DNA from: Spirochaetota bacterium
GTDB taxonomy: Bacteria > Spirochaetota > Brachyspiria > Brachyspirales > JACRPF01
Assembly (NCBI GenBank): GCA_016214035.1
Contig: JACRPF010000018.1
Span: forward strand, 1 to 64,000
Length of the DNA stretch: 64,000 bases
Direction of reading: 5' to 3'
Shown: positions 1 through 64,000 of the stretch, in pieces
How the letters are laid out: each line of letters opens with the position of its first letter
Position numbering within the stretch: position 1 is the first letter of the stretch
The notes under the pieces: generated by a model
What the model saw: the letters and a program-made list of their open reading frames with translations, nothing else
What the model was told of the DNA's origin: nothing
The model's database searches: none
Program-made: the position numbers and the translations under genes

Positions 1-171
1 CCTATGGAACGGGGTACATTCCCTATGGAACGGGGTACATTCCCTATGGAACGGGGTACATTCCCTATGGAACGGGGTACATTCCCTATGGAACGGGGTG
101 CATTCCCTGTGGAACGGGGTGCATTCCCTGTGGAACGGGGTGCATTCCCTGTGGAACGGGGTGCATTCCCT
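1..171. repeat. 21-bp tandem repeat (minisatellite), at least 8 units
   Basis: Eight head-to-tail 21-bp units occupy 4-171, and bases 1-3 match the end of a further unit, so the array probably continues off the window. The units vary at only two positions: the first base (A or G) and the thirteenth (A or G). Units 1-4 are A/A, unit 5 is A/G and units 6-8 are G/G, so there is one clean switch between 88 and 100. Each unit carries alternating GGAA and TTCC half-sites. The array ends at base 171, directly against the stop codon of the minus-strand gene at 172. All three forward frames stay open because 21 is a multiple of three; I do not regard this as coding. Confidence 0.95.
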
Positions 172-2613
172 CTAGAAGACTATCTGAATCGCAATTGTAT
201 ACGTAAGTCCGAATACATCCTCATACTTCACCGCACCGTCGATGCGGTAATTCATGAGGCCAACGTCAAGGAGGAATCCCAATCCGCCGCTTACGTTCAT
301 CTTCATGTTCTTGGCATCTGCCATGCTGTCAATGTACGTTCCCGCGCGGAATTCGATGGTATCGAATATGCGGTGCATGGCGCCAAAACCCACACTCAGG
401 TTCTCAAGCGATGAATACCCGCTGTGCAGGTACAGCATGGTAAGGTTATTCTCCATACTCAGCACATTATAGTTGAGATCGAACCCGAACGTCATGGGTA
501 AAAGATCGCTTACCGTACCGCCGTAGCTGTACGGGAGCCCGAGATTACGCGCATAGAGACCGAACGCAAGCGTATTCTTTTTTTCATCCGAGCTCAGGTA
601 GATAAGCTCGGTCATGTAGAGCTGCCAGTTGAAGTCTTCAACCATGTTGCCCGTCTGCTTTTTCGCCGAAGTAACGGCATCCGCCTTCGCTATTGAATTC
701 TGTTCAATCTCCCTGGCATATGAGGCCTCGAGGCGCTCCACTTTCGCCTTATCATCTTTGACGACGAATTTTGCGATGGTCATGTCTTCGAATGAAAGAT
801 CGTTTTTCTTCGCATACAATGCGTCGATATCGGCAAGCTGCCGTACGCCTTTCGCCGTAGTCTCCGTGCGCAGTTGTACGATGACATCGTGCTTCGCCTT
901 GTATATGCCGCGAAGAAGGTCCATGAAGAGCGTCCGCTCTTTGCGCTTGTATTCCTTCACCGACTCGTCACGGTCGTTCTGCGCGGTTGAGTTCAGAAAA
1001 TCGAGTTCTTTCTTGAGCTTGATTTTCTTCAATTCACGGTTAAGGTCAGCCTCTCGTGTGGAAAGCGCTTTCTGCTGTTCCGTCAGCAGGTTCCGCAGAT
1101 CCATATATTTCGCGTCCGCTTCAACGTCTATCATGTCGCGGTATTCGAACAGCGCAACGCGCTTATCAAGCGTCTTCAGCACCTTGTCATATAACAGCTG
1201 CTCTATCGACTCCAGTTTAACCTTGGCTATGTCCGCCTTCGCCGTCCCCACCGACAGCGCAAACTGCTGCACCTTCTCCTGGCGCGGGCTGCCAGCGCTC
1301 TCAAGCGGTATCCTGATTATTTTTCCCGCTTCGGGTTTTGCATCAGCCTTCACATTGTTGTATGAAATGATCGCCGGCGCTTTCGTTTCAGCACCGAGCT
1401 GTTTCAGTGCGATGGACTGCCACGTGTCATTCGTAACTATCTTGTAGTCGCGGTAACCTTTGCGGCTGTCATCGTTTCCCGAACCGGCAAGATAATCCTG
1501 ATAGATCTTGATGATGCCGTCAACTTTTTTCATCAGATCGGCGTTCTGCGTGTATTTCTCAAGCTTCTTCCGGTAAAAATCGATGTCCGCGGTATTATTA
1601 TCGATGTCGGCCGCGGTAATTTTTTTAAGCGCTTCGGTATTTTCACGCACCGTGTTGCTCGCAATGCCGATAAGCTGATTTACCTCGCCGTTAACCTTGC
1701 CGAGAAATTCCGAAACATAGGCGGCATCAATCTCCCGCTTGGCATCACGCGTGAATTCGAACATCTTTTCGCGCGACACATACATCGCACGCACATCTTC
1801 CTTTTTCTTCGTGTACCGCTGATTGAGTTCGAGTGTGAGCGACGCCTTAAGCGCCTGATATTCCTTGTCTTTCTCCGCTATTGCATCGGGTTTGAGCGTC
1901 TTGTTCTCTTTGAGCCCGGCGATACGGGCGTTCATCTCCGCTTCTATCGCGGCGGCCTTCTGCGCCCGCTCCTTCTCAACATCGTCCTCGCTGATGAGCT
2001 TTTCCGGCATGCCGACATACGGCGCCTCAAGCTTATACGCTAAATTGACATCGGCGAAGACGCTTCGCGCGGTGGAATCACCGATCATTGACTGGAAATA
2101 GTTGATATTGATACCCGCGTTGAACGCGTTCAGAAAATCGATCATCCCGTTCTTATTCGTTCCCTCATTCACCAGATTGAGGCTCTTGGCGCAGAACGTC
2201 ACCGGAACACCCACGACGAATTCGCCCGGGCTGATATTGTTGATTACCACGGAACGCTCGTTCCTGTCCTCAAACGCGCCGTAGCTCAGATACGTGCCGT
2301 ATGCGCCGAACCGCAGTCCTTTGACGAAGTCGCTTTTCATGCCGAACATGATATTTTCAGCTGCAATATCCTCTACAACCGCATTGTGGAAGAAAAACAC
2401 TTCCATCTTGTCCCTGCTGCCGAGCGCGCCGCTGTACGTCCTCGTCGCCGGCGTGCGCGCATCAAGGATGTCATAGCATTTCCCGACCGCAAGCACATGC
2501 GGCGGGGCGTCGTACAGCAGAGTGCTTGTCGCCGAAAGACCGGCGGCCGCAATTATCATAACCGCCGCGCATAGTGCTGTGAAGTTCATGGTAGATCCTT
2601 TTATGGTTCTCAT
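172..2613 (-). CDS. Outer-membrane barrel-like protein with coiled-coil and LysM insert
   Basis: An 813-residue protein with an N-terminal signal peptide (hydrophobic run ending near ATGLSA-like residues 20-28). Residues about 30-205 resemble the strands of PorV/UPF0164/FadL-like barrels. Residues about 210-320 and 455-655 are charged heptad-like coiled coil rich in K, E and A. Between them lies a LysM-like module at about 388-437 (DTWQSIALKQLG ... IIRIPLE), which normally binds peptidoglycan. Residues about 660-813 return to beta-strand-like sequence ending in a terminal Phe (IAIQIVF), as in outer-membrane barrels. The start at 2613 has a GGGAGGA ribosome site 5 bases upstream; an alternative ATG eight codons later has AAAGGA. 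It lies 11 bases downstream of the giant repeat gene, so the two are probably co-transcribed. The barrel assignment is inference; signal peptide, coiled coil and LysM are visible. Confidence 0.7.
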   Translation of the reverse strand: MRTIKGSTMNFTALCAAVMIIAAAGLSATSTLLYDAPPHVLAVGKCYDILDARTPATRTYSGALGSRDKMEVFFFHNAVVEDIAAENIMFGMKSDFVKGLRFGAYGTYLSYGAFEDRNERSVVINNISPGEFVVGVPVTFCAKSLNLVNEGTNKNGMIDFLNAFNAGININYFQSMIGDSTARSVFADVNLAYKLEAPYVGMPEKLISEDDVEKERAQKAAAIEAEMNARIAGLKENKTLKPDAIAEKDKEYQALKASLTLELNQRYTKKKEDVRAMYVSREKMFEFTRDAKREIDAAYVSEFLGKVNGEVNQLIGIASNTVRENTEALKKITAADIDNNTADIDFYRKKLEKYTQNADLMKKVDGIIKIYQDYLAGSGNDDSRKGYRDYKIVTNDTWQSIALKQLGAETKAPAIISYNNVKADAKPEAGKIIRIPLESAGSPRQEKVQQFALSVGTAKADIAKVKLESIEQLLYDKVLKTLDKRVALFEYRDMIDVEADAKYMDLRNLLTEQQKALSTREADLNRELKKIKLKKELDFLNSTAQNDRDESVKEYKRKERTLFMDLLRGIYKAKHDVIVQLRTETTAKGVRQLADIDALYAKKNDLSFEDMTIAKFVVKDDKAKVERLEASYAREIEQNSIAKADAVTSAKKQTGNMVEDFNWQLYMTELIYLSSDEKKNTLAFGLYARNLGLPYSYGGTVSDLLPMTFGFDLNYNVLSMENNLTMLYLHSGYSSLENLSVGFGAMHRIFDTIEFRAGTYIDSMADAKNMKMNVSGGLGFLLDVGLMNYRIDGAVKYEDVFGLTYTIAIQIVF

Positions 2614-2624
2614 GGCATCCTCCC

Positions 2625-5600
2625 TTATTTCTTCACAAGCACTTTGACTTTCTTATTGTAACCGTTCGGACCGGTGACGATACCGAGATAGATGCCCGAG
2701 GGCACGAGCCCCCCGCCGGACATCGTTCCGTTCCATTCGGCACTCTTGAATTCGGCCGTGAACGGCACCTCACCGATCTTATGACCCACTGGCGTATAGA
2801 TGTGAAGCGTGTATTTGCCCACATCCTCCGCTTTCGTGGTCTCTTTGAGGTACACTGAGAACTTTTCTCCGAGCGCCGGATTGAATATGGTCTTTGTGGG
2901 AGCGCTTATCGCCGACGCATCCATGATGATGCCCGGCAGTATGGTGCACTCCTCGGTAGTATCCGGCGAATAGTTGTTGAGCACGAGCGCATACGCCTGT
3001 CCCTGAATCATGAGCGGCGCAAAACCCGTCTGCTCGGTGCGGTGCAGCGCCACCTTTACCTTATCGCGTATGTTTGCGTTGTCGTGCACTTTCATCGACA
3101 CGATGTACGAGCGCTCGGTACTTGATATCGGCTGAGCCGTTTCAAACAGCACCTTGGCCTTATTGTCGCCGCCCACCGAGAAGCCGGCAGGTATGAGCGC
3201 GTCGGACCCGTCAAGCACGCCGTTCGACACGCCGGTATCAGCGAACACGGACATCAATGCGATGTCGTTGGTGCCCACCACCGTGCCTTCAAGCGAGAAA
3301 TTGAATCCGTTGAGCGTGAACGCGGCGTCGCTGTCGTTTGCCTTCACTTTGACGAGCATTACCTGCACTTTATCCTGGCCCTGCTTCGCATACGACCCGG
3401 TTGCAAGCAGCGATGTCACTGACACCGTAACGGCCGGGTTCTCAAGCGCAATCGGATACACCGGATAGGTGTTCAGAAGCGACGCGCGCTCCACCTTGCC
3501 GCCGTCGGGTCCGGCGCATTTCACTTCGCAAACACGGAGCTGCGGGCGCGCCGCATCGTTGAAGGTAATCGGCGTGAACGTCACGAAGAACCGGTCCGCA
3601 TTCGGGCGGATGGAGTTCGTATTCGCGGGGAACAGAACGGTAACCACGGAATCCGTGGACGATATGAAATAATTCGTTGACAACTGGGCACCGGTCTTGA
3701 AGTCGAACGTCGCCGTTGAGTTCGAATAGACGCGCAGATATCCGGTGAAGGGCACATTCGTAGTGAGGTTCGTCACCACCACGCCGTACACCGTTTCAAC
3801 GCCGCCGCCCTGGCCTTCTCGGTACATATCGAAAGCCACAAGCGCAACTTCCGAATTCGATATTGCCTGACCGTTACTCTGTGCGTACACCTGATAAATA
3901 TATTCATCCCACCATTCTTTTGTCGGGTCGACGACATAGAGATTCGTCATCGGCAGCGGCCCGTTGGTCACCCCGGTGGCAAAACCCAACTGCGTCTGGC
4001 CGTCGTTGATCATGTCGACGAACCGGAGCGCAGAAATGTTGGTACTGGTATTGGAACTGCCGATGGTAAGTCCTACCGATTTACCGTCAAGTGAACCGAC
4101 ACTGAAACCAACGAACACGGTAACCGCATTGGTCCCCTTCAGTATGATCGGTGAATCGCCGAGATCAAGTGTTACACCATCATCATTATTATCAATCGAT
4201 GCGAGCGTGGTCCCGAGTTTGCCGCTGATCTTATTTGTGGCAAGATACAGCGTTGTGGCAACACCCGAGTCCGCCGTAATCGAATTGCGCTTTACGTCAA
4301 CATACCGCAGATAATTCGTCGCGTCCGCATCGTCACCGGCAAGTGTGAACGCGATGTACGGGTTCTTGTCGCTGTTCACATACACCGAACTGTCGATGAA
4401 GTCGTTTGACATTACGCCCACGACAACGTTGTAGCTGTCTACACGCATCACCTTTGAACGGTAATTCGTCAGTGTTTCTACATTTTCAAACTTATTGGTG
4501 CTGCCGTTGAAATACAGATTGGTAATCTGAAATCCGATGCGATCGTTCTTGGCGAGCGATATGCTGTTCGTCAATTCGAACACCACATAGAATTTATCGC
4601 CGAGGAACGTGTTTGAACTGTTAATCGGCGCATTGGTGGGATTTCCCGTATTTGAATCGGCGATGCTGCAGCGGATGTCGAAATCCTGACCGGCGACCAC
4701 GTTCGTCCAGCCGACAAGATAATCCCCCGCATCAAAGCGTGTCGATTCGAGTGTATCATTGGTGCTTTCGCGGTAGAGATACGCGATGCCGCTGACATTC
4801 GATTTGATGCCGGTGCTGAAGGTATGCACCGCAACACCGTTAAACGAATCGTCATTGGGCGTTATATCGCCATAGATGCGGATATACTCAACCACCGTTT
4901 TCTGATTCGTCGTGAACGCTTCCGGCATGAAGTTGTTCGTCGATTCTTTAAGGTTGAAATCGAATGGATATTCCGCAAGCGGATATATCTGATGATTTGA
5001 AGGCGTTGCCGGCGAAGCTGCACCCGCATTCGTCACGCCTGCGTTCGTCGGAAATAATCCGCCGTAACCGTCGGCGAACGTCAGCGAACGTGCCGTATTG
5101 GTAAGCCGCAATCCTATGGTATTGCCCACTGTACCACCGAATTTCACCTCGAATCCGATGAGCAGCGTATTCGATATTCCGCCCAATGGATACGGCGTTG
5201 CAAGGTTTATCACCGCATTCTTTGTGCCGTCGAGATTCGCGTATCCGATGCCGACGTCGTTGGTACTGTTGAAAATACCGGTACCATCAACGTTATGGAA
5301 CACGCGCACAGCACCTATATCGGCCGCGGTGGCTGTTCCGAAGTTTGAAACCGAGATTGATGAGAGAAAATTCGTCGCATCAGGATCATCACTTAAAACG
5401 AGCACCTTGAGATTGTTTGCAAAATTCGCCTGAGGTACCTGCGTGCCGTCTGCTTCAAGCGAACTTGCGTACACACCCACGCGGTAATTGTCGATGCGGC
5501 TGACAACTGACGGGTAGTACACGTTCGTAAACTTATGAACGTTGGTAACTACTGCATTGGTGGGGCCATCCGGTCCGATGCCGCGAATCGCCGAGATATA

Positions 5601-8600
5601 ACCGTTCACCGTATTCGTGTACAGCGCAGTCGTACCGCCGTTAGTAACGCGCAGTACCGCCCACAGGCGTGTCGGCGTCAGCTGCTGACCGCTGAAATTG
5701 TTCTCGTTGAATTTCACCGAGATAGGCAGATTCGGGTTCGTGAAATTCGTTTTCCCGAGAAACTTATCGTTTGTCTGGAATCCATCAACATTATTGGTAT
5801 CACGGTAGATATACAGTTCGCCCTGCATGTTAGAACTGAGCCCACCGAAGACGACATCCACATTGGTCACGCGCTGTGCAGAAAGGTCTTCGTTCACGTC
5901 GGCAATCAGGTCTACAAACGCGAGAGGATACAGGTTCGACACCGCCATCGAAGGAGCAACACCGAAATTGTTGCCGCCGTTCAGGATGTAGAAGTCCCAG
6001 GGATTATTATTGAACGACTTGATCGTCACATAATTATCCACCGCGGGACCGGAGGTGGACCCAGACAGATACGCATACTGCGTGAAGTTGTCGTCAATGC
6101 CGTCCATGAGACCGATTGCATTATTGGTGAGTTTCAGTCCGAACGTATTGCTCACAACGTTCTCACTGCCGCTCACGTCATACCCGACGAACAAGATGGT
6201 TTCATTCGTACCCGAAATAGCTAACGGCACGGTGAATTGAACACGTGTCTGGCCATTCGTGAACGAGCTGTATGCGAGCATGTTGAGCGACGGATAGCTC
6301 AGTATCTTGATATACGGAATGTGTCCGATATCGAAGTTCAGGTTCGTAGCATACTGGTTGGTTGAAACATCTATGTACGAGACAAAGTTCGTACTGTCGG
6401 GATCGTCGCCCTTGAGCGCTAACTTGAGATACCGGTTATTAAACGACGACTGCACCGGATTGAGCGGCACCTGATCGTTAAGGATATAGCTCACAATCAC
6501 ATTGCCGCCGTCAATACGTGCTTTCCTCGAAATGTTTGTCAGCATCGTCTTATTTGTCACAATACCGCCGTCCGGACCATCGCAGCGGACATTGGTGATC
6601 TGGAACACCACGGTGTTGTTCGAACACAGGCCGATGTTGTTCGTAAGTACGAAAAGCATATACACCCTGCTCGCATTCGCCTGGTCTATGGTGATATTCG
6701 TCGTACTGCAGTTGAGCTGAAACGGCGCACCGCCGAGAACAGCGGTTGTGCCGAGGAGCTGGTCCTCGTTTGTCTTGAAGGTGGACACATCGTTCGTCTC
6801 AAGATACAGCGACGCAAAACCGTTGATGTTTGTCGAAAGCGTCGTCGCATTCGAGACGATGACATCAACACCGAGGAAATGCTGTATGGTAGGCTGATCG
6901 TTATCCATGGCTATCCGCAGCGTTGCGGCCTGCACCAGCTGATTCGACGTGAACGCCTGCGGCACCGTGCTGTAATCAATTCCGGTGATGATGAAGTCAA
7001 ACGCCTGCGCCACATACGGCACAATCACGTTCGTGGACAGTACGCTTGGCAGCGGCGACGAGCCGGTAACCGTGGGGAGCAGATTATAGAAATCATTATA
7101 CTGATCAGAGAACACGATGCTGCTCACCGAGGGAATCTGGAACGCCAGCGTATTGGTGAGCGTAGCAGAGAAGCCCACGTTCGCCGATATCCAGTATATG
7201 CTGTTCGTACCGTTCACTGCTACCGGCGGATTGAAGGTTATCACATACCGCTTATTGGCATCCATCGACGCGGTGCCCACAACAGTGTCCGAACCGCTGA
7301 ATGCACGGTCCCCATTGTCACGGTACACCTGTATGAGACCCATATCGGAGTTACTAGCCGTACCGCGATTAGTCACTGTCATGTTTGTAATGTAATACAC
7401 GGCATCCGCATCAGCGTTCGTCAATTCAAGACGTATCGCCAGCGCGTCATACGTTCCCTGTTTCTGAGAGTTGGTGAGAAAGTTCGTCGAGAAAATATAG
7501 AGCTGGTAATCGTCCACGCGGCTCATGTTCGTGCCGTCGTTCGTAAACAGCTCTTTATTCGTGATGGTATTCATGTCAGGACCGGCGCCGTTAAGATCAG
7601 CCAGTCTGAACGCAACGGTGTTCGTATATACGTTGCGCGAACCGTTGGTCACCGTGAGTGTGAGCCAGTAGCGGGTGGGCTCCAGCGGATCGGATGACTG
7701 CAGATTGTCCGAGAAACTGATGACATTGGTGCCGTACGTGCTGATAGAATAATTCGTTATCAGTTTGTCGGCATTGGTTACGAGAGTTGTGCTGTCATTC
7801 GTATCACGGTACAGCGATACAATGCCGGTGATATCCGCATACTTGCCGGAAAAATAGAAGCTCATGTTCGTGAGCGCTTCCGTAATGAAGTTCTGGCCAT
7901 CCGCGACCACGACAAAATACGACATGACATACGTATTGGAGACGGTTATCGCCGCGGGGGCATTATTCACCGCGTTGAGCACCTTGAAGTCCCATGGCCG
8001 CGAGGTCAGCGAGGATATTACCACGTTCGTCTCGAGCGCGGGACCGGATGCGGGTGACGCAAAAACATACTGTGCAAAACCGTCGTTGATGGCATCCGTC
8101 ACGCCGATAGAACCGTTCGTGATGGTGAAACCCAATTGTTTGCCGATAGCGTTGGTATCATCGCTTGATACGTCGAAGCCCACGAGGAAGCTATAGAGAT
8201 TCGTACCGATGATCTCGAACGGCGATGAGAACGCGAGACGGGCTGCGCCCTGTGCATTGAGCTCGCCGACCGTCGCAATGCTGTCAGTGCCGCTGTCATA
8301 GATTCCGTTCTTGTTCACATCGTTATACAGCTTAACCGATGCAAGGTGCGTTGATGTTATGGTCGAAAATCCGTTTGTCTTGACATCGATATAGGTGAGG
8401 AAATTCGTGGCATCCGTATCCACACCGGAAAGGCCCACATTCATATAGGTTACGTTGAACTGCCCCTGACGCGGCAGATAGGTGGACTGCGCATTGGTGA
8501 TGAACTGCGTTACAATGCCGTTCTGGTCAATACGCGCCGTTGTAGATGTATTCGACAGTATTGAGATATTGGCGACGAGATTATCCGGACCCGTGCATCG

Positions 8601-11600
8601 TACGTTCGTTATCTGGAACGTCATGGTGTTGGTGCGCACGTTCGTGATGTTCGCGTTCGTAAGCTTAACCACAAGATAGAACGTGTTGGGATTGAACTGG
8701 TCACTCGATATGTTCGAGTAATCCGAGTTGATGAGGAGGTTCGCGCCGGCGGAGATAAAGTTGCTCCCGATGAGCTCATCCGCGGTTGAGAACGAGGTGT
8801 TGCCGTTCGTTTCTTTATAGAGATACGCAACTCCGTACGTATCCACATTCTTTCCACCGAGGACGAGATCGATTCCCTTAAGTATCTGCGTCGTGGGGCT
8901 TTCGGTGTCGGCATACATGCTGAACGAACCGACGGTCACATACTGGTTCGTGGTGAACGCCTGCGGCAGCTGGTCATACGTATTGCCGATAAGCGAATAA
9001 TCGAATGTCTGCGAAGTATACGGTATGAGCCGGTTGGTGGCCGGTATAGGCCCGAGCGGGAATGTACCCTGAACCGCGGGTTTTGCGGATGAATAAGTAT
9101 CGTTGTAGTTATCGAAGAATATGATATTCGTCGGCTGCAGCACCTGCAGTGCTACGGTATTGCCCACGGTACCGTTAAGTTCCGTGTCATAGGCGCCGAA
9201 GAATATCTCCTGATTGGTGCCGGTGAGCATGACCGGCGGATAGATGGACAGCGTATACACGCGTGAACCGTTGATAGTCCCGGCCATTACCGCCGGATCC
9301 GACGAAGCGTTAAATCCGTTCCGGTTGGTGTCATAGAAAAGCTTGAGATATCCGATATCGGTGTTCGACGCAGTACCGGTATTCGTGAGCACCATACCGT
9401 AAAAATAGTTCGTGGCATCGGGGTCCGCGTTCGAGAGTATCATCTTGAACTGCACATTGTTGAACGAACCCTGCTTCACGCGTTCCTGCGCGATATTGGT
9501 CGTATAGGTTACATACACAAGATGCGTGTCAACGCGGGTCGTCTGTACATTGCTTCTGGTGGCCTTATCAATATTGTCGATGAGTCCGCCGTTCGGACCG
9601 CTTGCGTTGATGCCGCCGATGAAACACTTGAAGGAATTCGAAAACACCGCCGCGTTTGTGTTGGTAACGTTGAGCGCCACCCAATAACGCGTGGGCGAAC
9701 CGGCGTTGCTCGACTGGTTCGAATCACCCGGAGTAATCGGTATATAGTTCGAATCCGTGCCGGCCGGAAAAAGTACGTTCGTGACAAGCGTATATCCCGT
9801 TGAGAATGCGCTGTTGTCGCCGTCATCACGGTACACATACAGCCGTCCGCTGACATCCGGATGATTCCCCGTCAGCATCACACTCATGCCGTTTATCTTC
9901 TCGTTGGTGTCCTTATCCTGCGCAATGCGCACATACGCCATGGGCACGATGTTTGTTACGCCAAGTGACTGCGGCGTGATGCTGACCGCATCAACGATCT
10001 GGTAATCCCAAGCCGCTTTGCCTTCTCCCTCCGGCAGTATGATGAGCGTCTGATTGGCGTATATATCGTTCGTCTGTGCCTGATAATTGCTGAAGCCGGA
10101 CCCCGGCACGGAACCTGATTTCTCAATCCATGACCGCATCGATGTGCCGTTCGTATTCGTCTGCGGCGCGCCAACAACATCGAACGCTATGACATCCAGA
10201 CCGCCGGGGGCGAATACGATGCCGGCATTCGTATAGGTGATTAAAATGTAGTTGGATGCATTCGTCGCCGGGCCGCCTGACCAGTTCGTCACAACGCGCC
10301 AGTTACCAGGCTCATTTGTGCCGAGCAATATTGAATCAACATTAGATATTGCGCAATTAGTCATCTCGGATGGTATCTCTATTGCAATCTGAGTTATATT
10401 CGCAGGATTATTCGTGAATGCCTGAATATAATATGCGAAGGTGAACGCAAGCGGTCCTTTTGTTATACTCTGCTGTTTGAGACTCGCATACGCGCCGATG
10501 CCGCCCGTTGGCGCTTTCAACGTAACTGAACCTCCGCCGGATGACTGCCAGCCGCAGGTGGCATAGTTATTGATCGTCTGATTATTGATCAACGGATCAA
10601 AAAGTGCTGCGTCAACTTTTCCGGTAAAACCGAATGTCCCCGTCCTATTGACACCCGGCATCACACGCTGTATCACTTTTATTGTTGTTGACTGCGCGGT
10701 ATTCGTTGTTACCTGATACCCGAGCCGTATCCATAATTCATTCCCGTTGGTGTTCGTGCGAACTGCACATTCGCCAGGATTAATATTTCTTGCCCTGCCG
10801 CCGATATACGATTCCCAGGCGACGTTGGTATTCGTCTCGAGCACACCGTCATTGTTGTAGTCGGACAATACAAACAGATTGGTCGCATTGGTAACCCAGT
10901 TAGACCAGAGTGCTGATTTGGTGATCATGATAACATTGATGCCGGCATTTGTCGATGTATTCGTTATTGTGTTCACGAATTCGAACGTTACATTTCTGAA
11001 ATCACCGCTGTTCGAACTCTGATCCTCGGAATCGATAGATACCGCCATAGACGACACATCCGCGGCAGAACGCACGGTGACTGCATCGAACGCAGCATTC
11101 CAATAACCGTTCTTACCCTTACCTTCCTGACCGATTGCCATGCGTAAATCATTACTCCAAGACACCGGCTCATCATAGAGGAAACAAAATTCATTTAACA
11201 GTCCGCCGGACCCGTTCGGGTTAAAATAATATGCCACCTTATCCCCATTATGAACCATCCTGTACGACACATTAATCCCGGTGATAGCTAATGGCGATGC
11301 TCCAAACCGCTCTGTGATACCTGCAAGTGATAGATTCGTTACTGTCACTCCATCGGCGCGGACCGCATTCGTCAGATTCAGCTTCTTCTCAATTCCTCCA
11401 ATATATGCGACGGTAAATGAGGTAGTACCCACTGCTGCGCTATATTTGTGGGTAAATGTACCAAAATTGTTGAAATTCTTTCCGGCGACTTTATAATTCT
11501 CAATTGAAGTTTCTTTATCCTCCACCAGCCAAATGTCCTGCATGATAGTCTGATTGAATGACTGCGGGGCGTTCCCCACAAAATATGCAATATTGGTCAC

Positions 11601-11939
11601 TTTCGTTTCAAAACCAAACGGCGCTACCGGTGACGCGGAAAACGACGAATTCGTATAGAGTGCAACTTCAGAAAAGAAAGCACCGACAGCATCGGCATCA
11701 CCGGGAATATTACCGCCGGTTCTTAAACAGCCGCTGTTTGTATTAAAAGCAAATTCTGTTGTAAATGCAGCATCTATATTAATATACCCTTCTCGGCCGA
11801 GGTACAGCTTGTTGGTATACCACTTGTTAAAATCAGCAGTGTTGGTAAACTCGGTGGCAAAATAATTACCGGCGTAAATTGACGACAGCAGCGTCATCAA
11901 AACGCTCAGCGCTGTAATTACTTTTTTTGCTTTTTTCAT
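2625..11939 (-). CDS. Giant secreted repeat protein (about 3,100 aa) with FlgD-Ig/sorting-like C-terminus
   Basis: The start is placed at 11939 (MKKAKKVITAL...), where AGGTG lies 5 bases upstream and a classical signal peptide begins; an in-frame ATG 18 bases earlier lacks this. After a unique region of about 640 residues comes a module repeated every 330-350 residues. Its starts, recognised by W/F-D-F/Y, lie near residues 640, 976, 1314, 1645, 1980, 2325 and 2676. Each unit has an A half (YRDTN-like motif, then GPDG) and a B half (R-V/I-D, then D-P/A-D-A-T-N). Odd and even units differ consistently, giving a superrepeat near 670 residues. The sequence is rich in Thr, Asn and Ser and nearly Cys-free. 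The last 90 residues match FlgD Ig-like/T9SS-type C-terminal domains (EWNGTMSGGGLVPSGIYLG, ending KVKVLVKK). Probable surface or extracellular structural protein or adhesin; the ligand is unknown. Confidence 0.8.
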   Translation of the reverse strand: MKKAKKVITALSVLMTLLSSIYAGNYFATEFTNTADFNKWYTNKLYLGREGYINIDAAFTTEFAFNTNSGCLRTGGNIPGDADAVGAFFSEVALYTNSSFSASPVAPFGFETKVTNIAYFVGNAPQSFNQTIMQDIWLVEDKETSIENYKVAGKNFNNFGTFTHKYSAAVGTTSFTVAYIGGIEKKLNLTNAVRADGVTVTNLSLAGITERFGASPLAITGINVSYRMVHNGDKVAYYFNPNGSGGLLNEFCFLYDEPVSWSNDLRMAIGQEGKGKNGYWNAAFDAVTVRSAADVSSMAVSIDSEDQSSNSGDFRNVTFEFVNTITNTSTNAGINVIMITKSALWSNWVTNATNLFVLSDYNNDGVLETNTNVAWESYIGGRARNINPGECAVRTNTNGNELWIRLGYQVTTNTAQSTTIKVIQRVMPGVNRTGTFGFTGKVDAALFDPLINNQTINNYATCGWQSSGGGSVTLKAPTGGIGAYASLKQQSITKGPLAFTFAYYIQAFTNNPANITQIAIEIPSEMTNCAISNVDSILLGTNEPGNWRVVTNWSGGPATNASNYILITYTNAGIVFAPGGLDVIAFDVVGAPQTNTNGTSMRSWIEKSGSVPGSGFSNYQAQTNDIYANQTLIILPEGEGKAAWDYQIVDAVSITPQSLGVTNIVPMAYVRIAQDKDTNEKINGMSVMLTGNHPDVSGRLYVYRDDGDNSAFSTGYTLVTNVLFPAGTDSNYIPITPGDSNQSSNAGSPTRYWVALNVTNTNAAVFSNSFKCFIGGINASGPNGGLIDNIDKATRSNVQTTRVDTHLVYVTYTTNIAQERVKQGSFNNVQFKMILSNADPDATNYFYGMVLTNTGTASNTDIGYLKLFYDTNRNGFNASSDPAVMAGTINGSRVYTLSIYPPVMLTGTNQEIFFGAYDTELNGTVGNTVALQVLQPTNIIFFDNYNDTYSSAKPAVQGTFPLGPIPATNRLIPYTSQTFDYSLIGNTYDQLPQAFTTNQYVTVGSFSMYADTESPTTQILKGIDLVLGGKNVDTYGVAYLYKETNGNTSFSTADELIGSNFISAGANLLINSDYSNISSDQFNPNTFYLVVKLTNANITNVRTNTMTFQITNVRCTGPDNLVANISILSNTSTTARIDQNGIVTQFITNAQSTYLPRQGQFNVTYMNVGLSGVDTDATNFLTYIDVKTNGFSTITSTHLASVKLYNDVNKNGIYDSGTDSIATVGELNAQGAARLAFSSPFEIIGTNLYSFLVGFDVSSDDTNAIGKQLGFTITNGSIGVTDAINDGFAQYVFASPASGPALETNVVISSLTSRPWDFKVLNAVNNAPAAITVSNTYVMSYFVVVADGQNFITEALTNMSFYFSGKYADITGIVSLYRDTNDSTTLVTNADKLITNYSISTYGTNVISFSDNLQSSDPLEPTRYWLTLTVTNGSRNVYTNTVAFRLADLNGAGPDMNTITNKELFTNDGTNMSRVDDYQLYIFSTNFLTNSQKQGTYDALAIRLELTNADADAVYYITNMTVTNRGTASNSDMGLIQVYRDNGDRAFSGSDTVVGTASMDANKRYVITFNPPVAVNGTNSIYWISANVGFSATLTNTLAFQIPSVSSIVFSDQYNDFYNLLPTVTGSSPLPSVLSTNVIVPYVAQAFDFIITGIDYSTVPQAFTSNQLVQAATLRIAMDNDQPTIQHFLGVDVIVSNATTLSTNINGFASLYLETNDVSTFKTNEDQLLGTTAVLGGAPFQLNCSTTNITIDQANASRVYMLFVLTNNIGLCSNNTVVFQITNVRCDGPDGGIVTNKTMLTNISRKARIDGGNVIVSYILNDQVPLNPVQSSFNNRYLKLALKGDDPDSTNFVSYIDVSTNQYATNLNFDIGHIPYIKILSYPSLNMLAYSSFTNGQTRVQFTVPLAISGTNETILFVGYDVSGSENVVSNTFGLKLTNNAIGLMDGIDDNFTQYAYLSGSTSGPAVDNYVTIKSFNNNPWDFYILNGGNNFGVAPSMAVSNLYPLAFVDLIADVNEDLSAQRVTNVDVVFGGLSSNMQGELYIYRDTNNVDGFQTNDKFLGKTNFTNPNLPISVKFNENNFSGQQLTPTRLWAVLRVTNGGTTALYTNTVNGYISAIRGIGPDGPTNAVVTNVHKFTNVYYPSVVSRIDNYRVGVYASSLEADGTQVPQANFANNLKVLVLSDDPDATNFLSSISVSNFGTATAADIGAVRVFHNVDGTGIFNSTNDVGIGYANLDGTKNAVINLATPYPLGGISNTLLIGFEVKFGGTVGNTIGLRLTNTARSLTFADGYGGLFPTNAGVTNAGAASPATPSNHQIYPLAEYPFDFNLKESTNNFMPEAFTTNQKTVVEYIRIYGDITPNDDSFNGVAVHTFSTGIKSNVSGIAYLYRESTNDTLESTRFDAGDYLVGWTNVVAGQDFDIRCSIADSNTGNPTNAPINSSNTFLGDKFYVVFELTNSISLAKNDRIGFQITNLYFNGSTNKFENVETLTNYRSKVMRVDSYNVVVGVMSNDFIDSSVYVNSDKNPYIAFTLAGDDADATNYLRYVDVKRNSITADSGVATTLYLATNKISGKLGTTLASIDNNDDGVTLDLGDSPIILKGTNAVTVFVGFSVGSLDGKSVGLTIGSSNTSTNISALRFVDMINDGQTQLGFATGVTNGPLPMTNLYVVDPTKEWWDEYIYQVYAQSNGQAISNSEVALVAFDMYREGQGGGVETVYGVVVTNLTTNVPFTGYLRVYSNSTATFDFKTGAQLSTNYFISSTDSVVTVLFPANTNSIRPNADRFFVTFTPITFNDAARPQLRVCEVKCAGPDGGKVERASLLNTYPVYPIALENPAVTVSVTSLLATGSYAKQGQDKVQVMLVKVKANDSDAAFTLNGFNFSLEGTVVGTNDIALMSVFADTGVSNGVLDGSDALIPAGFSVGGDNKAKVLFETAQPISSTERSYIVSMKVHDNANIRDKVKVALHRTEQTGFAPLMIQGQAYALVLNNYSPDTTEECTILPGIIMDASAISAPTKTIFNPALGEKFSVYLKETTKAEDVGKYTLHIYTPVGHKIGEVPFTAEFKSAEWNGTMSGGGLVPSGIYLGIVTGPNGYNKKVKVLVKK

Positions 11940-12114
11940 AGAACACCTCGTATACATTTATGCTGAAAAATGATTTTTACTGATTGCAGCGGTGATAATA
12001 TGGCATGGCGGTGTTGACTGCAATATGACACGCACGCGCCTCCATGCCAAAATCAAATCGAAAAATGAACGATAGACCGGAGATCCTTCTCAGGCACCTT
12101 AGAGTGAACGCTTA

Positions 12115-12143
12115 ATAATATCACGGCGATTAAAAGCTGTCAA
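12115..12143 (-). promoter_or_regulatory. Sigma70-type promoter for the giant-protein operon
   Basis: On the minus strand TTGACA (12138-12143), a 17-base spacer and TATTAT (12115-12120) form a near-consensus promoter. The predicted leader to the ATG at 11939 is about 170 bases. It lies in the 436-base stretch 11940-12375, in which I see no gene; the rest is AT-rich sequence without a clear terminator for the upstream receptor gene. Confidence 0.75.
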
Positions 12144-12164
12144 GCTATGATTCGCCTGATGTTA

Positions 12165-12179
12165 TGTAAACGTTTTCAT
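12165..12179. promoter_or_regulatory. LacI/CcpA-like operator (cre-like site)
   Basis: TGTAAACGTTTTCAT on the plus strand, read as ATGAAAACGTTTACA on the minus strand, fits the catabolite-responsive-element consensus WTGNAANCGNWNNCW at every fixed position. It sits 21 bases upstream of the -35 box of the giant-protein promoter. The regulator is not in the window. A position upstream of -35 would suit activation, or binding as an auxiliary operator. Confidence 0.45.
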
Positions 12180-12375
12180 ACGATGCCTAAAAAAAACACT
12201 CCTCAAATTATATTAACCGATACTCAATAAAATAGTGAACACTTTTTTTCGTTTATCGAACACTGCACATCGATGTTGAAACCGTATCTGCTCCGCTTTG
12301 AAGTTGTTCCGCCTCTCTACGGTTCATTAACAGGCCGACAATGTATTCCGGGTCAGGACAGATGCGCTATATCGT

Positions 12376-14021
12376 CTAAATCCGCAGCATTACGCCGCCG
12401 TAGATGCCGAAAGCATCCGAGTTCACGCCTGAATAATCCTTATACGGCTGCCACCAGAGAAGATTCTCTCCCCGGGCGAAAACCGTCAGCGACTCCCAGG
12501 TGTATGAAACATTGAGATTCACTTTGCTGCCTGCGCGATATTCATCGAACTGCCGATGCCGTTATATATTATCATATTGGTGATACGATTGTAAAAACCG
12601 GATACATCGATGACGAGTATAGTACCGAGCATCGATTCGCGGATTCCCGCATCTACACCAAGGATCGACTCGTTCTTTGCCGTCATTGAATAATTGCCGA
12701 AGGACATTGCCGGCAGCGTCTTGCCGTTTCCGGCCGAAGCACGGGCCTCAAGTCCGACAGCCTGCGCTTTGATAAGAGCCGATATCCTGTATGTCACATC
12801 CATGATGAATTCAGTACCGCCACCGCTTCCCCACTCCATACGCGCCACCGCGGTGAGATAGACCGAGTTATTGAGTATGAGACAGTTCTCAATGCCGGCC
12901 GCCCCCCACATGCCGCTGCTTCCGTATTCGTTGTCATCATTGTTGCTGTTGGAGATTACCGAGTTACCCATGGCGTCATTGGTCTTTACGTCAAGAAACA
13001 TATTCTTCGGCAGCACATCGAGCGTGAACAGCAGGGTGTCAATGTCCTGGAACGTGAATATACTCTGCCACTGACTGCACTGATATCCGGTGCGGTAACG
13101 CGCTTCGGTATAATAGATATCGTTCGATGAGATGGCATCGGTATCGAATATGTCGCTGAATGAGAATTGAAACAACGCTTTGTGTTTCCACCATGAGGTG
13201 AGCGTCTGCGAATAACTGAAACGCCCCGATACATTTTTTGCCGTCCTCGTACGGTCGGTATCGTCGGCATATGCGCCGTCATCAACGCTGCAGGCGGTAT
13301 CGCTGTAATACATGTCAAATCCGAAACGGACATCGCCGATGGGATTGAACCCGAGCCGTGCCGCCACCACCGAATTATTGATGCCGTCATTCTCGCCGCT
13401 GCCGTTGGTGGGCGCCGCCGCGGAAAAACCATGCGCGTTCATCTGCATTGCGTTCAGTGAAAAATCGAACCGCTCGGAACCGAACAGCATTCCCGCGCGC
13501 ACTTTCCACATATCATGCATTCCGCCCATGGCGGTGAGTTCCGCGGACTGTCCGGTGCCGCGTTTCATGATGATATTGATGACACCGCCGTTCGCGCCGG
13601 TACCGAACCGGGCGGACTGCGGCCCGAAAATAACTTCTATTTTTTCTATCCCGTCGATGGGCATATACGCGATATCCGCGGAAAGATTAGCGTTTGCGGC
13701 ACTGGAAAGCTCTGCGCCGTTGAGGAGCACTTTCACCGAATTCGCAGATGCACCGCGAAGCGTCACCGATGCGCTGCCGGCCAGTCCTCCCCGCGAAAGC
13801 ACATAGACACCGGGCACTGTTGCGAGCGCCTGAGCTACCGTACGTACACCGCTTCTCTGAAAATCCTTTTCGGTAACGACAACAGCACTGTCGCCGGACA
13901 CAATGCGGGATTCATCTACGGGAAGCACAGCTGTCTTTACTGCAGGAGCAGGCGCCGCGTTCGTTGCCGCACACAATACCGCCGACAAACATATTCCGAT
14001 GAAGATGGCCGCATGTTTCAT
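12376..14021 (-). pseudogene. TonB-dependent outer-membrane receptor, frameshifted near its C-terminus
   Basis: The first frame (12519-14021, 500 codons) has a signal peptide and a plug domain at about residues 30-150. The plug is shown by VAQALATVPGVYV, VTLRGASANSVKVLLNG and GIEKIEVIFGPQSARFGTGA, followed by GGVINIIMKRG, typical of BtuB/CirA-like receptors. Barrel strands follow. The frame stops at 12519 after NIAQAAK. A second minus frame, overlapping the end and running to a TAG at 12376, reads FDEYRAGSKVNLNVSYTW, then ...FARGENLL... and ends GGVMLRI. This is a normal last part of such a receptor. The frame change is one base (or equivalent) near 12545-12555. Restored length is about 555 residues, on the short side for the family. 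Start ATG has CAGGAG upstream. It may be a real mutation, a programmed event or a sequencing/assembly error. The substrate cannot be read from the sequence. Confidence 0.8.
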
Positions 14022-14174
14022 AAAACGCTCCTGATACTAGTCACTGCTTGCATTATAGTGCATTCTATTTTTATTTCCAGCATCGTCTGTTAAATTATCA
14101 CACACACCTGCCGATAATAGGTTCACGTTGTGCCGGGAAATCCTCCCGCAGGGCGATAAAGGACGGTTTTTTTC

Positions 14175-15449
14175 ATGTCTCAGCCCCCCTTGTTCAGGCC
14201 GCCCGTAAAAATACTGCTGCAGATTCTCGGCGCAGTCGTCTTTGCCTGCGCTGCGGTCGGCATCGTTTACTTTTCCCGTATGATATTTCAAAACGGTATA
14301 CTCCTGTCCCTTGCCGCAAGCGCCGCGCTGCTTATACCTATCCACTTTGCCCTCACTACGCTGGCGCACCGTATAATCGTCAAATCACCTGCGGGCCACG
14401 ACTCGCTCAGAAATTTCAACCGGCGGCTCATAACGATACTCGATATTGCAAAACTGTCGTCATTCGTCACCGTGCACATAAAGAAAATATGCGACGCATC
14501 ATCATCGGCATTCATACTTCGTGATGAAAATGCGCCGCAGTTCCGCGTCTGCGCGGCCGAAGGCATTCATCATGTCAAAGGACGCACGCTTGCCGCGGGA
14601 GGTCTTGCCTCCTGGTTCGGAACGCATCAGAACTCGGTAATGCGACGCTCACGGCGTTTCTCCCGCAGGGCGGCAGCCATCCGAACGGACATGGACATGC
14701 TCTCGGCTGAACTGTGCGTACCGCTCTGCATCGGCGGCAGGCTTATCGGTATTCTGACGGTAGGTAAACGTCATGACCGGCGGCCGTACACACGATCACA
14801 GATGATGTTCCTGCATGCGCTTTCAGATGAAATAGCCATCGCGGCGTCGAACGCGCGGTCGTATAACGATCTCACGCGCACCTACTTTGAAACAATTGAA
14901 TCGTTCGCTTCGGCTATCGAGGCCAAGGACGCATATACGCGCGGTCATTCGGACCGTGTTACCGCGATATCCCTGGCGATAGCCCAGACACTGAAGCTTT
15001 CGCAGGAGCATGTGGACACACTGTCGTATGCGTCCATGCTGCACGACATCGGCAAAATATCCATCGACGGAACCGTACTCAATAAACCGTCATCGCTTAC
15101 ATCGGATGAGATGTCAATCGTCCGCAAGCACCCGGCCGTGGGCGAATCAATCATCGCCCCCATCGCGTTCCTCAGCAAGGCGCGGCACGTGGTGAGGCAT
15201 CACCATGAACGCTGGGACGGCAAGGGATATCCGGACGGCATCGCGGGTGAACGCATACCGCTCCTGTCGCGCATCATCACCGTCGCCGACGCATTCGATG
15301 CGATAACCTCGTCGCGTCCGTACCGCAGAGCGCGCACGCACAAAGAGGCGCAGCATGAAATCATTCAGCACCGCGGCACGCAGTTCGACCCGGTAATCGT
15401 CGACGCATTGATGAAAGTCCCCGAGCAGCAGCTCACCACCGGCAACTGA
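14175..15449 (+). CDS. Membrane-anchored GAF/HD-GYP cyclic-di-GMP phosphodiesterase
   Basis: A 424-residue protein. Two hydrophobic segments at about residues 10-32 and 40-62 anchor it in the inner membrane. A GAF-like sensory domain covers about 85-235, with FILRDENAPQFRV and CVPLCIGGRLIGILTVGK. The HD-GYP domain runs from about 240 to 415. Its signatures are intact: HSDRV, MLHDIGKI, HHHERWDGKGYPDG and ITVADAFDAITSSRPYR. Such domains hydrolyse cyclic-di-GMP to pGpG or GMP using a di- or trinuclear metal site. The likely role is to switch motility, attachment or surface properties; the GAF ligand is unknown. It is divergent from the TonB-receptor gene. AAAGGA lies about 11 bases before the ATG, a loose spacing. 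Its TGA stop abuts the TGA of the opposing permease gene. Confidence 0.9.
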   Translation: MSQPPLFRPPVKILLQILGAVVFACAAVGIVYFSRMIFQNGILLSLAASAALLIPIHFALTTLAHRIIVKSPAGHDSLRNFNRRLITILDIAKLSSFVTVHIKKICDASSSAFILRDENAPQFRVCAAEGIHHVKGRTLAAGGLASWFGTHQNSVMRRSRRFSRRAAAIRTDMDMLSAELCVPLCIGGRLIGILTVGKRHDRRPYTRSQMMFLHALSDEIAIAASNARSYNDLTRTYFETIESFASAIEAKDAYTRGHSDRVTAISLAIAQTLKLSQEHVDTLSYASMLHDIGKISIDGTVLNKPSSLTSDEMSIVRKHPAVGESIIAPIAFLSKARHVVRHHHERWDGKGYPDGIAGERIPLLSRIITVADAFDAITSSRPYRRARTHKEAQHEIIQHRGTQFDPVIVDALMKVPEQQLTTGN

Positions 15450-18400
15450 TCATTCATCCCGAAGCCAGTCTATCATCCCGGGGCGCACCGACATACGCAC
15501 CGCGGCGATGACAGCTATCGCGCCCGCACCGGCGACCATGACCACGCACAGCAGCACCGGTGTCCACGGAAGCGACCGTGACAGCGCCGACGGCACCACC
15601 GCGATGAGCGCCGACACAAGACCGGCAGTAACACCGGCAGTGAGCAGAAAGAACTGCTCGATAGCGTTCACAATGATTATCTTCCGGTGTGAAAAACCCA
15701 TCGCATTCATCAATGCACGTTCACCGCGGCGCTCATCAAGTGTACGCAAGAGCACAATTCCAAGGCCTGCGGTACCGAGCATGAGTCCGAAAGCGCCGAG
15801 TGATAGGAATATGGAAAGATAGGTGTGTTCTACGGAACTGAACATCATCAAACGATCCGGCGCCGTCATTATCGCGGCGCCGTAATCGCGCAGGGTACGG
15901 GAAAGTACTTCCTGTATCTGAGCCGCTTCGCCGCGCGCGGCATTCGCATCCACAAGAAACATCGTCGCCCGCGCCGATGACGGAAAGTGCGCCGCAAGAT
16001 CGCGCCCGGACACGATGATGCCTCCCTGCAGAAGTGATGACGCGAGTGTTGCAACAATGCGCACATCCACCGGCCGTCCATGTTCATCCTGATAGGTAAT
16101 AACATCACCGAGTTTCTTCGCAAGCCCCCAGGTGAGGACCGTATCGTCGACAATGCCGTTTATCGCTCCGTCCGCCGGAGTATCGTTGAGCAGTCCCCAC
16201 GGGCTCTGTTTTTTAACAACGTGTGCAACACGGCTGTCTATACCTACAAAGGTAAAAGCACCGCGGGATTCGAAGTCGGCGGGGTGTATACCGTATAACG
16301 GCGGTAACGCGGCGCGGTTGAGATTCAGACAGCTTGCATCGTCCCCGTCGCGGACACGTACCGGCACAAATGACACATTCGAGAATGATGAAACGCCTAT
16401 CCTCCGCTGAATCTTTGCGTCATTAAGATCAATCGCCATCGGAATTGCCGTCTCGATGAAAAGCGAAAAACCGCCGGTCCCGGATGAACGTTTATGGGCA
16501 TCCGCGGCACTGTCCTGCCGGTTCGCCGCAACCGCTATCGTTATGAACAGACCGCAGGCGATAAGCGCCGCGGCGGTGATGCTCGCACGCGGTTTTCTCG
16601 CGGCCTGACGCAGCGCAAGCCGGAACACCGTCAACGGCGATATGCTGTCGCGGGCGATGATACTGAAAATGATCCGAAGCCCCGCAAGGACGGTGATGAG
16701 AACGAATGTACCCGCCGAGAAAAAAGCCTCGGCACGCTGAGCACCGCTCACGCCCCAGATGAGCGAGGCGATAAGTCCCGCACCGCTCACCGCGAACAGT
16801 ATATACGTTCCTTTTCCGATGACGTTCCGCGAACTGCCGGCAGCATGTATCGTCCTTGAAAATGACCGGCGTATGACAACCGCCATCGCGATAATGCCTG
16901 CCGCAGCCGATACCGCCGCACCGATGACTATCGACCGCACCGTTACCGATATCAATATCTCCGTGCCGGCAACAGCCCCGTACCACACCGAGTTAAGCGC
17001 ATATACGATGATGGCGACATATGCCATACCGAGCAGAATGCCGATGAGCGCACCTGCGACAATGCCTGCCGCATGTTCGATTATGAACATATTAATAATC
17101 CGTGCCGGTTTAAATCCGAGCGCGCGCAATGCCGCGGTTTCCGGTGAACGCCGCTCCACCGCGAGTGTTGCGATGAGCATGGCAAGTATCAGCGCCGCAG
17201 CGACGATGAAGATGCCGAGGCCGAGAAATAACTGACCGAAATCAACCGTACCCCGGGCAGCCTTCATCGCCGCGTCACGCACCGGCATAAATCTGAACCC
17301 GAGCTCTGCCGGATCAATCGTCCCGGTGATTCGTGCGGCGAGAATCTGTTCATCCTGCAACGGAAAACGGAGCGCCGTCACCGAACCAAAATCGTTGCGC
17401 CACATCTGCCGGGCCGCTTCAAGCGAAACCAACGCTTTCGGCGTACCGCGATACCGGTTCCAATAATCCTCATCTTTTTTGCGTATGCGTTTCAGGTCTA
17501 CCGGCATTCCCGGTTTCCAGTCGCGGCAGTTCGCCGTATCGGACAGCCCCTCGATATCGGGCATAAGTCCCCGGTTTTCCTCATTCGCATTCACATCAAT
17601 GACAGCCGAGACGGTGAACGTGCTGCTGCGTTCCACCAGCCGCCGTTCCGCGTCGAACGCATAATAGCTGAGCATGACATCAGAACCGGCCGACGCATGG
17701 ATATCATCCGCAAGCCAGCGATTTATCACGATGCTGTTTGAAGCAATACCATGCGCGGATGCCGCAAACGAATACGGCGTCTCACGGTCTTTGTATCGAA
17801 TTCCGTTGACGAAATAACCTATCACCGGCGCCATCCGGGCATCGGCATTTCGCGCCGCCCGTTCTATCACCTCATCGATGAACACACGCTCCGACCGCAG
17901 CTCGATGATGCGGGCGGAAGGATAACGCACCGAGCGTATATCCGCATCGGCGAGTCTCCAGCTTTTTTTGAATGCCCGCGCTGCAGCTTCCGGTGGAACA
18001 TCCGCGACAATCATGTTAGCCCTGCCGGCCTTTCCTGTCCGTACCCCGAGTTCGTCGATATCAAGAAATACCGATGCCGCAGCTTTCCCCATCAATAAAG
18101 AAAAATCACCAAGCACATCGGCAGGTGCAATCGAGGCTACACGCAGTGTCATCGGGATCACGCTGTCCTCGGCGCTTCTGAACGGCATATCGGCGGGAAG
18201 CGCACCCGGCTTTTCAATGCGGAGTATTATGGCATCCCCGTTCGTCACACCGAGCATCGCAGCCGCCCTACGGTTGATGCGTACTTCACCGTCGGCTAAT
18301 TGCGAAACCGCGGCAGGCGCGGTCGCACAAGCCCAGAATCGTCCGTCAACGCCGTACGCGTTTACCGCAATGCTCCGGCCAATGGATGACGACGCCGTTG

Positions 18401-18671
18401 CGCCGAGTGAGAGAACCGGAGCGGCATGCCCCTTCGTTTCGCGCGCAATGTCAACGGCGAGCATGCTTCTGAAAAAACGATCACTCTTGAGCGCTGCGGT
18501 GATGCGTCCCAGACGCTGTGCGGCATTACGCTGCAATGTCGCATTGACGGAATCGCCCGCGGCAAGCGCCCCGATGATGACAGCGGATGCAAGCGCGATG
18601 CAGAGCGCCATGGCAAGATGCGTCCTGCGGTAATGGATGATGCTTCGAAGAATATACCGTACCGTGTTCAT
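15450..18671 (-). CDS. ABC transporter permease of the FtsX/MacB type (two FtsX domains)
   Basis: About 1,073 residues from the ATG at 18671, one base after the TGA of the ATPase gene, so translation is probably coupled. A longer in-frame start would overlap the ATPase and lacks support. There is one N-terminal transmembrane segment and a large periplasmic region, then a first FtsX block with several helices. Two middle helices and a second large extracytoplasmic loop follow. A final FtsX block carries the family mark LDERRGERALMNAMGFSHRKI. Both blocks have the E-R-R-x-E/G alanine-rich ALGF/AMGF coupling motif that contacts the ATPase. The 4+4-like layout resembles lipoprotein or lipid export permeases more than sugar import. 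The substrate is not identifiable. It is the last gene of the operon that begins at 21777. Confidence 0.85.
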   Translation of the reverse strand: MNTVRYILRSIIHYRRTHLAMALCIALASAVIIGALAAGDSVNATLQRNAAQRLGRITAALKSDRFFRSMLAVDIARETKGHAAPVLSLGATASSSIGRSIAVNAYGVDGRFWACATAPAAVSQLADGEVRINRRAAAMLGVTNGDAIILRIEKPGALPADMPFRSAEDSVIPMTLRVASIAPADVLGDFSLLMGKAAASVFLDIDELGVRTGKAGRANMIVADVPPEAAARAFKKSWRLADADIRSVRYPSARIIELRSERVFIDEVIERAARNADARMAPVIGYFVNGIRYKDRETPYSFAASAHGIASNSIVINRWLADDIHASAGSDVMLSYYAFDAERRLVERSSTFTVSAVIDVNANEENRGLMPDIEGLSDTANCRDWKPGMPVDLKRIRKKDEDYWNRYRGTPKALVSLEAARQMWRNDFGSVTALRFPLQDEQILAARITGTIDPAELGFRFMPVRDAAMKAARGTVDFGQLFLGLGIFIVAAALILAMLIATLAVERRSPETAALRALGFKPARIINMFIIEHAAGIVAGALIGILLGMAYVAIIVYALNSVWYGAVAGTEILISVTVRSIVIGAAVSAAAGIIAMAVVIRRSFSRTIHAAGSSRNVIGKGTYILFAVSGAGLIASLIWGVSGAQRAEAFFSAGTFVLITVLAGLRIIFSIIARDSISPLTVFRLALRQAARKPRASITAAALIACGLFITIAVAANRQDSAADAHKRSSGTGGFSLFIETAIPMAIDLNDAKIQRRIGVSSFSNVSFVPVRVRDGDDASCLNLNRAALPPLYGIHPADFESRGAFTFVGIDSRVAHVVKKQSPWGLLNDTPADGAINGIVDDTVLTWGLAKKLGDVITYQDEHGRPVDVRIVATLASSLLQGGIIVSGRDLAAHFPSSARATMFLVDANAARGEAAQIQEVLSRTLRDYGAAIMTAPDRLMMFSSVEHTYLSIFLSLGAFGLMLGTAGLGIVLLRTLDERRGERALMNAMGFSHRKIIIVNAIEQFFLLTAGVTAGLVSALIAVVPSALSRSLPWTPVLLCVVMVAGAGAIAVIAAVRMSVRPGMIDWLRDE

Positions 18672-18672
18672 A

Positions 18673-19353
18673 TCAGATTGCGGTGAGCGTTCCCGCATGG
18701 AGTGCATAATGCGTCCCCATACGGCCGGCGACTTCATGCGAATGCGTTACAACAACGAGCGCCCGGTCATGTTCATGCGCGAGCGCTACGATGAGATCGG
18801 TAACCGCGAGCGCCGACGCCTGATCGAGAGAACCGGTAGGTTCATCGGCAAGTATTATCGCGGGGTCGTTGATGAGCGCGCGTACAACGGCGGTACGCTG
18901 ACGCTCGCCCCCGGAAAGCGTGGCGGGAAATGCGTTCAGATGACCGCTGAGCCCCACACGGCCAAGCAGCGTGACAGCACGTTCATGATGCGCCGGCGAG
19001 ACTTGTTTTGCTGTGGCCAGCACAGGCAGCAATACATTTTCAAGCACCGTGCATTGCGGCAGGAGATGATGCTGCTGAAAGATAAAGCCGATATCGCTGC
19101 TCCGTATACGCGCCCGCTCATTCTCGTCGCTCATAGCGATATCGCGGCCGTTTACGGATACCGTGCCGCGGTCCGGCGTATCAAGCGCACCCATGATGTT
19201 GAGCAGCGTGCTTTTCCCCGAACCGGACGGTCCGATGACCGCAGCCGTATCGCCGCGCGAAAGTGAAAATGACACATCCTGCAATATCGTCGTCGCCGTG
19301 CCGTCGGCTACCGGAAAACTCTTGCAAATATGATCGAGCGTCAAAATCGCCAT
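18673..19353 (-). CDS. ABC transporter ATP-binding protein (LolD/MacB-like)
   Basis: 226 residues from the ATG at 19353 (MAILTLDHICKSF); an in-frame upstream extension overlaps the preceding gene and is unlikely. Visible motifs in order are Walker A GPSGSGKST, Q-loop IFQQHHLLP, signature LSGGERQR, Walker B IILADEP followed by TGSLD, and H-loop VVTHSHE. The LLPQCTVLENVLLP stretch is typical of the LolD/MacB subfamily. It pairs with the FtsX-type permease that follows after a single base. It starts four bases after the stop of the glycosyltransferase gene, so all belong to one transcript. Confidence 0.93.
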   Translation of the reverse strand: MAILTLDHICKSFPVADGTATTILQDVSFSLSRGDTAAVIGPSGSGKSTLLNIMGALDTPDRGTVSVNGRDIAMSDENERARIRSSDIGFIFQQHHLLPQCTVLENVLLPVLATAKQVSPAHHERAVTLLGRVGLSGHLNAFPATLSGGERQRTAVVRALINDPAIILADEPTGSLDQASALAVTDLIVALAHEHDRALVVVTHSHEVAGRMGTHYALHAGTLTAI

Positions 19354-19357
19354 GACA

Positions 19358-20653
19358 TCACCGCTCCCGATGCCTGCGCCCGAGAACGCACTCATACACC
19401 GTTTCTATTTTTTTAACGACAGCATCTGCGCTGTAGTTCTTCCGCACCGCACGCTGACCGCACATACCGAGCACGCGCAGCCGCCTGGGATTATCGAGTA
19501 ATGAACGAATCGTACGGGCGAGCGCATCGGCATTGTTCGGCCCATAGATCACGCCGCCGCCGGTAGCGCGTATCACTTCAGGATACGCGCCCTCGTCGGG
19601 CTGCACCACCGGAACACCGGCGGCCATCGCCTCAATCTGATACGTGCCGAACGCCTCGCCGCCGGGCACCGGCACCGTGAGCACGGTCAGTGAGCGGAGG
19701 AATTTCATCCGGCCATGCGCGAATTCCTCGGGGACGATATCAACATCGCCCGCAAGGTCTTTGCGCTCGAGCATGGCGGCTGTCTCTTTGAGGAACTTAT
19801 TATCGTCATTCGTCTTTCCGCCGCTTAAGCGTAGCCGCAGGTTCCTGTACTTCGCATCGGCCTTCAGTTTCAGAAACGCATTGATAACTGTATCGAGCCC
19901 GAGCGTAACGCTCAGCCGTGAAAGAAAACCGATGACCGGGGGATTCATCGGAAGTTCAACATCATCGAAACCTTCGGTTGCAACACCCGGAGGAACGACA
20001 TGCATCTTTTTCGCCGGCACGGAAAGTTTTTTCATCATCTTCCGCGCATAATATGAGCTCACCGAAATAAAACTGTCCACATGCTCCGCGCTGGAACGCA
20101 TCTCATTCCATATCGCCGCAGCCATGGGCGGACGCATGACATCCACCCATGTATCCTCATCCTGGAGCGTGCATATCACCTTCGCGTTTGTCTCCCGCCG
20201 AATCTGCGGCGCAAGCCCGAGCAGAAGCGCGTTCGATATATGCACGATGTCGGGATCGATATTTCTGATCCATCCCACAAGCTCGGCAAGATCCTGCGAC
20301 TGATTCCCGTACTCGCCCTTGAGCACGGACAGCGTCATCTCCTCAAGACCGGTTGCGCGTGTGGAACCGGCCATCGACATGGCGATGCGCATGAAGAACG
20401 GTGCGTTGAAAAAACGTTCAAGCCACGCGGGCATGTGACGCAGCGCCTTAAACTGCTCGCGAAGATACACGTTAATGGCGCCGTAAAAGACCGTACTTTC
20501 CAATTTCCCTTCGGAGCTCAGCGGCATATACATCGGCGCCATGAATACTTCATGACCGAGCGCGCGCAAAGGTTTCAGCATCATGTTGTCGCGAAAGCAA
20601 TTCTGACAGTAGAACGAGCCGCCGAAACCGGGCAGCACATAGACTATTTTCAT
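19358..20653 (-). CDS. Glycosyltransferase, GT4-like
   Basis: 431 residues from the ATG at 20653 (MKIVYVLPGFGGSFYCQNCFRD). This ATG shares four bases (ATGA) with the stop of the PQQ gene, which fixes the start; the upstream in-frame extension lies inside that gene and is not used. The fold is a GT-B glycosyltransferase. The N-terminal half has the glycine-rich loop, and the C-terminal half has the donor-binding E-x7-E-type motif in EAFGTYQIEAMAAGVPVV followed by GAYPEVI. Such enzymes move a sugar from a nucleotide-sugar to a lipid, glycan or protein. No signal peptide or clear transmembrane segment is seen. Association with an export-type ABC system suggests envelope glycoconjugate work; the acceptor is unknown. 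Confidence 0.88.
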   Translation of the reverse strand: MKIVYVLPGFGGSFYCQNCFRDNMMLKPLRALGHEVFMAPMYMPLSSEGKLESTVFYGAINVYLREQFKALRHMPAWLERFFNAPFFMRIAMSMAGSTRATGLEEMTLSVLKGEYGNQSQDLAELVGWIRNIDPDIVHISNALLLGLAPQIRRETNAKVICTLQDEDTWVDVMRPPMAAAIWNEMRSSAEHVDSFISVSSYYARKMMKKLSVPAKKMHVVPPGVATEGFDDVELPMNPPVIGFLSRLSVTLGLDTVINAFLKLKADAKYRNLRLRLSGGKTNDDNKFLKETAAMLERKDLAGDVDIVPEEFAHGRMKFLRSLTVLTVPVPGGEAFGTYQIEAMAAGVPVVQPDEGAYPEVIRATGGGVIYGPNNADALARTIRSLLDNPRRLRVLGMCGQRAVRKNYSADAVVKKIETVYECVLGRRHRER

Positions 20654-21777
20654 TTGGTCTTCCCTTGTTTTTTCTGAACGGCAGGTAATGCTCCGTCGAA
20701 TGCGTACACAATGCCGTTCTCCGCGGCGATGATGATAAGCCCCTCGCCCACCGCCGGAGACGCGCTGATATGCGAACCCGTATCGTACGACCACCGCACT
20801 GCGCCTTTCGCAAGCGAGAGTATATAGAACGTTCCGTCCATCGACGGCGCAAGCACCGCATCACCGGCGATGACAGGCGATGCATCCATATTCCCGCGCG
20901 AGATGAATGACCATGTTTTTTTCCCGTTCGCGGCATTAACACAGTAAAGCGCATTATCCCGCGAACCGGCGATGACGCTTGTGCCGTCCGTCGCTGGCGA
21001 TGAAAAAAACGGCGCGCCGTCCTTCTCGTCGCCGAACTGCCAGACTATCTTTTTTTTAACAAGATCCGCGGCGATGAGTTTATTGCCATAGTTTCCGGCG
21101 TATGCGCGGTTGCCGTCGAGGCATGGTGACGCGGCGATATAACTTTCCACGGCAATGGCGGCATTGCTCTTGCCTGCGGAGGTGAGCACGTGCAGCATGC
21201 CGTCGCAGCCGCCGAACACAATACGGCCATTATCAATCGCCGGCGCTCCGTTGATGTAGTTGTCCGTTTCATACGACCACACCACGCGCCCGGTCTTCGC
21301 CGAAAGTGCATAGAGCATATTATCATAGCTTCCGACGATGATGAGCGTCTCACCATTATGCGTGATGCTGTTCGCCGATCCCATGATGGCGCCGTCGGTG
21401 GTATGTTTCCATTGCAATGCGCCGGTCTTCGCGTTGAGCGCATAGAACTCCCCGTCAGCGCTTCCGGCATACACGGTCTCACCCAGCACGAACGGCGGCG
21501 CTTCAAACGCATTGCTGGAAAGGAACGACCATAGTTTCTTCCCGTTCGTTGCGATGGCGTAGAGCTGTTTATCGGCGGAGCCTACGTAAATAACACCGTT
21601 CGCTATGACCGGTGATGACGCTATCTTTTTACCCGTCGTAAATGTAAATCTGAGTTTCGGCTCTTTCACTATCTGCGCGTTGGCCACTCCGCTCAGCCGT
21701 GTATCGCCGCGAAACACCGGCCAGTCCTGTGCCTGCAGGGTGAGTATGATGGATAGCAGAAGAATAAGGTAACGCAT
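20650..21777 (-). CDS. PQQ-like beta-propeller protein (BamB-like), secreted
   Basis: 375 residues with an N-terminal signal peptide (MRYLILLLSIILTLQA, then QDWPVFRGD). WPxFRGD is the usual opening of these propellers. About seven blades repeat the pattern SSPVIANGVIYVGSADKQLYA, with W-S-F/Y closing each blade. It probably works as a periplasmic scaffold, or as a lipid- or protein-binding partner, rather than as a quinoprotein enzyme. First gene of the minus-strand operon with the glycosyltransferase and the ABC exporter. No ribosome site precedes the ATG, and the promoter -10 box lies only six bases upstream (see promoter entry). Confidence 0.88.
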   Translation of the reverse strand: MRYLILLLSIILTLQAQDWPVFRGDTRLSGVANAQIVKEPKLRFTFTTGKKIASSPVIANGVIYVGSADKQLYAIATNGKKLWSFLSSNAFEAPPFVLGETVYAGSADGEFYALNAKTGALQWKHTTDGAIMGSANSITHNGETLIIVGSYDNMLYALSAKTGRVVWSYETDNYINGAPAIDNGRIVFGGCDGMLHVLTSAGKSNAAIAVESYIAASPCLDGNRAYAGNYGNKLIAADLVKKKIVWQFGDEKDGAPFFSSPATDGTSVIAGSRDNALYCVNAANGKKTWSFISRGNMDASPVIAGDAVLAPSMDGTFYILSLAKGAVRWSYDTGSHISASPAVGEGLIIIAAENGIVYAFDGALPAVQKKQGKTK

Positions 21778-21783
21778 GAGAGG

Positions 21784-21811
21784 AGTATAATAATCAACGT
21801 CTTTTTGTCAA
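21784..21811 (-). promoter_or_regulatory. Promoter giving a probable leaderless transcript
   Basis: Minus strand TTGACA (21806-21811), a 16-base spacer and TATACT (21784-21789). Only six bases separate the -10 box from the ATG at 21777, so transcription should begin at or next to the start codon. No Shine-Dalgarno sequence is present. Confidence 0.65.
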
Positions 21812-21823
21812 TGTAACGTCCAT

Positions 21824-21851
21824 TTGACAATCCCTCACAATAGAATACCAT
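21824..21851 (+). promoter_or_regulatory. Promoter for the RRM protein gene
   Basis: TTGACA (21824-21829), a 16-base spacer and TACCAT (21846-21851). The predicted leader of about 24 bases contains the GGAG ribosome site. It is divergent from the PQQ-operon promoter. Confidence 0.5.
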
Positions 21852-21881
21852 GCAGACAATTCATCCAACAGGAGCTGCCGC

Positions 21882-22160
21882 ATGCAGGAGAACAAACTCT
21901 ACGTGGGAAATCTGAGTTATACAGTGACGAGCGAGGAGCTCCGCGAGCTTTTCGTCCCGCATGGCGACGTAAAGACCGCCGATATCATCCCCAATAAAGG
22001 TATCGGATTCGTCGAGATGGGTTCCCGAGAGGAAGCTGAGAAAGCGATACAGGCACTCAACGGCACCGAGTTTGCCGGACGGAAGATTAAAGTAGATATT
22101 GCTCAGCCGCCCAAACCCCGTGAAGAAGGTTCCGGCGGTTACGGTAAAAAACGCTGGTAA
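21882..22160 (+). CDS. Small RNA-recognition-motif (RRM) protein
   Basis: 92 residues with a single RRM. RNP2 is LYVGNL near residue 6 and RNP1 is KGIGFVEM near residue 43; both sheet motifs keep aromatic residues for stacking on RNA. A short basic/glycine tail (GSGGYGKKRW) follows. Bacterial proteins of this form are common in cyanobacteria, spirochaetes and PVC bacteria and bind single-stranded RNA, often linked to cold or light responses. It has its own promoter and an AGGAG ribosome site. It ends eight bases before the converging PP-loop gene. Confidence 0.93.
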   Translation: MQENKLYVGNLSYTVTSEELRELFVPHGDVKTADIIPNKGIGFVEMGSREEAEKAIQALNGTEFAGRKIKVDIAQPPKPREEGSGGYGKKRW

Positions 22161-22168
22161 TACAGTTT

Positions 22169-23206
22169 TTAATTATTGATGCTTTTATATGCGGCCGCAC
22201 GGTCGCGTTCGTCAGCCGACACGGTTACAGCACGCTCGCCCGATGCGTCCAGTACTTTCATCGGGAAAACAGTCACCGGTTCTTTTGAAAAGAATGCAAT
22301 GATGGATGCGGAAGCACGTATGCACTGTTCGCTGTCCACGGCCTTATTGAGCGGCAGAATCAGCAATCCCTGCGGACCTTTGCGGTAATCCGGCACTATC
22401 ATGATGCGGCCGGTCTTGAAATGTTCAAGAAGGCCGTTCTCAAGCGCGTTACGCCCGAGTATCAGCTTCGCATTGTTATCGATGCGGAAGTGTCTGCCGA
22501 ACGACAGAAGCGACAGGTCCTCGAGCGTCATATCGCCTTCCGGCGTGTTCGCACGATACTCGCGGAGCTTGTCGGCGAATGCGTCGTCGGTGAGTATGCA
22601 GCCGCCGGCCGGTGTGGGATAATCGTTGAGCCCGAAATCCTTTGCCATTTCCATCTGCCGGTGCCGTGAACGTCCCTCGATATCATACAGATGTTCGCGG
22701 TCGAACAACCCGCGTTTTTCCGCCTCGGTGGGCGGAAGCAGTTTCGCCGACAGCGGCCGGACGATCTGATTGTCGAGCGTTGCCTCTTCGGCTACGATAT
22801 CGAGCGCATCGCGGCGCTGACTCATCGGACGCTGCCCGAGCACTTCTCCGGTGGCGATAAAATCATAGCCTTCGCGTTCCATGATGCCCTTGGCCGTGCG
22901 GAACATATATGCGTGGCAGTCTATGCAGGGATTGGCCGCCGACCCGTACCCGTGTTTCGGATGCAGCAGCACCTTCAGATAATCGCTCCTGAGCGGCTCC
23001 GCGCGGAATGTCGCGCCTACGGACTTCACACGCTGTTCAACGGGATGCGGCGATGCGTCGATACCGAAACGTCGCGCGAGCGCGCTTACGCCGAGACCCA
23101 TTTCAAAGTGGAGCGCGGTGACGTCGATTTTTTCGCGTGTTAATATGGCGCATGCAAGCAGACTGTCAAGGCCGCCGGAACAGAGTACGAGACAGCGTGA
23201 ACTCAT
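22169..23206 (-). CDS. PP-loop ATPase, tRNA thiouridylase-like (MnmA/ThiI-type AANH)
   Basis: 345 residues from the ATG at 23206, which overlaps the TGA of the GldG-like gene as ATGA. The PP-loop SGGLDS lies at residues 10-15 and binds ATP for substrate adenylation. A Cys pair in NPCIDCHAYMF near residue 93 and another Cys in AGGCILTDD near 205 are placed like the persulfide and catalytic cysteines of tRNA sulfur-transfer enzymes. ATGEVLGQRPMSQ between them matches the family. The C-terminal 120 residues look like a separate domain related to proteins annotated as thiouridylate methyltransferase-like. It probably thiolates tRNA, but it is not standard MnmA. Confidence 0.75.
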   Translation of the reverse strand: MSSRCLVLCSGGLDSLLACAILTREKIDVTALHFEMGLGVSALARRFGIDASPHPVEQRVKSVGATFRAEPLRSDYLKVLLHPKHGYGSAANPCIDCHAYMFRTAKGIMEREGYDFIATGEVLGQRPMSQRRDALDIVAEEATLDNQIVRPLSAKLLPPTEAEKRGLFDREHLYDIEGRSRHRQMEMAKDFGLNDYPTPAGGCILTDDAFADKLREYRANTPEGDMTLEDLSLLSFGRHFRIDNNAKLILGRNALENGLLEHFKTGRIMIVPDYRKGPQGLLILPLNKAVDSEQCIRASASIIAFFSKEPVTVFPMKVLDASGERAVTVSADERDRAAAYKSINN

Positions 23207-24870
23207 CTGCGGCGGGCGAACCACACCATGGCACCCGCGGCCGCGAAGAGCAGCGGTATGATGAGCTGAACGATTATCCGTATGAATTTGGTCTGCCCCG
23301 AGCTCAATGTGAGCCGTTTTTCCTCGGCCTGTTTGGGGCGTATCGATATCTTTTCCGAAACGTTCATGAGATATGCCACGACGTTGAGGAAGAGGTCTTT
23401 GTTGCCGGTGAACACATAGCCGTACTGATACGTTCCCGATATCGCCTGATTCATCGCGAAATCGGAATCGCCTATCACGGCGATGCGGGCCTGTTTTCGG
23501 GCGTTCGTTGCGGCGCCGTCCGTCCCCTCAAGCGGTATCACACCGGTCATGCCCAGTACGAGCGGTGATGCGGTATCCGTGCCGGCATTATAGCGCGGGT
23601 TGTCGGTAGTGGTATCCGTTTCACCCCAGCTCGAATTCCCCGACGGCGTTGTGAGTAACGGCAGATACATGGCGCCCGGAAGCTGATTCCCCCGCTGCCA
23701 TGAGCGCGCGAGAAAAAGACACGCGGGCATATTGCGGTCTCTCAGTGCCGCCACCGCGGGATGTTTGGTGAACTGCGGAATGACATAAACGGGGTTCGCC
23801 GCGTTGTTCTGAAGGTCGACGGCGAAATCGCGGTGCGGGACAAATCCCCAGCCGCTGAAAAACGCGTCAAGATTGCATTCGTTGTTCTGTATGCCCACCG
23901 GGTCGTACAGTCCGAACATACGGCCGCCTTTGCAAAGATATCCGTCAAGCATGGCTATCTCGCGCGCGCTGAACGCGCGGCGCGGCCCGGCAACGATGAT
24001 AAGCGCGGCGTCGTCGGGTATGGTGTTCACCTTCGTCGTCTCAAGGAGCCGCACCTCATAGTTCTCGCTTTCGAGAAAACTTTTGATTATCGAATAACCC
24101 TGTTCGCCGGTATCGTTGAGCTTGTATTCATCATGACCGGCGGTAAAATAAATGGCCGCCTTGTAGTTCTCGGTGAGCGAATAGAGCGTCTGCGCGAACT
24201 TCTCCTCGCCGAGGAACACGGGTGCCTGACCGCGCTGCTGTACCGCCAGGTCCTGCTCGAAGAGATGTGCTTTTTTATCGCGGTGGATGAAAATGAGCTC
24301 GCCGCGCTGCGTGGCCTGATACTTCGCCGCTTTTTCCGGTTCACGGTTCGGGTCGAAATACTCCACATCGATGTTGCGGTTGCGCGATGAGGCCAGATGC
24401 AGGAGCATATCCATCTTCCATCGCATCGACGACGGATCGTCGGCCTGCACACGGCTCACTTTTATCTGAAGCTTTTCACTGATCTTCCGCACCACCTCGT
24501 CGGTCTGCGGGGCAAGCGTGAATGATTTTGTCTTGGTAAGATCGAACCTGAGCGGAAAATTGCTGATGACGATATAGCCCACAATGAGCACCGCGATGAC
24601 CACGACCATGTATGCCACGGTTGAGAACATCTTCTGCACCGCGCGCATGCGGAAGAAATCGACGATGGCGGAACGGTTAAAAAAGAGAGCGGCACTGGTG
24701 CATACCGACGCGATTCCGAGGATTACCCAGAACGGTATTGTGGGATAACCGGGAACGGCATAGAGAAACAGATACGCGAGAAAAAGCGCACCGATGGAAA
24801 CGAACGCGGCGTTGCGTGTATACCGCGGAGACTCGCTGACGATATGCGCGGGATCGAGATTCAGTTTCAT
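23203..24870 (-). CDS. GldG-like ABC transporter auxiliary membrane protein
   Basis: 555 residues. Three hydrophobic segments lie at about 24-44, 50-66 and 85-104. The family hallmark then follows: [20 protein letters not shown], with IKVSRV and [14 protein letters not shown] long extracytoplasmic ABC_transp_aux-type domain holds a Rossmann-like core ([31 protein letters not shown]). A final transmembrane helix ends in WFARRR. In gliding and related bacteria GldG pairs with GldF (permease) and GldA (ATPase); neither is present here. The gene starts inside the gyrA stop (ATGA) and its own stop overlaps the next start, so the three genes are translationally coupled. The role of the solitary subunit is unclear. 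Confidence 0.8.
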
Positions 24871-27371
24871 TGTTCCGGCACCCGTTCGAAGTCGATGGCG
24901 ATATCGGTCACCTTCACGGGCGGTTTTATGTTCACGATGCGTACACCCTTGGCGTTGCGCCCGAGCTCGGGAATATCGCTGATATGCATCTTTATCACCA
25001 TATCTTCGTCGGTAACGACCATGAGGTCGTCCTTCTCGCCGCCGGCTTTCACCGCGGCCACTCTGCCGGTGCGTTCATCGAGTTTCATGTATATCTGTCC
25101 GCGCGTGCCGCGTCCCTTCACATTAAAGCGCTTGGACGACAGACGTTTGCCGAGACCGTTCTCCGTGATAACGATGAGCGCATTATCGCCGGACACCGTG
25201 GTTATCGATATGCATTCATCGCCGTCGGAAAGACGCATGCCGCGCACGCCGGCCGCCGAACGGCCCATCGCGCGCACCTTCGCCTCGGTTGTGCGTAGTG
25301 CGAGCCCGTTCTTCGAGGTGATGATGAAATCCTCGCCCGGTGCGATGACGTCAACACCGACGAGTTCGTCGCCGTCGGACAGATTGATCATCACTACACC
25401 GCGCTTCTTGGAATTCTCAAGATGCGCGAGCTCCATCTTCTTGATGACGCCGTGTTTGGTTATCATGAGAATGCTGGTCTCGGGCTTGAACTCGCGCACG
25501 GTGAAATAGCTCGTGATGTTCTCCGTGGGCGCGAGATTGAGGATGAACTTGATGCTCTTGCCCTGCGCGGTCTTAGCCGTTTCGGGTATTTCATGCACCT
25601 TCATCCAGAAGGCCTTGCCCTTGTCCGTGCAGAACACGACGACATCCTTTGTTGAGGCCACGAACATGTGGCGGATATAATCCTCGGTCTTGGCATTGCC
25701 GGACTGCACGCCCACACCGCCGCGCGACTGCACGCGGTACGAATCCGCGTTGACGCGTTTGATGAATCCCTGCGTGGTGATGGTAACCGCCATGTTCTCA
25801 TCGTGGATGAGGTCGTCGGTCTCAATCTCGATGGTCTCGGTCTTGCCGGCGATCTCTGTGCGGCGGTCGTCCCCGAATTTCTCGGTGATGGCGATCATTT
25901 CCTTTTTAATCAAATCAAGGATCTTCCGCGGTGATGCGAGCAGGTCTTTATAATGAGCAATGAGTTTCTTCAGTTCATCGAGACGGGCGATTATCTTTTC
26001 ACGTTCGAGCGAAGTGAGCCGTTTGAGCGGCATGTCGAGGATGGCCTGCGCCTGACGCTCGGAAAGTTTGAAGCGAGCCATGAGCCGATCGCGCGCATTC
26101 TCGGTGGAGGAACTTGTCTTGATAATTTTGATGACTTCGTCGATGTTCTCCTGCGCAATGAGGAGCCCTTCGAGTATGTGCGCTTCGTCCTCGGCTTCCT
26201 TGAGCTGGAACTTGATGCGGCGCGTCACCACGTCAACGCGGTGCTTGACGAAAAGCTCAATCATCTGCTTGAGTGTAAGCACCTTCGGCTCGCCGTTGTC
26301 AAGCGCGAGATTGATGATGCCGAATGTCGTTTCAAGCGGCGTGTGCTTGAAGAGCTGATTGAGCACGATCTGCGTCATCACGCCCTTTTTGAGCTCGATG
26401 ACAATGCGCATGCCGGTCCGGTCGCTTTCATCGCGCAGTCCCGCCACGCCCTCAATCTTGCCTTCTTTTACAAGCTCCGCTATCTTGACGACGATATCCG
26501 TCTTCTTCACCATATAAGGGATCTCGGTGACTACGATCACTTCTCTCCCGTTCTTGGTGGTCTCGAGATCCACTTTTGCGCGGACGGAAATGTGTCCCCG
26601 GCCGGTCAGATACGCGCTCTTGATGCCCTCGCTGCCGTAGATGATGCCGCCGGTGGGAAAATCCGGACCCTTAACATGCTTCATGAGTTCGGGTATATCT
26701 ATGGAAGGATTGTCGATATATGCGGAGATGGCGTTCGTCACTTCCCGCAGATTATGCGGGGGGATGTTGGTTGCCATGCCGATGGCGATACCCGAAGAGC
26801 CGTTGACCAGCAGGTTCGGGAACGCGGCGGGCAATACCGCCGGTTCTTTGCGCGAATCGTCGAAGTTCGGGACAAAAAGTACGGTGTCTTTTTCAATATC
26901 GTCGAGCAGTTTCTCGGCAAGATGCGTCATGCGCGATTCGGTGTAACGCATGGCCGCGGCCGGATCGCCGTCGATAGAACCGAAGTTCCCCTGCCCGTCG
27001 ATGAGCGGATAGCGCAGTGAAAAGTCCTGCGCCATACGGACCATGGTCTCGAATACGGCGGCGTCGCCGTGCGGGTGATATTTACCGAGCACTTCCCCGA
27101 CGGTGGTCGCGGATTTCTTATACGCCTTTTCATGCGTCATTCCGGTGTCGTACATGGCATAGAGGATGCGGCGGTGCACCGGCTTGAGCCCGTCGCGTAC
27201 ATCCGGAAGCGCGCGTGCTACGATGACGCTCATCGCATAGGTAAGATACGAATTCTTTATTTCATCTTCAATGGCAATCGGCGAGACCGTCTTTAATATG
27301 TCTGCGGTGGCGGTTGACAGCTGCACTTTCTCTGGTTTGCCTGGTTTTTCAGGGTTATCTTTCGTCGCCAT
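24867..27371 (-). CDS. gyrA: DNA gyrase subunit A
   Basis: 834 residues from the ATG at 27371. A GTG ten codons upstream lies within a few bases of the predicted transcript start and is unlikely to be used. The winged-helix core has [17 protein letters not shown], then the catalytic tyrosine in [11 protein letters not shown] (about residue 127). A coiled-coil tower and a C-terminal beta-pinwheel follow. With GyrB it introduces negative supercoils. The GyrA box, usually QRRGGKG, reads QSRGGVG near residue 545. This keeps Gln, Arg and the glycines but replaces two residues. Positions of the fluoroquinolone pocket read [10 protein letters not shown]: Ala replaces the Ser of E. coli Ser83, and Glu stands at the Asp87 position. 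gyrB is not in the window. First gene of a three-gene coupled operon. Confidence 0.95.
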
Positions 27372-27403
27372 GCCGGATCTTTCCTCACTTTTTTGAGGCA
27401 CCG

Positions 27404-27432
27404 ATTATATCACGTCCGGACCGAAAGGTCAA
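27404..27432 (-). promoter_or_regulatory. gyrA operon promoter
   Basis: Minus strand TTGACC (27427-27432), a 17-base spacer and a perfect TATAAT (27404-27409). The predicted start is near 27397, upstream of the ATG at 27371, which supports that start over the GTG at 27401. Confidence 0.8.
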
Positions 27433-27523
27433 GCAAAATGGACTATTTCGCGGCGCAATTTCTTGTCTATTCAAGGATATTGTTTAAATTATACTTGTTA
27501 ATAAACCGATTGGAGGTATTGCC

Positions 27524-28069
27524 ATGAAATTCCTTATGATTCTTCTGACAGCGGCAACCGTTTTCGCTACCGATTACACGATCGACTATGCGCATTCCGG
27601 AGTATCGTTCACGGTAAAACATCTGGGACTGAGCTCGGTACGCGGTGTTTTCAAGAAATTCACCGCATCGTTCAGTGTTGATGAAAGCAAAAACACGTTC
27701 ACGGCTTTATCGGCGGTAATCGATGTCGCCAGCATCGACACGCTCGTTGAACAGCGCGACAAGCACCTGCGTTCTGATGCGTTTTTCGATGTTGAAAAAT
27801 ACCCGACTGCGACATTCACCATGCGCTCGTACAAAGGCAATAAGGCAAAAGGCGTCATCACCGGCGATCTTACGATGCATGGTGTGACGAAAAAGGTGGA
27901 CCTTGCGCTGACGGTCAACGGTACCATGACTGATAAAGGAAGAACACGCGCGGCGGGTACCGCTACGACAACGGTAAAGCGCACCGATTTCGGTATCGGC
28001 AAACCGGGAGATCTGCCCGTAAGCGATCTGGTGACGATATCACTGGAAATTGAAGCGCTGTCCAAATAG
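27524..28069 (+). CDS. YceI-family periplasmic protein
   Basis: 181 residues with a short signal peptide (MKFLMILLTAATVFA, mature end near TDYTIDYAHS). The family marks are present: HSGVSFTVKHLGLSSVRGVF, DTLVEQRDKHLRSDAFFDV, YPTATF and GDLTMHGVTKKV. YceI proteins are lipocalin-like barrels that bind amphiphilic or polyisoprenoid molecules. GGAGGT precedes the ATG at good spacing. It stands alone between the gyrA operon (divergent) and the glycoside hydrolase gene. The ligand cannot be told from sequence. Confidence 0.93.
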   Translation: MKFLMILLTAATVFATDYTIDYAHSGVSFTVKHLGLSSVRGVFKKFTASFSVDESKNTFTALSAVIDVASIDTLVEQRDKHLRSDAFFDVEKYPTATFTMRSYKGNKAKGVITGDLTMHGVTKKVDLALTVNGTMTDKGRTRAAGTATTTVKRTDFGIGKPGDLPVSDLVTISLEIEALSK

Positions 28070-28185
28070 CGTTCATTGTCCGAAAGATAAGCCGACGCAG
28101 CCGTTTCGTGCAGGCAGAAGTCCTTTCTGTGCATTCGTATTTTTCACGAATCAGGCTATACTAAGGACACTTCTGTGAGGTGTCT

Positions 28186-31100
28186 ATGAGAACCTGTATC
28201 GTCACCGGTTTCTTTCTGCTGATCGCCGGAATAATTCTCTGCGGTCAAACGTACACGTACCCGTACTCATATGTGCATTGTAAACTTTCGGGCATCGCCA
28301 GCGGTATTGAACTGACGCCCGGCGAGATATCCACCGGAGGCAAGGCGAATTATCAGACTTGGCAGCCGGAGGACAGGCAGCGCAAAGGCTTGGACATCGA
28401 ATTCCCCGCCGTCACGAATGCATGGACGAAAGCAAGCTTATCGTGGAAAGCGGACAAGGACGGCATCGTCAGACTGACGCTGATGGGTCCGTATCTCAAG
28501 GAAAACGGTAAAAATAAAAAAATTCAGGTCTGTTATGACGACGTCGAGATCGACGGCAGCATCATCAACGGCGACTTCGAGACGGAAGCGGACGGACATC
28601 CGAAGGGATGGTCGTTCTATCCGTCAAAGAGTAAAGATAATGAGCCGCACCTCATCCGCGGGCGCGGCGTAAACGGCAGCACGGCTATAATCACATGGCA
28701 TGACGCCCCGTACTATCAGGATATTCAGGTAAAGAAGGATGAGACAATCACGCTGCGGCTGAAAATACGGCTTGCCGATGCGCTCGATCGAGCGCTCGCC
28801 GACGATTCGGCAACCATGCTTGACCTGAAAGAACATGCAAATATGGGCTTCACCGATACGTCCGCCGGCGACGGAAAAGGCGGCTGGAGCGATCAGGGAC
28901 CGGACAATGACCTTCGAGCATTCGATCCGTCACGTTCCGATTTCGGCGGCGTGCCGTTCAGAATTGTGAATCCCGAAAAAAACGGCGGGTGTGCCGTGTT
29001 GAGCTTCCGCGGGGCCACACTGAACGTACCGCTTACTGAAGCGAAAATATCGCTTGAGAAACCTGCCGCTCATCGCTATCTGTATCTGCTGCATACCACA
29101 TGCTTCAACCAGACAAAAGACAATGTCGGCACCGTGACCGTAGCGCTTGCTGACGGTACATCACGAACTATCGAAATCAAGTCCGGACGTGACGTTGCAG
29201 ACTGGTGGGGTGCGGGCACTCTCACGAACGGCGCGGTGGTGCACAAGCAGGCGAACCGGGATGCCACGGTCGGGCTGTACCTGTCCCGCTTTGACCTCGG
29301 CGAAAACGTCCCGGTAAGCGCCGTCACATTCAAAACAACCGGCACCGCAATCTGGATAGTTGTTGGAGCCACCTTGAGTACAACGGATATTCCGCTTCCG
29401 AAAGATGCAAACTGGAAAGTTACCGCGGGTGATCAATGGAAACAAATCGATCTTTCCGAGGTACGAATTGCCGCGGGAAGTGCGCTCGATTTCTCCGGTC
29501 TCGTCGAAGCCGGACCGGCGGGACGCTACGGCCGCGTGAAAACACTTCCGGGCGGAGCACTCACATTCGCCGCACGACCCGAAAAACCTGTACGTTTTTT
29601 CGCCTTCCAGATACTCGTCAATCATCTCTTCGAACAGCGCGGTTCATCACTGGAAGCGCCCACTGAAGAGGCAACGCGCGCCAATATAAAAGAATGGGCT
29701 GCGATGGTACGGCGTCAGGGATACAACATGGTGCGCCTGCAGGCCATCGACCTCTATCTCATGGCAAAGACAAAAAACGACTGCGAGTTCAATCCGGTAA
29801 ATCATGACCGCTTCGAATACCTCGTACACCGGCTTAAAGAAGAAGGCATTTACGTGGGTGTTGATGCGATGAGCTTCATCGGTTACCGGGCCGTGGGTTG
29901 GAGCGATGGCTGGGCAAAAGCCTACGGCAAGCGCTTTCTTGTCGACGAAGACGCGCGTATGAACTGGAAAACCGGCGTTACCGCGATGATGACGCACGTA
30001 AACCCGTACACCGGCACGGCGCTCACCAAGGATCCGATGGTCGTGTATGTGACCTGTTTCAACGAACAGGATCTCTGGCTGTTTAAAGACCCGGCGTTTT
30101 CGCAGCCGGACGTCAAACCGCTCGCCGAACGGCAGTGGCGGCTATTCCTTGCGGAACGCTATAAAGACAGGGCGGGAGATCTTGCAAATACATGGGGCAA
30201 TTCGGACGCGGCTTCACTTCCTTTGTACACACTTGCGCAAATGTCAGGCGGCGGAAATCGCGCCGAGGATATCGCACGCTTTCTGTTCAAGCTTGAGGAC
30301 GATATCACCGTGTGGTATCTGGATATCCTGAAAGCCATCGGCTATGACGGGCTTACCGTGCAGTATGATGTGATCAGCCAGTACCTGCATCATGCGGTGC
30401 ATAACCGCACCACAGCGGTGGCCAATCACGGTTATCATGCGCATCCGTCCGACGGTTCAAATCCAGGATCACGCGCGACACAGGATGGTGCCGTTAAGGA
30501 TGCCGCAGCATATTTCCGTTCACGCGCCGCGGCACGCTTCACCGACAGGCCGTTCTTCATCACTGAATACGGCACGCCGTACTGGCACCGCTACCGCCAC
30601 GAAGAAGGGCTGCTCTTTCCGGCATATGCGGCGCTGCAGGGTTTTCAGGCGATCACCGTGCACGCGCAGGCCGTTGTACTGAGCGTTCCAATCGGGATAA
30701 ACGACTTCTCCGTGGGACGTGATCCGGTCAACCGGGCGAATCAGGTTATGGCGACCATGCTCTATGGACGCGGCGATGTTGCGACATCAAAACATCTCGT
30801 TGAAATAACCGTCGATGACAAATGGGTTTTCAGCGGCGGTAATGCGTTTAAAAGCGTTGACAGCGGACTGAGCCGCATCGCATATCTATCGGGGCTCGGC
30901 CTGCGCTACGAAGGACGTCCGATACCCGAAGGCATTCCGCCTGCACCCAAAGCCGACATGACGATCAGGACATCGGGCGGCGGCGAGATCGTCGCAACTG
31001 AAATGACGGCGGCAACGGTTGACGCGACGAATTCTGACACCGCAAGCCGCGCCATCAATGAGATGAAGCGCCGGGGTATTCTGCCGGCAGACAACAAGAC

Positions 31101-31608
31101 CTATCATGAACGCGGTGTGTATCAAAGCGACACCGGGGAAATAATGCTTGAAACCTGGACGCAGCGTTTTTCCGTTGTCACACCGAAGTCATGCGGCGTA
31201 GCCATCAAGCCGGGCACAACCGGCATCGCGGGAGCCATCATCTCCGCAGCTTCAAGTGTAGCGGCCGCGGTTGGCGTCGGGTCGCTTGACGGGAAAACGA
31301 TAACCGAGAGCGGGCATCTGCTCATCGTGTACGCGACAGACGCGGTCAATAGCGGACATGAGACGTCGGCAGACCGTGTGGTACTGCGCAATATCGGGAA
31401 ACTGCCGATACTGGTTGAAACGGGAAAACTCGCGGTCACGATACGCAATAACGCAAAGACACTTCGCTGTCACGCGCTCGGTATGGACGGAAGCCGCCGT
31501 GAAGAGGTCGCCGTGAAGGTCAAAGACGACGGGACGATATCGCTCGATGTAGATACGTCAAAATTAAAAAAGGGACCGGCGTTCTATTTCGAACTGATCG
31601 CGGAATAA
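28186..31608 (+). CDS. Secreted clan GH-A glycoside hydrolase-like protein
   Basis: 1,140 residues from the ATG at 28186 (GTGAGG five bases upstream; a GTG two codons earlier is less likely). A signal peptide (MRTCIVTGFFLLIAGIILCG) is followed by about 440 residues of beta-rich, carbohydrate-binding-like sequence, including NGDFETEADGHPKGWSF as in CBM4-like modules. A TIM-barrel region from about 490 to 860 follows. VTCFNEQDLW near 624 has the Asn-Glu of the clan-A acid/base, and FFITEYGTPYW near 789 holds a good nucleophile Glu. The last 250 residues are beta-rich. Distant kin of GH5/GH42-type enzymes; no known family was firmly recognised and the substrate is unknown. It stands alone, outside the main carbohydrate block. 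Confidence 0.7.
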   Translation: MRTCIVTGFFLLIAGIILCGQTYTYPYSYVHCKLSGIASGIELTPGEISTGGKANYQTWQPEDRQRKGLDIEFPAVTNAWTKASLSWKADKDGIVRLTLMGPYLKENGKNKKIQVCYDDVEIDGSIINGDFETEADGHPKGWSFYPSKSKDNEPHLIRGRGVNGSTAIITWHDAPYYQDIQVKKDETITLRLKIRLADALDRALADDSATMLDLKEHANMGFTDTSAGDGKGGWSDQGPDNDLRAFDPSRSDFGGVPFRIVNPEKNGGCAVLSFRGATLNVPLTEAKISLEKPAAHRYLYLLHTTCFNQTKDNVGTVTVALADGTSRTIEIKSGRDVADWWGAGTLTNGAVVHKQANRDATVGLYLSRFDLGENVPVSAVTFKTTGTAIWIVVGATLSTTDIPLPKDANWKVTAGDQWKQIDLSEVRIAAGSALDFSGLVEAGPAGRYGRVKTLPGGALTFAARPEKPVRFFAFQILVNHLFEQRGSSLEAPTEEATRANIKEWAAMVRRQGYNMVRLQAIDLYLMAKTKNDCEFNPVNHDRFEYLVHRLKEEGIYVGVDAMSFIGYRAVGWSDGWAKAYGKRFLVDEDARMNWKTGVTAMMTHVNPYTGTALTKDPMVVYVTCFNEQDLWLFKDPAFSQPDVKPLAERQWRLFLAERYKDRAGDLANTWGNSDAASLPLYTLAQMSGGGNRAEDIARFLFKLEDDITVWYLDILKAIGYDGLTVQYDVISQYLHHAVHNRTTAVANHGYHAHPSDGSNPGSRATQDGAVKDAAAYFRSRAAARFTDRPFFITEYGTPYWHRYRHEEGLLFPAYAALQGFQAITVHAQAVVLSVPIGINDFSVGRDPVNRANQVMATMLYGRGDVATSKHLVEITVDDKWVFSGGNAFKSVDSGLSRIAYLSGLGLRYEGRPIPEGIPPAPKADMTIRTSGGGEIVATEMTAATVDATNSDTASRAINEMKRRGILPADNKTYHERGVYQSDTGEIMLETWTQRFSVVTPKSCGVAIKPGTTGIAGAIISAASSVAAAVGVGSLDGKTITESGHLLIVYATDAVNSGHETSADRVVLRNIGKLPILVETGKLAVTIRNNAKTLRCHALGMDGSRREEVAVKVKDDGTISLDVDTSKLKKGPAFYFELIAE

Positions 31609-31667
31609 GTATCGGCGGTCAGTAATCGCAGTCAAACGATCCTATGCCTGTGCAGTCAGCGCTATCT

Positions 31668-33125
31668 TCAGAACAGGAAGTTGCAATATAATCGCGGATT
31701 GACGCCGAGAAAGTTATAGAAATCGATTGTTGAGAGCGTGAACGACACATCGAATTTCACCGACAGCTTCGGCATATCGATGATGCTCAGCCCCAGCAAT
31801 GGCGTGACAAATAATCCGTTGCCCCGATTATTGATGTTGATGCCGCCCGCCTTCATGCCGTAATACGGAATGAACATGTTCCTGCTGAGCGACGCGGGGC
31901 TTTCGAATGAGATGTCGAATCCGAGCAGATAGGTGAAAAAGAGCGTTGCGTTCGTGTTCACATCAAAATTATGATAAAACCCGAACTCGGCGTATATCGA
32001 ATAACGTCCGGCAAGATCGCTTGAACGTTCAGCATTATCCCGTAATGCATTGATGAAATTGAAATGAAAATCACCGCCCGCATACATCCGAGGCTGATTC
32101 ATAAACCAGTATGCACCGCCGCTGAAGCCGGGCATGAGATACGTCGTGAATGAATTGCCCTTTCGCCGATACGATGAACCGCTGTATGAAGAGCGACCCT
32201 GATAACTATCGAGATCGCGTGCGTATTCAGCATACGTCTTGTTCATCTTTGTCTTCACCCGTGTGGAGAGCACGTAGTAGCGGTAATTTTTCTCGTAGAT
32301 GAAACGTTCCGGCCGCGCATCGTCACCGGGTTTCCCGAACGCCAAAGTTATCGTTGCCACCCTACCCGTCCCCTCGGTCCTGATGATACCCTTCATCTTT
32401 CCGAGTTTATTGGAAACGGACATCTCCACCGTCACATCGATGCCCATCGGCGATTGATTCGTCAGAAGCTCGAATGTTCCCGCGAACAGATCGCCCGCGG
32501 AAGGGTCGTAGACGAGGATGGTGCGGTCTGCATACGATATCTTTATTTCACGGTCGATGCTCCCGGTACCGCCGGAATTCCAGGTGCCGTCTATATCAAA
32601 AAGGTCCGCAGTGCCGGTAATGCGCTCCTCATTACGCACTGAGGGGCGGGCAAGTTCACGTTCATAATCCTCATATTTTTTCGTCCGGTTTGTCGCGCGA
32701 TTCGAAAGAACGTAGTAGCGGCCGAACCGGCTGGCGGTGAAATTGGCGGGACGCGTTTCATCACCGGGCCTCGCCAGTGCGAGATACAGCGCAACCGTGT
32801 TATCGTTACGCTCCGCCTTCACAACACCCTTAATCCGTTTACCCACATTGTTGGGCTGATGCGAGCGCTCGATGATGATATCAATATCCGCATACAGCGC
32901 ATTGGCTACAAGCTCGAACCGGCCTGCAAAGAGTTCATCTGCGGCGGCGTCGAACACGATGATGTAACGCTGCTGCAGCGACACCTGTATCTCCCGCGTA
33001 TCATTACGCGACCCGCTTACGTTATACCAGAGTCCGTCGATCTCGCCGATATCGGCGGCTACATTGGGCGCCGGCATGGCAATTGCGGCACACACAACCG
33101 ACAGAAACAGCATGCGTTTAATCAT
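31668..33125 (-). CDS. Outer-membrane-type protein with a duplicated N-terminal domain
   Basis: 485 residues with a signal peptide. I do not recognise a named family. Two homologous domains follow each other at about residues 25-155 and 170-305. Both run I-D-G-x-W, then a REI-x-x-S stretch, then a motif of the type I-V-F/Y-D followed by DELFAGRFEL or GDLFAGTFEL. Each has G-K then I-K/x-G, then A-x-G/P-GD followed by RYYVLS. Each domain looks like a small beta-barrel. The remaining 180 residues look like an outer-membrane barrel, ending in LYCNFLF with a terminal Phe. AAAGGAG precedes the ATG. It is divergent from GAPDH and stands alone. Confidence 0.65.
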   Translation of the reverse strand: MIKRMLFLSVVCAAIAMPAPNVAADIGEIDGLWYNVSGSRNDTREIQVSLQQRYIIVFDAAADELFAGRFELVANALYADIDIIIERSHQPNNVGKRIKGVVKAERNDNTVALYLALARPGDETRPANFTASRFGRYYVLSNRATNRTKKYEDYERELARPSVRNEERITGTADLFDIDGTWNSGGTGSIDREIKISYADRTILVYDPSAGDLFAGTFELLTNQSPMGIDVTVEMSVSNKLGKMKGIIRTEGTGRVATITLAFGKPGDDARPERFIYEKNYRYYVLSTRVKTKMNKTYAEYARDLDSYQGRSSYSGSSYRRKGNSFTTYLMPGFSGGAYWFMNQPRMYAGGDFHFNFINALRDNAERSSDLAGRYSIYAEFGFYHNFDVNTNATLFFTYLLGFDISFESPASLSRNMFIPYYGMKAGGININNRGNGLFVTPLLGLSIIDMPKLSVKFDVSFTLSTIDFYNFLGVNPRLYCNFLF

Positions 33126-33151
33126 GGGAGACTCCTTTCGCTGACACCGTA

Positions 33152-33179
33152 ATTATAGGACGTCCGCATGAAAACACAA
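33152..33179 (-). promoter_or_regulatory. Promoter for the duplicated-domain protein gene
   Basis: Minus strand TTGTGT (33174-33179), a 16-base spacer and TATAAT (33152-33157), about 27 bases before the ATG at 33125. Confidence 0.55.
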
Positions 33180-33213
33180 GCAGGTAAAGACAGAATATTT
33201 TTTTGTTTTTTGA

Positions 33214-34345
<1,132 letters not shown>

Positions 34346-34364
34346 TTCCCGTTTCGGAATTACA

Positions 34365-34403
34365 AACGTCGGGTTGCGGAAACGCTTCCCGGCGTTTTTT
34401 TTT
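34365..34403 (+). terminator. Rho-independent terminator of the GAPDH gene
   Basis: AACGTCGGG (34365-34373) pairs with CCCGGCGTT (34388-34396) with one G-U wobble. An inner GCG/CGC pair extends the stem, and a run of nine T follows (34395-34403). Confidence 0.9.
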
Positions 34404-34485
34404 ATACCGGCCTTGACGTTATACCTGAACAGATTATACTCTGCATCGGCCGCATAACGCAGCACACAATCATCACGAGGGCATC

Positions 34486-35217
34486 ATGAGCATACTAACA
34501 ATTGCAGCAGAAAATTTTGAAAAACTCGTGCGCAACCCCTACCCCGGACGCGGCATCGTACTCGGGGCGGCGAAGAACGGGACGCTCGCACAGGTCTACT
34601 GGATAATGGGACGGAGCGAGGGCAGCCGCAACCGCATCTTCACCCGCGAGGCGGACGGCTCCGTGAAAACCGAGGCGTTCGACACGAGCAAGATGAAAGA
34701 CGCCGACCTGTCGCTCATCATCTATCACCCCGTACGGACGTTCGGCACAAAGCACATCGTAACCAACGGCGACCAGACCGACACGATATTCGACGCGGTA
34801 AAACAGGGCGGCACCTTCGAAAGCGCGCTTGATACGCGCATCTACGAACACGACAAACCGAATTACACGCCGCGCATCTCAGGCATCACCGACACTGCGG
34901 ACACGGTGCATCGTTACAAACTCGCCATTGTAAAGACCATCGGCAACGATCCGGAGCACTATGTGCGTAATGAATTCAAGTTCAACGCGCCTATCCCGGG
35001 TATCGGACACTGCATCACCACGTATCAGGGCGACGGGAATCCGCTCCCGTCATTCGATGGGGAACCGTATCCGCTCCCGATATCCGACACCATCGACGAG
35101 ACACTCGACGCATACTGGAAACGCCTCGACGCGGCCAACCGTGTATCACTCCTCGTAAAGTTCATCGATCCGAAAACGGGTACGTCCGATATGAGGATTG
35201 TCAACCGGAACAAATAA
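34486..35217 (+). CDS. IMP cyclohydrolase (PurO-like)
   Basis: 243 residues with the pattern of the archaeal-type IMP cyclohydrolase family: NPYPGRGIVLG near residue 17, VYWIMGRSEGSRNR, YHPVRTFGTKHIVTNGDQTD and NYTPRISGI. The enzyme closes FAICAR to IMP, the last step of purine synthesis, normally done in bacteria by the C-terminal activity of PurH. It is cytoplasmic. It lies downstream of the GAPDH terminator and so has separate transcription; I saw no clear promoter. It ends nine bases before the converging alpha-2-macroglobulin gene. Family fit is good; in vivo use depends on whether the genome also has a full PurH. Confidence 0.85.
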   Translation: MSILTIAAENFEKLVRNPYPGRGIVLGAAKNGTLAQVYWIMGRSEGSRNRIFTREADGSVKTEAFDTSKMKDADLSLIIYHPVRTFGTKHIVTNGDQTDTIFDAVKQGGTFESALDTRIYEHDKPNYTPRISGITDTADTVHRYKLAIVKTIGNDPEHYVRNEFKFNAPIPGIGHCITTYQGDGNPLPSFDGEPYPLPISDTIDETLDAYWKRLDAANRVSLLVKFIDPKTGTSDMRIVNRNK

Positions 35218-35226
35218 GTTATCAGT

Positions 35227-38200
35227 TTATTCCCGTTTCACTTTCTCGCGAATGGATACCCGGTCGGACTTCGTATTGGCGTACACATCCGGGAAATACA
35301 TCGACACAGCCACCGCGGGAAGCGACTCATACGTACCCGGTATCTCCGCCCGCAGACGGTACTGGATGATGTGTTTTTCGCCGCTGAAACGGGTGAGGAA
35401 AAACACCGCCTTCTCGTCGCGGAACTCCTCATGCGACCACCAGTTCCTGCCGGACTTCCGGTTGATGATCTCGCAGCCCGCGGGAATATAGTCTTCGATC
35501 ATGATATACTCTAGCGTATTGGGTGATGACACGGTGAGTGTAACTTCTATCTCGTCGCCGGAAGTCACCCCTTGAATAATGGGCGTGCGTTCCTCGCGGA
35601 GCACCGTGCCCTGCTCATCCTTCGTTATCTTCACCGCCTGATACGAACGCTCGATCTGAATGTTCTTCGATGTAGGCGCTATCACTTTCTCATAATTGAA
35701 ATACTTCGCCGCACATGACAGATACAGCCGTCCGGTTCCGCTTTTCGTCACTGTTATCGAGTTACTGCCCGGCAGCAGTTTTTCCGCCGATATGGTCACC
35801 GATATTTTATCGGCATGGAGGCTTTTTGCGCTGATGTTGCCCTGCATGACCGGATTGCCGTTGAGCGCAACGCTGTACCAGTAATCAGCCGCAAGCTCGC
35901 CGGTGCGTTCGAGATATTCGGCGAACGCATAAACGACCTTCGCGGTGTCCTTGGTGGAAACCCAGTAATTACCCTGCTTGCGTACCATTATCCAGTTGAT
36001 GATCTTCGGGACCATCGCATCATCGGGATCATACATGGCAAGCGCGTGAAGCACATGGGTGGTCACCTCAAGGTCGTTACGCTGCCACGAGTAATAGAAT
36101 CCTTCGCCGGAGAATGAACATGACGATTCCGTCTCCGCCGCTTTGGCCTTTATCAGAGCGATGAGCTTACCCGCGCGGTCACGTTCGCCCACTTTCATGA
36201 GCGCCATCGCCAGCAATGCCCGCGCATAGGTCGTAAGTCCTTTGCTGTCATCATAAAGCTTTATGATAAGCTTTTTATCCGGCTGCGGCAGACAGGCAAT
36301 GCTGTGCGCCATATACGCTTTCGTATCGCCCGGCTTCTCGCGTTCATAGAGATGGATGAGCGCCCGCATGCCGCGGTCATAGACGTCGCTCCGCACCGGG
36401 TACTGCGCCCGCGTGAGCGAAAACCCGTACATCACATACGCGGTCATATATGCATGTGTCTCGTCGTTGTTCCACCAGCCCCAGCCGCCGTCGCCGTGCT
36501 GGAGTTCGTAGAGCCGCGCAAGCCCTTTGTCCACCATATCCGGCAGATTGCTCAGTATCGCGGGGCTCGGCAGTTTCAGCTTGGTAATTGTCCGGCCCAC
36601 GATGACGTCCGGCAGGAAACGGCTCATCGTCTGTTCAACGCACCCGTACGGATAACCGATGAGATACGGCAGTGCATCGAGCATGGATGCAGACACTGAT
36701 CCGCCGGCACTTATTGAGAGCTCATACGTTTCTTTTATCGCCGATGCCGGGAACACCATCTGCTTTGTCACCGTCTCCGATTGCGCCTTCAGCATGAACG
36801 ACTGCACATCGTTGCGCTCAAGGCCGTGGGCAAGCACGGGAATGGTAAGCTTCATCGCATCTGATTCCTCATCAGTAAGCGTTTTGAGTGTAAACGCCGC
36901 ACGGCCGGGCTTGTCCGCGGTTATGCGCCAATCATAACGATATTCGCCTCCTGGAGCGATATTCACTTTCTGACTTGGATCGCCTAAAAGTGTAACGCCA
37001 TCCGCAGCGAGGACACCGCGAACGGACTTTGCGCCGCTTAGATAATTATGCGCAATGCCGGAGATTATCATCGTGTCGTCCTGCGTGATGAAACGCGGCA
37101 CTTCAAGACGGCAGAGCAGGTTCTTAAAGGTAATATTTTCCTTTGTTCCGGAGCCCACCGCCGTTTCCTTCGTTATCGCGCGAACTGTTGTACGCCAGGT
37201 AGTGAGCGTATCGGGCATTTTTATCGCAACAACAGCCATGCCGTTTGCACCGGTACGGACAAAGGGCGACCAGAACGCGGTGTCGGGGAAGTATTCACGA
37301 AGTTCGGGTTCCTTTTCAGGCGCGCCGCCGCTATCATCGTCACTGCCGTTCTTATCCTTTTTTTTGGCAGCAGATGGAGCCGCCATCTCACGCGCAACAC
37401 TCCGCTCCTCATCGCGTACTGAACCGCCCATAGCGGACTTCGATGCCGATACACTGCGGCGTCTGCCGTAGTGGTATGCATAGAATGAATTGCCGGTATA
37501 GACGCGGTTGTTTATCTTCCCGTAAAAAGACTGGCGCATATCCTTCACGAACTCTTCCTGCAGATAATACAGCGAGGCATCCACAAGTCCGATGGATATC
37601 TCGCTGTCCACCGCTCGTCCGCGGCCGTCTGCGGTCTTTATCCTGAACGTTGCCGTTTCACCCGGCCGGTAAACTTCCTTGTCCGGCGTTATCGTCACCG
37701 TGATGAATTTCTTTTTCGGCGGCACCACCACCGGAAGCACCTTGGTGGCGATGCTGTTGTCGCGGACCATGGTCACCGAGTAATAGAAGTTCGGCGCATG
37801 CTCGTCGCGGACGCTGAAATCGACGACACCCACGCTCGATGCGAGCTTCACCACGCGATAATCGATGAGCTTTTCACCTTCATGCGTGATGAGCGCATAT
37901 GCGGATGCGTACGGCGACTGTATCATCGCCGTGCCGCTGTCACCGGGCTCGTAGCTGTCCTTATTGAAAACCACGTTCACGCCCGAATAATTGAAAAATG
38001 AATGCCATGAGTAATCGGCGACGTATACCGAACGTTCAGCTTTCACCTCGCGTCCGTTGGCATCCTTAGCGGTGAATGAAAAATAATAATTCCCGTTCTT
38101 CTTGGGCTGAAAGCGGTATATACCTTTGCCGCTCGCTTCGGTCTTTACTTTTTCCTTGCCGAGGTCCTCATTCTCCTCATGGTCTTTGCTCCAGTCCTGA

Positions 38201-40080
38201 CGGCGCACCGACACCATTCCTTCGAACGCCACCGGTTTGCCGTTGATATCGCTCCCGTCGAAATTGACGAGTATCGTCTCGCCGGACTTGTACATATATT
38301 TGTCCGTCGTTAAGCTTATCGCGAACGCAGCCTGCGCCACTTTCACGGTAGCCGAGCCTTCTATCATGCGGCGTGAAGCATCTGTTACGCGTACTTCCAC
38401 GGAATAGTCGGCGTCATAGGGAAGGTCTTTCGCCGGGAAAGAGATGACACAATTACCTTTCGCATCGGTCTCTACCTTGCCTGTCTTGTAGAGCTGACCA
38501 TTTCTGCCGCGGTTGTATCCGTACTCATCATCGTAATAATACCAGGCGAACGGATAGCGATACCAGTACGGCACATACCGTTCGCTGATGTTCACGCGAT
38601 ACTCTATCTCGCCTTTCGTCACCGGCTGACCGAAGTAATATTGCACACCCACGTTAACTTCAATCGTATCGCCTTTCACGTACGATGCGCGCACCGGGGC
38701 TATTGTCATCTTGAACTCGGGCTTCTTGTATTCTTCAACGCGGAATGCCTGGGTGTCGCCGTAACCGCTGTTATAGCGCCCGCGTCCACGGTAGTAATAG
38801 CCGTACCGGTTGCCAAGTTCAGTGCCGTTGGTCAGATACAGTCGGTAGCGGTACCAGCCGAGCTCCGCGCCCTTCGGCAAAGACACCGCATCGGCAATGG
38901 TGCCGAACTCATTCATCGTAAGTTCTTTTTCGAAGACCTTCTTTGAGCCCGGTGTTTCGATGACAACCTTATACACGGTATCCTTCGGCAGCGCATATTC
39001 CATCGATGACTGCTGTTCGCGGAGGATTATCTTGAACTGCACCGTCTGTTCCGGACGATAAATGGGCCGGTCCGCATAGAAGTATGTTTTCAATCCGGTA
39101 TTATCACGATACCCGCCGGACACATCGACGAATGCGATATCATTTTCTTTTGAAACGATACAGGAGAAATGCTCGCCGTCCCGCCGCCGGTCTACCAGCA
39201 CAAGACCGTTCTGATCCGACGTCCCCTGCCCCGCGTACAGGCCGCTGGTGAATACGCGCACTTTTGCACCGCTTACCGGTTCGCCGGTGATCTTATCCAC
39301 GGCGAATAGAATACCGTGCGACAGGTCACCCTTTGATATCACACCGAGCCGGGAAACGGAGACGATGGTAGCCGACATGGCATCCTTCGCGCGCACCGCA
39401 ACTGCGTATAATCCCGCATCCAGTTTTCCCAGGGGCACGCTGCCGTAGTAATCCTTCCGTGACGGCTGATACTGCATCTTCCGCACCTGCCGCTCCTTGG
39501 TGAGCGGGAACGAGAACGGGTCTATCTCATTGAGCGGTGTTTTGACATCATCCGGCGGAATGCGGTATATCTCCACATCAACCACACCGGTATTCCGCGC
39601 ATTGATATTCACCGACACATCCTGTGCCGGTGTAAACGCGGTGTATGCGTACACCTCAAGCGTTATCTCAAGCGCATAATTATAATAACTCGCTATCGTT
39701 TCGATATTATCGCCGTCCGGATAGCGCTCCATGTATTTCTTACACCACGCGGCTACTTTGCCTTTGTCCTTATTGTATTCGTTATAATAGGTCCGATATG
39801 CCGCATTATAAAAAAGGCGTTCACCGTTCGGGCTCTGCGGATATTTCTTTACGAATGCGTTCAACTCGTTTTCAAACCCTTTATTATTGTTTATCAGTTC
39901 ATTGACGACGTCATACGCCTTCGTCTCTTCTTCGGTGGCATTATATGATGTCTTCTGGCGCTGCATTTGTACCGAAGCAGGTTTTGGTTCAGGGAAAAAA
40001 TCCACTTTCCCCGCACCGAACACCATACTGCCGAGTATCATGAGACCGAGTATGACATGGGCTGATCTTCTGAATATCAT
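35227..40080 (-). CDS. Bacterial alpha-2-macroglobulin with thioester motif
   Basis: 1,617 residues from the ATG at 40080, with AAGGAG six bases upstream and a signal peptide (IFRRSAHVILGLMILGSMVFG). No lipobox Cys is seen, unlike many bacterial members. Macroglobulin-type beta domains follow (PIYRPEQTVQFKI, KSGETILVNF, EVYRPGETATF). A low-complexity charged stretch near residue 890 (KKKDKNGSDDDSGG) probably serves as the protease-sensitive bait. Next is the A2M core (LREYFPDTAFWSPF). A thioester CVEQ in YPYGCVEQTMSRF near residue 1147 opens the thioester domain, and a receptor-like end completes the protein. It traps attacking proteases in the periplasm. The usual partner PbpC is not adjacent. 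Length matches the E. coli protein (about 1,650). Confidence 0.92.
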   Translation of the reverse strand: MIFRRSAHVILGLMILGSMVFGAGKVDFFPEPKPASVQMQRQKTSYNATEEETKAYDVVNELINNNKGFENELNAFVKKYPQSPNGERLFYNAAYRTYYNEYNKDKGKVAAWCKKYMERYPDGDNIETIASYYNYALEITLEVYAYTAFTPAQDVSVNINARNTGVVDVEIYRIPPDDVKTPLNEIDPFSFPLTKERQVRKMQYQPSRKDYYGSVPLGKLDAGLYAVAVRAKDAMSATIVSVSRLGVISKGDLSHGILFAVDKITGEPVSGAKVRVFTSGLYAGQGTSDQNGLVLVDRRRDGEHFSCIVSKENDIAFVDVSGGYRDNTGLKTYFYADRPIYRPEQTVQFKIILREQQSSMEYALPKDTVYKVVIETPGSKKVFEKELTMNEFGTIADAVSLPKGAELGWYRYRLYLTNGTELGNRYGYYYRGRGRYNSGYGDTQAFRVEEYKKPEFKMTIAPVRASYVKGDTIEVNVGVQYYFGQPVTKGEIEYRVNISERYVPYWYRYPFAWYYYDDEYGYNRGRNGQLYKTGKVETDAKGNCVISFPAKDLPYDADYSVEVRVTDASRRMIEGSATVKVAQAAFAISLTTDKYMYKSGETILVNFDGSDINGKPVAFEGMVSVRRQDWSKDHEENEDLGKEKVKTEASGKGIYRFQPKKNGNYYFSFTAKDANGREVKAERSVYVADYSWHSFFNYSGVNVVFNKDSYEPGDSGTAMIQSPYASAYALITHEGEKLIDYRVVKLASSVGVVDFSVRDEHAPNFYYSVTMVRDNSIATKVLPVVVPPKKKFITVTITPDKEVYRPGETATFRIKTADGRGRAVDSEISIGLVDASLYYLQEEFVKDMRQSFYGKINNRVYTGNSFYAYHYGRRRSVSASKSAMGGSVRDEERSVAREMAAPSAAKKKDKNGSDDDSGGAPEKEPELREYFPDTAFWSPFVRTGANGMAVVAIKMPDTLTTWRTTVRAITKETAVGSGTKENITFKNLLCRLEVPRFITQDDTMIISGIAHNYLSGAKSVRGVLAADGVTLLGDPSQKVNIAPGGEYRYDWRITADKPGRAAFTLKTLTDEESDAMKLTIPVLAHGLERNDVQSFMLKAQSETVTKQMVFPASAIKETYELSISAGGSVSASMLDALPYLIGYPYGCVEQTMSRFLPDVIVGRTITKLKLPSPAILSNLPDMVDKGLARLYELQHGDGGWGWWNNDETHAYMTAYVMYGFSLTRAQYPVRSDVYDRGMRALIHLYEREKPGDTKAYMAHSIACLPQPDKKLIIKLYDDSKGLTTYARALLAMALMKVGERDRAGKLIALIKAKAAETESSCSFSGEGFYYSWQRNDLEVTTHVLHALAMYDPDDAMVPKIINWIMVRKQGNYWVSTKDTAKVVYAFAEYLERTGELAADYWYSVALNGNPVMQGNISAKSLHADKISVTISAEKLLPGSNSITVTKSGTGRLYLSCAAKYFNYEKVIAPTSKNIQIERSYQAVKITKDEQGTVLREERTPIIQGVTSGDEIEVTLTVSSPNTLEYIMIEDYIPAGCEIINRKSGRNWWSHEEFRDEKAVFFLTRFSGEKHIIQYRLRAEIPGTYESLPAVAVSMYFPDVYANTKSDRVSIREKVKRE

Positions 40081-40106
40081 GTGACGCTCCTTATTCGTAT
40101 GTATCC

Positions 40107-40135
40107 AGTATAACGGAATATAGGGAAAAAAGTAA
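40107..40135 (-). promoter_or_regulatory. Promoter for the alpha-2-macroglobulin gene
   Basis: Minus strand TTACTT (40130-40135), a 17-base spacer and TATACT (40107-40112), about 27 bases before the ATG. It is divergent from the toxin-antitoxin pair. Confidence 0.5.
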
Positions 40136-40199
40136 CTGTTCAGCTTGATTTTTTCTATGCACATGTTACATATATAATATATCGCTTTCGAGGTAACAG

Positions 40200-40421
40200 A
40201 TGAAAAACATGCAGCTAGTACTCGAAGAATTCGACGCATTACCAAAAGACGAACAACTCGAGTTCGAAGAAGAAATACACCGGCGGCGTATAGCAATGAG
40301 ACGAAGTGAAATCCGCAAGGAAAATATCGAACAATTATCCCGGATTCAGACGGGAGACAAAGTCACCGGGAGCGCAAGTGATCTTTTCAAGGCAATAGAT
40401 AATGCGTCTGATATGGAATAA
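40200..40421 (+). CDS. Antitoxin of a RelE-type module (predicted)
   Basis: 73 residues, acidic and helix-rich (EEFDALPKDEQLEFEEEIHRRR). The tail holds GDKVTGSASDLFKAID, the kind of disordered segment that wraps a toxin. GAGGT precedes the ATG. The last 20 bases overlap the start of the toxin gene, which is characteristic of co-translated toxin-antitoxin pairs. No DNA-binding fold was firmly recognised. Function is inferred mainly from the partner gene. Confidence 0.75.
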   Translation: MKNMQLVLEEFDALPKDEQLEFEEEIHRRRIAMRRSEIRKENIEQLSRIQTGDKVTGSASDLFKAIDNASDME

Positions 40422-40674
40422 TCGCTTTGTTTCGATATACAAGAAATGGGAACTGCGTCATCCAAACTTGAAGCCAAAAGCCCGCAATGCAATAGCACAG
40501 TTCGAGCAGGAACCGTTCCACCCGATACTCAAAACACATTCTCTCGTGGGAGAATTGGAAGGATTTTGGGCATTCAGCATTAATTATGAGTATCGCATTG
40601 TTTTCAGCTTCACCGACAGCAGCCGCTCGGAAGCTGTTTTACTCAACATCGGCACACACGACGAAGTATATTGA
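40402..40674 (+). CDS. RelE/YafQ/ParE-superfamily toxin (predicted mRNA interferase)
   Basis: 90 residues that fit the RelE fold: FVSIYKKWELRHPNLKPKARNAI, then FHPILKTHSLVGELEGFWAFSI, then YEYRIVFSF and LLNIGTHDEVY. The core Arg in EYRI and the final His/Tyr pair are the residues that RelE/YoeB-type toxins use to cut ribosome-bound mRNA. The start overlaps the antitoxin stop by 20 bases. The ClpX-like ATPase gene follows 86 bases later on the same strand. Confidence 0.85.
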   Translation: MRLIWNNRFVSIYKKWELRHPNLKPKARNAIAQFEQEPFHPILKTHSLVGELEGFWAFSINYEYRIVFSFTDSSRSEAVLLNIGTHDEVY

Positions 40675-40760
40675 TTTTTTTCCTCTTCACAAATCCCGGC
40701 AACATCCGATAATATACTGGACGGTACCGCCGCCGTTCAGAAAAGCACCGGGAGCATTCC

Positions 40761-42512
40761 ATGAGCATTGCCGAAGAGAGCAAAACCCAGGCATTTGACC
40801 GCTATTTCTCGGATATCGCAGCAATTGTATCCACACTTGAACGTATTGCATCTGTAAACGCCAGAAAACGTCCCGGAGCACAACAATCAGCGAGCACCAT
40901 AACGGATATCGCAGACAACGATATCCCGTTCGTCGATGAGCGCAGCGGTGCGCCTGAGGACATCGACACGCTCATTGCATCGCTTGAGCGCCAGATAGCA
41001 GGCCTGAACTCATATATAGCATACCGGTTCAACATCGACCGGCTTGTTGAAAAATATAACCTCAACCTCAAAGAACGTCTTATCATGTACGTCATGCTCG
41101 TGTCGTCGCTCTACGCCGAAGCAAACACGGTGCCGCTGCGCCGCATACTCGAACTGATAAGCATCAAGGGCGAACTGTATATCAGCAACTACCCCTATCT
41201 TTCGCCCACGGGAACGCTCATCGCCACCGGCGTGCTCACGATCATAAAAGAAATGCCCGGCATGGAAATATCGCCCGATATCATGCGCATGCACATCGCG
41301 TTCGCCGACGCAAAGATGCTTTTCGTGATGCTCGAGCAGGCGCCATGGGCGCATATCGAAAAGTCGCCCGACACGCCGCAGGAACGCCCCGCGGGTGCGA
41401 CAACCGGCGGGACATCTCCGTTCGAACGCATCATCGAATCGATAACACCCAAAGAAATAGTGCAGGAACTCGACCGCGTGGTCATCGGCCAGCAGCGGGC
41501 GAAACGCGTGCTTGCGGTGCAGTCGTATCTTCATTATCTCCGCGTGCGTAACAGCGAATCGGTTCCCCTGCGCTCGAACATCATGCTCATCGGCCCCACG
41601 GGTACCGGGAAGACCTTCCTCGCCAAAAAATTATCGCAGATACTCGCACTCCCCTTCGTCCGTGCCGATGTCACCACGCTTACGGAGACCGGCTATGTGG
41701 GCGACGACGTTGAAGTGGTGCTCTTCGACCTTTTCAAGCAGTCGCGCGGCGATATGAGCCTCGCCGAAAAAGGCATCGTATTCCTCGATGAGATAGACAA
41801 GATAGCCAAAGCCGACACGCATCAGTCCACCACGGGCAATCCGTCGGACAAGGCCGTCCAGGAAGCGCTTCTCTCCATGCTCAACGGCGAGAAGGTGCGC
41901 GTACCAGAGTCCGGCGACCGGCGTATGATGCATGCCGGTGAAGGACTGCTCATGAATACGCACAACATACTCTTCGTCTTCGGCGGTGCATTCGTGGGCC
42001 TCGAGGAGATAATCGCCAAACGCATTCAGGGCGATGCGACGCTCGGGTTCACCACATCGCTTGCGGCGTCGAAACGTGAACAGGAAGACATGCTCGCCAA
42101 AGTGGACATGAAGGACCTTGAAAAATACGGGATGATACCCGAGTTCCTCGGACGCATTCCCATCGTCGTGTCGCTCCACAAACTGAGCAAGGACGACATG
42201 GAAGCTATTCTCCTCAAAAGCATGGACTCACCGCTCGTAAAATACGGCGAGTTCTTCAAATCGCTCGGCAAACGTCTCGTGGTGAGCAGCGATGCCATGC
42301 GTGCCATCGTTGACCGCGCCTACGACATGGGCACCGGCGCCCGCGCGCTCAAAAGCGTCGTGGAGAACCTCATGATAGGCGTGCTCTACAACTGCGACGA
42401 CATCAAAGGACCGGCGATAAAGATAACCAAGAAGATGGTAGCGATGTCATTGGATGAACTTGACGCTGCTGCGACGGAAGTTCAACCGGTGGAAGTGAAG
42501 AAGCTGGCGTAG
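40761..42512 (+). CDS. ClpX-like AAA+ ATPase with a non-standard N-terminal domain
   Basis: 583 residues. The AAA+ core (about 225-565) is ClpX-like: Walker A GPTGTGKT near 278, pore loop TETGYVGDDVE, Walker B GIVFLDEIDKI, and GAFVGLEEII. MIPEFLGRIPI holds sensor and arginine-finger elements, and GTGARALKSVVE is sensor 2. The LGF in DATLGFTTSL sits where ClpX has its ClpP-docking LGF/IGF loop. The N-terminus differs: instead of the four-Cys zinc domain there are about 215 residues, including KERLIMYVMLVSSLYAEANTVPLRRILELISI, which looks helical and winged-helix-like. The RKH substrate loop reads GDRRMMHAG. It is probably an unfoldase, perhaps with ClpP, with different substrate choice. The TAG stop lies in the left end of the DUF559 element. 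Confidence 0.85.
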   Translation: MSIAEESKTQAFDRYFSDIAAIVSTLERIASVNARKRPGAQQSASTITDIADNDIPFVDERSGAPEDIDTLIASLERQIAGLNSYIAYRFNIDRLVEKYNLNLKERLIMYVMLVSSLYAEANTVPLRRILELISIKGELYISNYPYLSPTGTLIATGVLTIIKEMPGMEISPDIMRMHIAFADAKMLFVMLEQAPWAHIEKSPDTPQERPAGATTGGTSPFERIIESITPKEIVQELDRVVIGQQRAKRVLAVQSYLHYLRVRNSESVPLRSNIMLIGPTGTGKTFLAKKLSQILALPFVRADVTTLTETGYVGDDVEVVLFDLFKQSRGDMSLAEKGIVFLDEIDKIAKADTHQSTTGNPSDKAVQEALLSMLNGEKVRVPESGDRRMMHAGEGLLMNTHNILFVFGGAFVGLEEIIAKRIQGDATLGFTTSLAASKREQEDMLAKVDMKDLEKYGMIPEFLGRIPIVVSLHKLSKDDMEAILLKSMDSPLVKYGEFFKSLGKRLVVSSDAMRAIVDRAYDMGTGARALKSVVENLMIGVLYNCDDIKGPAIKITKKMVAMSLDELDAAATEVQPVEVKKLA

Positions 42513-42615
42513 CTCACTCACCCCCACTGGTCGGCGGCTACGCCATCCATGGCGCCGCCTCCTTCGCGACATCCTGTCGCATAACACCCCCTCTCTCGGA
42601 ATACGACAGAGGGGG
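42510..42615. repeat. Left end of the DUF559 element: terminal repeat plus three hairpins
   Basis: Terminal TAGCTCACTCACCCCC is followed by three hairpins. GGCGGC (42533-42538) pairs with GCCGCC (42554-42559) and encloses GCCAT/ATGGC. GCGACA (42566-42571) pairs with TGTCGC (42575-42580). CCCCCTCTCTC (42587-42597) pairs with GACAGAGGGGG (42605-42615) with one mismatch. Confidence 0.85.
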
Positions 42616-42978
42616 AGAACCGGTTTCTTTTTCAATTACTGCAAGTACTTCATTTACATTGTTTTGAACATCGTTGTTTGAAAATCGTAAAACACGCTTC
42701 CCCATCACAGATAGGATAACAGTTCTTGCATCATCGTATTCTTTCTGCTGCTCATGTATCTGCCCGTCGATTTCGATGCATAGCCCGGCTTCGGCGCAAT
42801 AAAAGTCTGCGATAAAACAACGCTGTTCACCGTCAAGCATGAAGCGGATAACATGCTGCCGGGTGAACTTCATTCCGTTCAATTTTCTGTTCCGTAAATG
42901 CTGCCACAGCATCTTTTCAGCTTCCGTCTGCCGCGCCCTCAGTCCCCGTGCTTCCGCCGTCGATTTTCTGATGAACAT
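42538..42978 (-). CDS. DUF559 / Vsr-like endonuclease
   Basis: 146 residues from the ATG at 42978 (AAGGAT upstream). The family pattern is complete: an N-terminal helix region with ARQTEAEKMLWQHLRNRKLNG, MKFTRQHVI, then the nuclease core FIADFYCAEAGLCIEIDGQIH. In this core Asp58, Glu69 and Asp71, followed by His75, suit a PD-(D/E)XK/Vsr-like metal site. The last 30 residues (SPPLSYSERGGVMRQDVAK) are translated from the hairpin repeat region rather than from the conserved domain. DUF559 proteins often carry such tails, as I recall. A DNA nick or cut is the expected activity; the biological role is unknown. It is the only gene within the inverted repeats. Confidence 0.88.
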   Translation of the reverse strand: MFIRKSTAEARGLRARQTEAEKMLWQHLRNRKLNGMKFTRQHVIRFMLDGEQRCFIADFYCAEAGLCIEIDGQIHEQQKEYDDARTVILSVMGKRVLRFSNNDVQNNVNEVLAVIEKETGSPPLSYSERGGVMRQDVAKEAAPWMA

Positions 42979-42994
42979 CCATTATCCTTGAATT

Positions 42995-43056
42995 CCCCCT
43001 CTCTCGTTTTTGAGAGAGGGGGTGCCGCGTATTCCGCGGCGGGGGTGAGTGAGCTA
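42995..43056. repeat. Right end of the DUF559 element: two hairpins plus terminal repeat
   Basis: A perfect 11-bp stem, CCCCCTCTCTC (42995-43005) with GAGAGAGGGGG (43012-43022), is followed by GCCGCG/CGCGGC (43024-43029 and 43035-43040). The inverted terminal copy GGGGGTGAGTGAGCTA (43041-43056) closes the element. The order is the mirror image of the left end. Confidence 0.9.
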
Positions 43057-43875
43057 ATTCGCACTCACCTTTATCGCATATGTTCCGAATTTATACAGCT
43101 CATAAAGTACACTTCTTAGTCCGGTGACAAATATATAGATTTTCGCAGTCTCGTTCGCAGTAAAGTTTGTGCCGACTGTAAATCCATTTGTTTCATATTT
43201 AGCGCCTGCATATGTAATTGATGCTGGAATTGCACCCCAATCATTGGTACAAGTTTCAATTGCTTGTTTATAAACGTAAACTTCTATATCAGCAGTTTTC
43301 CCATTGCTATTCGTCAATTCATCCCAGAATACGGTAAATGACTGCCCACTCGTTGCATTCAACCAGTACCACCTAACTGTATTACTATTGTCAATTGAAT
43401 CATTCACCCACGTATTTATATTTGTAATCTGATACGTCTTGAGAGAACCCTGCGCACATGCCGTCTGATCGCTTTCGTAATAGAATGAACTTGATTCTTT
43501 AAAAGCAACAGCTGTAGTAGTCACCTTATAATAATACATGCCTGGATACATCGACAAATACTCTGCTGTTCCAATTCCTTTATCTGAATAATCGTTACCA
43601 GTTGAACCGCTAAATCCATAAAAGCCTGAACCTAGTTGTCTACTTTTATATATAATGTAATACTTGTTTATTCAATCAACATCCTTTTCAATAAACTCCC
43701 ACCGTCCATTATCCCATTGTATGACAATCCTGTCCGAATACAGCCCCTGCGACGCGCTCACCGTCGTCGGCGGAAACACTTTCACATCAGGCCGTCCGGG
43801 CGCGAAGAGGCCGCAGGAGGTGATGAAGATGGACAAAATACCGACAAGCAGCATCGGGAATGAGGATAATTTCAT
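43054..43875 (-). pseudogene. Lipoprotein with fibronectin-III-like domain, interrupted by an in-frame TGA
   Basis: The reading frame begins at 43875 (MKLSSFPMLLVGILSIFITSC), a lipoprotein signal peptide with lipobox ITSC. It continues into SASQGLYSDRIVIQWDNG, the start of an FN3-like sandwich. It hits TGA at 43672-43674 and then goes on in the same frame for over 200 codons. The resumed part (INKYYIIYKSRQLGSGFYG, then PGMYYYKVT) is the rest of the same FN3-like domain, so this was one gene of about 273 codons. A beta-rich C-terminal domain follows (TVRWYWLNATSGQSF and VTGLRSVLYELYKFGTYAIKV). The part after the stop is clearly more AT-rich than its neighbours. Either a nonsense mutation or a base error explains it. 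Its stop codon is the TAG in the right end of the DUF559 element. Confidence 0.75.
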
Positions 43876-43953
43876 CGCAACGCACCGTTCCGTGACTGGA
43901 TTCAGTATACGACTGAGCGCGGGCGGGATGCGATGGCGGCTGATATATCTAGT

Positions 43954-43979
43954 GAACAAGGGGTCATGACCCCTTGTTC
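43954..43979. repeat. Perfect 26-bp palindrome
   Basis: GAACAAGGGGTCA is followed at once by its exact reverse complement, with no loop. It lies between the DUF3788 gene and the lipoprotein gene, both on the minus strand. No T-run follows, so it is a weak terminator candidate; an operator or a REP-like repeat are alternatives. Nothing else is seen in 43876-44052. Confidence 0.9.
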
Positions 43980-44052
43980 TCCGAGACGTTGTACAGACAT
44001 TTCATATACGCCCACAAGCTGGCTGAAGCAGCGACACAAGGACTGGAAGCAG

Positions 44053-44463
44053 TTACCCTCGCACTGCAATCAGCTTGCGGATGAACGTTTCCAATAATTG
44101 ATATTCTTTTTTACCGGTTACCGTGAACCGAATGGCATATCCTTCCGAATACTTTTTCGCCGCAGCAATCGTCCCGTGCAGCGCTTTCATGCTTATGTCA
44201 GTAAGGAATGCGTCCCGTTCCTGTTCACGTATCGCCATACTTGCGATGAATCCTTTGTAGAGCGGAATCACATACAGGAGCGCCTTCTTCCCATCGAATA
44301 TCTTCTGCATCCATCCGCTGCTCATGGCGAATATCCATTCCCGCGAGAATTTTTCTGTTACATCAATGATTTTCTGATAATACGCAAATAAACCGCCCAA
44401 TGCGGCATGAATAGTCTCATCGTTCGGTTTGCATTTGCGGTCAATAAACGGTCGTTCCTGCAT
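44053..44463 (-). CDS. DUF3788-family protein
   Basis: 136 residues from the ATG at 44463 (AGGAA eight bases upstream); a longer frame exists but lacks support. The sequence fits DUF3788: REWIFAMSSGWMQKIFDGKKALLYVIPLYKGFIASMAI followed by a helical KALHGTIAAAKKYSEG and a C-terminal strand AIRFTVTGKKEYQ. It is cytoplasmic and function is unknown. The family is a small stand-alone domain found in many Firmicutes and spirochaetes as I recall. It is divergent from the aldolase gene. Confidence 0.75.
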   Translation of the reverse strand: MQERPFIDRKCKPNDETIHAALGGLFAYYQKIIDVTEKFSREWIFAMSSGWMQKIFDGKKALLYVIPLYKGFIASMAIREQERDAFLTDISMKALHGTIAAAKKYSEGYAIRFTVTGKKEYQLLETFIRKLIAVRG

Positions 44464-44574
44464 CGTACTATTCCTTGAAGTATTCTTCGCATATCGAACA
44501 TCACCTGATGAGAGTATACGATGCTCCGCGTACCCCGTCAAATCGGCAGAATATATACTCAGCTCATTTTTTTC

Positions 44575-44601
44575 TTGACATTTTCACCCTCGCGTTATAA
44601 T
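44575..44601 (+). promoter_or_regulatory. Promoter for the class II aldolase gene
   Basis: TTGACA (44575-44580), a 15-base spacer and TATAAT (44596-44601), with TAATAT two bases on as an alternative that gives 17 bases. AAGGAG precedes the ATG at 44658. Confidence 0.65.
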
Positions 44602-44657
44602 ATGCTTGCGTTCCGATAACGAACAATTTCTTCATAGTAATATTTAAGGAGCAGCTC

Positions 44658-45626
44658 ATGACGAATTACAAGGATCTCGGACTTGTCAATACACGCGACA
44701 TGTTCGCCAAAGCCGTAAAAGGCGGCTATGCCATACCGGCATACAATTTCAACAACATGGAACAGCTTCAGGCCATCATCCAGGCCTGCTGCGAAACACA
44801 ATCCCCGGTCATCATCCAGGTGTCTTCGGGCGCGCGCAAATACGCGAACCAGACGATGCTCCGCTATATGGCGCAGGGTGCTGTTGAGTACGCCAAGGAA
44901 CTCACCGGCGGCAAGGGCATTCCCATCGTGCTCCACCTCGACCACGGCGACACCTTCGAACTCTGCAAAAGCTGCATCGAGTACGGCTTTTCATCGGTCA
45001 TGATCGACGGTTCGCACCACGCATATGACAAGAACGTTGAACTCACCAAACAGGTCGTCGAATACGCACACAAATACGACGTCACCGTTGAAGGCGAACT
45101 CGGCGTGCTCGCCGGCATCGAAGACGCGGTGAAATCGGACAAGCACACCTACACGCAGCCCGAAGAAGTGCAGGACTTCGTCAAGAAGACCGGCGTTGAC
45201 AGCCTCGCCATCTCCATCGGCACATCGCACGGCGCGTTCAAGTTCAAGCCGGGCACGAAACCGCAGATCCGCCTCGACATTCTCGCCGAGATCGAAAAGC
45301 GCATACCGGGATTCCCCATCGTGCTGCACGGATCGTCATCGGTGCCGCAGGACCTCGTGAAGATCGTCAATCAGTACGGCGGAAAAATGGCCGACGCTAT
45401 CGGCATACCGGAAGAACAGCTCCGCCAGGCGGCGAAATCGGCCGTCTGTAAGATCAACATCGACAGCGACGGACGCATCGCCATGACGGCAGCCATCCGC
45501 AAAACCTTCGCGGAACAGCCGGGCGAATTCGACCCGCGCAAATATCTCGGACCCGCACGTGACGCACTGAAAGAACTCTACAAGCACAAGAACATCAATG
45601 TGCTCGGAAGCGCAAATCAGGCGTAA
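44658..45626 (+). CDS. fba: Class II fructose-bisphosphate aldolase
   Basis: 322 residues of the zinc-dependent aldolase family. AIPAYNFNNMEQLQAI opens the barrel. Zinc and substrate residues appear in LHLDHGD near 92, VEGELG near 142, SIGTSHGAFKF near 188 and LHGSSSV near 222, with NIDSDGR near 270 for phosphate binding. It splits fructose-1,6-bisphosphate into dihydroxyacetone phosphate and glyceraldehyde-3-phosphate. Specificity for tagatose or fucose derivatives cannot be fully excluded, but the opening MTNYKDLGLVNTRDMF matches the fructose enzymes of spirochaetes as I recall. Own promoter, shared bidirectional terminator downstream. Confidence 0.93.
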   Translation: MTNYKDLGLVNTRDMFAKAVKGGYAIPAYNFNNMEQLQAIIQACCETQSPVIIQVSSGARKYANQTMLRYMAQGAVEYAKELTGGKGIPIVLHLDHGDTFELCKSCIEYGFSSVMIDGSHHAYDKNVELTKQVVEYAHKYDVTVEGELGVLAGIEDAVKSDKHTYTQPEEVQDFVKKTGVDSLAISIGTSHGAFKFKPGTKPQIRLDILAEIEKRIPGFPIVLHGSSSVPQDLVKIVNQYGGKMADAIGIPEEQLRQAAKSAVCKINIDSDGRIAMTAAIRKTFAEQPGEFDPRKYLGPARDALKELYKHKNINVLGSANQA

Positions 45627-45715
45627 CGCGGGCTTTGAAAAGTAGCACGTAAGGAGAAACAATATCCATAACGCACACGATGTGCGACACTATTGGAGAT
45701 TGAATTCTGCCCGCG

Positions 45716-45761
45716 TTTGCGAGCGCCAGCAGTCCGAGGACGGACTGCGAGAGCGTCAGCA
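45716..45761. repeat. REP-like hairpin with flanking direct repeats
   Basis: GCAGTCCG (45729-45736) pairs perfectly with CGGACTGC (45741-45748) over a 4-base loop. GAGCGCCAGC before it and GAGCGTCAGC after it (ending near 45760) form an imperfect direct repeat. It lies in the 236-base non-coding stretch 45627-45862, which otherwise holds only the terminator below. Confidence 0.7.
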
Positions 45762-45814
45762 ATTGAAACAAAACGTTCTACGTTAATAAAGCAAGCGGCT
45801 CAGTAGAAGACATA

Positions 45815-45847
45815 AAAAAAGACGCGGTTTTTAACCGCGTCTTTTTT
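45815..45847. terminator. Bidirectional terminator between aldolase and the MBL-fold gene
   Basis: Stem GACGCGGTT (45821-45829) with AACCGCGTC (45833-45841), loop TTT. It is flanked by six A on the left and six T on the right, so it can stop transcription from both sides. Confidence 0.95.
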
Positions 45848-45862
45848 ATTTATTGATACTCT

Positions 45863-46588
45863 TTAGCGAATGCCGTTCCAGTTGGTCGAATAACCCGTAT
45901 GCGCAGTCCCGAGCACAGTTATCCCCGAGAGCTTTTTAATCGCATCCACCGACTTCTTATTACGTGCGACCTCTTCGGTGAAGGGCTTCCCCATGTCCCT
46001 TATTTTGCCTTTCACCACTACAAGCGAATCGCCGGTAAAGAGATATTTTCCATCAACGACATATGAATATGAACCCGGCGTGTGACCGGGAGTGCTTAAG
46101 GCGAGTATGCTGCTTGCGCCCTTAATCACTTCGCCATTAGTCACCATGATATATGACTTCACTGGAAGCAGATTCGTCTTGGACATGAACATAATATGCC
46201 GGAGTTTCACGCCGGTCACCAGATCGCTCTCTTCACGCGAAAGATAGACGTTCGCTTTGGTGAACAGCGGGAGTGCGCCGGTATGATCGCCGTCGGAATG
46301 TGTGAGAAAAACAGCCGTCACACGGGCAGGATCTATCGAGAGCGACGCCAACGCTGCTGCAACTGCATCTTTGTTGTCACCGGCATCAATGAGAATAAAT
46401 CCGGCTTTATTGGAAACTGCATAGCAGTTCACACGCATACCTTTGATGCAGTATACCCCGTCAACAATGCGCCCGGTTTCGCCGGTACGCATATCCCGCA
46501 TTGAAAACATGAGCAGGCCCATGGCGATGAGCGGCAGACCGATGACGACCGCCAGAACGATAGCAATGAAACGAAGCACCTTTCTCAT
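45863..46588 (-). CDS. Membrane-anchored metallo-beta-lactamase-fold hydrolase
   Basis: 241 residues. An N-terminal hydrophobic segment (residues 7-29) without a clear cleavage site suggests an anchor with the catalytic domain outside the cytoplasm. The fold is shown by AGFILIDAGDN, then the metal motif THSDGDHTG near residue 97, TPGHTPGSYSYVVDGKYLFTGDSLV and a final TAHTG. The usual HxHxDH is HSDGDH here, with Asp in place of the second His. STPGHTPGS supplies another metal His. The substrate is unknown (thioester, lactone or phosphoester are all possible). AGTC-rich upstream sequence has no strong ribosome site. Confidence 0.85.
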   Translation of the reverse strand: MRKVLRFIAIVLAVVIGLPLIAMGLLMFSMRDMRTGETGRIVDGVYCIKGMRVNCYAVSNKAGFILIDAGDNKDAVAAALASLSIDPARVTAVFLTHSDGDHTGALPLFTKANVYLSREESDLVTGVKLRHIMFMSKTNLLPVKSYIMVTNGEVIKGASSILALSTPGHTPGSYSYVVDGKYLFTGDSLVVVKGKIRDMGKPFTEEVARNKKSVDAIKKLSGITVLGTAHTGYSTNWNGIR

Positions 46589-46781
46589 TGAAGACTCCTC
46601 AGTTGGTTGTTATGCCGGTCAGTATACACCTGCTGCGACGATTCGCAACACAAGTATAAATAGCGAAAAAACGTATTTTGGACTATATTAACAATCTACA
46701 TACCCGGCACACTGGTTGATACCGACCAAGCCGGCCCGTCCGGTACCGCTTATATTATAACAAATCGCAAGGAGATCATAA

Positions 46782-48212
46782 ATGAGCAAAGCAAAAATTG
46801 GCATTTTCGGGGTCGGGCACGACACCTACTGGCATCAGTTCGAGGGCCTTCTCGACGGACTTATGAAATACCATGCGGATTTCAAATCCATGGCGGAAAA
46901 GAACGGCGTTGAGATCGTCGATTTCGGCATGGTTGATACCAACACCAAGGCGTATGAGATAGCATCGAAAATAAAGGCGGCCGATGTCGACCTCCTGTTC
47001 TGCAACATGCTCACGTATGCAACATCATCGGTATTTGCACCCATCATGCGCACCGCCGATGTGCCGGTGGTGCTTATCGCGCTCCAACCCCGCGCGGCGA
47101 TGGATTACACGAAAGCGTCTACCTACATGCAGCTTGAGAACGACAACATCTGCAGCGTACCGGAGTTCACCGGTGTGGCCGTGCGTCTCGGAAAGAAAGT
47201 GGCCGATGTGATCATCGGGACGCTCTATGATGACAAGCGGGCAACCGCCGAAGTAAAAGAATGGTGCGGTATCGCCACGGTGCTCCATTCGCTCAAAGGT
47301 GCGCGGCTCGGCCTCATGGGCCATGTGCTCGAATCGATGTACGACATGCATGCGGACCCGACCGCGATATCGGCCGCGTTCGGTGTTCACGTCCCGCTTA
47401 TCGAGATTGCCGACCTCGCCGCATGCTACAAGCAGGTCACCGAGGCGATGATCAAAGAAAAAGTAAAGGTCATCGAGTCGATTTTCGAATTCCCCAACCC
47501 GGTGTCAGATCCGGTAACCAGAAAGCTCACGCCGGAAGACCTGCTTCAAGCCGCGAAAAGCGCCTGCGCGCTCGATCTTCTGATACAGAAATTCAATCTC
47601 ACCGGTCTCGCCTACTACTACGAAGGCGAACCCGATTCGATAGAACGCACTATCGCCACCACGCTCATCGTCGGCAATTCAATACTCCTGGCAAAAGGTT
47701 TCCCGATGTGCGGCGAGTTCGACATCAAGACCAACATCGCCATGCTCATCATGGACAGACTCGGCATCGGCGGAAGCTTTGCTGAGTTCCATCCGTTCGA
47801 TTTCAGCGAAGACTTCATTCTCGTTGGCCATGACGGGCCGCATCACCTGTCCATCGCCGACGGCAAACCAGTGCTCCGCTCGCTCACCAAGTATCACGGC
47901 AAACCGGGAAGCGGCGCGGGCGTTGAGTTCAAAATAAAGGAAGGCCCGATAACGATGCTCGGCATCACACAGACGGCTTCAGGCAAGTTCAAGTTCGTCA
48001 TCGGCGAGGGTGATTCGAAAAAAGGGATGATACCGCCGACGGGGAACACCAACACGCGCGGCTTCTTCCCGCCGAACACCAAGGACTTCATCAAGGCATG
48101 GGTCATGGAAGGTCCCACGCACCACTATGCGCTCGGCGTTGGGCATCACGCGAAGACATTGAAAAAGATCGGCGATGCGCTCGGCATTGAGACGGTGATA
48201 GTAACCGCATAA
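46782..48212 (+). CDS. L-arabinose/L-fucose isomerase-like protein
   Basis: 476 residues. The N-terminal half has the Rossmann-like start KIGIFGVGHDTYWHQF, and the C-terminal half has the isomerase core. The four metal ligands of arabinose isomerase appear in order: Glu in YYYEGEPD, Glu in MCGEFDIKTNIAM, His in VGHDGPHHLSI and His in MEGPTHHYALGVGHH. It would interconvert an aldose and a ketose; which sugar is not certain, since overall sequence departs from classical AraA. No signal peptide, so cytoplasmic. AAGGAG precedes the ATG. First gene of the carbohydrate block; the 193 bases before it hold no other gene. Confidence 0.85.
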   Translation: MSKAKIGIFGVGHDTYWHQFEGLLDGLMKYHADFKSMAEKNGVEIVDFGMVDTNTKAYEIASKIKAADVDLLFCNMLTYATSSVFAPIMRTADVPVVLIALQPRAAMDYTKASTYMQLENDNICSVPEFTGVAVRLGKKVADVIIGTLYDDKRATAEVKEWCGIATVLHSLKGARLGLMGHVLESMYDMHADPTAISAAFGVHVPLIEIADLAACYKQVTEAMIKEKVKVIESIFEFPNPVSDPVTRKLTPEDLLQAAKSACALDLLIQKFNLTGLAYYYEGEPDSIERTIATTLIVGNSILLAKGFPMCGEFDIKTNIAMLIMDRLGIGGSFAEFHPFDFSEDFILVGHDGPHHLSIADGKPVLRSLTKYHGKPGSGAGVEFKIKEGPITMLGITQTASGKFKFVIGEGDSKKGMIPPTGNTNTRGFFPPNTKDFIKAWVMEGPTHHYALGVGHHAKTLKKIGDALGIETVIVTA

Positions 48213-48281
48213 CACCGGAGAATTACCGGGCTTTGGTATCAACAGTTCATTCATATAAGTATTGATCCGGAGGAGGACATT

Positions 48282-48950
48282 ATGAAGATCATCGCAATCA
48301 TGTTCGCAGGCGCATTGCTGTTATGCGCGCAGGCAACCGAAGGACTTGCCGGCTACTGGTCATTTGACGAGAATGATGATGCTAAATCCGCAGGAAAAGT
48401 CACGGACAAGACCGGAACGTTCGGAGCGGTGCTGAAATCAGGCGCCGTGTTCACCGAGGGAAAGACCGGCATGGGTGTAGCCTTTGACGGCAAGGACAGC
48501 GCTGTTATCGGAGAAAAAGCACCGAAGCTCGGGCAGACATTCACGATTGCGGCATGGGTGAACATCAAGAATCTCGCCGCAGGACAGCATTCAATATATT
48601 CGGTGGATGAAAAAGGCGGCCATTATCTGCGTATCAATCAGGACGGCTCGATCGTTCTCATCCGCGCCGAGACCGCTGTGGTGGCGTCGTCGGCAAAGAA
48701 CATTCCCGCGGGGAAATGGCAGCACATCGCCGTCACGTATGACAACGGTACCTACGCGTTTTATATCAACGGCGAGGCGGCCGGTAACGGTTCCGCGGCT
48801 CACGTTGACTTCACCGCGTCAACCAAGTTCGGCATCGGTAAAAACATCGCCCCCGGCGGCGCTCGCGTCACGTCGGGAATTATTGATGAAGTCCGTGTCT
48901 ACACGCGGGCTCTGCCGGCAGCGGATATCGCATCCATAGCCGCGCAGTAA
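48282..48950 (+). CDS. Secreted single-domain LamG (concanavalin-like) protein
   Basis: 222 residues with a signal peptide (MKIIAIMFAGALLLCAQA). The rest is one LamG/LamGL jelly-roll: LAGYWSFDEND, GVAFDGKDSAV, FTIAAWVNIKNL, HYLRINQDGSI, KWQHIAVTYDNGTYAFYINGE and IIDEVRVYTRAL. Such domains bind glycans or act as spacers; no catalytic residues are seen. The domain closely resembles the internal LamG of the next gene, which starts 20 bases later. The pair probably act on the same substrate. GGAGGAGG precedes the ATG, a strong ribosome site. Confidence 0.88.
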   Translation: MKIIAIMFAGALLLCAQATEGLAGYWSFDENDDAKSAGKVTDKTGTFGAVLKSGAVFTEGKTGMGVAFDGKDSAVIGEKAPKLGQTFTIAAWVNIKNLAAGQHSIYSVDEKGGHYLRINQDGSIVLIRAETAVVASSAKNIPAGKWQHIAVTYDNGTYAFYINGEAAGNGSAAHVDFTASTKFGIGKNIAPGGARVTSGIIDEVRVYTRALPAADIASIAAQ

Positions 48951-48970
48951 CCGGATTTTCAGGATTACGC

Positions 48971-51900
48971 ATGCGTATCGTCACATCATTCTTTTTTGCT
49001 CTTGCACTCGTCCTTACCGCCGCGGATGATACGGTCATCCGTGTTTCATTGGATACTGCGGACGGACTCTGGCAGCACTGGGGACCGAAATCCTCCGGCA
49101 TTGAATTTGCCGGCGGATATAACGGCAAACCGTCGCTGCGCGGAGCGTTTCCCGACGAGGAATCCGTAGGCGGCACGGTATCCAAGAACATCGCTATTAC
49201 CGAGAACACGACCTATACGGTATCGCTGTTTGCCCGGGGCAAGGGCACGTTGAACCTGCAGCTCTTCCAGTACGACGCGGCGAAGAAAGCGGTAAAAAAG
49301 GATTATCATTCGCTCGGCACACTTTCCGCCGATTGGAAGGAATATTCTAAGCTACTGGTGACCACAAACTCAGCTGAAACGATGACATTCAATTTCCTGT
49401 TCTACAAATCGGGCGGAAAATTCGAGATAGCCGATATCAGGCTTATACCGCAGGCAGCGAACGTGCAGATACGTATACCATCACCGCGCCGCGCCGGTGC
49501 AGACGGTCCTGTTGCCTGGTGGACATTCGATTCGGACGACTGCGCGGGTCTCACGACGTATGACCGTGCGGGGGATTGTCACGGCGACCTGAGCGAAGGC
49601 GCATCACCCGCAACGGGACGGTTCAACGGCGGGATATCGTTCAACGGAAAGTCCGGCTCTGTGGTCATGGACGGCGCACCGCTCCTCGGACAGAACTTCA
49701 CGATCATGGCCTGGTTCAAAACCGATGATCTCAAATCGGTGCGCTGGTATTCCATCTACGCGGGCGATGTGAAAGGCTGTCAGTACCTGCGCATCAATGA
49801 CGACGGGCGACCTATGCTTCTGCGCGCCGACATTGCGGCGGTCGCTTCTGCAAAGACACCTGTGACAGCCGGCGCATGGCATCATGTGGCGGTGACGTAC
49901 TCAGTAACCGGCGCGTATGCGTTCTATATCGACGGTGCCGATGCGGGATCGGGAACCGTGACGCATCAGCCGTTCGTGGATCCGGACCACGCCTCGCTCG
50001 GCATGGTTGCCGCCGGCGGACCGCCCCGCCCCATGCGCGGCATACTTGATGACGTACGCGTATACGACCGTACTCTAACAGCCGCCGAGATCGCGTCTCT
50101 CGCATCGACGACACCTTCACCGCCCGCCGCAGCCGGACGCCGCAGTCCGACGCTGACCATGCAGATAACGCCCGCTGCTGATGACAACTGGTTTACGCTC
50201 GGAACTCCGGTGGTATTCAGGATTAACGGCGACGTCGTCCGCGGCATCACCGGACTGCACGGCATGGTATATGACGCACGCGGGAAAGAACTAGCTTCCG
50301 TCACACTGCCGCGCGAACGTTTTACCGACGGCTGGTCGTGGATGCCGCCGTATCAGGGTTTCTTTGAAATAAAGTTCTTCATGGTCACGGCCGCAGGCAA
50401 TACACCGCTCGTATGGAAATACCGCAATCAGACATCGAAAGGCACCGGCGTATCGTTTACGCGCGATGCGCAGGCTGTTGCGGTAATGCCTCCGGCCCCG
50501 AAACAGAAACGACGTCAGTTCGGGTTCAGCTACGGCAACGGCGGAGACCCGGAACTGCGGCTTGCGGCGAATCTCGGGCTGAGCTTTGTGCGCTGGCACT
50601 GCATCCCCTGGGGTGCGCTCTTCGTCGATGAAACGCTCGCGGTTGAACCGTCACGCGGCAATTACCGGTGGAACATCACCGATCCGCATGTTGAGCTTTT
50701 CAAAAAATACGGTTTCGCGCCCGATGAGATCGTCGGCAATGTCATCTTTACGCCGGCATGGGCCTCGCCGCATCCGGAGGACACTAAGATAGAGATCGGC
50801 GTGATGGGAAAAAACGCGTATGCCCCGGTTAAAGATGAATACTTCGCCGATTTCCTCCGTGCACTCGTGGGGCGCTACGGGAAGAGCATATCCGTCTGGG
50901 AACTCTGGAACGAGCCCCATCTGCCCGGCGGTTCCATTTTCTGGAAGGATTCACCCGAGAACTTCGCCAAGATGATAACCGCCGGATATCAGGCGGTGAA
51001 GGCGGTACAGCCGAATTCCGAGGTATGGATCGGCGGCATGGGCGGAAAACGGTATCTCCCTTTCTATCGTGAATTCCTCAAAGCAGGCGGTGCGCCGTTC
51101 GACCGCATTCCCATGCACGGCTCGTGGCAGGACATCTCCGGATTCCGCAAGCTCGAACAGGAATTCGACAAACCGTCGGTTCCCTGGGTGTCATCGGAAT
51201 GGCACGGCATTCTGGTCAGTGCAATGCAGACACCGCCGTCGGAGGCGAATCTCGCGCGGCGTCTCCTGCTCGATCTCGCCGACCAGCTTAAAAACGGCGT
51301 GGAACGCACCGCGCTCTTCTGCATGCGTGAAGGCAACTCTGAAAAGGAGCTCATGCCCGCCGCATATGCCGACGGATCATTCCAGCAGTCGTTCGGCATG
51401 TTCCGTTCGCGCCCGCGTCCCGAGCCGCGATTAGCGGCCGTCGCCATACGTGTATTCATCGATCAGATCACCGCGAGACTTGAGTTCGGCGGTCAGAGTG
51501 AACTCGGCGGCACCCGGCTTATATGGTTCATCGACGGAACGAATACGCTCACACTGCTCTGGAGTGAAGACACGTCATCAGCCGCTCCCGACAGACGCAT
51601 AGCGTCTGCACTGAACACCGCACGGATCGTCACGATGGAAGGCTACCCCGTGACTACGGCATCGTTCATGCTGGAACCGGAACGCGTGTATCTTGCCGGC
51701 GGCATGCCGAGAACATTGCTTGCGGCACTTCCCGCGAACAGTGATCCGCTCAATCCGGATCTGCGCCGGCCGAAGATCGAACACCCGGTACCTTCCGCTA
51801 CGTATGTCAAAACGCCAATCCTGGATGCGTCGCGCAACATCATCGATGAAGCGTCGCTTGCCTGGATATCACGCGACTGGAATTATATCAAAGTGAACGA

Positions 51901-52423
51901 CGACCGTCAGCAGTCGTTCAAAGCGCGCTATGCCGCGTCAATCGGAACACACGGCATTGATCTTGTGGTCGATGTTAAAGACGCTGTTTTCAATCAGCAG
52001 GAGAAGTTTCCCGCGTTCTGGACGGGGGACAGCGTGCAGTTCGCACTCGATGTCGACGGCGCCGGCATAGCCGGCAACCAGACCGAGTTCATTACCGCGC
52101 GCTCATCCGAAGGTGCCGTCATCAGTAAAGTAATCGCAGCGTCCATCGGCGGCGACCTGCCCCAGCGATGGACACCGGCAAACCGCCCGCTCGCATTCGG
52201 CGGGGTGACGATCGACCCTACTGCCGACGGCATGCGCTATCGTATCCATGTGGACGCCACAGAGCTGTATCCGTTCAGCTACAGTCCGAACAGCATTATC
52301 CGGTTTTCGATCCTCGTCAATAATAATGACGGCCGCGTACGCGCCGGATATCTCGAATGGTCGAGCGGCATCGGCGCGGCAAAGGATGCCGGCCTGTACG
52401 GAAAACTTACGCAGAAGGAATGA
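48971..52423 (+). CDS. Secreted multidomain GH39-like glycoside hydrolase with LamG and CBM9
   Basis: 1,150 residues. Order: signal peptide to about 18; a beta-rich CBM-like domain to about 160; LamG at about 178-380; a sandwich linker at 395-500; a TIM barrel at about 510-830; and a CBM9-like domain at about 950-1150. In the barrel WELWNEPHLPGG near 643 gives the acid/base Glu, and VSSEWHGI near 741 gives the likely nucleophile. This spacing fits clan GH-A (GH39/GH5-like). CBM9 signs are DSVQFALDVDGAG and NQTEFITARS. Exported and probably attacks plant- or algal-type polysaccharide; the bond is unknown. It forms an operon with the LamG gene (20 bases) and the next gene (3 bases). Confidence 0.82.
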   Translation: MRIVTSFFFALALVLTAADDTVIRVSLDTADGLWQHWGPKSSGIEFAGGYNGKPSLRGAFPDEESVGGTVSKNIAITENTTYTVSLFARGKGTLNLQLFQYDAAKKAVKKDYHSLGTLSADWKEYSKLLVTTNSAETMTFNFLFYKSGGKFEIADIRLIPQAANVQIRIPSPRRAGADGPVAWWTFDSDDCAGLTTYDRAGDCHGDLSEGASPATGRFNGGISFNGKSGSVVMDGAPLLGQNFTIMAWFKTDDLKSVRWYSIYAGDVKGCQYLRINDDGRPMLLRADIAAVASAKTPVTAGAWHHVAVTYSVTGAYAFYIDGADAGSGTVTHQPFVDPDHASLGMVAAGGPPRPMRGILDDVRVYDRTLTAAEIASLASTTPSPPAAAGRRSPTLTMQITPAADDNWFTLGTPVVFRINGDVVRGITGLHGMVYDARGKELASVTLPRERFTDGWSWMPPYQGFFEIKFFMVTAAGNTPLVWKYRNQTSKGTGVSFTRDAQAVAVMPPAPKQKRRQFGFSYGNGGDPELRLAANLGLSFVRWHCIPWGALFVDETLAVEPSRGNYRWNITDPHVELFKKYGFAPDEIVGNVIFTPAWASPHPEDTKIEIGVMGKNAYAPVKDEYFADFLRALVGRYGKSISVWELWNEPHLPGGSIFWKDSPENFAKMITAGYQAVKAVQPNSEVWIGGMGGKRYLPFYREFLKAGGAPFDRIPMHGSWQDISGFRKLEQEFDKPSVPWVSSEWHGILVSAMQTPPSEANLARRLLLDLADQLKNGVERTALFCMREGNSEKELMPAAYADGSFQQSFGMFRSRPRPEPRLAAVAIRVFIDQITARLEFGGQSELGGTRLIWFIDGTNTLTLLWSEDTSSAAPDRRIASALNTARIVTMEGYPVTTASFMLEPERVYLAGGMPRTLLAALPANSDPLNPDLRRPKIEHPVPSATYVKTPILDASRNIIDEASLAWISRDWNYIKVNDDRQQSFKARYAASIGTHGIDLVVDVKDAVFNQQEKFPAFWTGDSVQFALDVDGAGIAGNQTEFITARSSEGAVISKVIAASIGGDLPQRWTPANRPLAFGGVTIDPTADGMRYRIHVDATELYPFSYSPNSIIRFSILVNNNDGRVRAGYLEWSSGIGAAKDAGLYGKLTQKE

Positions 52424-52426
52424 CGT

Positions 52427-55400
52427 ATGCTCGACATGAAATCGTTCCGCAATCCTCCCGACAGCTGCCGCGGCACCGACTTCTGGATGCTCAATGACAG
52501 ACTCGAACCCGATGAACTCCGGCGGCAGATGCGGACCATGCGCGAACAGGGCGTTGTATCGTTCATCGCGCGGACATATATAGGCCTCAAGTCCGATTAT
52601 CCCGGCGAAGATTTCATGGACAAGATGAGCGTCATCATCGATGAGGCGCGCGCGCTTAAAATGACGGTATTCCTCCAGGCGGGATATATGCCGGAAGCCG
52701 TTCTGGGACTTCCGCCGGAATTCGCGCTCGGTGACGTGCGGGTATTCGCCAAAGGTGAAGGTTCCGACAAGGGTGAACTCATCGTTAATCGCGGTCAGCA
52801 CGATTATCGCCTGCTCAATTCACGAACGATACTCGACATGCTCAACCCCGACGCGGTAAAATTCTATATACTCCAGAGCTATGAGAACATGTGGAAACGC
52901 TTCCGGGACGATTTCGGCACAACGGTACAGTCGGTATGGGTCGACGAACCGAGTTACGGTCACGTGTCGATGCCGTGGACGGGCAGACTTCCCGCCGCAT
53001 ACCGTTCACTCTGGGGATCCGACTTTCCCATGGATAAAATACATCTGCTTTTCGAGGACGGCGAAGGTTCCGCAACGTTGCGTCACCATTACTGGCGCAC
53101 GATACTCGAACTGCTCAAAACCGCATACTTCACCGAGATACGCGACTGGTGCCGCAACCACAATCTGAAATTCAGCGGACACCTTATGGCAGAAGACAAG
53201 ATGGAAAGCCAGATAAAAACGACCTGCTTCACCATGCCGTATTATAAGTTTTTCGATATCCCCGGCATCGATTATCTCACTGCGGAGATGAACTGGCGCT
53301 ACGGCGAGATAACATCGAATGACGGCAGCCTTGACGACATGTGGGCCTACGGACGCATCGTTACGCCATTGCAGTGCTCGTCAGCGGCGCATCAGGCGGG
53401 CAAAGAACAGATACTCTGCGAGATGTACGGCGTGAGCACCGAGAATCTTTCACTTCGTGACCAGCGGCATATGTTCGACAGTTTCGCGGCACTCGGCATC
53501 AATCACCGGAGCGTGCACGGTATATTCTATTCACTCCGCGGCAGAGGCAAACGCGCGTATCCGCCTCACATCAGCGATTATCAGCCGTACTGGCCGCAAT
53601 ACCATCTCCTCACCGACGCATTGGCGCGCGAGACATGGTTCGTACGTCAGGGCAAACCGGTGCGCGACGTACTCGTGCTTCACCCCATGGAAAGCGCGTT
53701 CTGCGAATATCGTGGACCGGGCGTCTGTCCCACCGGCAACGATGTCGTGCGTATCCGAGACCGTAATTTCCTCAGGCTCATGCGCGATCTAACGGGCATG
53801 AAATGCAATGTCGAGCTCGGTGACGAAGACACGATAGCAGATACGGGCGACGTCCGCGGCGACAGACTCGTCATCGGCGAGATGCAGTACCGCACCGTGG
53901 TGATAGCCGACATGCGGACGATACGTGAAAGCACGCTCAAGATTCTTGAACGTTTTGCCGCAAACGGCGGAACGATACTCGTTTCCGGCGAAATGCCGGA
54001 GATGATCGACGGCAACACGACCGACGCTGCTGCAAATCGCCTGCTGAAACTATCGTCGCTGCAGCGCACACGCGACCTTCAGGACCTGTTACACCGGCTT
54101 GCATCCATAAAGAGCGCATACCGGTATGAAAGTGATGAGAACTTCGTGTACATCCATTATCGCGAAACCGGCAGTGACAAACTTTTTTTCATCTGCAATA
54201 CCGATTGCCGCGAAGGCCACGACGGCACTATCATCGTCGACGGTGATTTCTCCGCTGCTATGCTTAATTGCGAAGACGGTTCCGGCAATGAGCTCGCTTG
54301 CAGCTGCACCGACGGCACAACACGCATACCGCTGCATATCACTGAAGGCAGCAGCGTCATGATTCAGCTGACACCATCGAAATCATCGGCTCAGATACGT
54401 CCAGCACGGAACATATCGCAGTTATTACCGTCAGCATGGACGGTGGAACGGCACGACCCGAATGTACTGCTGCTGGAATTCGCATCATACCGCAAAGGCG
54501 ATGAAACATACTCAAATTCCTATCCCATTCTAGCCATTCAGGACATCCTCTCCCGTGAGAATTATAACGGCGATATTTCACTGCGATATACATTCACGTC
54601 AGACATTGCCGTTGCCGGTACCCGTTTGGCGCTTGAATCGCCGGAACTGCAGCAGCTGACGCTTGACGGAAAAGCGGTCTCCAACAAAAGCAGCGGCCGC
54701 TATCTCGCGCAGGCATTCGAACTGCTGCAGCTGCCGGACCTTGCCGCAGGAGAACATGTACTCGAGATACGCCGCCATTTTGAACCGCTCAAGAAAGCGC
54801 TGTCCGGCGTCACATCGCTCTTTGAAAATCTGCCGGGTGTGGAACTCGAACCGATACTTCTCCTCGTCGAATACGCGGTTACATCTGTTACCGAACCGGG
54901 GATAAGCGGCTGCGTTCGGCTCGCACCACGATTCACCATAACCGCCGAGACCAAAACAGCACATCAGGAACTCGTTTCTGAAGGATATCCGTTCTATGCG
55001 GGAACGATATCACTCAAACAGACCTTTCATCTTGATAAAAATGACGCAAAGCGTACACTGTATATCGAAGCGGAAGGCTTCAACGCATGCGTGGGCACAG
55101 TATACGTCAACGGCAAACGTGCAGGTGATCTGCTCTGGACTCCGTACAAAGCTCCGCTGACCGGTCTTGTACGCGAGGGTGCGAATGAGCTAGAGATACG
55201 CATCACCAACACGCTCCGTAACGTACTCGGCCCGTGGCATCGTCCTGCGGGAGAGATCGGCGCCTGCTGGGCCGGATATGAGTATCCCAATCAGCCGTGG
55301 CTCGGTGTGATGGAACACGGCAAACAGGTAAGCGACTGGCACGAACGTCGTGTACCCGACCGGCATGGCTGGACGGAATCGTATCTGCTCCTGCCCTTCG

Positions 55401-55435
55401 GCATCAGACAGACACGGCTTGTGATCGAACAGTAA
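52427..55435 (+). CDS. GH106-like glycoside hydrolase (putative alpha-L-rhamnosidase), cytoplasmic
   Basis: 1,002 residues without a signal peptide. The catalytic region has RGTDFWMLNDRL, VSFIARTYIGLKSDYPG, SVWVDEPSYG and a long barrel up to about 430. KPVRDVLVLHPMESAFCEYRG is the start of the domain that follows the barrel in GH106-like enzymes. The C-terminal jelly-roll at about 850-960 (VYVNGKRAGDLLWTPYKAPL and NELEIRITNTLRNVLGPWH) is typical of these and GH2 enzymes. The activity is therefore probably release of terminal rhamnose or a similar deoxy-hexose from imported oligosaccharides. Family placement is from pattern memory. It starts three bases after the previous stop. Confidence 0.7.
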   Translation: MLDMKSFRNPPDSCRGTDFWMLNDRLEPDELRRQMRTMREQGVVSFIARTYIGLKSDYPGEDFMDKMSVIIDEARALKMTVFLQAGYMPEAVLGLPPEFALGDVRVFAKGEGSDKGELIVNRGQHDYRLLNSRTILDMLNPDAVKFYILQSYENMWKRFRDDFGTTVQSVWVDEPSYGHVSMPWTGRLPAAYRSLWGSDFPMDKIHLLFEDGEGSATLRHHYWRTILELLKTAYFTEIRDWCRNHNLKFSGHLMAEDKMESQIKTTCFTMPYYKFFDIPGIDYLTAEMNWRYGEITSNDGSLDDMWAYGRIVTPLQCSSAAHQAGKEQILCEMYGVSTENLSLRDQRHMFDSFAALGINHRSVHGIFYSLRGRGKRAYPPHISDYQPYWPQYHLLTDALARETWFVRQGKPVRDVLVLHPMESAFCEYRGPGVCPTGNDVVRIRDRNFLRLMRDLTGMKCNVELGDEDTIADTGDVRGDRLVIGEMQYRTVVIADMRTIRESTLKILERFAANGGTILVSGEMPEMIDGNTTDAAANRLLKLSSLQRTRDLQDLLHRLASIKSAYRYESDENFVYIHYRETGSDKLFFICNTDCREGHDGTIIVDGDFSAAMLNCEDGSGNELACSCTDGTTRIPLHITEGSSVMIQLTPSKSSAQIRPARNISQLLPSAWTVERHDPNVLLLEFASYRKGDETYSNSYPILAIQDILSRENYNGDISLRYTFTSDIAVAGTRLALESPELQQLTLDGKAVSNKSSGRYLAQAFELLQLPDLAAGEHVLEIRRHFEPLKKALSGVTSLFENLPGVELEPILLLVEYAVTSVTEPGISGCVRLAPRFTITAETKTAHQELVSEGYPFYAGTISLKQTFHLDKNDAKRTLYIEAEGFNACVGTVYVNGKRAGDLLWTPYKAPLTGLVREGANELEIRITNTLRNVLGPWHRPAGEIGACWAGYEYPNQPWLGVMEHGKQVSDWHERRVPDRHGWTESYLLLPFGIRQTRLVIEQ

Positions 55436-55472
55436 TGCGGCTGATGATCGTTTTAAATTACCAGGAGAAAAT

Positions 55473-57938
55473 ATGAGCTATCTCGGAAGACAGATCAACG
55501 ATGTTACTCTGGAATTGAGCCTGCGTCCGTTCACTGACACAACGGAAGCGGGCATCCGCGCGAAGGCGCGTGAGATCTGCATGCAGTGGTATCCGCTCAC
55601 CAAACACGCCGACCGCGTATCGCTCATGCTGTGGACATCCGACGGCTCGGAGATACTTGACTACAAAGGAAATCTCGATGAGGTCTTCGAATGGTCGTAC
55701 ACCATCGGCGTGGCTAATCCGCGCGTGGAAGTTCTTCCCGACAGCGACCCGAACAAGAAATGCATCCATCATACCACCTACACCTATATCGACAATCCAC
55801 CGAAGCATACCTACCGCTGGTATAAACGCTTTCTCGAGATCATCCGCGAAGTCTGTGGCGAAGTATCGGGAAAGCCGGTGCGCCTCGTCGCCACGTTCGA
55901 TCCGGGCCCCGAGTTCGCGAAATCGAAATTCAAGTATGAAAAACACCCCGAGATCTGTCTCGGCGGTACAATGGGAAAAGCGAGCTTCGTCGTATGCTAC
56001 TCCACACTGCATGCCGACAAAGGCGCATACGCCGGATATCCGGACGGCATTCCTGAAGGAACACTGTTCGGCGAATTCCTCGGGCGCCAGAGCAAATATT
56101 TCCTCAAGGACATGGGATTCGACTCGCTGTGGCTGTCGAACGGCTTCGGTTTCGGCATGGAGACCTGGGGCATGTACGGCGCGGTGTTCAACGGAAAAGA
56201 GTTCAGTCCTGCAAAAGCGAACGACGTAAAAAAAATAAGTCTCGATTTCTGGACGAGTTTCCGCAAAGAATGCCCCGACATACCGCTCAGAACGCGGGGC
56301 ACCAACCAGACAACGGGACGCGATCTTGCAAGCGACGGCGTACCGCTCCGTGAAATTTACCGCGGCGGTTTCAATCTCGAGCCGCCGCCGAACTCGCCGT
56401 GGGCAGCGCTCAACGGCGACTTCGGCCTTGAACTCGCCGGATGGATGTCGCATATCGCCGAGATTCCGGGAACGACATACCCCTACCGTTTTTATACGCA
56501 CGACCTTTGGTTCCTCAACAGTCCGTGGATAGACCGCTACGGCCGTGAGCCGCACGATATTTTCCTGCCGCTTTCCATTGCGCGTATCGACGGTGCCGGG
56601 AAGATGTCGCTGCCAACCGATATCAATTTTCTTTCCATCGACGGCACACATGGAGAAACGCCGGATCTCGTCCCCAATGAAGTCATACCGCATGTGCTCA
56701 ACTGCATCGGCACATCACCGGACGCACCGGGTCTCTGCACATGGCTCTACCCGTTCGACGAATATCACGACATGGCGTATAACGGCACGCGCATCGGCGA
56801 GGTGTTCTTCGGCGACTGGTTCATACGCACCGCCATCGGCAACGGCTTCCCGATGAATACCGTCATAAGCACAAAAAATTACCGCACCGCAGTGAAAAGC
56901 AATCCGAAACTATTCAGCGGAACGATACTTGTAACACCGGTGCCGTCGGATGCCGGAATTGCCGGAGAGCTCCTCGCCCATCTTGCAGCCGGCGGACGGC
57001 TTATGCTGTACGGCCCCACCGAACATGCCGACAAGCGCATCCTCGCGGCGCTCAATCTCATGAATGATGAACCCGTTTCCGGCGAATTGACGGCGGAATA
57101 CGATATCCCGCCCGATATCCTTACTGAAAAGAAGTTCCCGAAAAAAGTTCGCCACAACGAACTCTCGTCAGGCGGCGGCATTCACACGGTACTTTCAGAC
57201 AAAAAAGACAAAGCCACGACAGTCACCGCTCAGGCCGTATCGACGAAAGGCAAAAAACGTGTCATCGCGCTTAGCAGGAAAGCCCCTGCGTGGAACGGCG
57301 GTATTTTAACCTGGGTACGTGGTTCGAACTCCTTCACGTTGCCCGAATTCAAAGGCGCCCATCTGCCTGAAATGCTCGATCAGAACGAATATTTCTATCC
57401 CGAGCTCCTCATGAGAACCATGCTCGCATCGTTCGGCGTACGGACCGCCGTCGTCAAACGCGAGAACGCGCAGAAAAATCCGGTACTCGTGGTCTCGCGT
57501 CACAGAAACGCATTCTACTTCGGCGGATATTCGCCCGATGTCACCGTATCGCAGCTGTTCCGTCTGCCGGAAGGCGCACCAATACTCAACGGTCTGACAA
57601 CGCGCATCATCAACGGCCAATCCTCGTATCATATGTCCACCGCATGGCGGCGTGAATGCCGTGTGCTCATCGATCAGAAAACGGATTCAGACGTATCTTG
57701 CAATGAACAGTGCTCGGGAATGGTCGGTGTCACCCGGCGTGTGCGGCTGCGCGGAATGAAAAACGCAACCATCAGATTCTTCGCCGAGCCGGGCACCGAG
57801 GACCGGGTATCATTCCTGAAAAATCCGCGCGATCCGTTTCTGAAAGGCGATTTCGTGAAGCCGAGACGCGAACAGACAGGCAACGGTGTATGTCTGACGA
57901 TTGACGATGTCAGCGACGATTTGCTCATATCCTGGTGA
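55473..57938 (+). CDS. Unrecognised 821-aa enzyme-like protein, probable clan-A glycoside hydrolase
   Basis: I do not recognise a named family. No signal peptide. The first 450 residues look like a TIM barrel with DVTLELSLRPFTD, VRLVATFDPGPEFAKS, FDSLWLSNGFGFGMETWGMYG, RTRGTNQTTGRDL and YPYRFYTHDLWFLNSPW. Asp and Glu candidates lie in WMSHIAEIPG and in FDEYHDM. Residues about 480-560 hold a Rossmann/GATase-like domain (GTILVTPVPSDAGIAGELLAHLAAGGRLMLYGP), the layout of GH42 second domains. A beta-rich end follows. AGGAGA lies before the ATG. Position between two hydrolases implies action on the same glycan, inside the cell. Confidence 0.6.
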   Translation: MSYLGRQINDVTLELSLRPFTDTTEAGIRAKAREICMQWYPLTKHADRVSLMLWTSDGSEILDYKGNLDEVFEWSYTIGVANPRVEVLPDSDPNKKCIHHTTYTYIDNPPKHTYRWYKRFLEIIREVCGEVSGKPVRLVATFDPGPEFAKSKFKYEKHPEICLGGTMGKASFVVCYSTLHADKGAYAGYPDGIPEGTLFGEFLGRQSKYFLKDMGFDSLWLSNGFGFGMETWGMYGAVFNGKEFSPAKANDVKKISLDFWTSFRKECPDIPLRTRGTNQTTGRDLASDGVPLREIYRGGFNLEPPPNSPWAALNGDFGLELAGWMSHIAEIPGTTYPYRFYTHDLWFLNSPWIDRYGREPHDIFLPLSIARIDGAGKMSLPTDINFLSIDGTHGETPDLVPNEVIPHVLNCIGTSPDAPGLCTWLYPFDEYHDMAYNGTRIGEVFFGDWFIRTAIGNGFPMNTVISTKNYRTAVKSNPKLFSGTILVTPVPSDAGIAGELLAHLAAGGRLMLYGPTEHADKRILAALNLMNDEPVSGELTAEYDIPPDILTEKKFPKKVRHNELSSGGGIHTVLSDKKDKATTVTAQAVSTKGKKRVIALSRKAPAWNGGILTWVRGSNSFTLPEFKGAHLPEMLDQNEYFYPELLMRTMLASFGVRTAVVKRENAQKNPVLVVSRHRNAFYFGGYSPDVTVSQLFRLPEGAPILNGLTTRIINGQSSYHMSTAWRRECRVLIDQKTDSDVSCNEQCSGMVGVTRRVRLRGMKNATIRFFAEPGTEDRVSFLKNPRDPFLKGDFVKPRREQTGNGVCLTIDDVSDDLLISW

Positions 57939-57959
57939 TAATAGTAACGCGAGGTGCGC

Positions 57960-60900
57960 ATGAAACGACACAGCATATTCTGTATAGCGGGCGCACTGTC
58001 GCTTGCACTGTCATTCCTGTACGCCGGTGAATTACCGGTGGAAAACGCAGATTTTGAAACGGCGATTACCGTCGGCGACAAACGGATGCCTGCTTTATGG
58101 AATGTCAGTAAATGGGGCGGCAGTGCCGCCGGAGAGCTTGGCATCGTTGAAGGATCCGCTGCCAGCGGCAATTTCGCGCTCAGCATCACGCCGTCGGCAA
58201 GCGGAGGCATCGGTTTTTCATCACGCGAGATTGCGCTCCCGAAAGAGTTCACCTCGGTGGTGCTCACGCTCCGTGTAAAAGCAGTTGACCTTGTCAAGAA
58301 TACGCCATGGGCTTTCATAAGCTGGCATAAGAACGGAAAATTCATCAACAAAAAAGAGGTGTCATTCGGCACGCTGACCGGCGGTGAATGGAAACAGATG
58401 AAACTTACCGTCGACCGTGCGGAGATCCCGGCAGAGGCGAATTCCTTCTATATCAATCTCGCCGCGTTCGGCAATGAATCCGGAAGCGGGTCGATACTCT
58501 ATGACGCTGTAGCGCTTGCAAGTACCGTCCCCGACAGCGCGCCGGCCGCTGCAAGTCCTGAATCACTCGTCCCAAACGCGGGATTCGAATCGGCATCGGA
58601 CGACGCGGCGTATGCATATCCGCAGCCTTCGCAATGGGTGATAACGCGCTGGACGGCGAAGAACGATACGAAAGACATCGGCGTCACATCAGATGAAGCG
58701 TCATCCGGGAAACGATCGCTCGCCATACGCGCTACCGAACTCGGCGGTGTGGGTTATTCCTCCCCGGCGATACCGATACCCGACAACTTTAAATTCTTCA
58801 CCGCCGATATCGCCATCAAAGCGTCGCAGGACTGCGGCGCAGTACCGTGGGTGTTCATCGCCTGGTATCGCGGCGGACAGTTTCTCGGCAGAAGTGATCT
58901 GCCTGCGGCCGCTGCAAAAGGAGCATGGCAGACGGTCTCGGTGGAAGTATCACGTTCAGAAATCCCCAAAGATGCCGACAGTTTCCGCATCAACTGCGCC
59001 GTGAACGGCATGACGAAACCTTCAGGCACCATCTTTTTTGACGACGCGCGCGTGGCCGTAAGCCGCTTCCGGAAGAATTTCAGACTCACCGCAAGCGCTC
59101 CGTACGGCTGGTTCGAGGGCGCGCCGGTGCGTTTCACCTGCGAGGACGCGCCGGGCAACATCATGGCGGTCAAGGGAACTATTTTCGATACGCTCGGAAC
59201 AAGGATCGCCGAGGTATCGGTACCGCGCGAGAAGTTCCTGAAAGACGGCTGGACATGGACAGCGCCGTCACCCGGTTATTATGAGATCGTGTTCGAGTAT
59301 TCCGACAACGGCATGATGAAACCCGTCACCCGGAGCTTCAACATGCGGAGCAAAAGCGGCGCGAAGAACTTCGATCGCGACCGTTATTCGGTTGCCGTGG
59401 TGAAAAAAAGAGCGAGCACCGCGCGGTCGGATCAATTCGGCTTCGACCATCAGAGCGACAGTGAAACGGCATTACGGCTGGCGGAAACGCTCGGACTCGG
59501 TTATGTGCGGATGTGGGTAAACTGGGGCTATCACTGGAAAAAAAGCCTTATCATCAATCCGTCGAAGGGAGTATTCAACTGGGAACCGATAGACCGTGAA
59601 ATGGAAAAGATGCAGCGCTATGGTTTCCGCAACAATATATTCACGATTTTCGGTACACCGTCGTGGGCATCGCCGTATCCGGACGCCAACGAGATAGACA
59701 TACACGTACCGCGTTATTCGGTATGGCTTCCCCGGGACATTTCATCATGGACCGATTTCGTAAGCGCGCTTGTGGGACGATATCAGGACCGCATCGTGAA
59801 CTGGGAACTGTGGAACGAACCGCATCTCCCCACCGGAAGCATCTACTGGCGTGACACCACCGCCAATTATGTGAAACTCGTGAAAAGCGGCTACGAGACC
59901 ATCAAGTCTCTGCAGCCGAATTCAATTGTGTGGCTCGGAGGTCAGGGCGGAAGAAGATATATTCCATTCTACAAAGAGTTCCTGTCCGAAGGCGGTTTCC
60001 CGTACTACGACGTGCTTGCAATGCACGGGAGTTTCCCCGAAGCAAAGCTTTTCTGGGAATTGGAACAGCAGCGCGGCCTCACGCCGAAACCGTGGGGTTC
60101 CACCGAATGGCATGCGGTGCTCATCAACATGTCGATAGCGGGCAATAAACTGTCTACCGAAGCCGAACTCGGACGACGCATGATGACCGATATTCTTCAG
60201 CAGCTGAAATACGGCGCACAGCGCATCGCGCTTTTCGAGATACTGAACCTCGACGAAAAGGAAACGCTTTCCTACGCAAGTGCCAACGGCATCTTCACGC
60301 ATACGTCGGGGATGTTCCGTCAGCGCCCGGAGATTGAGCCCCGCTTCGCCGGCGTCATCATCAGAAACTTCCTCGACCGCATTGATACGCGTATCGGTTT
60401 TGTACGCGAATACGATCTCGGTACACAGAAGGCGGTACTCCTCACCAACGGCGGCAAACCGTTCCTCGTCGTCTGGAACGAGGGAACTGAAACGGCTGCG
60501 CTTGATGCACGGTTGGCAAAAGCGATTCCCGCATCGGCTGCAGCAGTTTCCTGGGAAGGTAAACCGTGGAACGACCGCATGCTCGATGCAACCGCCATGT
60601 ATTACATCACCGGCATCGAAGAAAAAGCGCTTGCAGCGATAGACGCCCCGGCATCGGCCCTTCTCTATCCCATTGAACGGAAAAAAATTGTCGGCGATGC
60701 GAATGCGCTGAAAGGCGTGCTCTCACCGGCTCCGCTCTTCGATGATGTGAACGGATCCGTCAATCCCGCTGTCGCGTGGAACACAAGCGGCTGGGTGTTT
60801 AAAAGTACCGGTAATGCCGGACGTCCGGAAGGATTCAAAGCCCGCTTCGCGTCGTACTGCAGTGCGTCGGGCATCGATCTCGTCGTTGAGGTAAGCGACC

Positions 60901-61337
60901 GCGTCTTCGTGCAGAACGAAAAACCGGGTTTCGCCTATAACGGCGACTGTGTTCAGTTTGCGCTCGATGCGGCATATTCCGGTGCGAACGGAGACCAGAC
61001 CGAGATGTCAGTTGCGCTTTCACCGGACGGCGTGATAATCTGGAAACACATGGCGTCGGCAATCGGCGGCGATATCCCGCAGAACTGGACCGGCGCGGGC
61101 CGGGCAGTGAAGTATGCGAAAGCCGCCGTAGAAAAAAGCGACGGCCGCATGGTCTATAAAATACACGCCGACTGGAGCGAGTTCTATCCGTTCGTATATG
61201 ACCCGAAAAAACCGGTACGACTGTCAGTACTGGTTAATAACAACAACGGAAATGGACGTATCGGCTGGCTTGAATGGGGCGGCGGCATCGGCGAATCGAA
61301 AGATCCGTCACAGTTCGGAAAATTGGAATTGCGATGA
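57960..61337 (+). CDS. Secreted multidomain GH39-like glycoside hydrolase with tandem CBM4-like and CBM9
   Basis: 1,125 residues from the ATG at 57960 (GAGGTG at good spacing; a GTG two codons earlier is less likely). A signal peptide is followed by two similar CBM4-like domains at about 22-180 and 195-370, opening with VENADFETAI and VPNAGFESAS. A sandwich linker and a TIM barrel come next (about 480-800). WELWNEPHLPTGS near 620 and GSTEWHAVL near 713 supply the catalytic pair. A CBM9-like end covers about 915-1125 (CVQFALDAAYSGANGDQTEM). Barrel and CBM9 are paralogous to the 1,150-residue enzyme two genes upstream, but LamG is replaced by paired CBM4-like modules. Secreted. Confidence 0.82.
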   Translation: MKRHSIFCIAGALSLALSFLYAGELPVENADFETAITVGDKRMPALWNVSKWGGSAAGELGIVEGSAASGNFALSITPSASGGIGFSSREIALPKEFTSVVLTLRVKAVDLVKNTPWAFISWHKNGKFINKKEVSFGTLTGGEWKQMKLTVDRAEIPAEANSFYINLAAFGNESGSGSILYDAVALASTVPDSAPAAASPESLVPNAGFESASDDAAYAYPQPSQWVITRWTAKNDTKDIGVTSDEASSGKRSLAIRATELGGVGYSSPAIPIPDNFKFFTADIAIKASQDCGAVPWVFIAWYRGGQFLGRSDLPAAAAKGAWQTVSVEVSRSEIPKDADSFRINCAVNGMTKPSGTIFFDDARVAVSRFRKNFRLTASAPYGWFEGAPVRFTCEDAPGNIMAVKGTIFDTLGTRIAEVSVPREKFLKDGWTWTAPSPGYYEIVFEYSDNGMMKPVTRSFNMRSKSGAKNFDRDRYSVAVVKKRASTARSDQFGFDHQSDSETALRLAETLGLGYVRMWVNWGYHWKKSLIINPSKGVFNWEPIDREMEKMQRYGFRNNIFTIFGTPSWASPYPDANEIDIHVPRYSVWLPRDISSWTDFVSALVGRYQDRIVNWELWNEPHLPTGSIYWRDTTANYVKLVKSGYETIKSLQPNSIVWLGGQGGRRYIPFYKEFLSEGGFPYYDVLAMHGSFPEAKLFWELEQQRGLTPKPWGSTEWHAVLINMSIAGNKLSTEAELGRRMMTDILQQLKYGAQRIALFEILNLDEKETLSYASANGIFTHTSGMFRQRPEIEPRFAGVIIRNFLDRIDTRIGFVREYDLGTQKAVLLTNGGKPFLVVWNEGTETAALDARLAKAIPASAAAVSWEGKPWNDRMLDATAMYYITGIEEKALAAIDAPASALLYPIERKKIVGDANALKGVLSPAPLFDDVNGSVNPAVAWNTSGWVFKSTGNAGRPEGFKARFASYCSASGIDLVVEVSDRVFVQNEKPGFAYNGDCVQFALDAAYSGANGDQTEMSVALSPDGVIIWKHMASAIGGDIPQNWTGAGRAVKYAKAAVEKSDGRMVYKIHADWSEFYPFVYDPKKPVRLSVLVNNNNGNGRIGWLEWGGGIGESKDPSQFGKLELR

Positions 61338-61373
61338 ACGTCATCGGTATAATCATTATAAAGGATACATCAT

Positions 61374-62438
61374 ATGACACGATCGATATCTCTGCTCGCG
61401 CTCGTAACCGCATCACTTATGGCCGCTGACGTTTTCATTCCCGCCGACGACACTCGTTTATCGTATTCCGATTACGTCCGTATGGCATTTGTCCAGTCAC
61501 CGTCATCACCGGAGCTCAACATGGCTCGGTTCGACCGTATCGTGGACCCGGGCGCCAAGGGTTATCAGTGGGACAATCCCGGTACGCGGCTTCGCTTCCG
61601 CACCGATGCGGCGACTGTCACGGTGCAGCTCTATTATAACGAAAAGCATGTTTCAACTTCGGCGAGAAACCCTATCGGGCGATACAGCATCGACGGCAGA
61701 TCCGAAGACTCGTGGAAATTCACCAGTGTTCAGACAAAAACCGTTCGAACACCTGAAACACTGCTGCTCACCATCACCGCGCCATCATCCGGTATGCACG
61801 ATTATGACATCATCATGCCGTACGGCGATTCGGTGTCGGTACTCGGCGTCACAACAGTTGACAGCGCCCGTTTTGAAACGCCGCCGGCGCGCCCCGCAAA
61901 GCGGCTCGTAGCATACGGGGATTCCATAACACACGGTTTTACCGCCAGCGAAGTAACGAAGTCTTATGCGTATCTCTTCGCACAGAAAAAGAACTGGCAG
62001 ATCGTCAACATGGGCATCGGGGGGCGGAGCGCTTCACCGAACGAAGGCACGCTCGTTGGACAGCAGAACGGCGATGTAGTAAGCATACTCATCGGAGTCA
62101 ACGACTGGCAGGGAGGACGATCTATCGCGTCGTTCAAAGTGAATATCGAAGGATTCCTGAAAAACCTCCGTACCGCACAGCCGTTGGTTCCGCTTGTCAT
62201 CATCACGCCGCTCTGGGTACCGGCGTCGTGGAAACCGGCGTCGGCAAAACTTGATCTTGAGGAATATCGCGCGGCGCTTCGTGAAATAGTGACGGCACTG
62301 AACGATACCAACATTAAACTTGTCGACGGAACAGCGCTCATCGATCATGACGATAAATATTTCGACAAGGTGGCGGTGCATCCGAACGATGACGGTTTCG
62401 CGATGATGGCTGAACGGCTGGCCGCCGCGGTGGAATGA
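61374..62438 (+). CDS. Secreted SGNH-hydrolase, CE2/CE3-like carbohydrate esterase
   Basis: 354 residues with a signal peptide (MTRSISLLALVTASLMA). An N-terminal jelly-roll (about 25-155, RFDRIVDPGAKGYQWDNPG) resembles the accessory domain of CE2-type acetyl esterases. The SGNH core follows: block I YGDSITHG with the nucleophile Ser near 186, block II GIGGRS, block III IGVND, and block V VHPNDDG with the catalytic Asp-x-x-His arrangement altered to His-Pro-Asn. It likely removes acetyl groups from polysaccharide, making it accessible to the neighbouring hydrolases. AAAGGA precedes the ATG; 36 bases after the previous gene. Confidence 0.85.
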   Translation: MTRSISLLALVTASLMAADVFIPADDTRLSYSDYVRMAFVQSPSSPELNMARFDRIVDPGAKGYQWDNPGTRLRFRTDAATVTVQLYYNEKHVSTSARNPIGRYSIDGRSEDSWKFTSVQTKTVRTPETLLLTITAPSSGMHDYDIIMPYGDSVSVLGVTTVDSARFETPPARPAKRLVAYGDSITHGFTASEVTKSYAYLFAQKKNWQIVNMGIGGRSASPNEGTLVGQQNGDVVSILIGVNDWQGGRSIASFKVNIEGFLKNLRTAQPLVPLVIITPLWVPASWKPASAKLDLEEYRAALREIVTALNDTNIKLVDGTALIDHDDKYFDKVAVHPNDDGFAMMAERLAAAVE

Positions 62439-62485
62439 GCTTTACTTAACGAAGACGATACTCCCCTACCACACAAGGAGCGTTT

Positions 62486-63610
62486 ATGGCACAGCATTCC
62501 CGCCCGGATATCGTATCGGTGTATTATCCGCACTGGCACACCTACGATCACGGTATTTCATGGAAAGGTGAAGGCTGGACGGAATGGGAAGGTGTCAAAA
62601 GTGCCGTCCCGCGTTTTGAAGGACATCTTCAGCCCAAAAAACCCGTCTGGGGATATTTTGATGAAAGCGATCCGCTGTGGGCCGGACGCGAAATCGATCT
62701 TGCCGCGGATCACGGAATCGATGTGTTCATGTATTGCTGGTACTGGTACAGCGGCGTCAGAAATATGGAGGAGGCTCTTGAAAACGGTTTTCTGAAATCA
62801 TCGAACCGCTCGCGTATGAAATTCGCGCTCATGTGGGCAAATCACGACAGGAGAGATCAGTTCTGTCCCGAATTCGGCGTACCGAGAACCGTATGGCTTC
62901 CGTCGCGTCATTCCGAACGCGATCTGTTCCGTGTCATCGATTACTGCACCGAACATTATTTCAGCCAGCCGAATTACTGGCGCATCGACAACCGTCTTTT
63001 TTTCAGCATATTCGACCCGACGCATTTCATCAACGATCTCGGCGGAGCGGACAACACACGCCGCCTATTCGAAACCATCGACAGACATCTCGAGCGGCTG
63101 GGACAACCGTCCATGCATTGGAGCGCCATGGCGACAAGTCCCGCGGCGGCTCAACTCGCAGCTCAGGCGGGTTTTCACAGCACGGGCACGTACAATATAG
63201 CATCAGCCGGTAAAAGCAGACCCGATTTCACCGAACGGTATGAAGACGTCATGGAGATGCATCGTCTGCGCTGGCAGCAGCTCTCCTCAGAAAAACTGCC
63301 CTACTTTCCGGTCGTATCCATGGGCTGGGACCCGTCCCCGCGTTGCCGCGCTGACGTGTCATGGCCGTTTCAGCGCAATGAATATCCATATTCGCCGGTG
63401 GTTATCGGAAACACCCCCGAGCGATATGAGGAACTCCTTCGTGATGCCGCACGCCACCTCGCACAGGCGCCGCATTCGCCGCGCGCCGTCATGCTCTACG
63501 CATGGAATGAATGGACCGAAGGCGGTTATCTATTACCCGAAGAACGCTGCGGTACCGCATACCTCGATGCGATTAAGAAAATATTCGGGACGTCCGCCGC
63601 ACCCGCATAA
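62486..63610 (+). CDS. WbsX / GH99-like domain protein
   Basis: 374 residues without a signal peptide. The family signatures are clear: VSVYYPHWHTYDH, GEGWTEWEGVKSAVPRFEGH, HGIDVFMYCWYWYSG, FALMWANHD and the closing NEWTEGGYLLPEE. WbsX-type proteins are found in polysaccharide loci and in degradation loci of PVC and Bacteroidota species, where they are related to GH99 endo-mannosidases. WNEWTEG holds two candidate catalytic acids. It is probably an intracellular glycan-processing enzyme here, given its neighbours. AAGGAG precedes the ATG. Last gene of the carbohydrate block. Confidence 0.85.
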   Translation: MAQHSRPDIVSVYYPHWHTYDHGISWKGEGWTEWEGVKSAVPRFEGHLQPKKPVWGYFDESDPLWAGREIDLAADHGIDVFMYCWYWYSGVRNMEEALENGFLKSSNRSRMKFALMWANHDRRDQFCPEFGVPRTVWLPSRHSERDLFRVIDYCTEHYFSQPNYWRIDNRLFFSIFDPTHFINDLGGADNTRRLFETIDRHLERLGQPSMHWSAMATSPAAAQLAAQAGFHSTGTYNIASAGKSRPDFTERYEDVMEMHRLRWQQLSSEKLPYFPVVSMGWDPSPRCRADVSWPFQRNEYPYSPVVIGNTPERYEELLRDAARHLAQAPHSPRAVMLYAWNEWTEGGYLLPEERCGTAYLDAIKKIFGTSAAPA

Positions 63611-63685
63611 ACATCATTTCATTGCATTTTTCATCGATTGCTGTACTATTCCCGCGTAGTAGAACCCGCCTCTGAGGAATATGAC

Positions 63686-64000
63686 ATGCACAACGACTTC
63701 GCCGAACTTGTCCGCATCATGGCCCGCCTGCGCGGTGAGAACGGCTGTGCATGGGACAAAGAACAGACCTACGACACCATTCGTCCCTATCTGCTTGAAG
63801 AGACCTATGAAGTCATCGAGACAATACTTGATAAGAATTTTGAGGGGCTTAAGGAAGAACTCGGCGATCTGCTGCTCCAGGTGGTGTTTCTCTCGCAGAT
63901 AGCGGCTGATGAAAAACGGTTCTCTATTGACGATGTCGTACGCACCATCAATGAAAAGCTCATCCGCCGTCATCCGCATGTGTTCGGCGACGAGGAAACA
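63686..64000 (+). CDS. mazG: MazG nucleoside triphosphate pyrophosphohydrolase (partial, runs off window)
   Basis: 105 codons from the ATG at 63686 (AGGA seven bases upstream); the frame is still open at the window end. The family start is intact: LVRIMARLRGENGCAWDKEQTYDTIRPYLLEETYEVIE. The metal residues follow in LLEETYE and LKEELGDLLLQVVF, then RRHPHVFGDE. MazG hydrolyses non-canonical nucleoside triphosphates and also lowers (p)ppGpp. The canonical GCPWD motif is GCAWD here. An ATG five bases upstream opens a different frame and is not the start. Confidence 0.95.
   Translation, partial: MHNDFAELVRIMARLRGENGCAWDKEQTYDTIRPYLLEETYEVIETILDKNFEGLKEELGDLLLQVVFLSQIAADEKRFSIDDVVRTINEKLIRRHPHVFGDEET

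Follow-up and report, generated by a model that had tools for sequence, protein, structure and literature searches.

A DUF559 nuclease gene between inverted palindromic ends: a candidate mobile element with repeat-like ends found across bacterial phyla

A 64-kb stretch of DNA (positions 1 to 64,000 of contig JACRPF010000018.1, hereafter the window) from the 5.2-Mb, 22-contig genome of a Spirochaetota bacterium carries a unit of about 0.54 kb (42513-43053) in which a DUF559 gene is the sole gene between inverted ends. The unit was interpreted as an intact small autonomous mobile element consisting of one nuclease gene and two inverted ends and driven by nuclease-mediated cut and copy, a reading to which a probability of roughly two in three is given. 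Mobility is well supported by comparison of copies and genomes, which revealed sharp-ended copies dispersed through genomes, ends associated with the gene, one empty site, in-frame insertions in unrelated genes and purifying selection; that the nuclease is the mobiliser, acting by cut and copy, is what we infer from them. A wider proposal is about an even call: that DUF559 nucleases between putative triplex-forming ends form a widespread undescribed class that may copy itself by cut-and-repair, may have seeded the box C/PIT/triplex repeats of many phyla and includes one lineage residing in frame in essential proteins without splicing.

Structure of the unit and its protein

The unit lies between two convergent neighbours. 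The TAG stop codon of an AAA/ClpX-like gene (ORF 40761-42512, plus strand) occupies 42510..42512 on the plus strand and is followed directly by the left arm of the outer 13-bp inverted repeat (CTCACTCACCCCC, 42513..42525, plus strand), the limit of which was set by aligning copies from a related genome, G001. The right arm (CTCACTCACCCCC on the minus strand, 43041..43053) abuts the TAG stop codon (CTA on the plus strand) at 43054..43056 on the minus strand, which ends the neighbour ORF 43054-43557. A first, sequence-only reading had described perfect 16-bp inverted repeats at 42510-42525 and 43041-43056, and these arms are complementary at 16/16 positions with a spacing of 515 nt; since the outermost TAG/CTA are the stops of the two neighbours, however, only 13 bp belong to the unit's own inverted repeat. 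As both arms abut stop codons, the unit is placed exactly between two of them.

Reading inward, each end consists of CTCACTCACCCCC, an insert and a CCCCCTCTCTC hairpin, and what lies between CTCACCCCC and the hairpin differs from one end to the other. The left insert (about 60 nt, 42526..42585) contains two smaller hairpins, and short stretches similar to it were found again elsewhere in the genome. The right insert is an 18-nt mini-hairpin (GCCGCGGAATACGCGGCA; 43023..43040, GCCGCGgaataCGCGGC on the minus strand), kept in a second copy on contig 10 of the same genome and in many G001 ends. The left hairpin, CCCCCTCTCTC-ggaatac-GACAGAGGGGG (42586..42616), pairs with one mismatch and is followed by AGAACCGG, a sequence also present in solo ends on contigs 1 and 6 and on contig 4 of G001; the right hairpin, CCCCCTCTCTC-gttttt-GAGAGAGGGGG (42994..43023), pairs perfectly. 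Allowing one mismatch, CCCCCTCTCTC had four matches in the window (0.44 expected), all within the two hairpins. The first description, of a single nuclease gene with a hairpin inward of each arm, is confirmed. The 16-mer with up to three mismatches had three matches in the 64-kb window against 0.19 expected, a count reached by no shuffle, and both ends as single-stranded DNA folded far above shuffled sequences (z -5.7 and -7.0). Chance or base composition as the source of the repeats or of their association with the gene was ruled out by the shuffles, the control windows described below and these z-scores.

The nuclease gene (42538..42978, minus strand, 146 aa) matches the DUF559 profile PF04480 at 110.7 bits (cut-off 20.6), with the domain at 42628-42966. 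Residues E21, D58, E69, D71, H75 and D82 were invariant in an alignment of 40 sequences. The predicted structure (pLDDT 84.8) gave its best fold matches to NGO0050 (3hrl, a DUF559 protein) and then to the catalytic domain of I-Bth0305I (3r3p, E 7e-4). The protein has the features of a predicted nuclease with an EDxHD/Vsr-like fold and acidic and histidine active-site residues, as judged from the model and the alignment. The domain stops at residue 117 of 146, so that the last 29 residues (ETGSPPLSYSERGGVMRQDVAKEAAPWMA) are encoded almost wholly by the left end, as had been claimed. Such reading into the end seems to result simply from the lack of stops in the G/C-rich repeats and does not prove co-evolution. 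The accompanying idea that gene and repeat had evolved together was not borne out: end-motif classes were unclustered on the nuclease tree (11 changes vs. a shuffled mean of 12.4), so no signal of cognate end-motif/nuclease co-evolution was obtained with the four crude motif classes used. Read-through is nevertheless usual in other lineages, where complete units occur in frame within host genes.

Copies, associated repeats and occupied sites

Within the same genome, a truncated copy on contig 10 (from 95033) consists of the right end and the start of the DUF559 gene before breaking off, with 94.6% identity to the window unit over 148 nt, and two solo left ends occur on contigs 1 and 6, near contig ends and in related contexts. 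G001, a 97% complete genome of the same family but another genus, has about 20 matches to the 71-nt right end, mini-hairpin included, at over 15 places. Its DUF559 loci all bear such ends (6/6), in unrelated contexts. Pairs of G001 copies of about 470-500 nt share 84% (contigs 142 and 66) or 88% (contigs 118 and 97) identity, homology stops at (A)CACTCACCC..GGGTGAGTGTG with unrelated flanks, and each left end follows a long ORF, 3-42 nt past its stop codon. Single-copy ends are ruled out by the contig 10 copy, the solo ends and the G001 matches, and occurrence at several sites, as for a mobile element, is seen in the sharp-ended G001 copies at unrelated sites and in the truncated copy. When the junctions of the window copy and of those five G001 copies for which both could be read were inspected, no direct repeat indicative of target-site duplication was seen. 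Between close nuclease copies within G001, dN/dS was 0.08-0.16, which indicates purifying selection and retention of the protein while it multiplied.

The repeat pattern CTCACCCC..CCCCTCTC was counted in 100 relatives, with the reversed pattern as the control. Counts of pattern and control were 51/0 in G001, 89/0 in G049 and 61/0 in G064; the proposal that similar end repeats occur in many bacteria is supported. At least three repeats were present in 11/19 genomes with DUF559 and in 3/81 without (Fisher 1.5e-7; 7e-6 when relatives of the Brachyspirales family were left out), although the genomes in these tests are phylogenetically non-independent. The other 8 of the 19 DUF559 genomes had fewer than three repeats of this exact pattern, some of them having other repeat families. 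Three genomes (G080, G051 and G072) had repeats and no clear DUF559 gene, which fits non-autonomous remains.

A set of 80 DUF559 loci was chosen solely because their proteins resemble that of the window, and came from more than 10 phyla (Bacteroidota, Chloroflexota, Cyanobacteriota, Pseudomonadota, Nitrospirota, Patescibacteria and others). A flank inverted-repeat score of at least 14 was reached by 74% of 73 loci compared with 2% of 355 control windows from the same loci (350-nt flanks; p 7e-30), and mispaired flanks of DUF559 loci scored far lower. G/C-rich purine/pyrimidine tracts of at least 8 were present in both flanks at 82% of the DUF559 loci and 4% of the controls. Different palindromes accompany other DUF559 lineages, among them CCCCCTAAATCCCCC (L057-L059), CCCTGACCCCC (L019) and GCCCCTCACCCTAACCCTCTCCCC (Sinorhizobium). 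Single-copy ends, together with DUF559 genes elsewhere lacking repeats, had been named as the finding that would speak against a mobile unit; the ends proved multicopy and the genes flanked in 74%.

An occupied site and its empty counterpart were found in one case, compared between genera at 82% identity. In Sinorhizobium sp. C101 about 760 bp, comprising a DUF559 gene and a double-palindrome unit on each side, lie between two genes that in Shinella PSBB067 stand next to each other, separated by about 10 bp. The two flanking palindrome units, of about 120 bp each, recur in many S. meliloti plasmids. Searches for a clean empty site in Azospirillum and Picosynechococcus plasmids found none. For E. 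coli ycjD, most of the query was carried by 3334/5395 genomes, and the alternative allele was an efflux cluster between sapF and fabI (three genomes read), so it provides no clean empty site and ycjD was rejected for this comparison. With the multicopy ends, their sharp limits and the G001 copies in unrelated contexts, the Sinorhizobium/Shinella site upholds the proposal of a mobile unit.

These loci also bear on a different account, in which the repeats are pre-existing targets and DUF559, as an independent gene of the homing type, inserts into or next to them without spreading them. A complete repeat unit in direct orientation lies on each side of the gene in Sinorhizobium C101 and at L042 (in G032), and an Azospirillum DUF559 gene has a repeat unit upstream only; both arrangements fit insertion beside existing repeats, and gene-less repeats far outnumber gene-bearing ones. 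The window and G001, however, show one end per side as an inverted pair with no split or doubled unit, the gene is present in most repeat-rich genomes, and inserts in MnmE and urocanase bring repeat-derived linkers where relatives have none. This account was judged unlikely.

In-frame insertions in host genes

In 21 of the 80 loci the DUF559 gene was in frame inside an ORF of 588-1758 aa; the remaining 59 ORFs were of at most 275 aa. Hosts identified with Pfam included MnmE (L111), leucyl-tRNA synthetase (L117, L124), urocanase (L105), YgiQ-type radical SAM proteins (L147, L149) and hydantoinase B (L094), as well as the restriction-modification genes MmeI, Eco57I, N6_N4 methylase, HsdM, HsdR, HsdS and type ISP. 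MnmE of Runella zeae aligns with PDB 3gee in two blocks, residues 5-337 with 16-356 and residues 518-618 with 374-476; a 180-aa insert stands in place of a 17-residue loop between the NKxD and SAK motifs, and the C-terminus is still CIGK. Linkers of the in-frame inserts are translated repeats (SPPAPLLAGEG.., NPPLLSGEG), and the reading frame is uninterrupted through both junctions. No self-splicing intron or known structured RNA was found, eight loci being without an Rfam match; no intein family was among the Pfam matches of the DUF559 loci.

The in-frame state was clustered on the nuclease tree (8 changes vs. a shuffled mean of 18.8, minimum 15), and a supported clade of seven nucleases (98/93) resides in MnmE, urocanase, HsdM, HsdR and, at two sites, type ISP. 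Clustering together with this seven-member clade in unrelated hosts indicates that one nuclease lineage entered unrelated genes, always in frame. The same insertion region was used in pairs from different organisms in LeuRS (L117/L124), type ISP (L099/L115), HsdM (L090/L152) and YgiQ (L147/L149), a pattern that homing, inheritance or tolerance of the loop could each produce.

Were the in-frame cases ordinary domain fusions retained for function, mobility would be irrelevant to them. Such same-site pairs could be read in that way, as could the similar host and insert identities in LeuRS (62% and 60%), but one clade is spread over five unrelated proteins, the linkers are translated repeats, and in MnmE 180 aa replace a loop of 17 residues, which makes simple fusion highly improbable. 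Slightly less improbable, yet still very unlikely, is that DUF559 is a Vsr-like host repair or defence nuclease and that the hairpins are transcription terminators or regulatory repeats. The copies are multiple, decaying and dispersed with sharp ends, G/C palindromes stand on both sides of the gene and not at the 3' side alone, and insertions lie within LeuRS, MnmE and urocanase. On the other side stand weak PADLOC matches, the many restriction-modification genes among the in-frame hosts, and Caulobacter VsrA, a DUF559-domain protein that triggers the SOS response in cells that have lost cytosine methylation and for which a role in mismatch repair was proposed (PMC12907096). YcjD, NGO0050 (3hrl) and VsrA belong to the same Pfam family as the window protein and are known solely as host proteins.

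Relation to known repeats and elements

The unit resembles REP/REPIN repeats and their RAYT transposases in that short palindromic repeats form inverted pairs around a single small nuclease or transposase gene, many copies are non-autonomous, and no target duplication was seen. The gene, however, has a DUF559 (EDxHD-like) fold and RAYT is of the HUH/Y1 type, the ends are CTCACCC plus a mirror hairpin without a fixed GTAG/CGTC tag, and in-frame insertions occur. Where GTAG is found at an end it arises through the TAG stop codon, 0-4 nt away, and it is missing at others. Of the analogy to REP and RAYT drawn in the sequence-only reading, the logic is retained, while the Y1 transposase and the fixed tag are absent; the unit resembles that system in logic but is no member of it. 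The same evidence weighs on the suggestion that gene and repeats are passengers mobilised by some unrelated enzyme, such as a transposase of the Y1/RAYT type like the one that moves REPs and REPINs. Some Y1 transposase is present in 9/12 repeat-bearing genomes checked, and the logic is alike, but no PF01797 match was found in G001 (51 repeats, 97% complete), nor was a Y1 transposase present in G040 or G072, and the unit encloses no gene other than DUF559, which is under purifying selection. Passenger status was considered very unlikely, and a Y1/RAYT transposase as the general mobiliser is unsupported.

The closest fold after DUF559 is that of the EDxHD homing endonuclease I-Bth0305I, which likewise is the product of a small selfish nuclease gene with tolerance of in-frame placement; the unit differs in being without an intron or intein, in having its own palindromic ends, and in using many insertion sites, not one. 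Same-site insertions in LeuRS, HsdM, type ISP and YgiQ would be compatible with homing into an unoccupied allele. The target-site duplication typical of MITEs and classical IS elements was not seen at the junctions inspected. Cut and copy is favoured by the homing-type fold, the absence of target duplication and the same-site insertions taken together. The nuclease would recognise the ends or an unoccupied target and make a break or nick, and host recombination repair would copy the element into the target, as with homing endonucleases, without target-site duplication. Selection would then retain insertions that spare the host: intergenic ones that abut a stop codon or, for a specialised lineage, ones that extend a surface loop of a host protein without breaking its reading frame. 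Gene-less short copies of the ends (solo ends, inverted pairs) would be non-autonomous derivatives or remains.

Rickettsia palindromic elements are palindromic repeats found in frame within protein genes; as elements they are non-coding and without a nuclease, and they are confined to Rickettsiales and relatives. The RIME elements of Rhizobium are intergenic units with large palindromes, as around the Sinorhizobium DUF559 gene, and the flanking units there may be RIMEs. We know of no nuclease assigned to RIMEs.

The ends share the grammar of box C/PIT/triplex motifs, which have been known since the 1990s; an earlier study of TM_ECO intrastrand triplex motifs was reportedly made by Hoyne and Maher in 2000. 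The shared features are a CCCTCxCCC..GGGAGAGGG hairpin with a short loop and a near-mirror GGGTGAGGG third strand, and an intergenic location, sometimes as inverted pairs, in hundreds of genomes. In the window, the outer motif reversed, CCCCCACTCACTC, is mirror-like to the inner arm CCCCCTCTCTC, the match being imperfect and the second loop 18 or 60 nt. The window motif differs in forming the end of a nuclease-coding unit and in its second-loop inserts, which are longer or hairpin-bearing. The box C/PIT/TM motif has been described as a G/C-rich hairpin followed by a near-mirror third strand, present in more than 260 genomes with 23 in K-12, linked to genome instability and without a transposase or integrase close by (Holder et al. 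2015, PMC4666352). The K-12 motif sequences (CCCTCGCCCCTCTGGGGAGAGGGTTAGGGTGAGGGG) have the same grammar as the window ends read on the opposite strand. Motif no. 9 (1,351,239-1,351,204) matches in sequence the copy that lies 167 nt downstream of E. coli's DUF559 gene, ycjD, and such closeness would be expected about 0.003 times by our own estimate from 18 motif sites in 4.6 Mb.

No literature linking DUF559 to flanking repeats was found in a search with incomplete coverage of subscription journals and preprints, so the unit is provisionally regarded as a new kind of mobile element. If the reading is right, many database "DUF559 domain" fusions and SPPxPLxxGEG-type peptides would be remains of such elements, and the family would offer small, specific nucleases. 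A second class of nuclease, beside HUH/RAYT, would then spread short palindromic repeats. With DUF559 as the candidate mobiliser, the origin of box C/PIT/triplex motifs becomes directly testable, E. coli K-12 with its ycjD included, and the nuclease with its repeat-coded linkers in LeuRS, MnmE and urocanase shows how an element can reside in essential genes with neither intron nor intein.

Solo ends and repeats away from DUF559 genes

In the window's own genome (G000), two solo CTCACCC..CCCTCTC ends, additional to its other solo ends, were located at C13:119391-119436 and C20:100594-100643, both distant from any DUF559 gene. No clear DUF559 gene was found in the relatives' genomes G080 (2 contigs), G051, and G072, yet 5-30 CTCACCCC..CCCCTCTC repeats were present.

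Other repeats at DUF559 loci

A second DUF559 lineage (L057-L059 in G049 and L031 in G088) carries CCCCCTAAATCCCCC..GGGGGATTTAGGGGGC palindromes, a repeat type very common in environmental genomes. A similar palindromic repeat, of the CCCTCTCTCTAGCTCTCTCCCACAGGGAGAGAGG type, lies on either side of the DUF559 gene L071 of Neisseria gonorrhoeae, which is apparently NGO0050 (PDB 3hrl). Direct repeats were also seen: at L042 (G032, contig C226), a ~130-bp double palindrome occurs in full on each side of the DUF559 gene, the two copies being nearly identical, in direct orientation and each followed by the same sequence, AAGGAAAACGCGATGA. In several Bacteroidota (L074, L141, L113, and L130), the DUF559 gene sits within arrays of long direct repeats of 100-220 nt that contain CCCTCTCC palindromes.

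Viral relatives and the E. coli ycjD locus

DUF559 relatives were encoded on 18 viral contigs in IMG/VR (L159-L176), mostly 4-9 kb long, with the gene close to one end. Most of the region of ycjD, the DUF559 gene in the E. coli sapF-fabI region (L154-L157), was present in 3334 of 5395 genomes, and an RND efflux cluster replaced it after sapF in all three alternative alleles read. The presence of ycjD is polymorphic among E. coli genomes.
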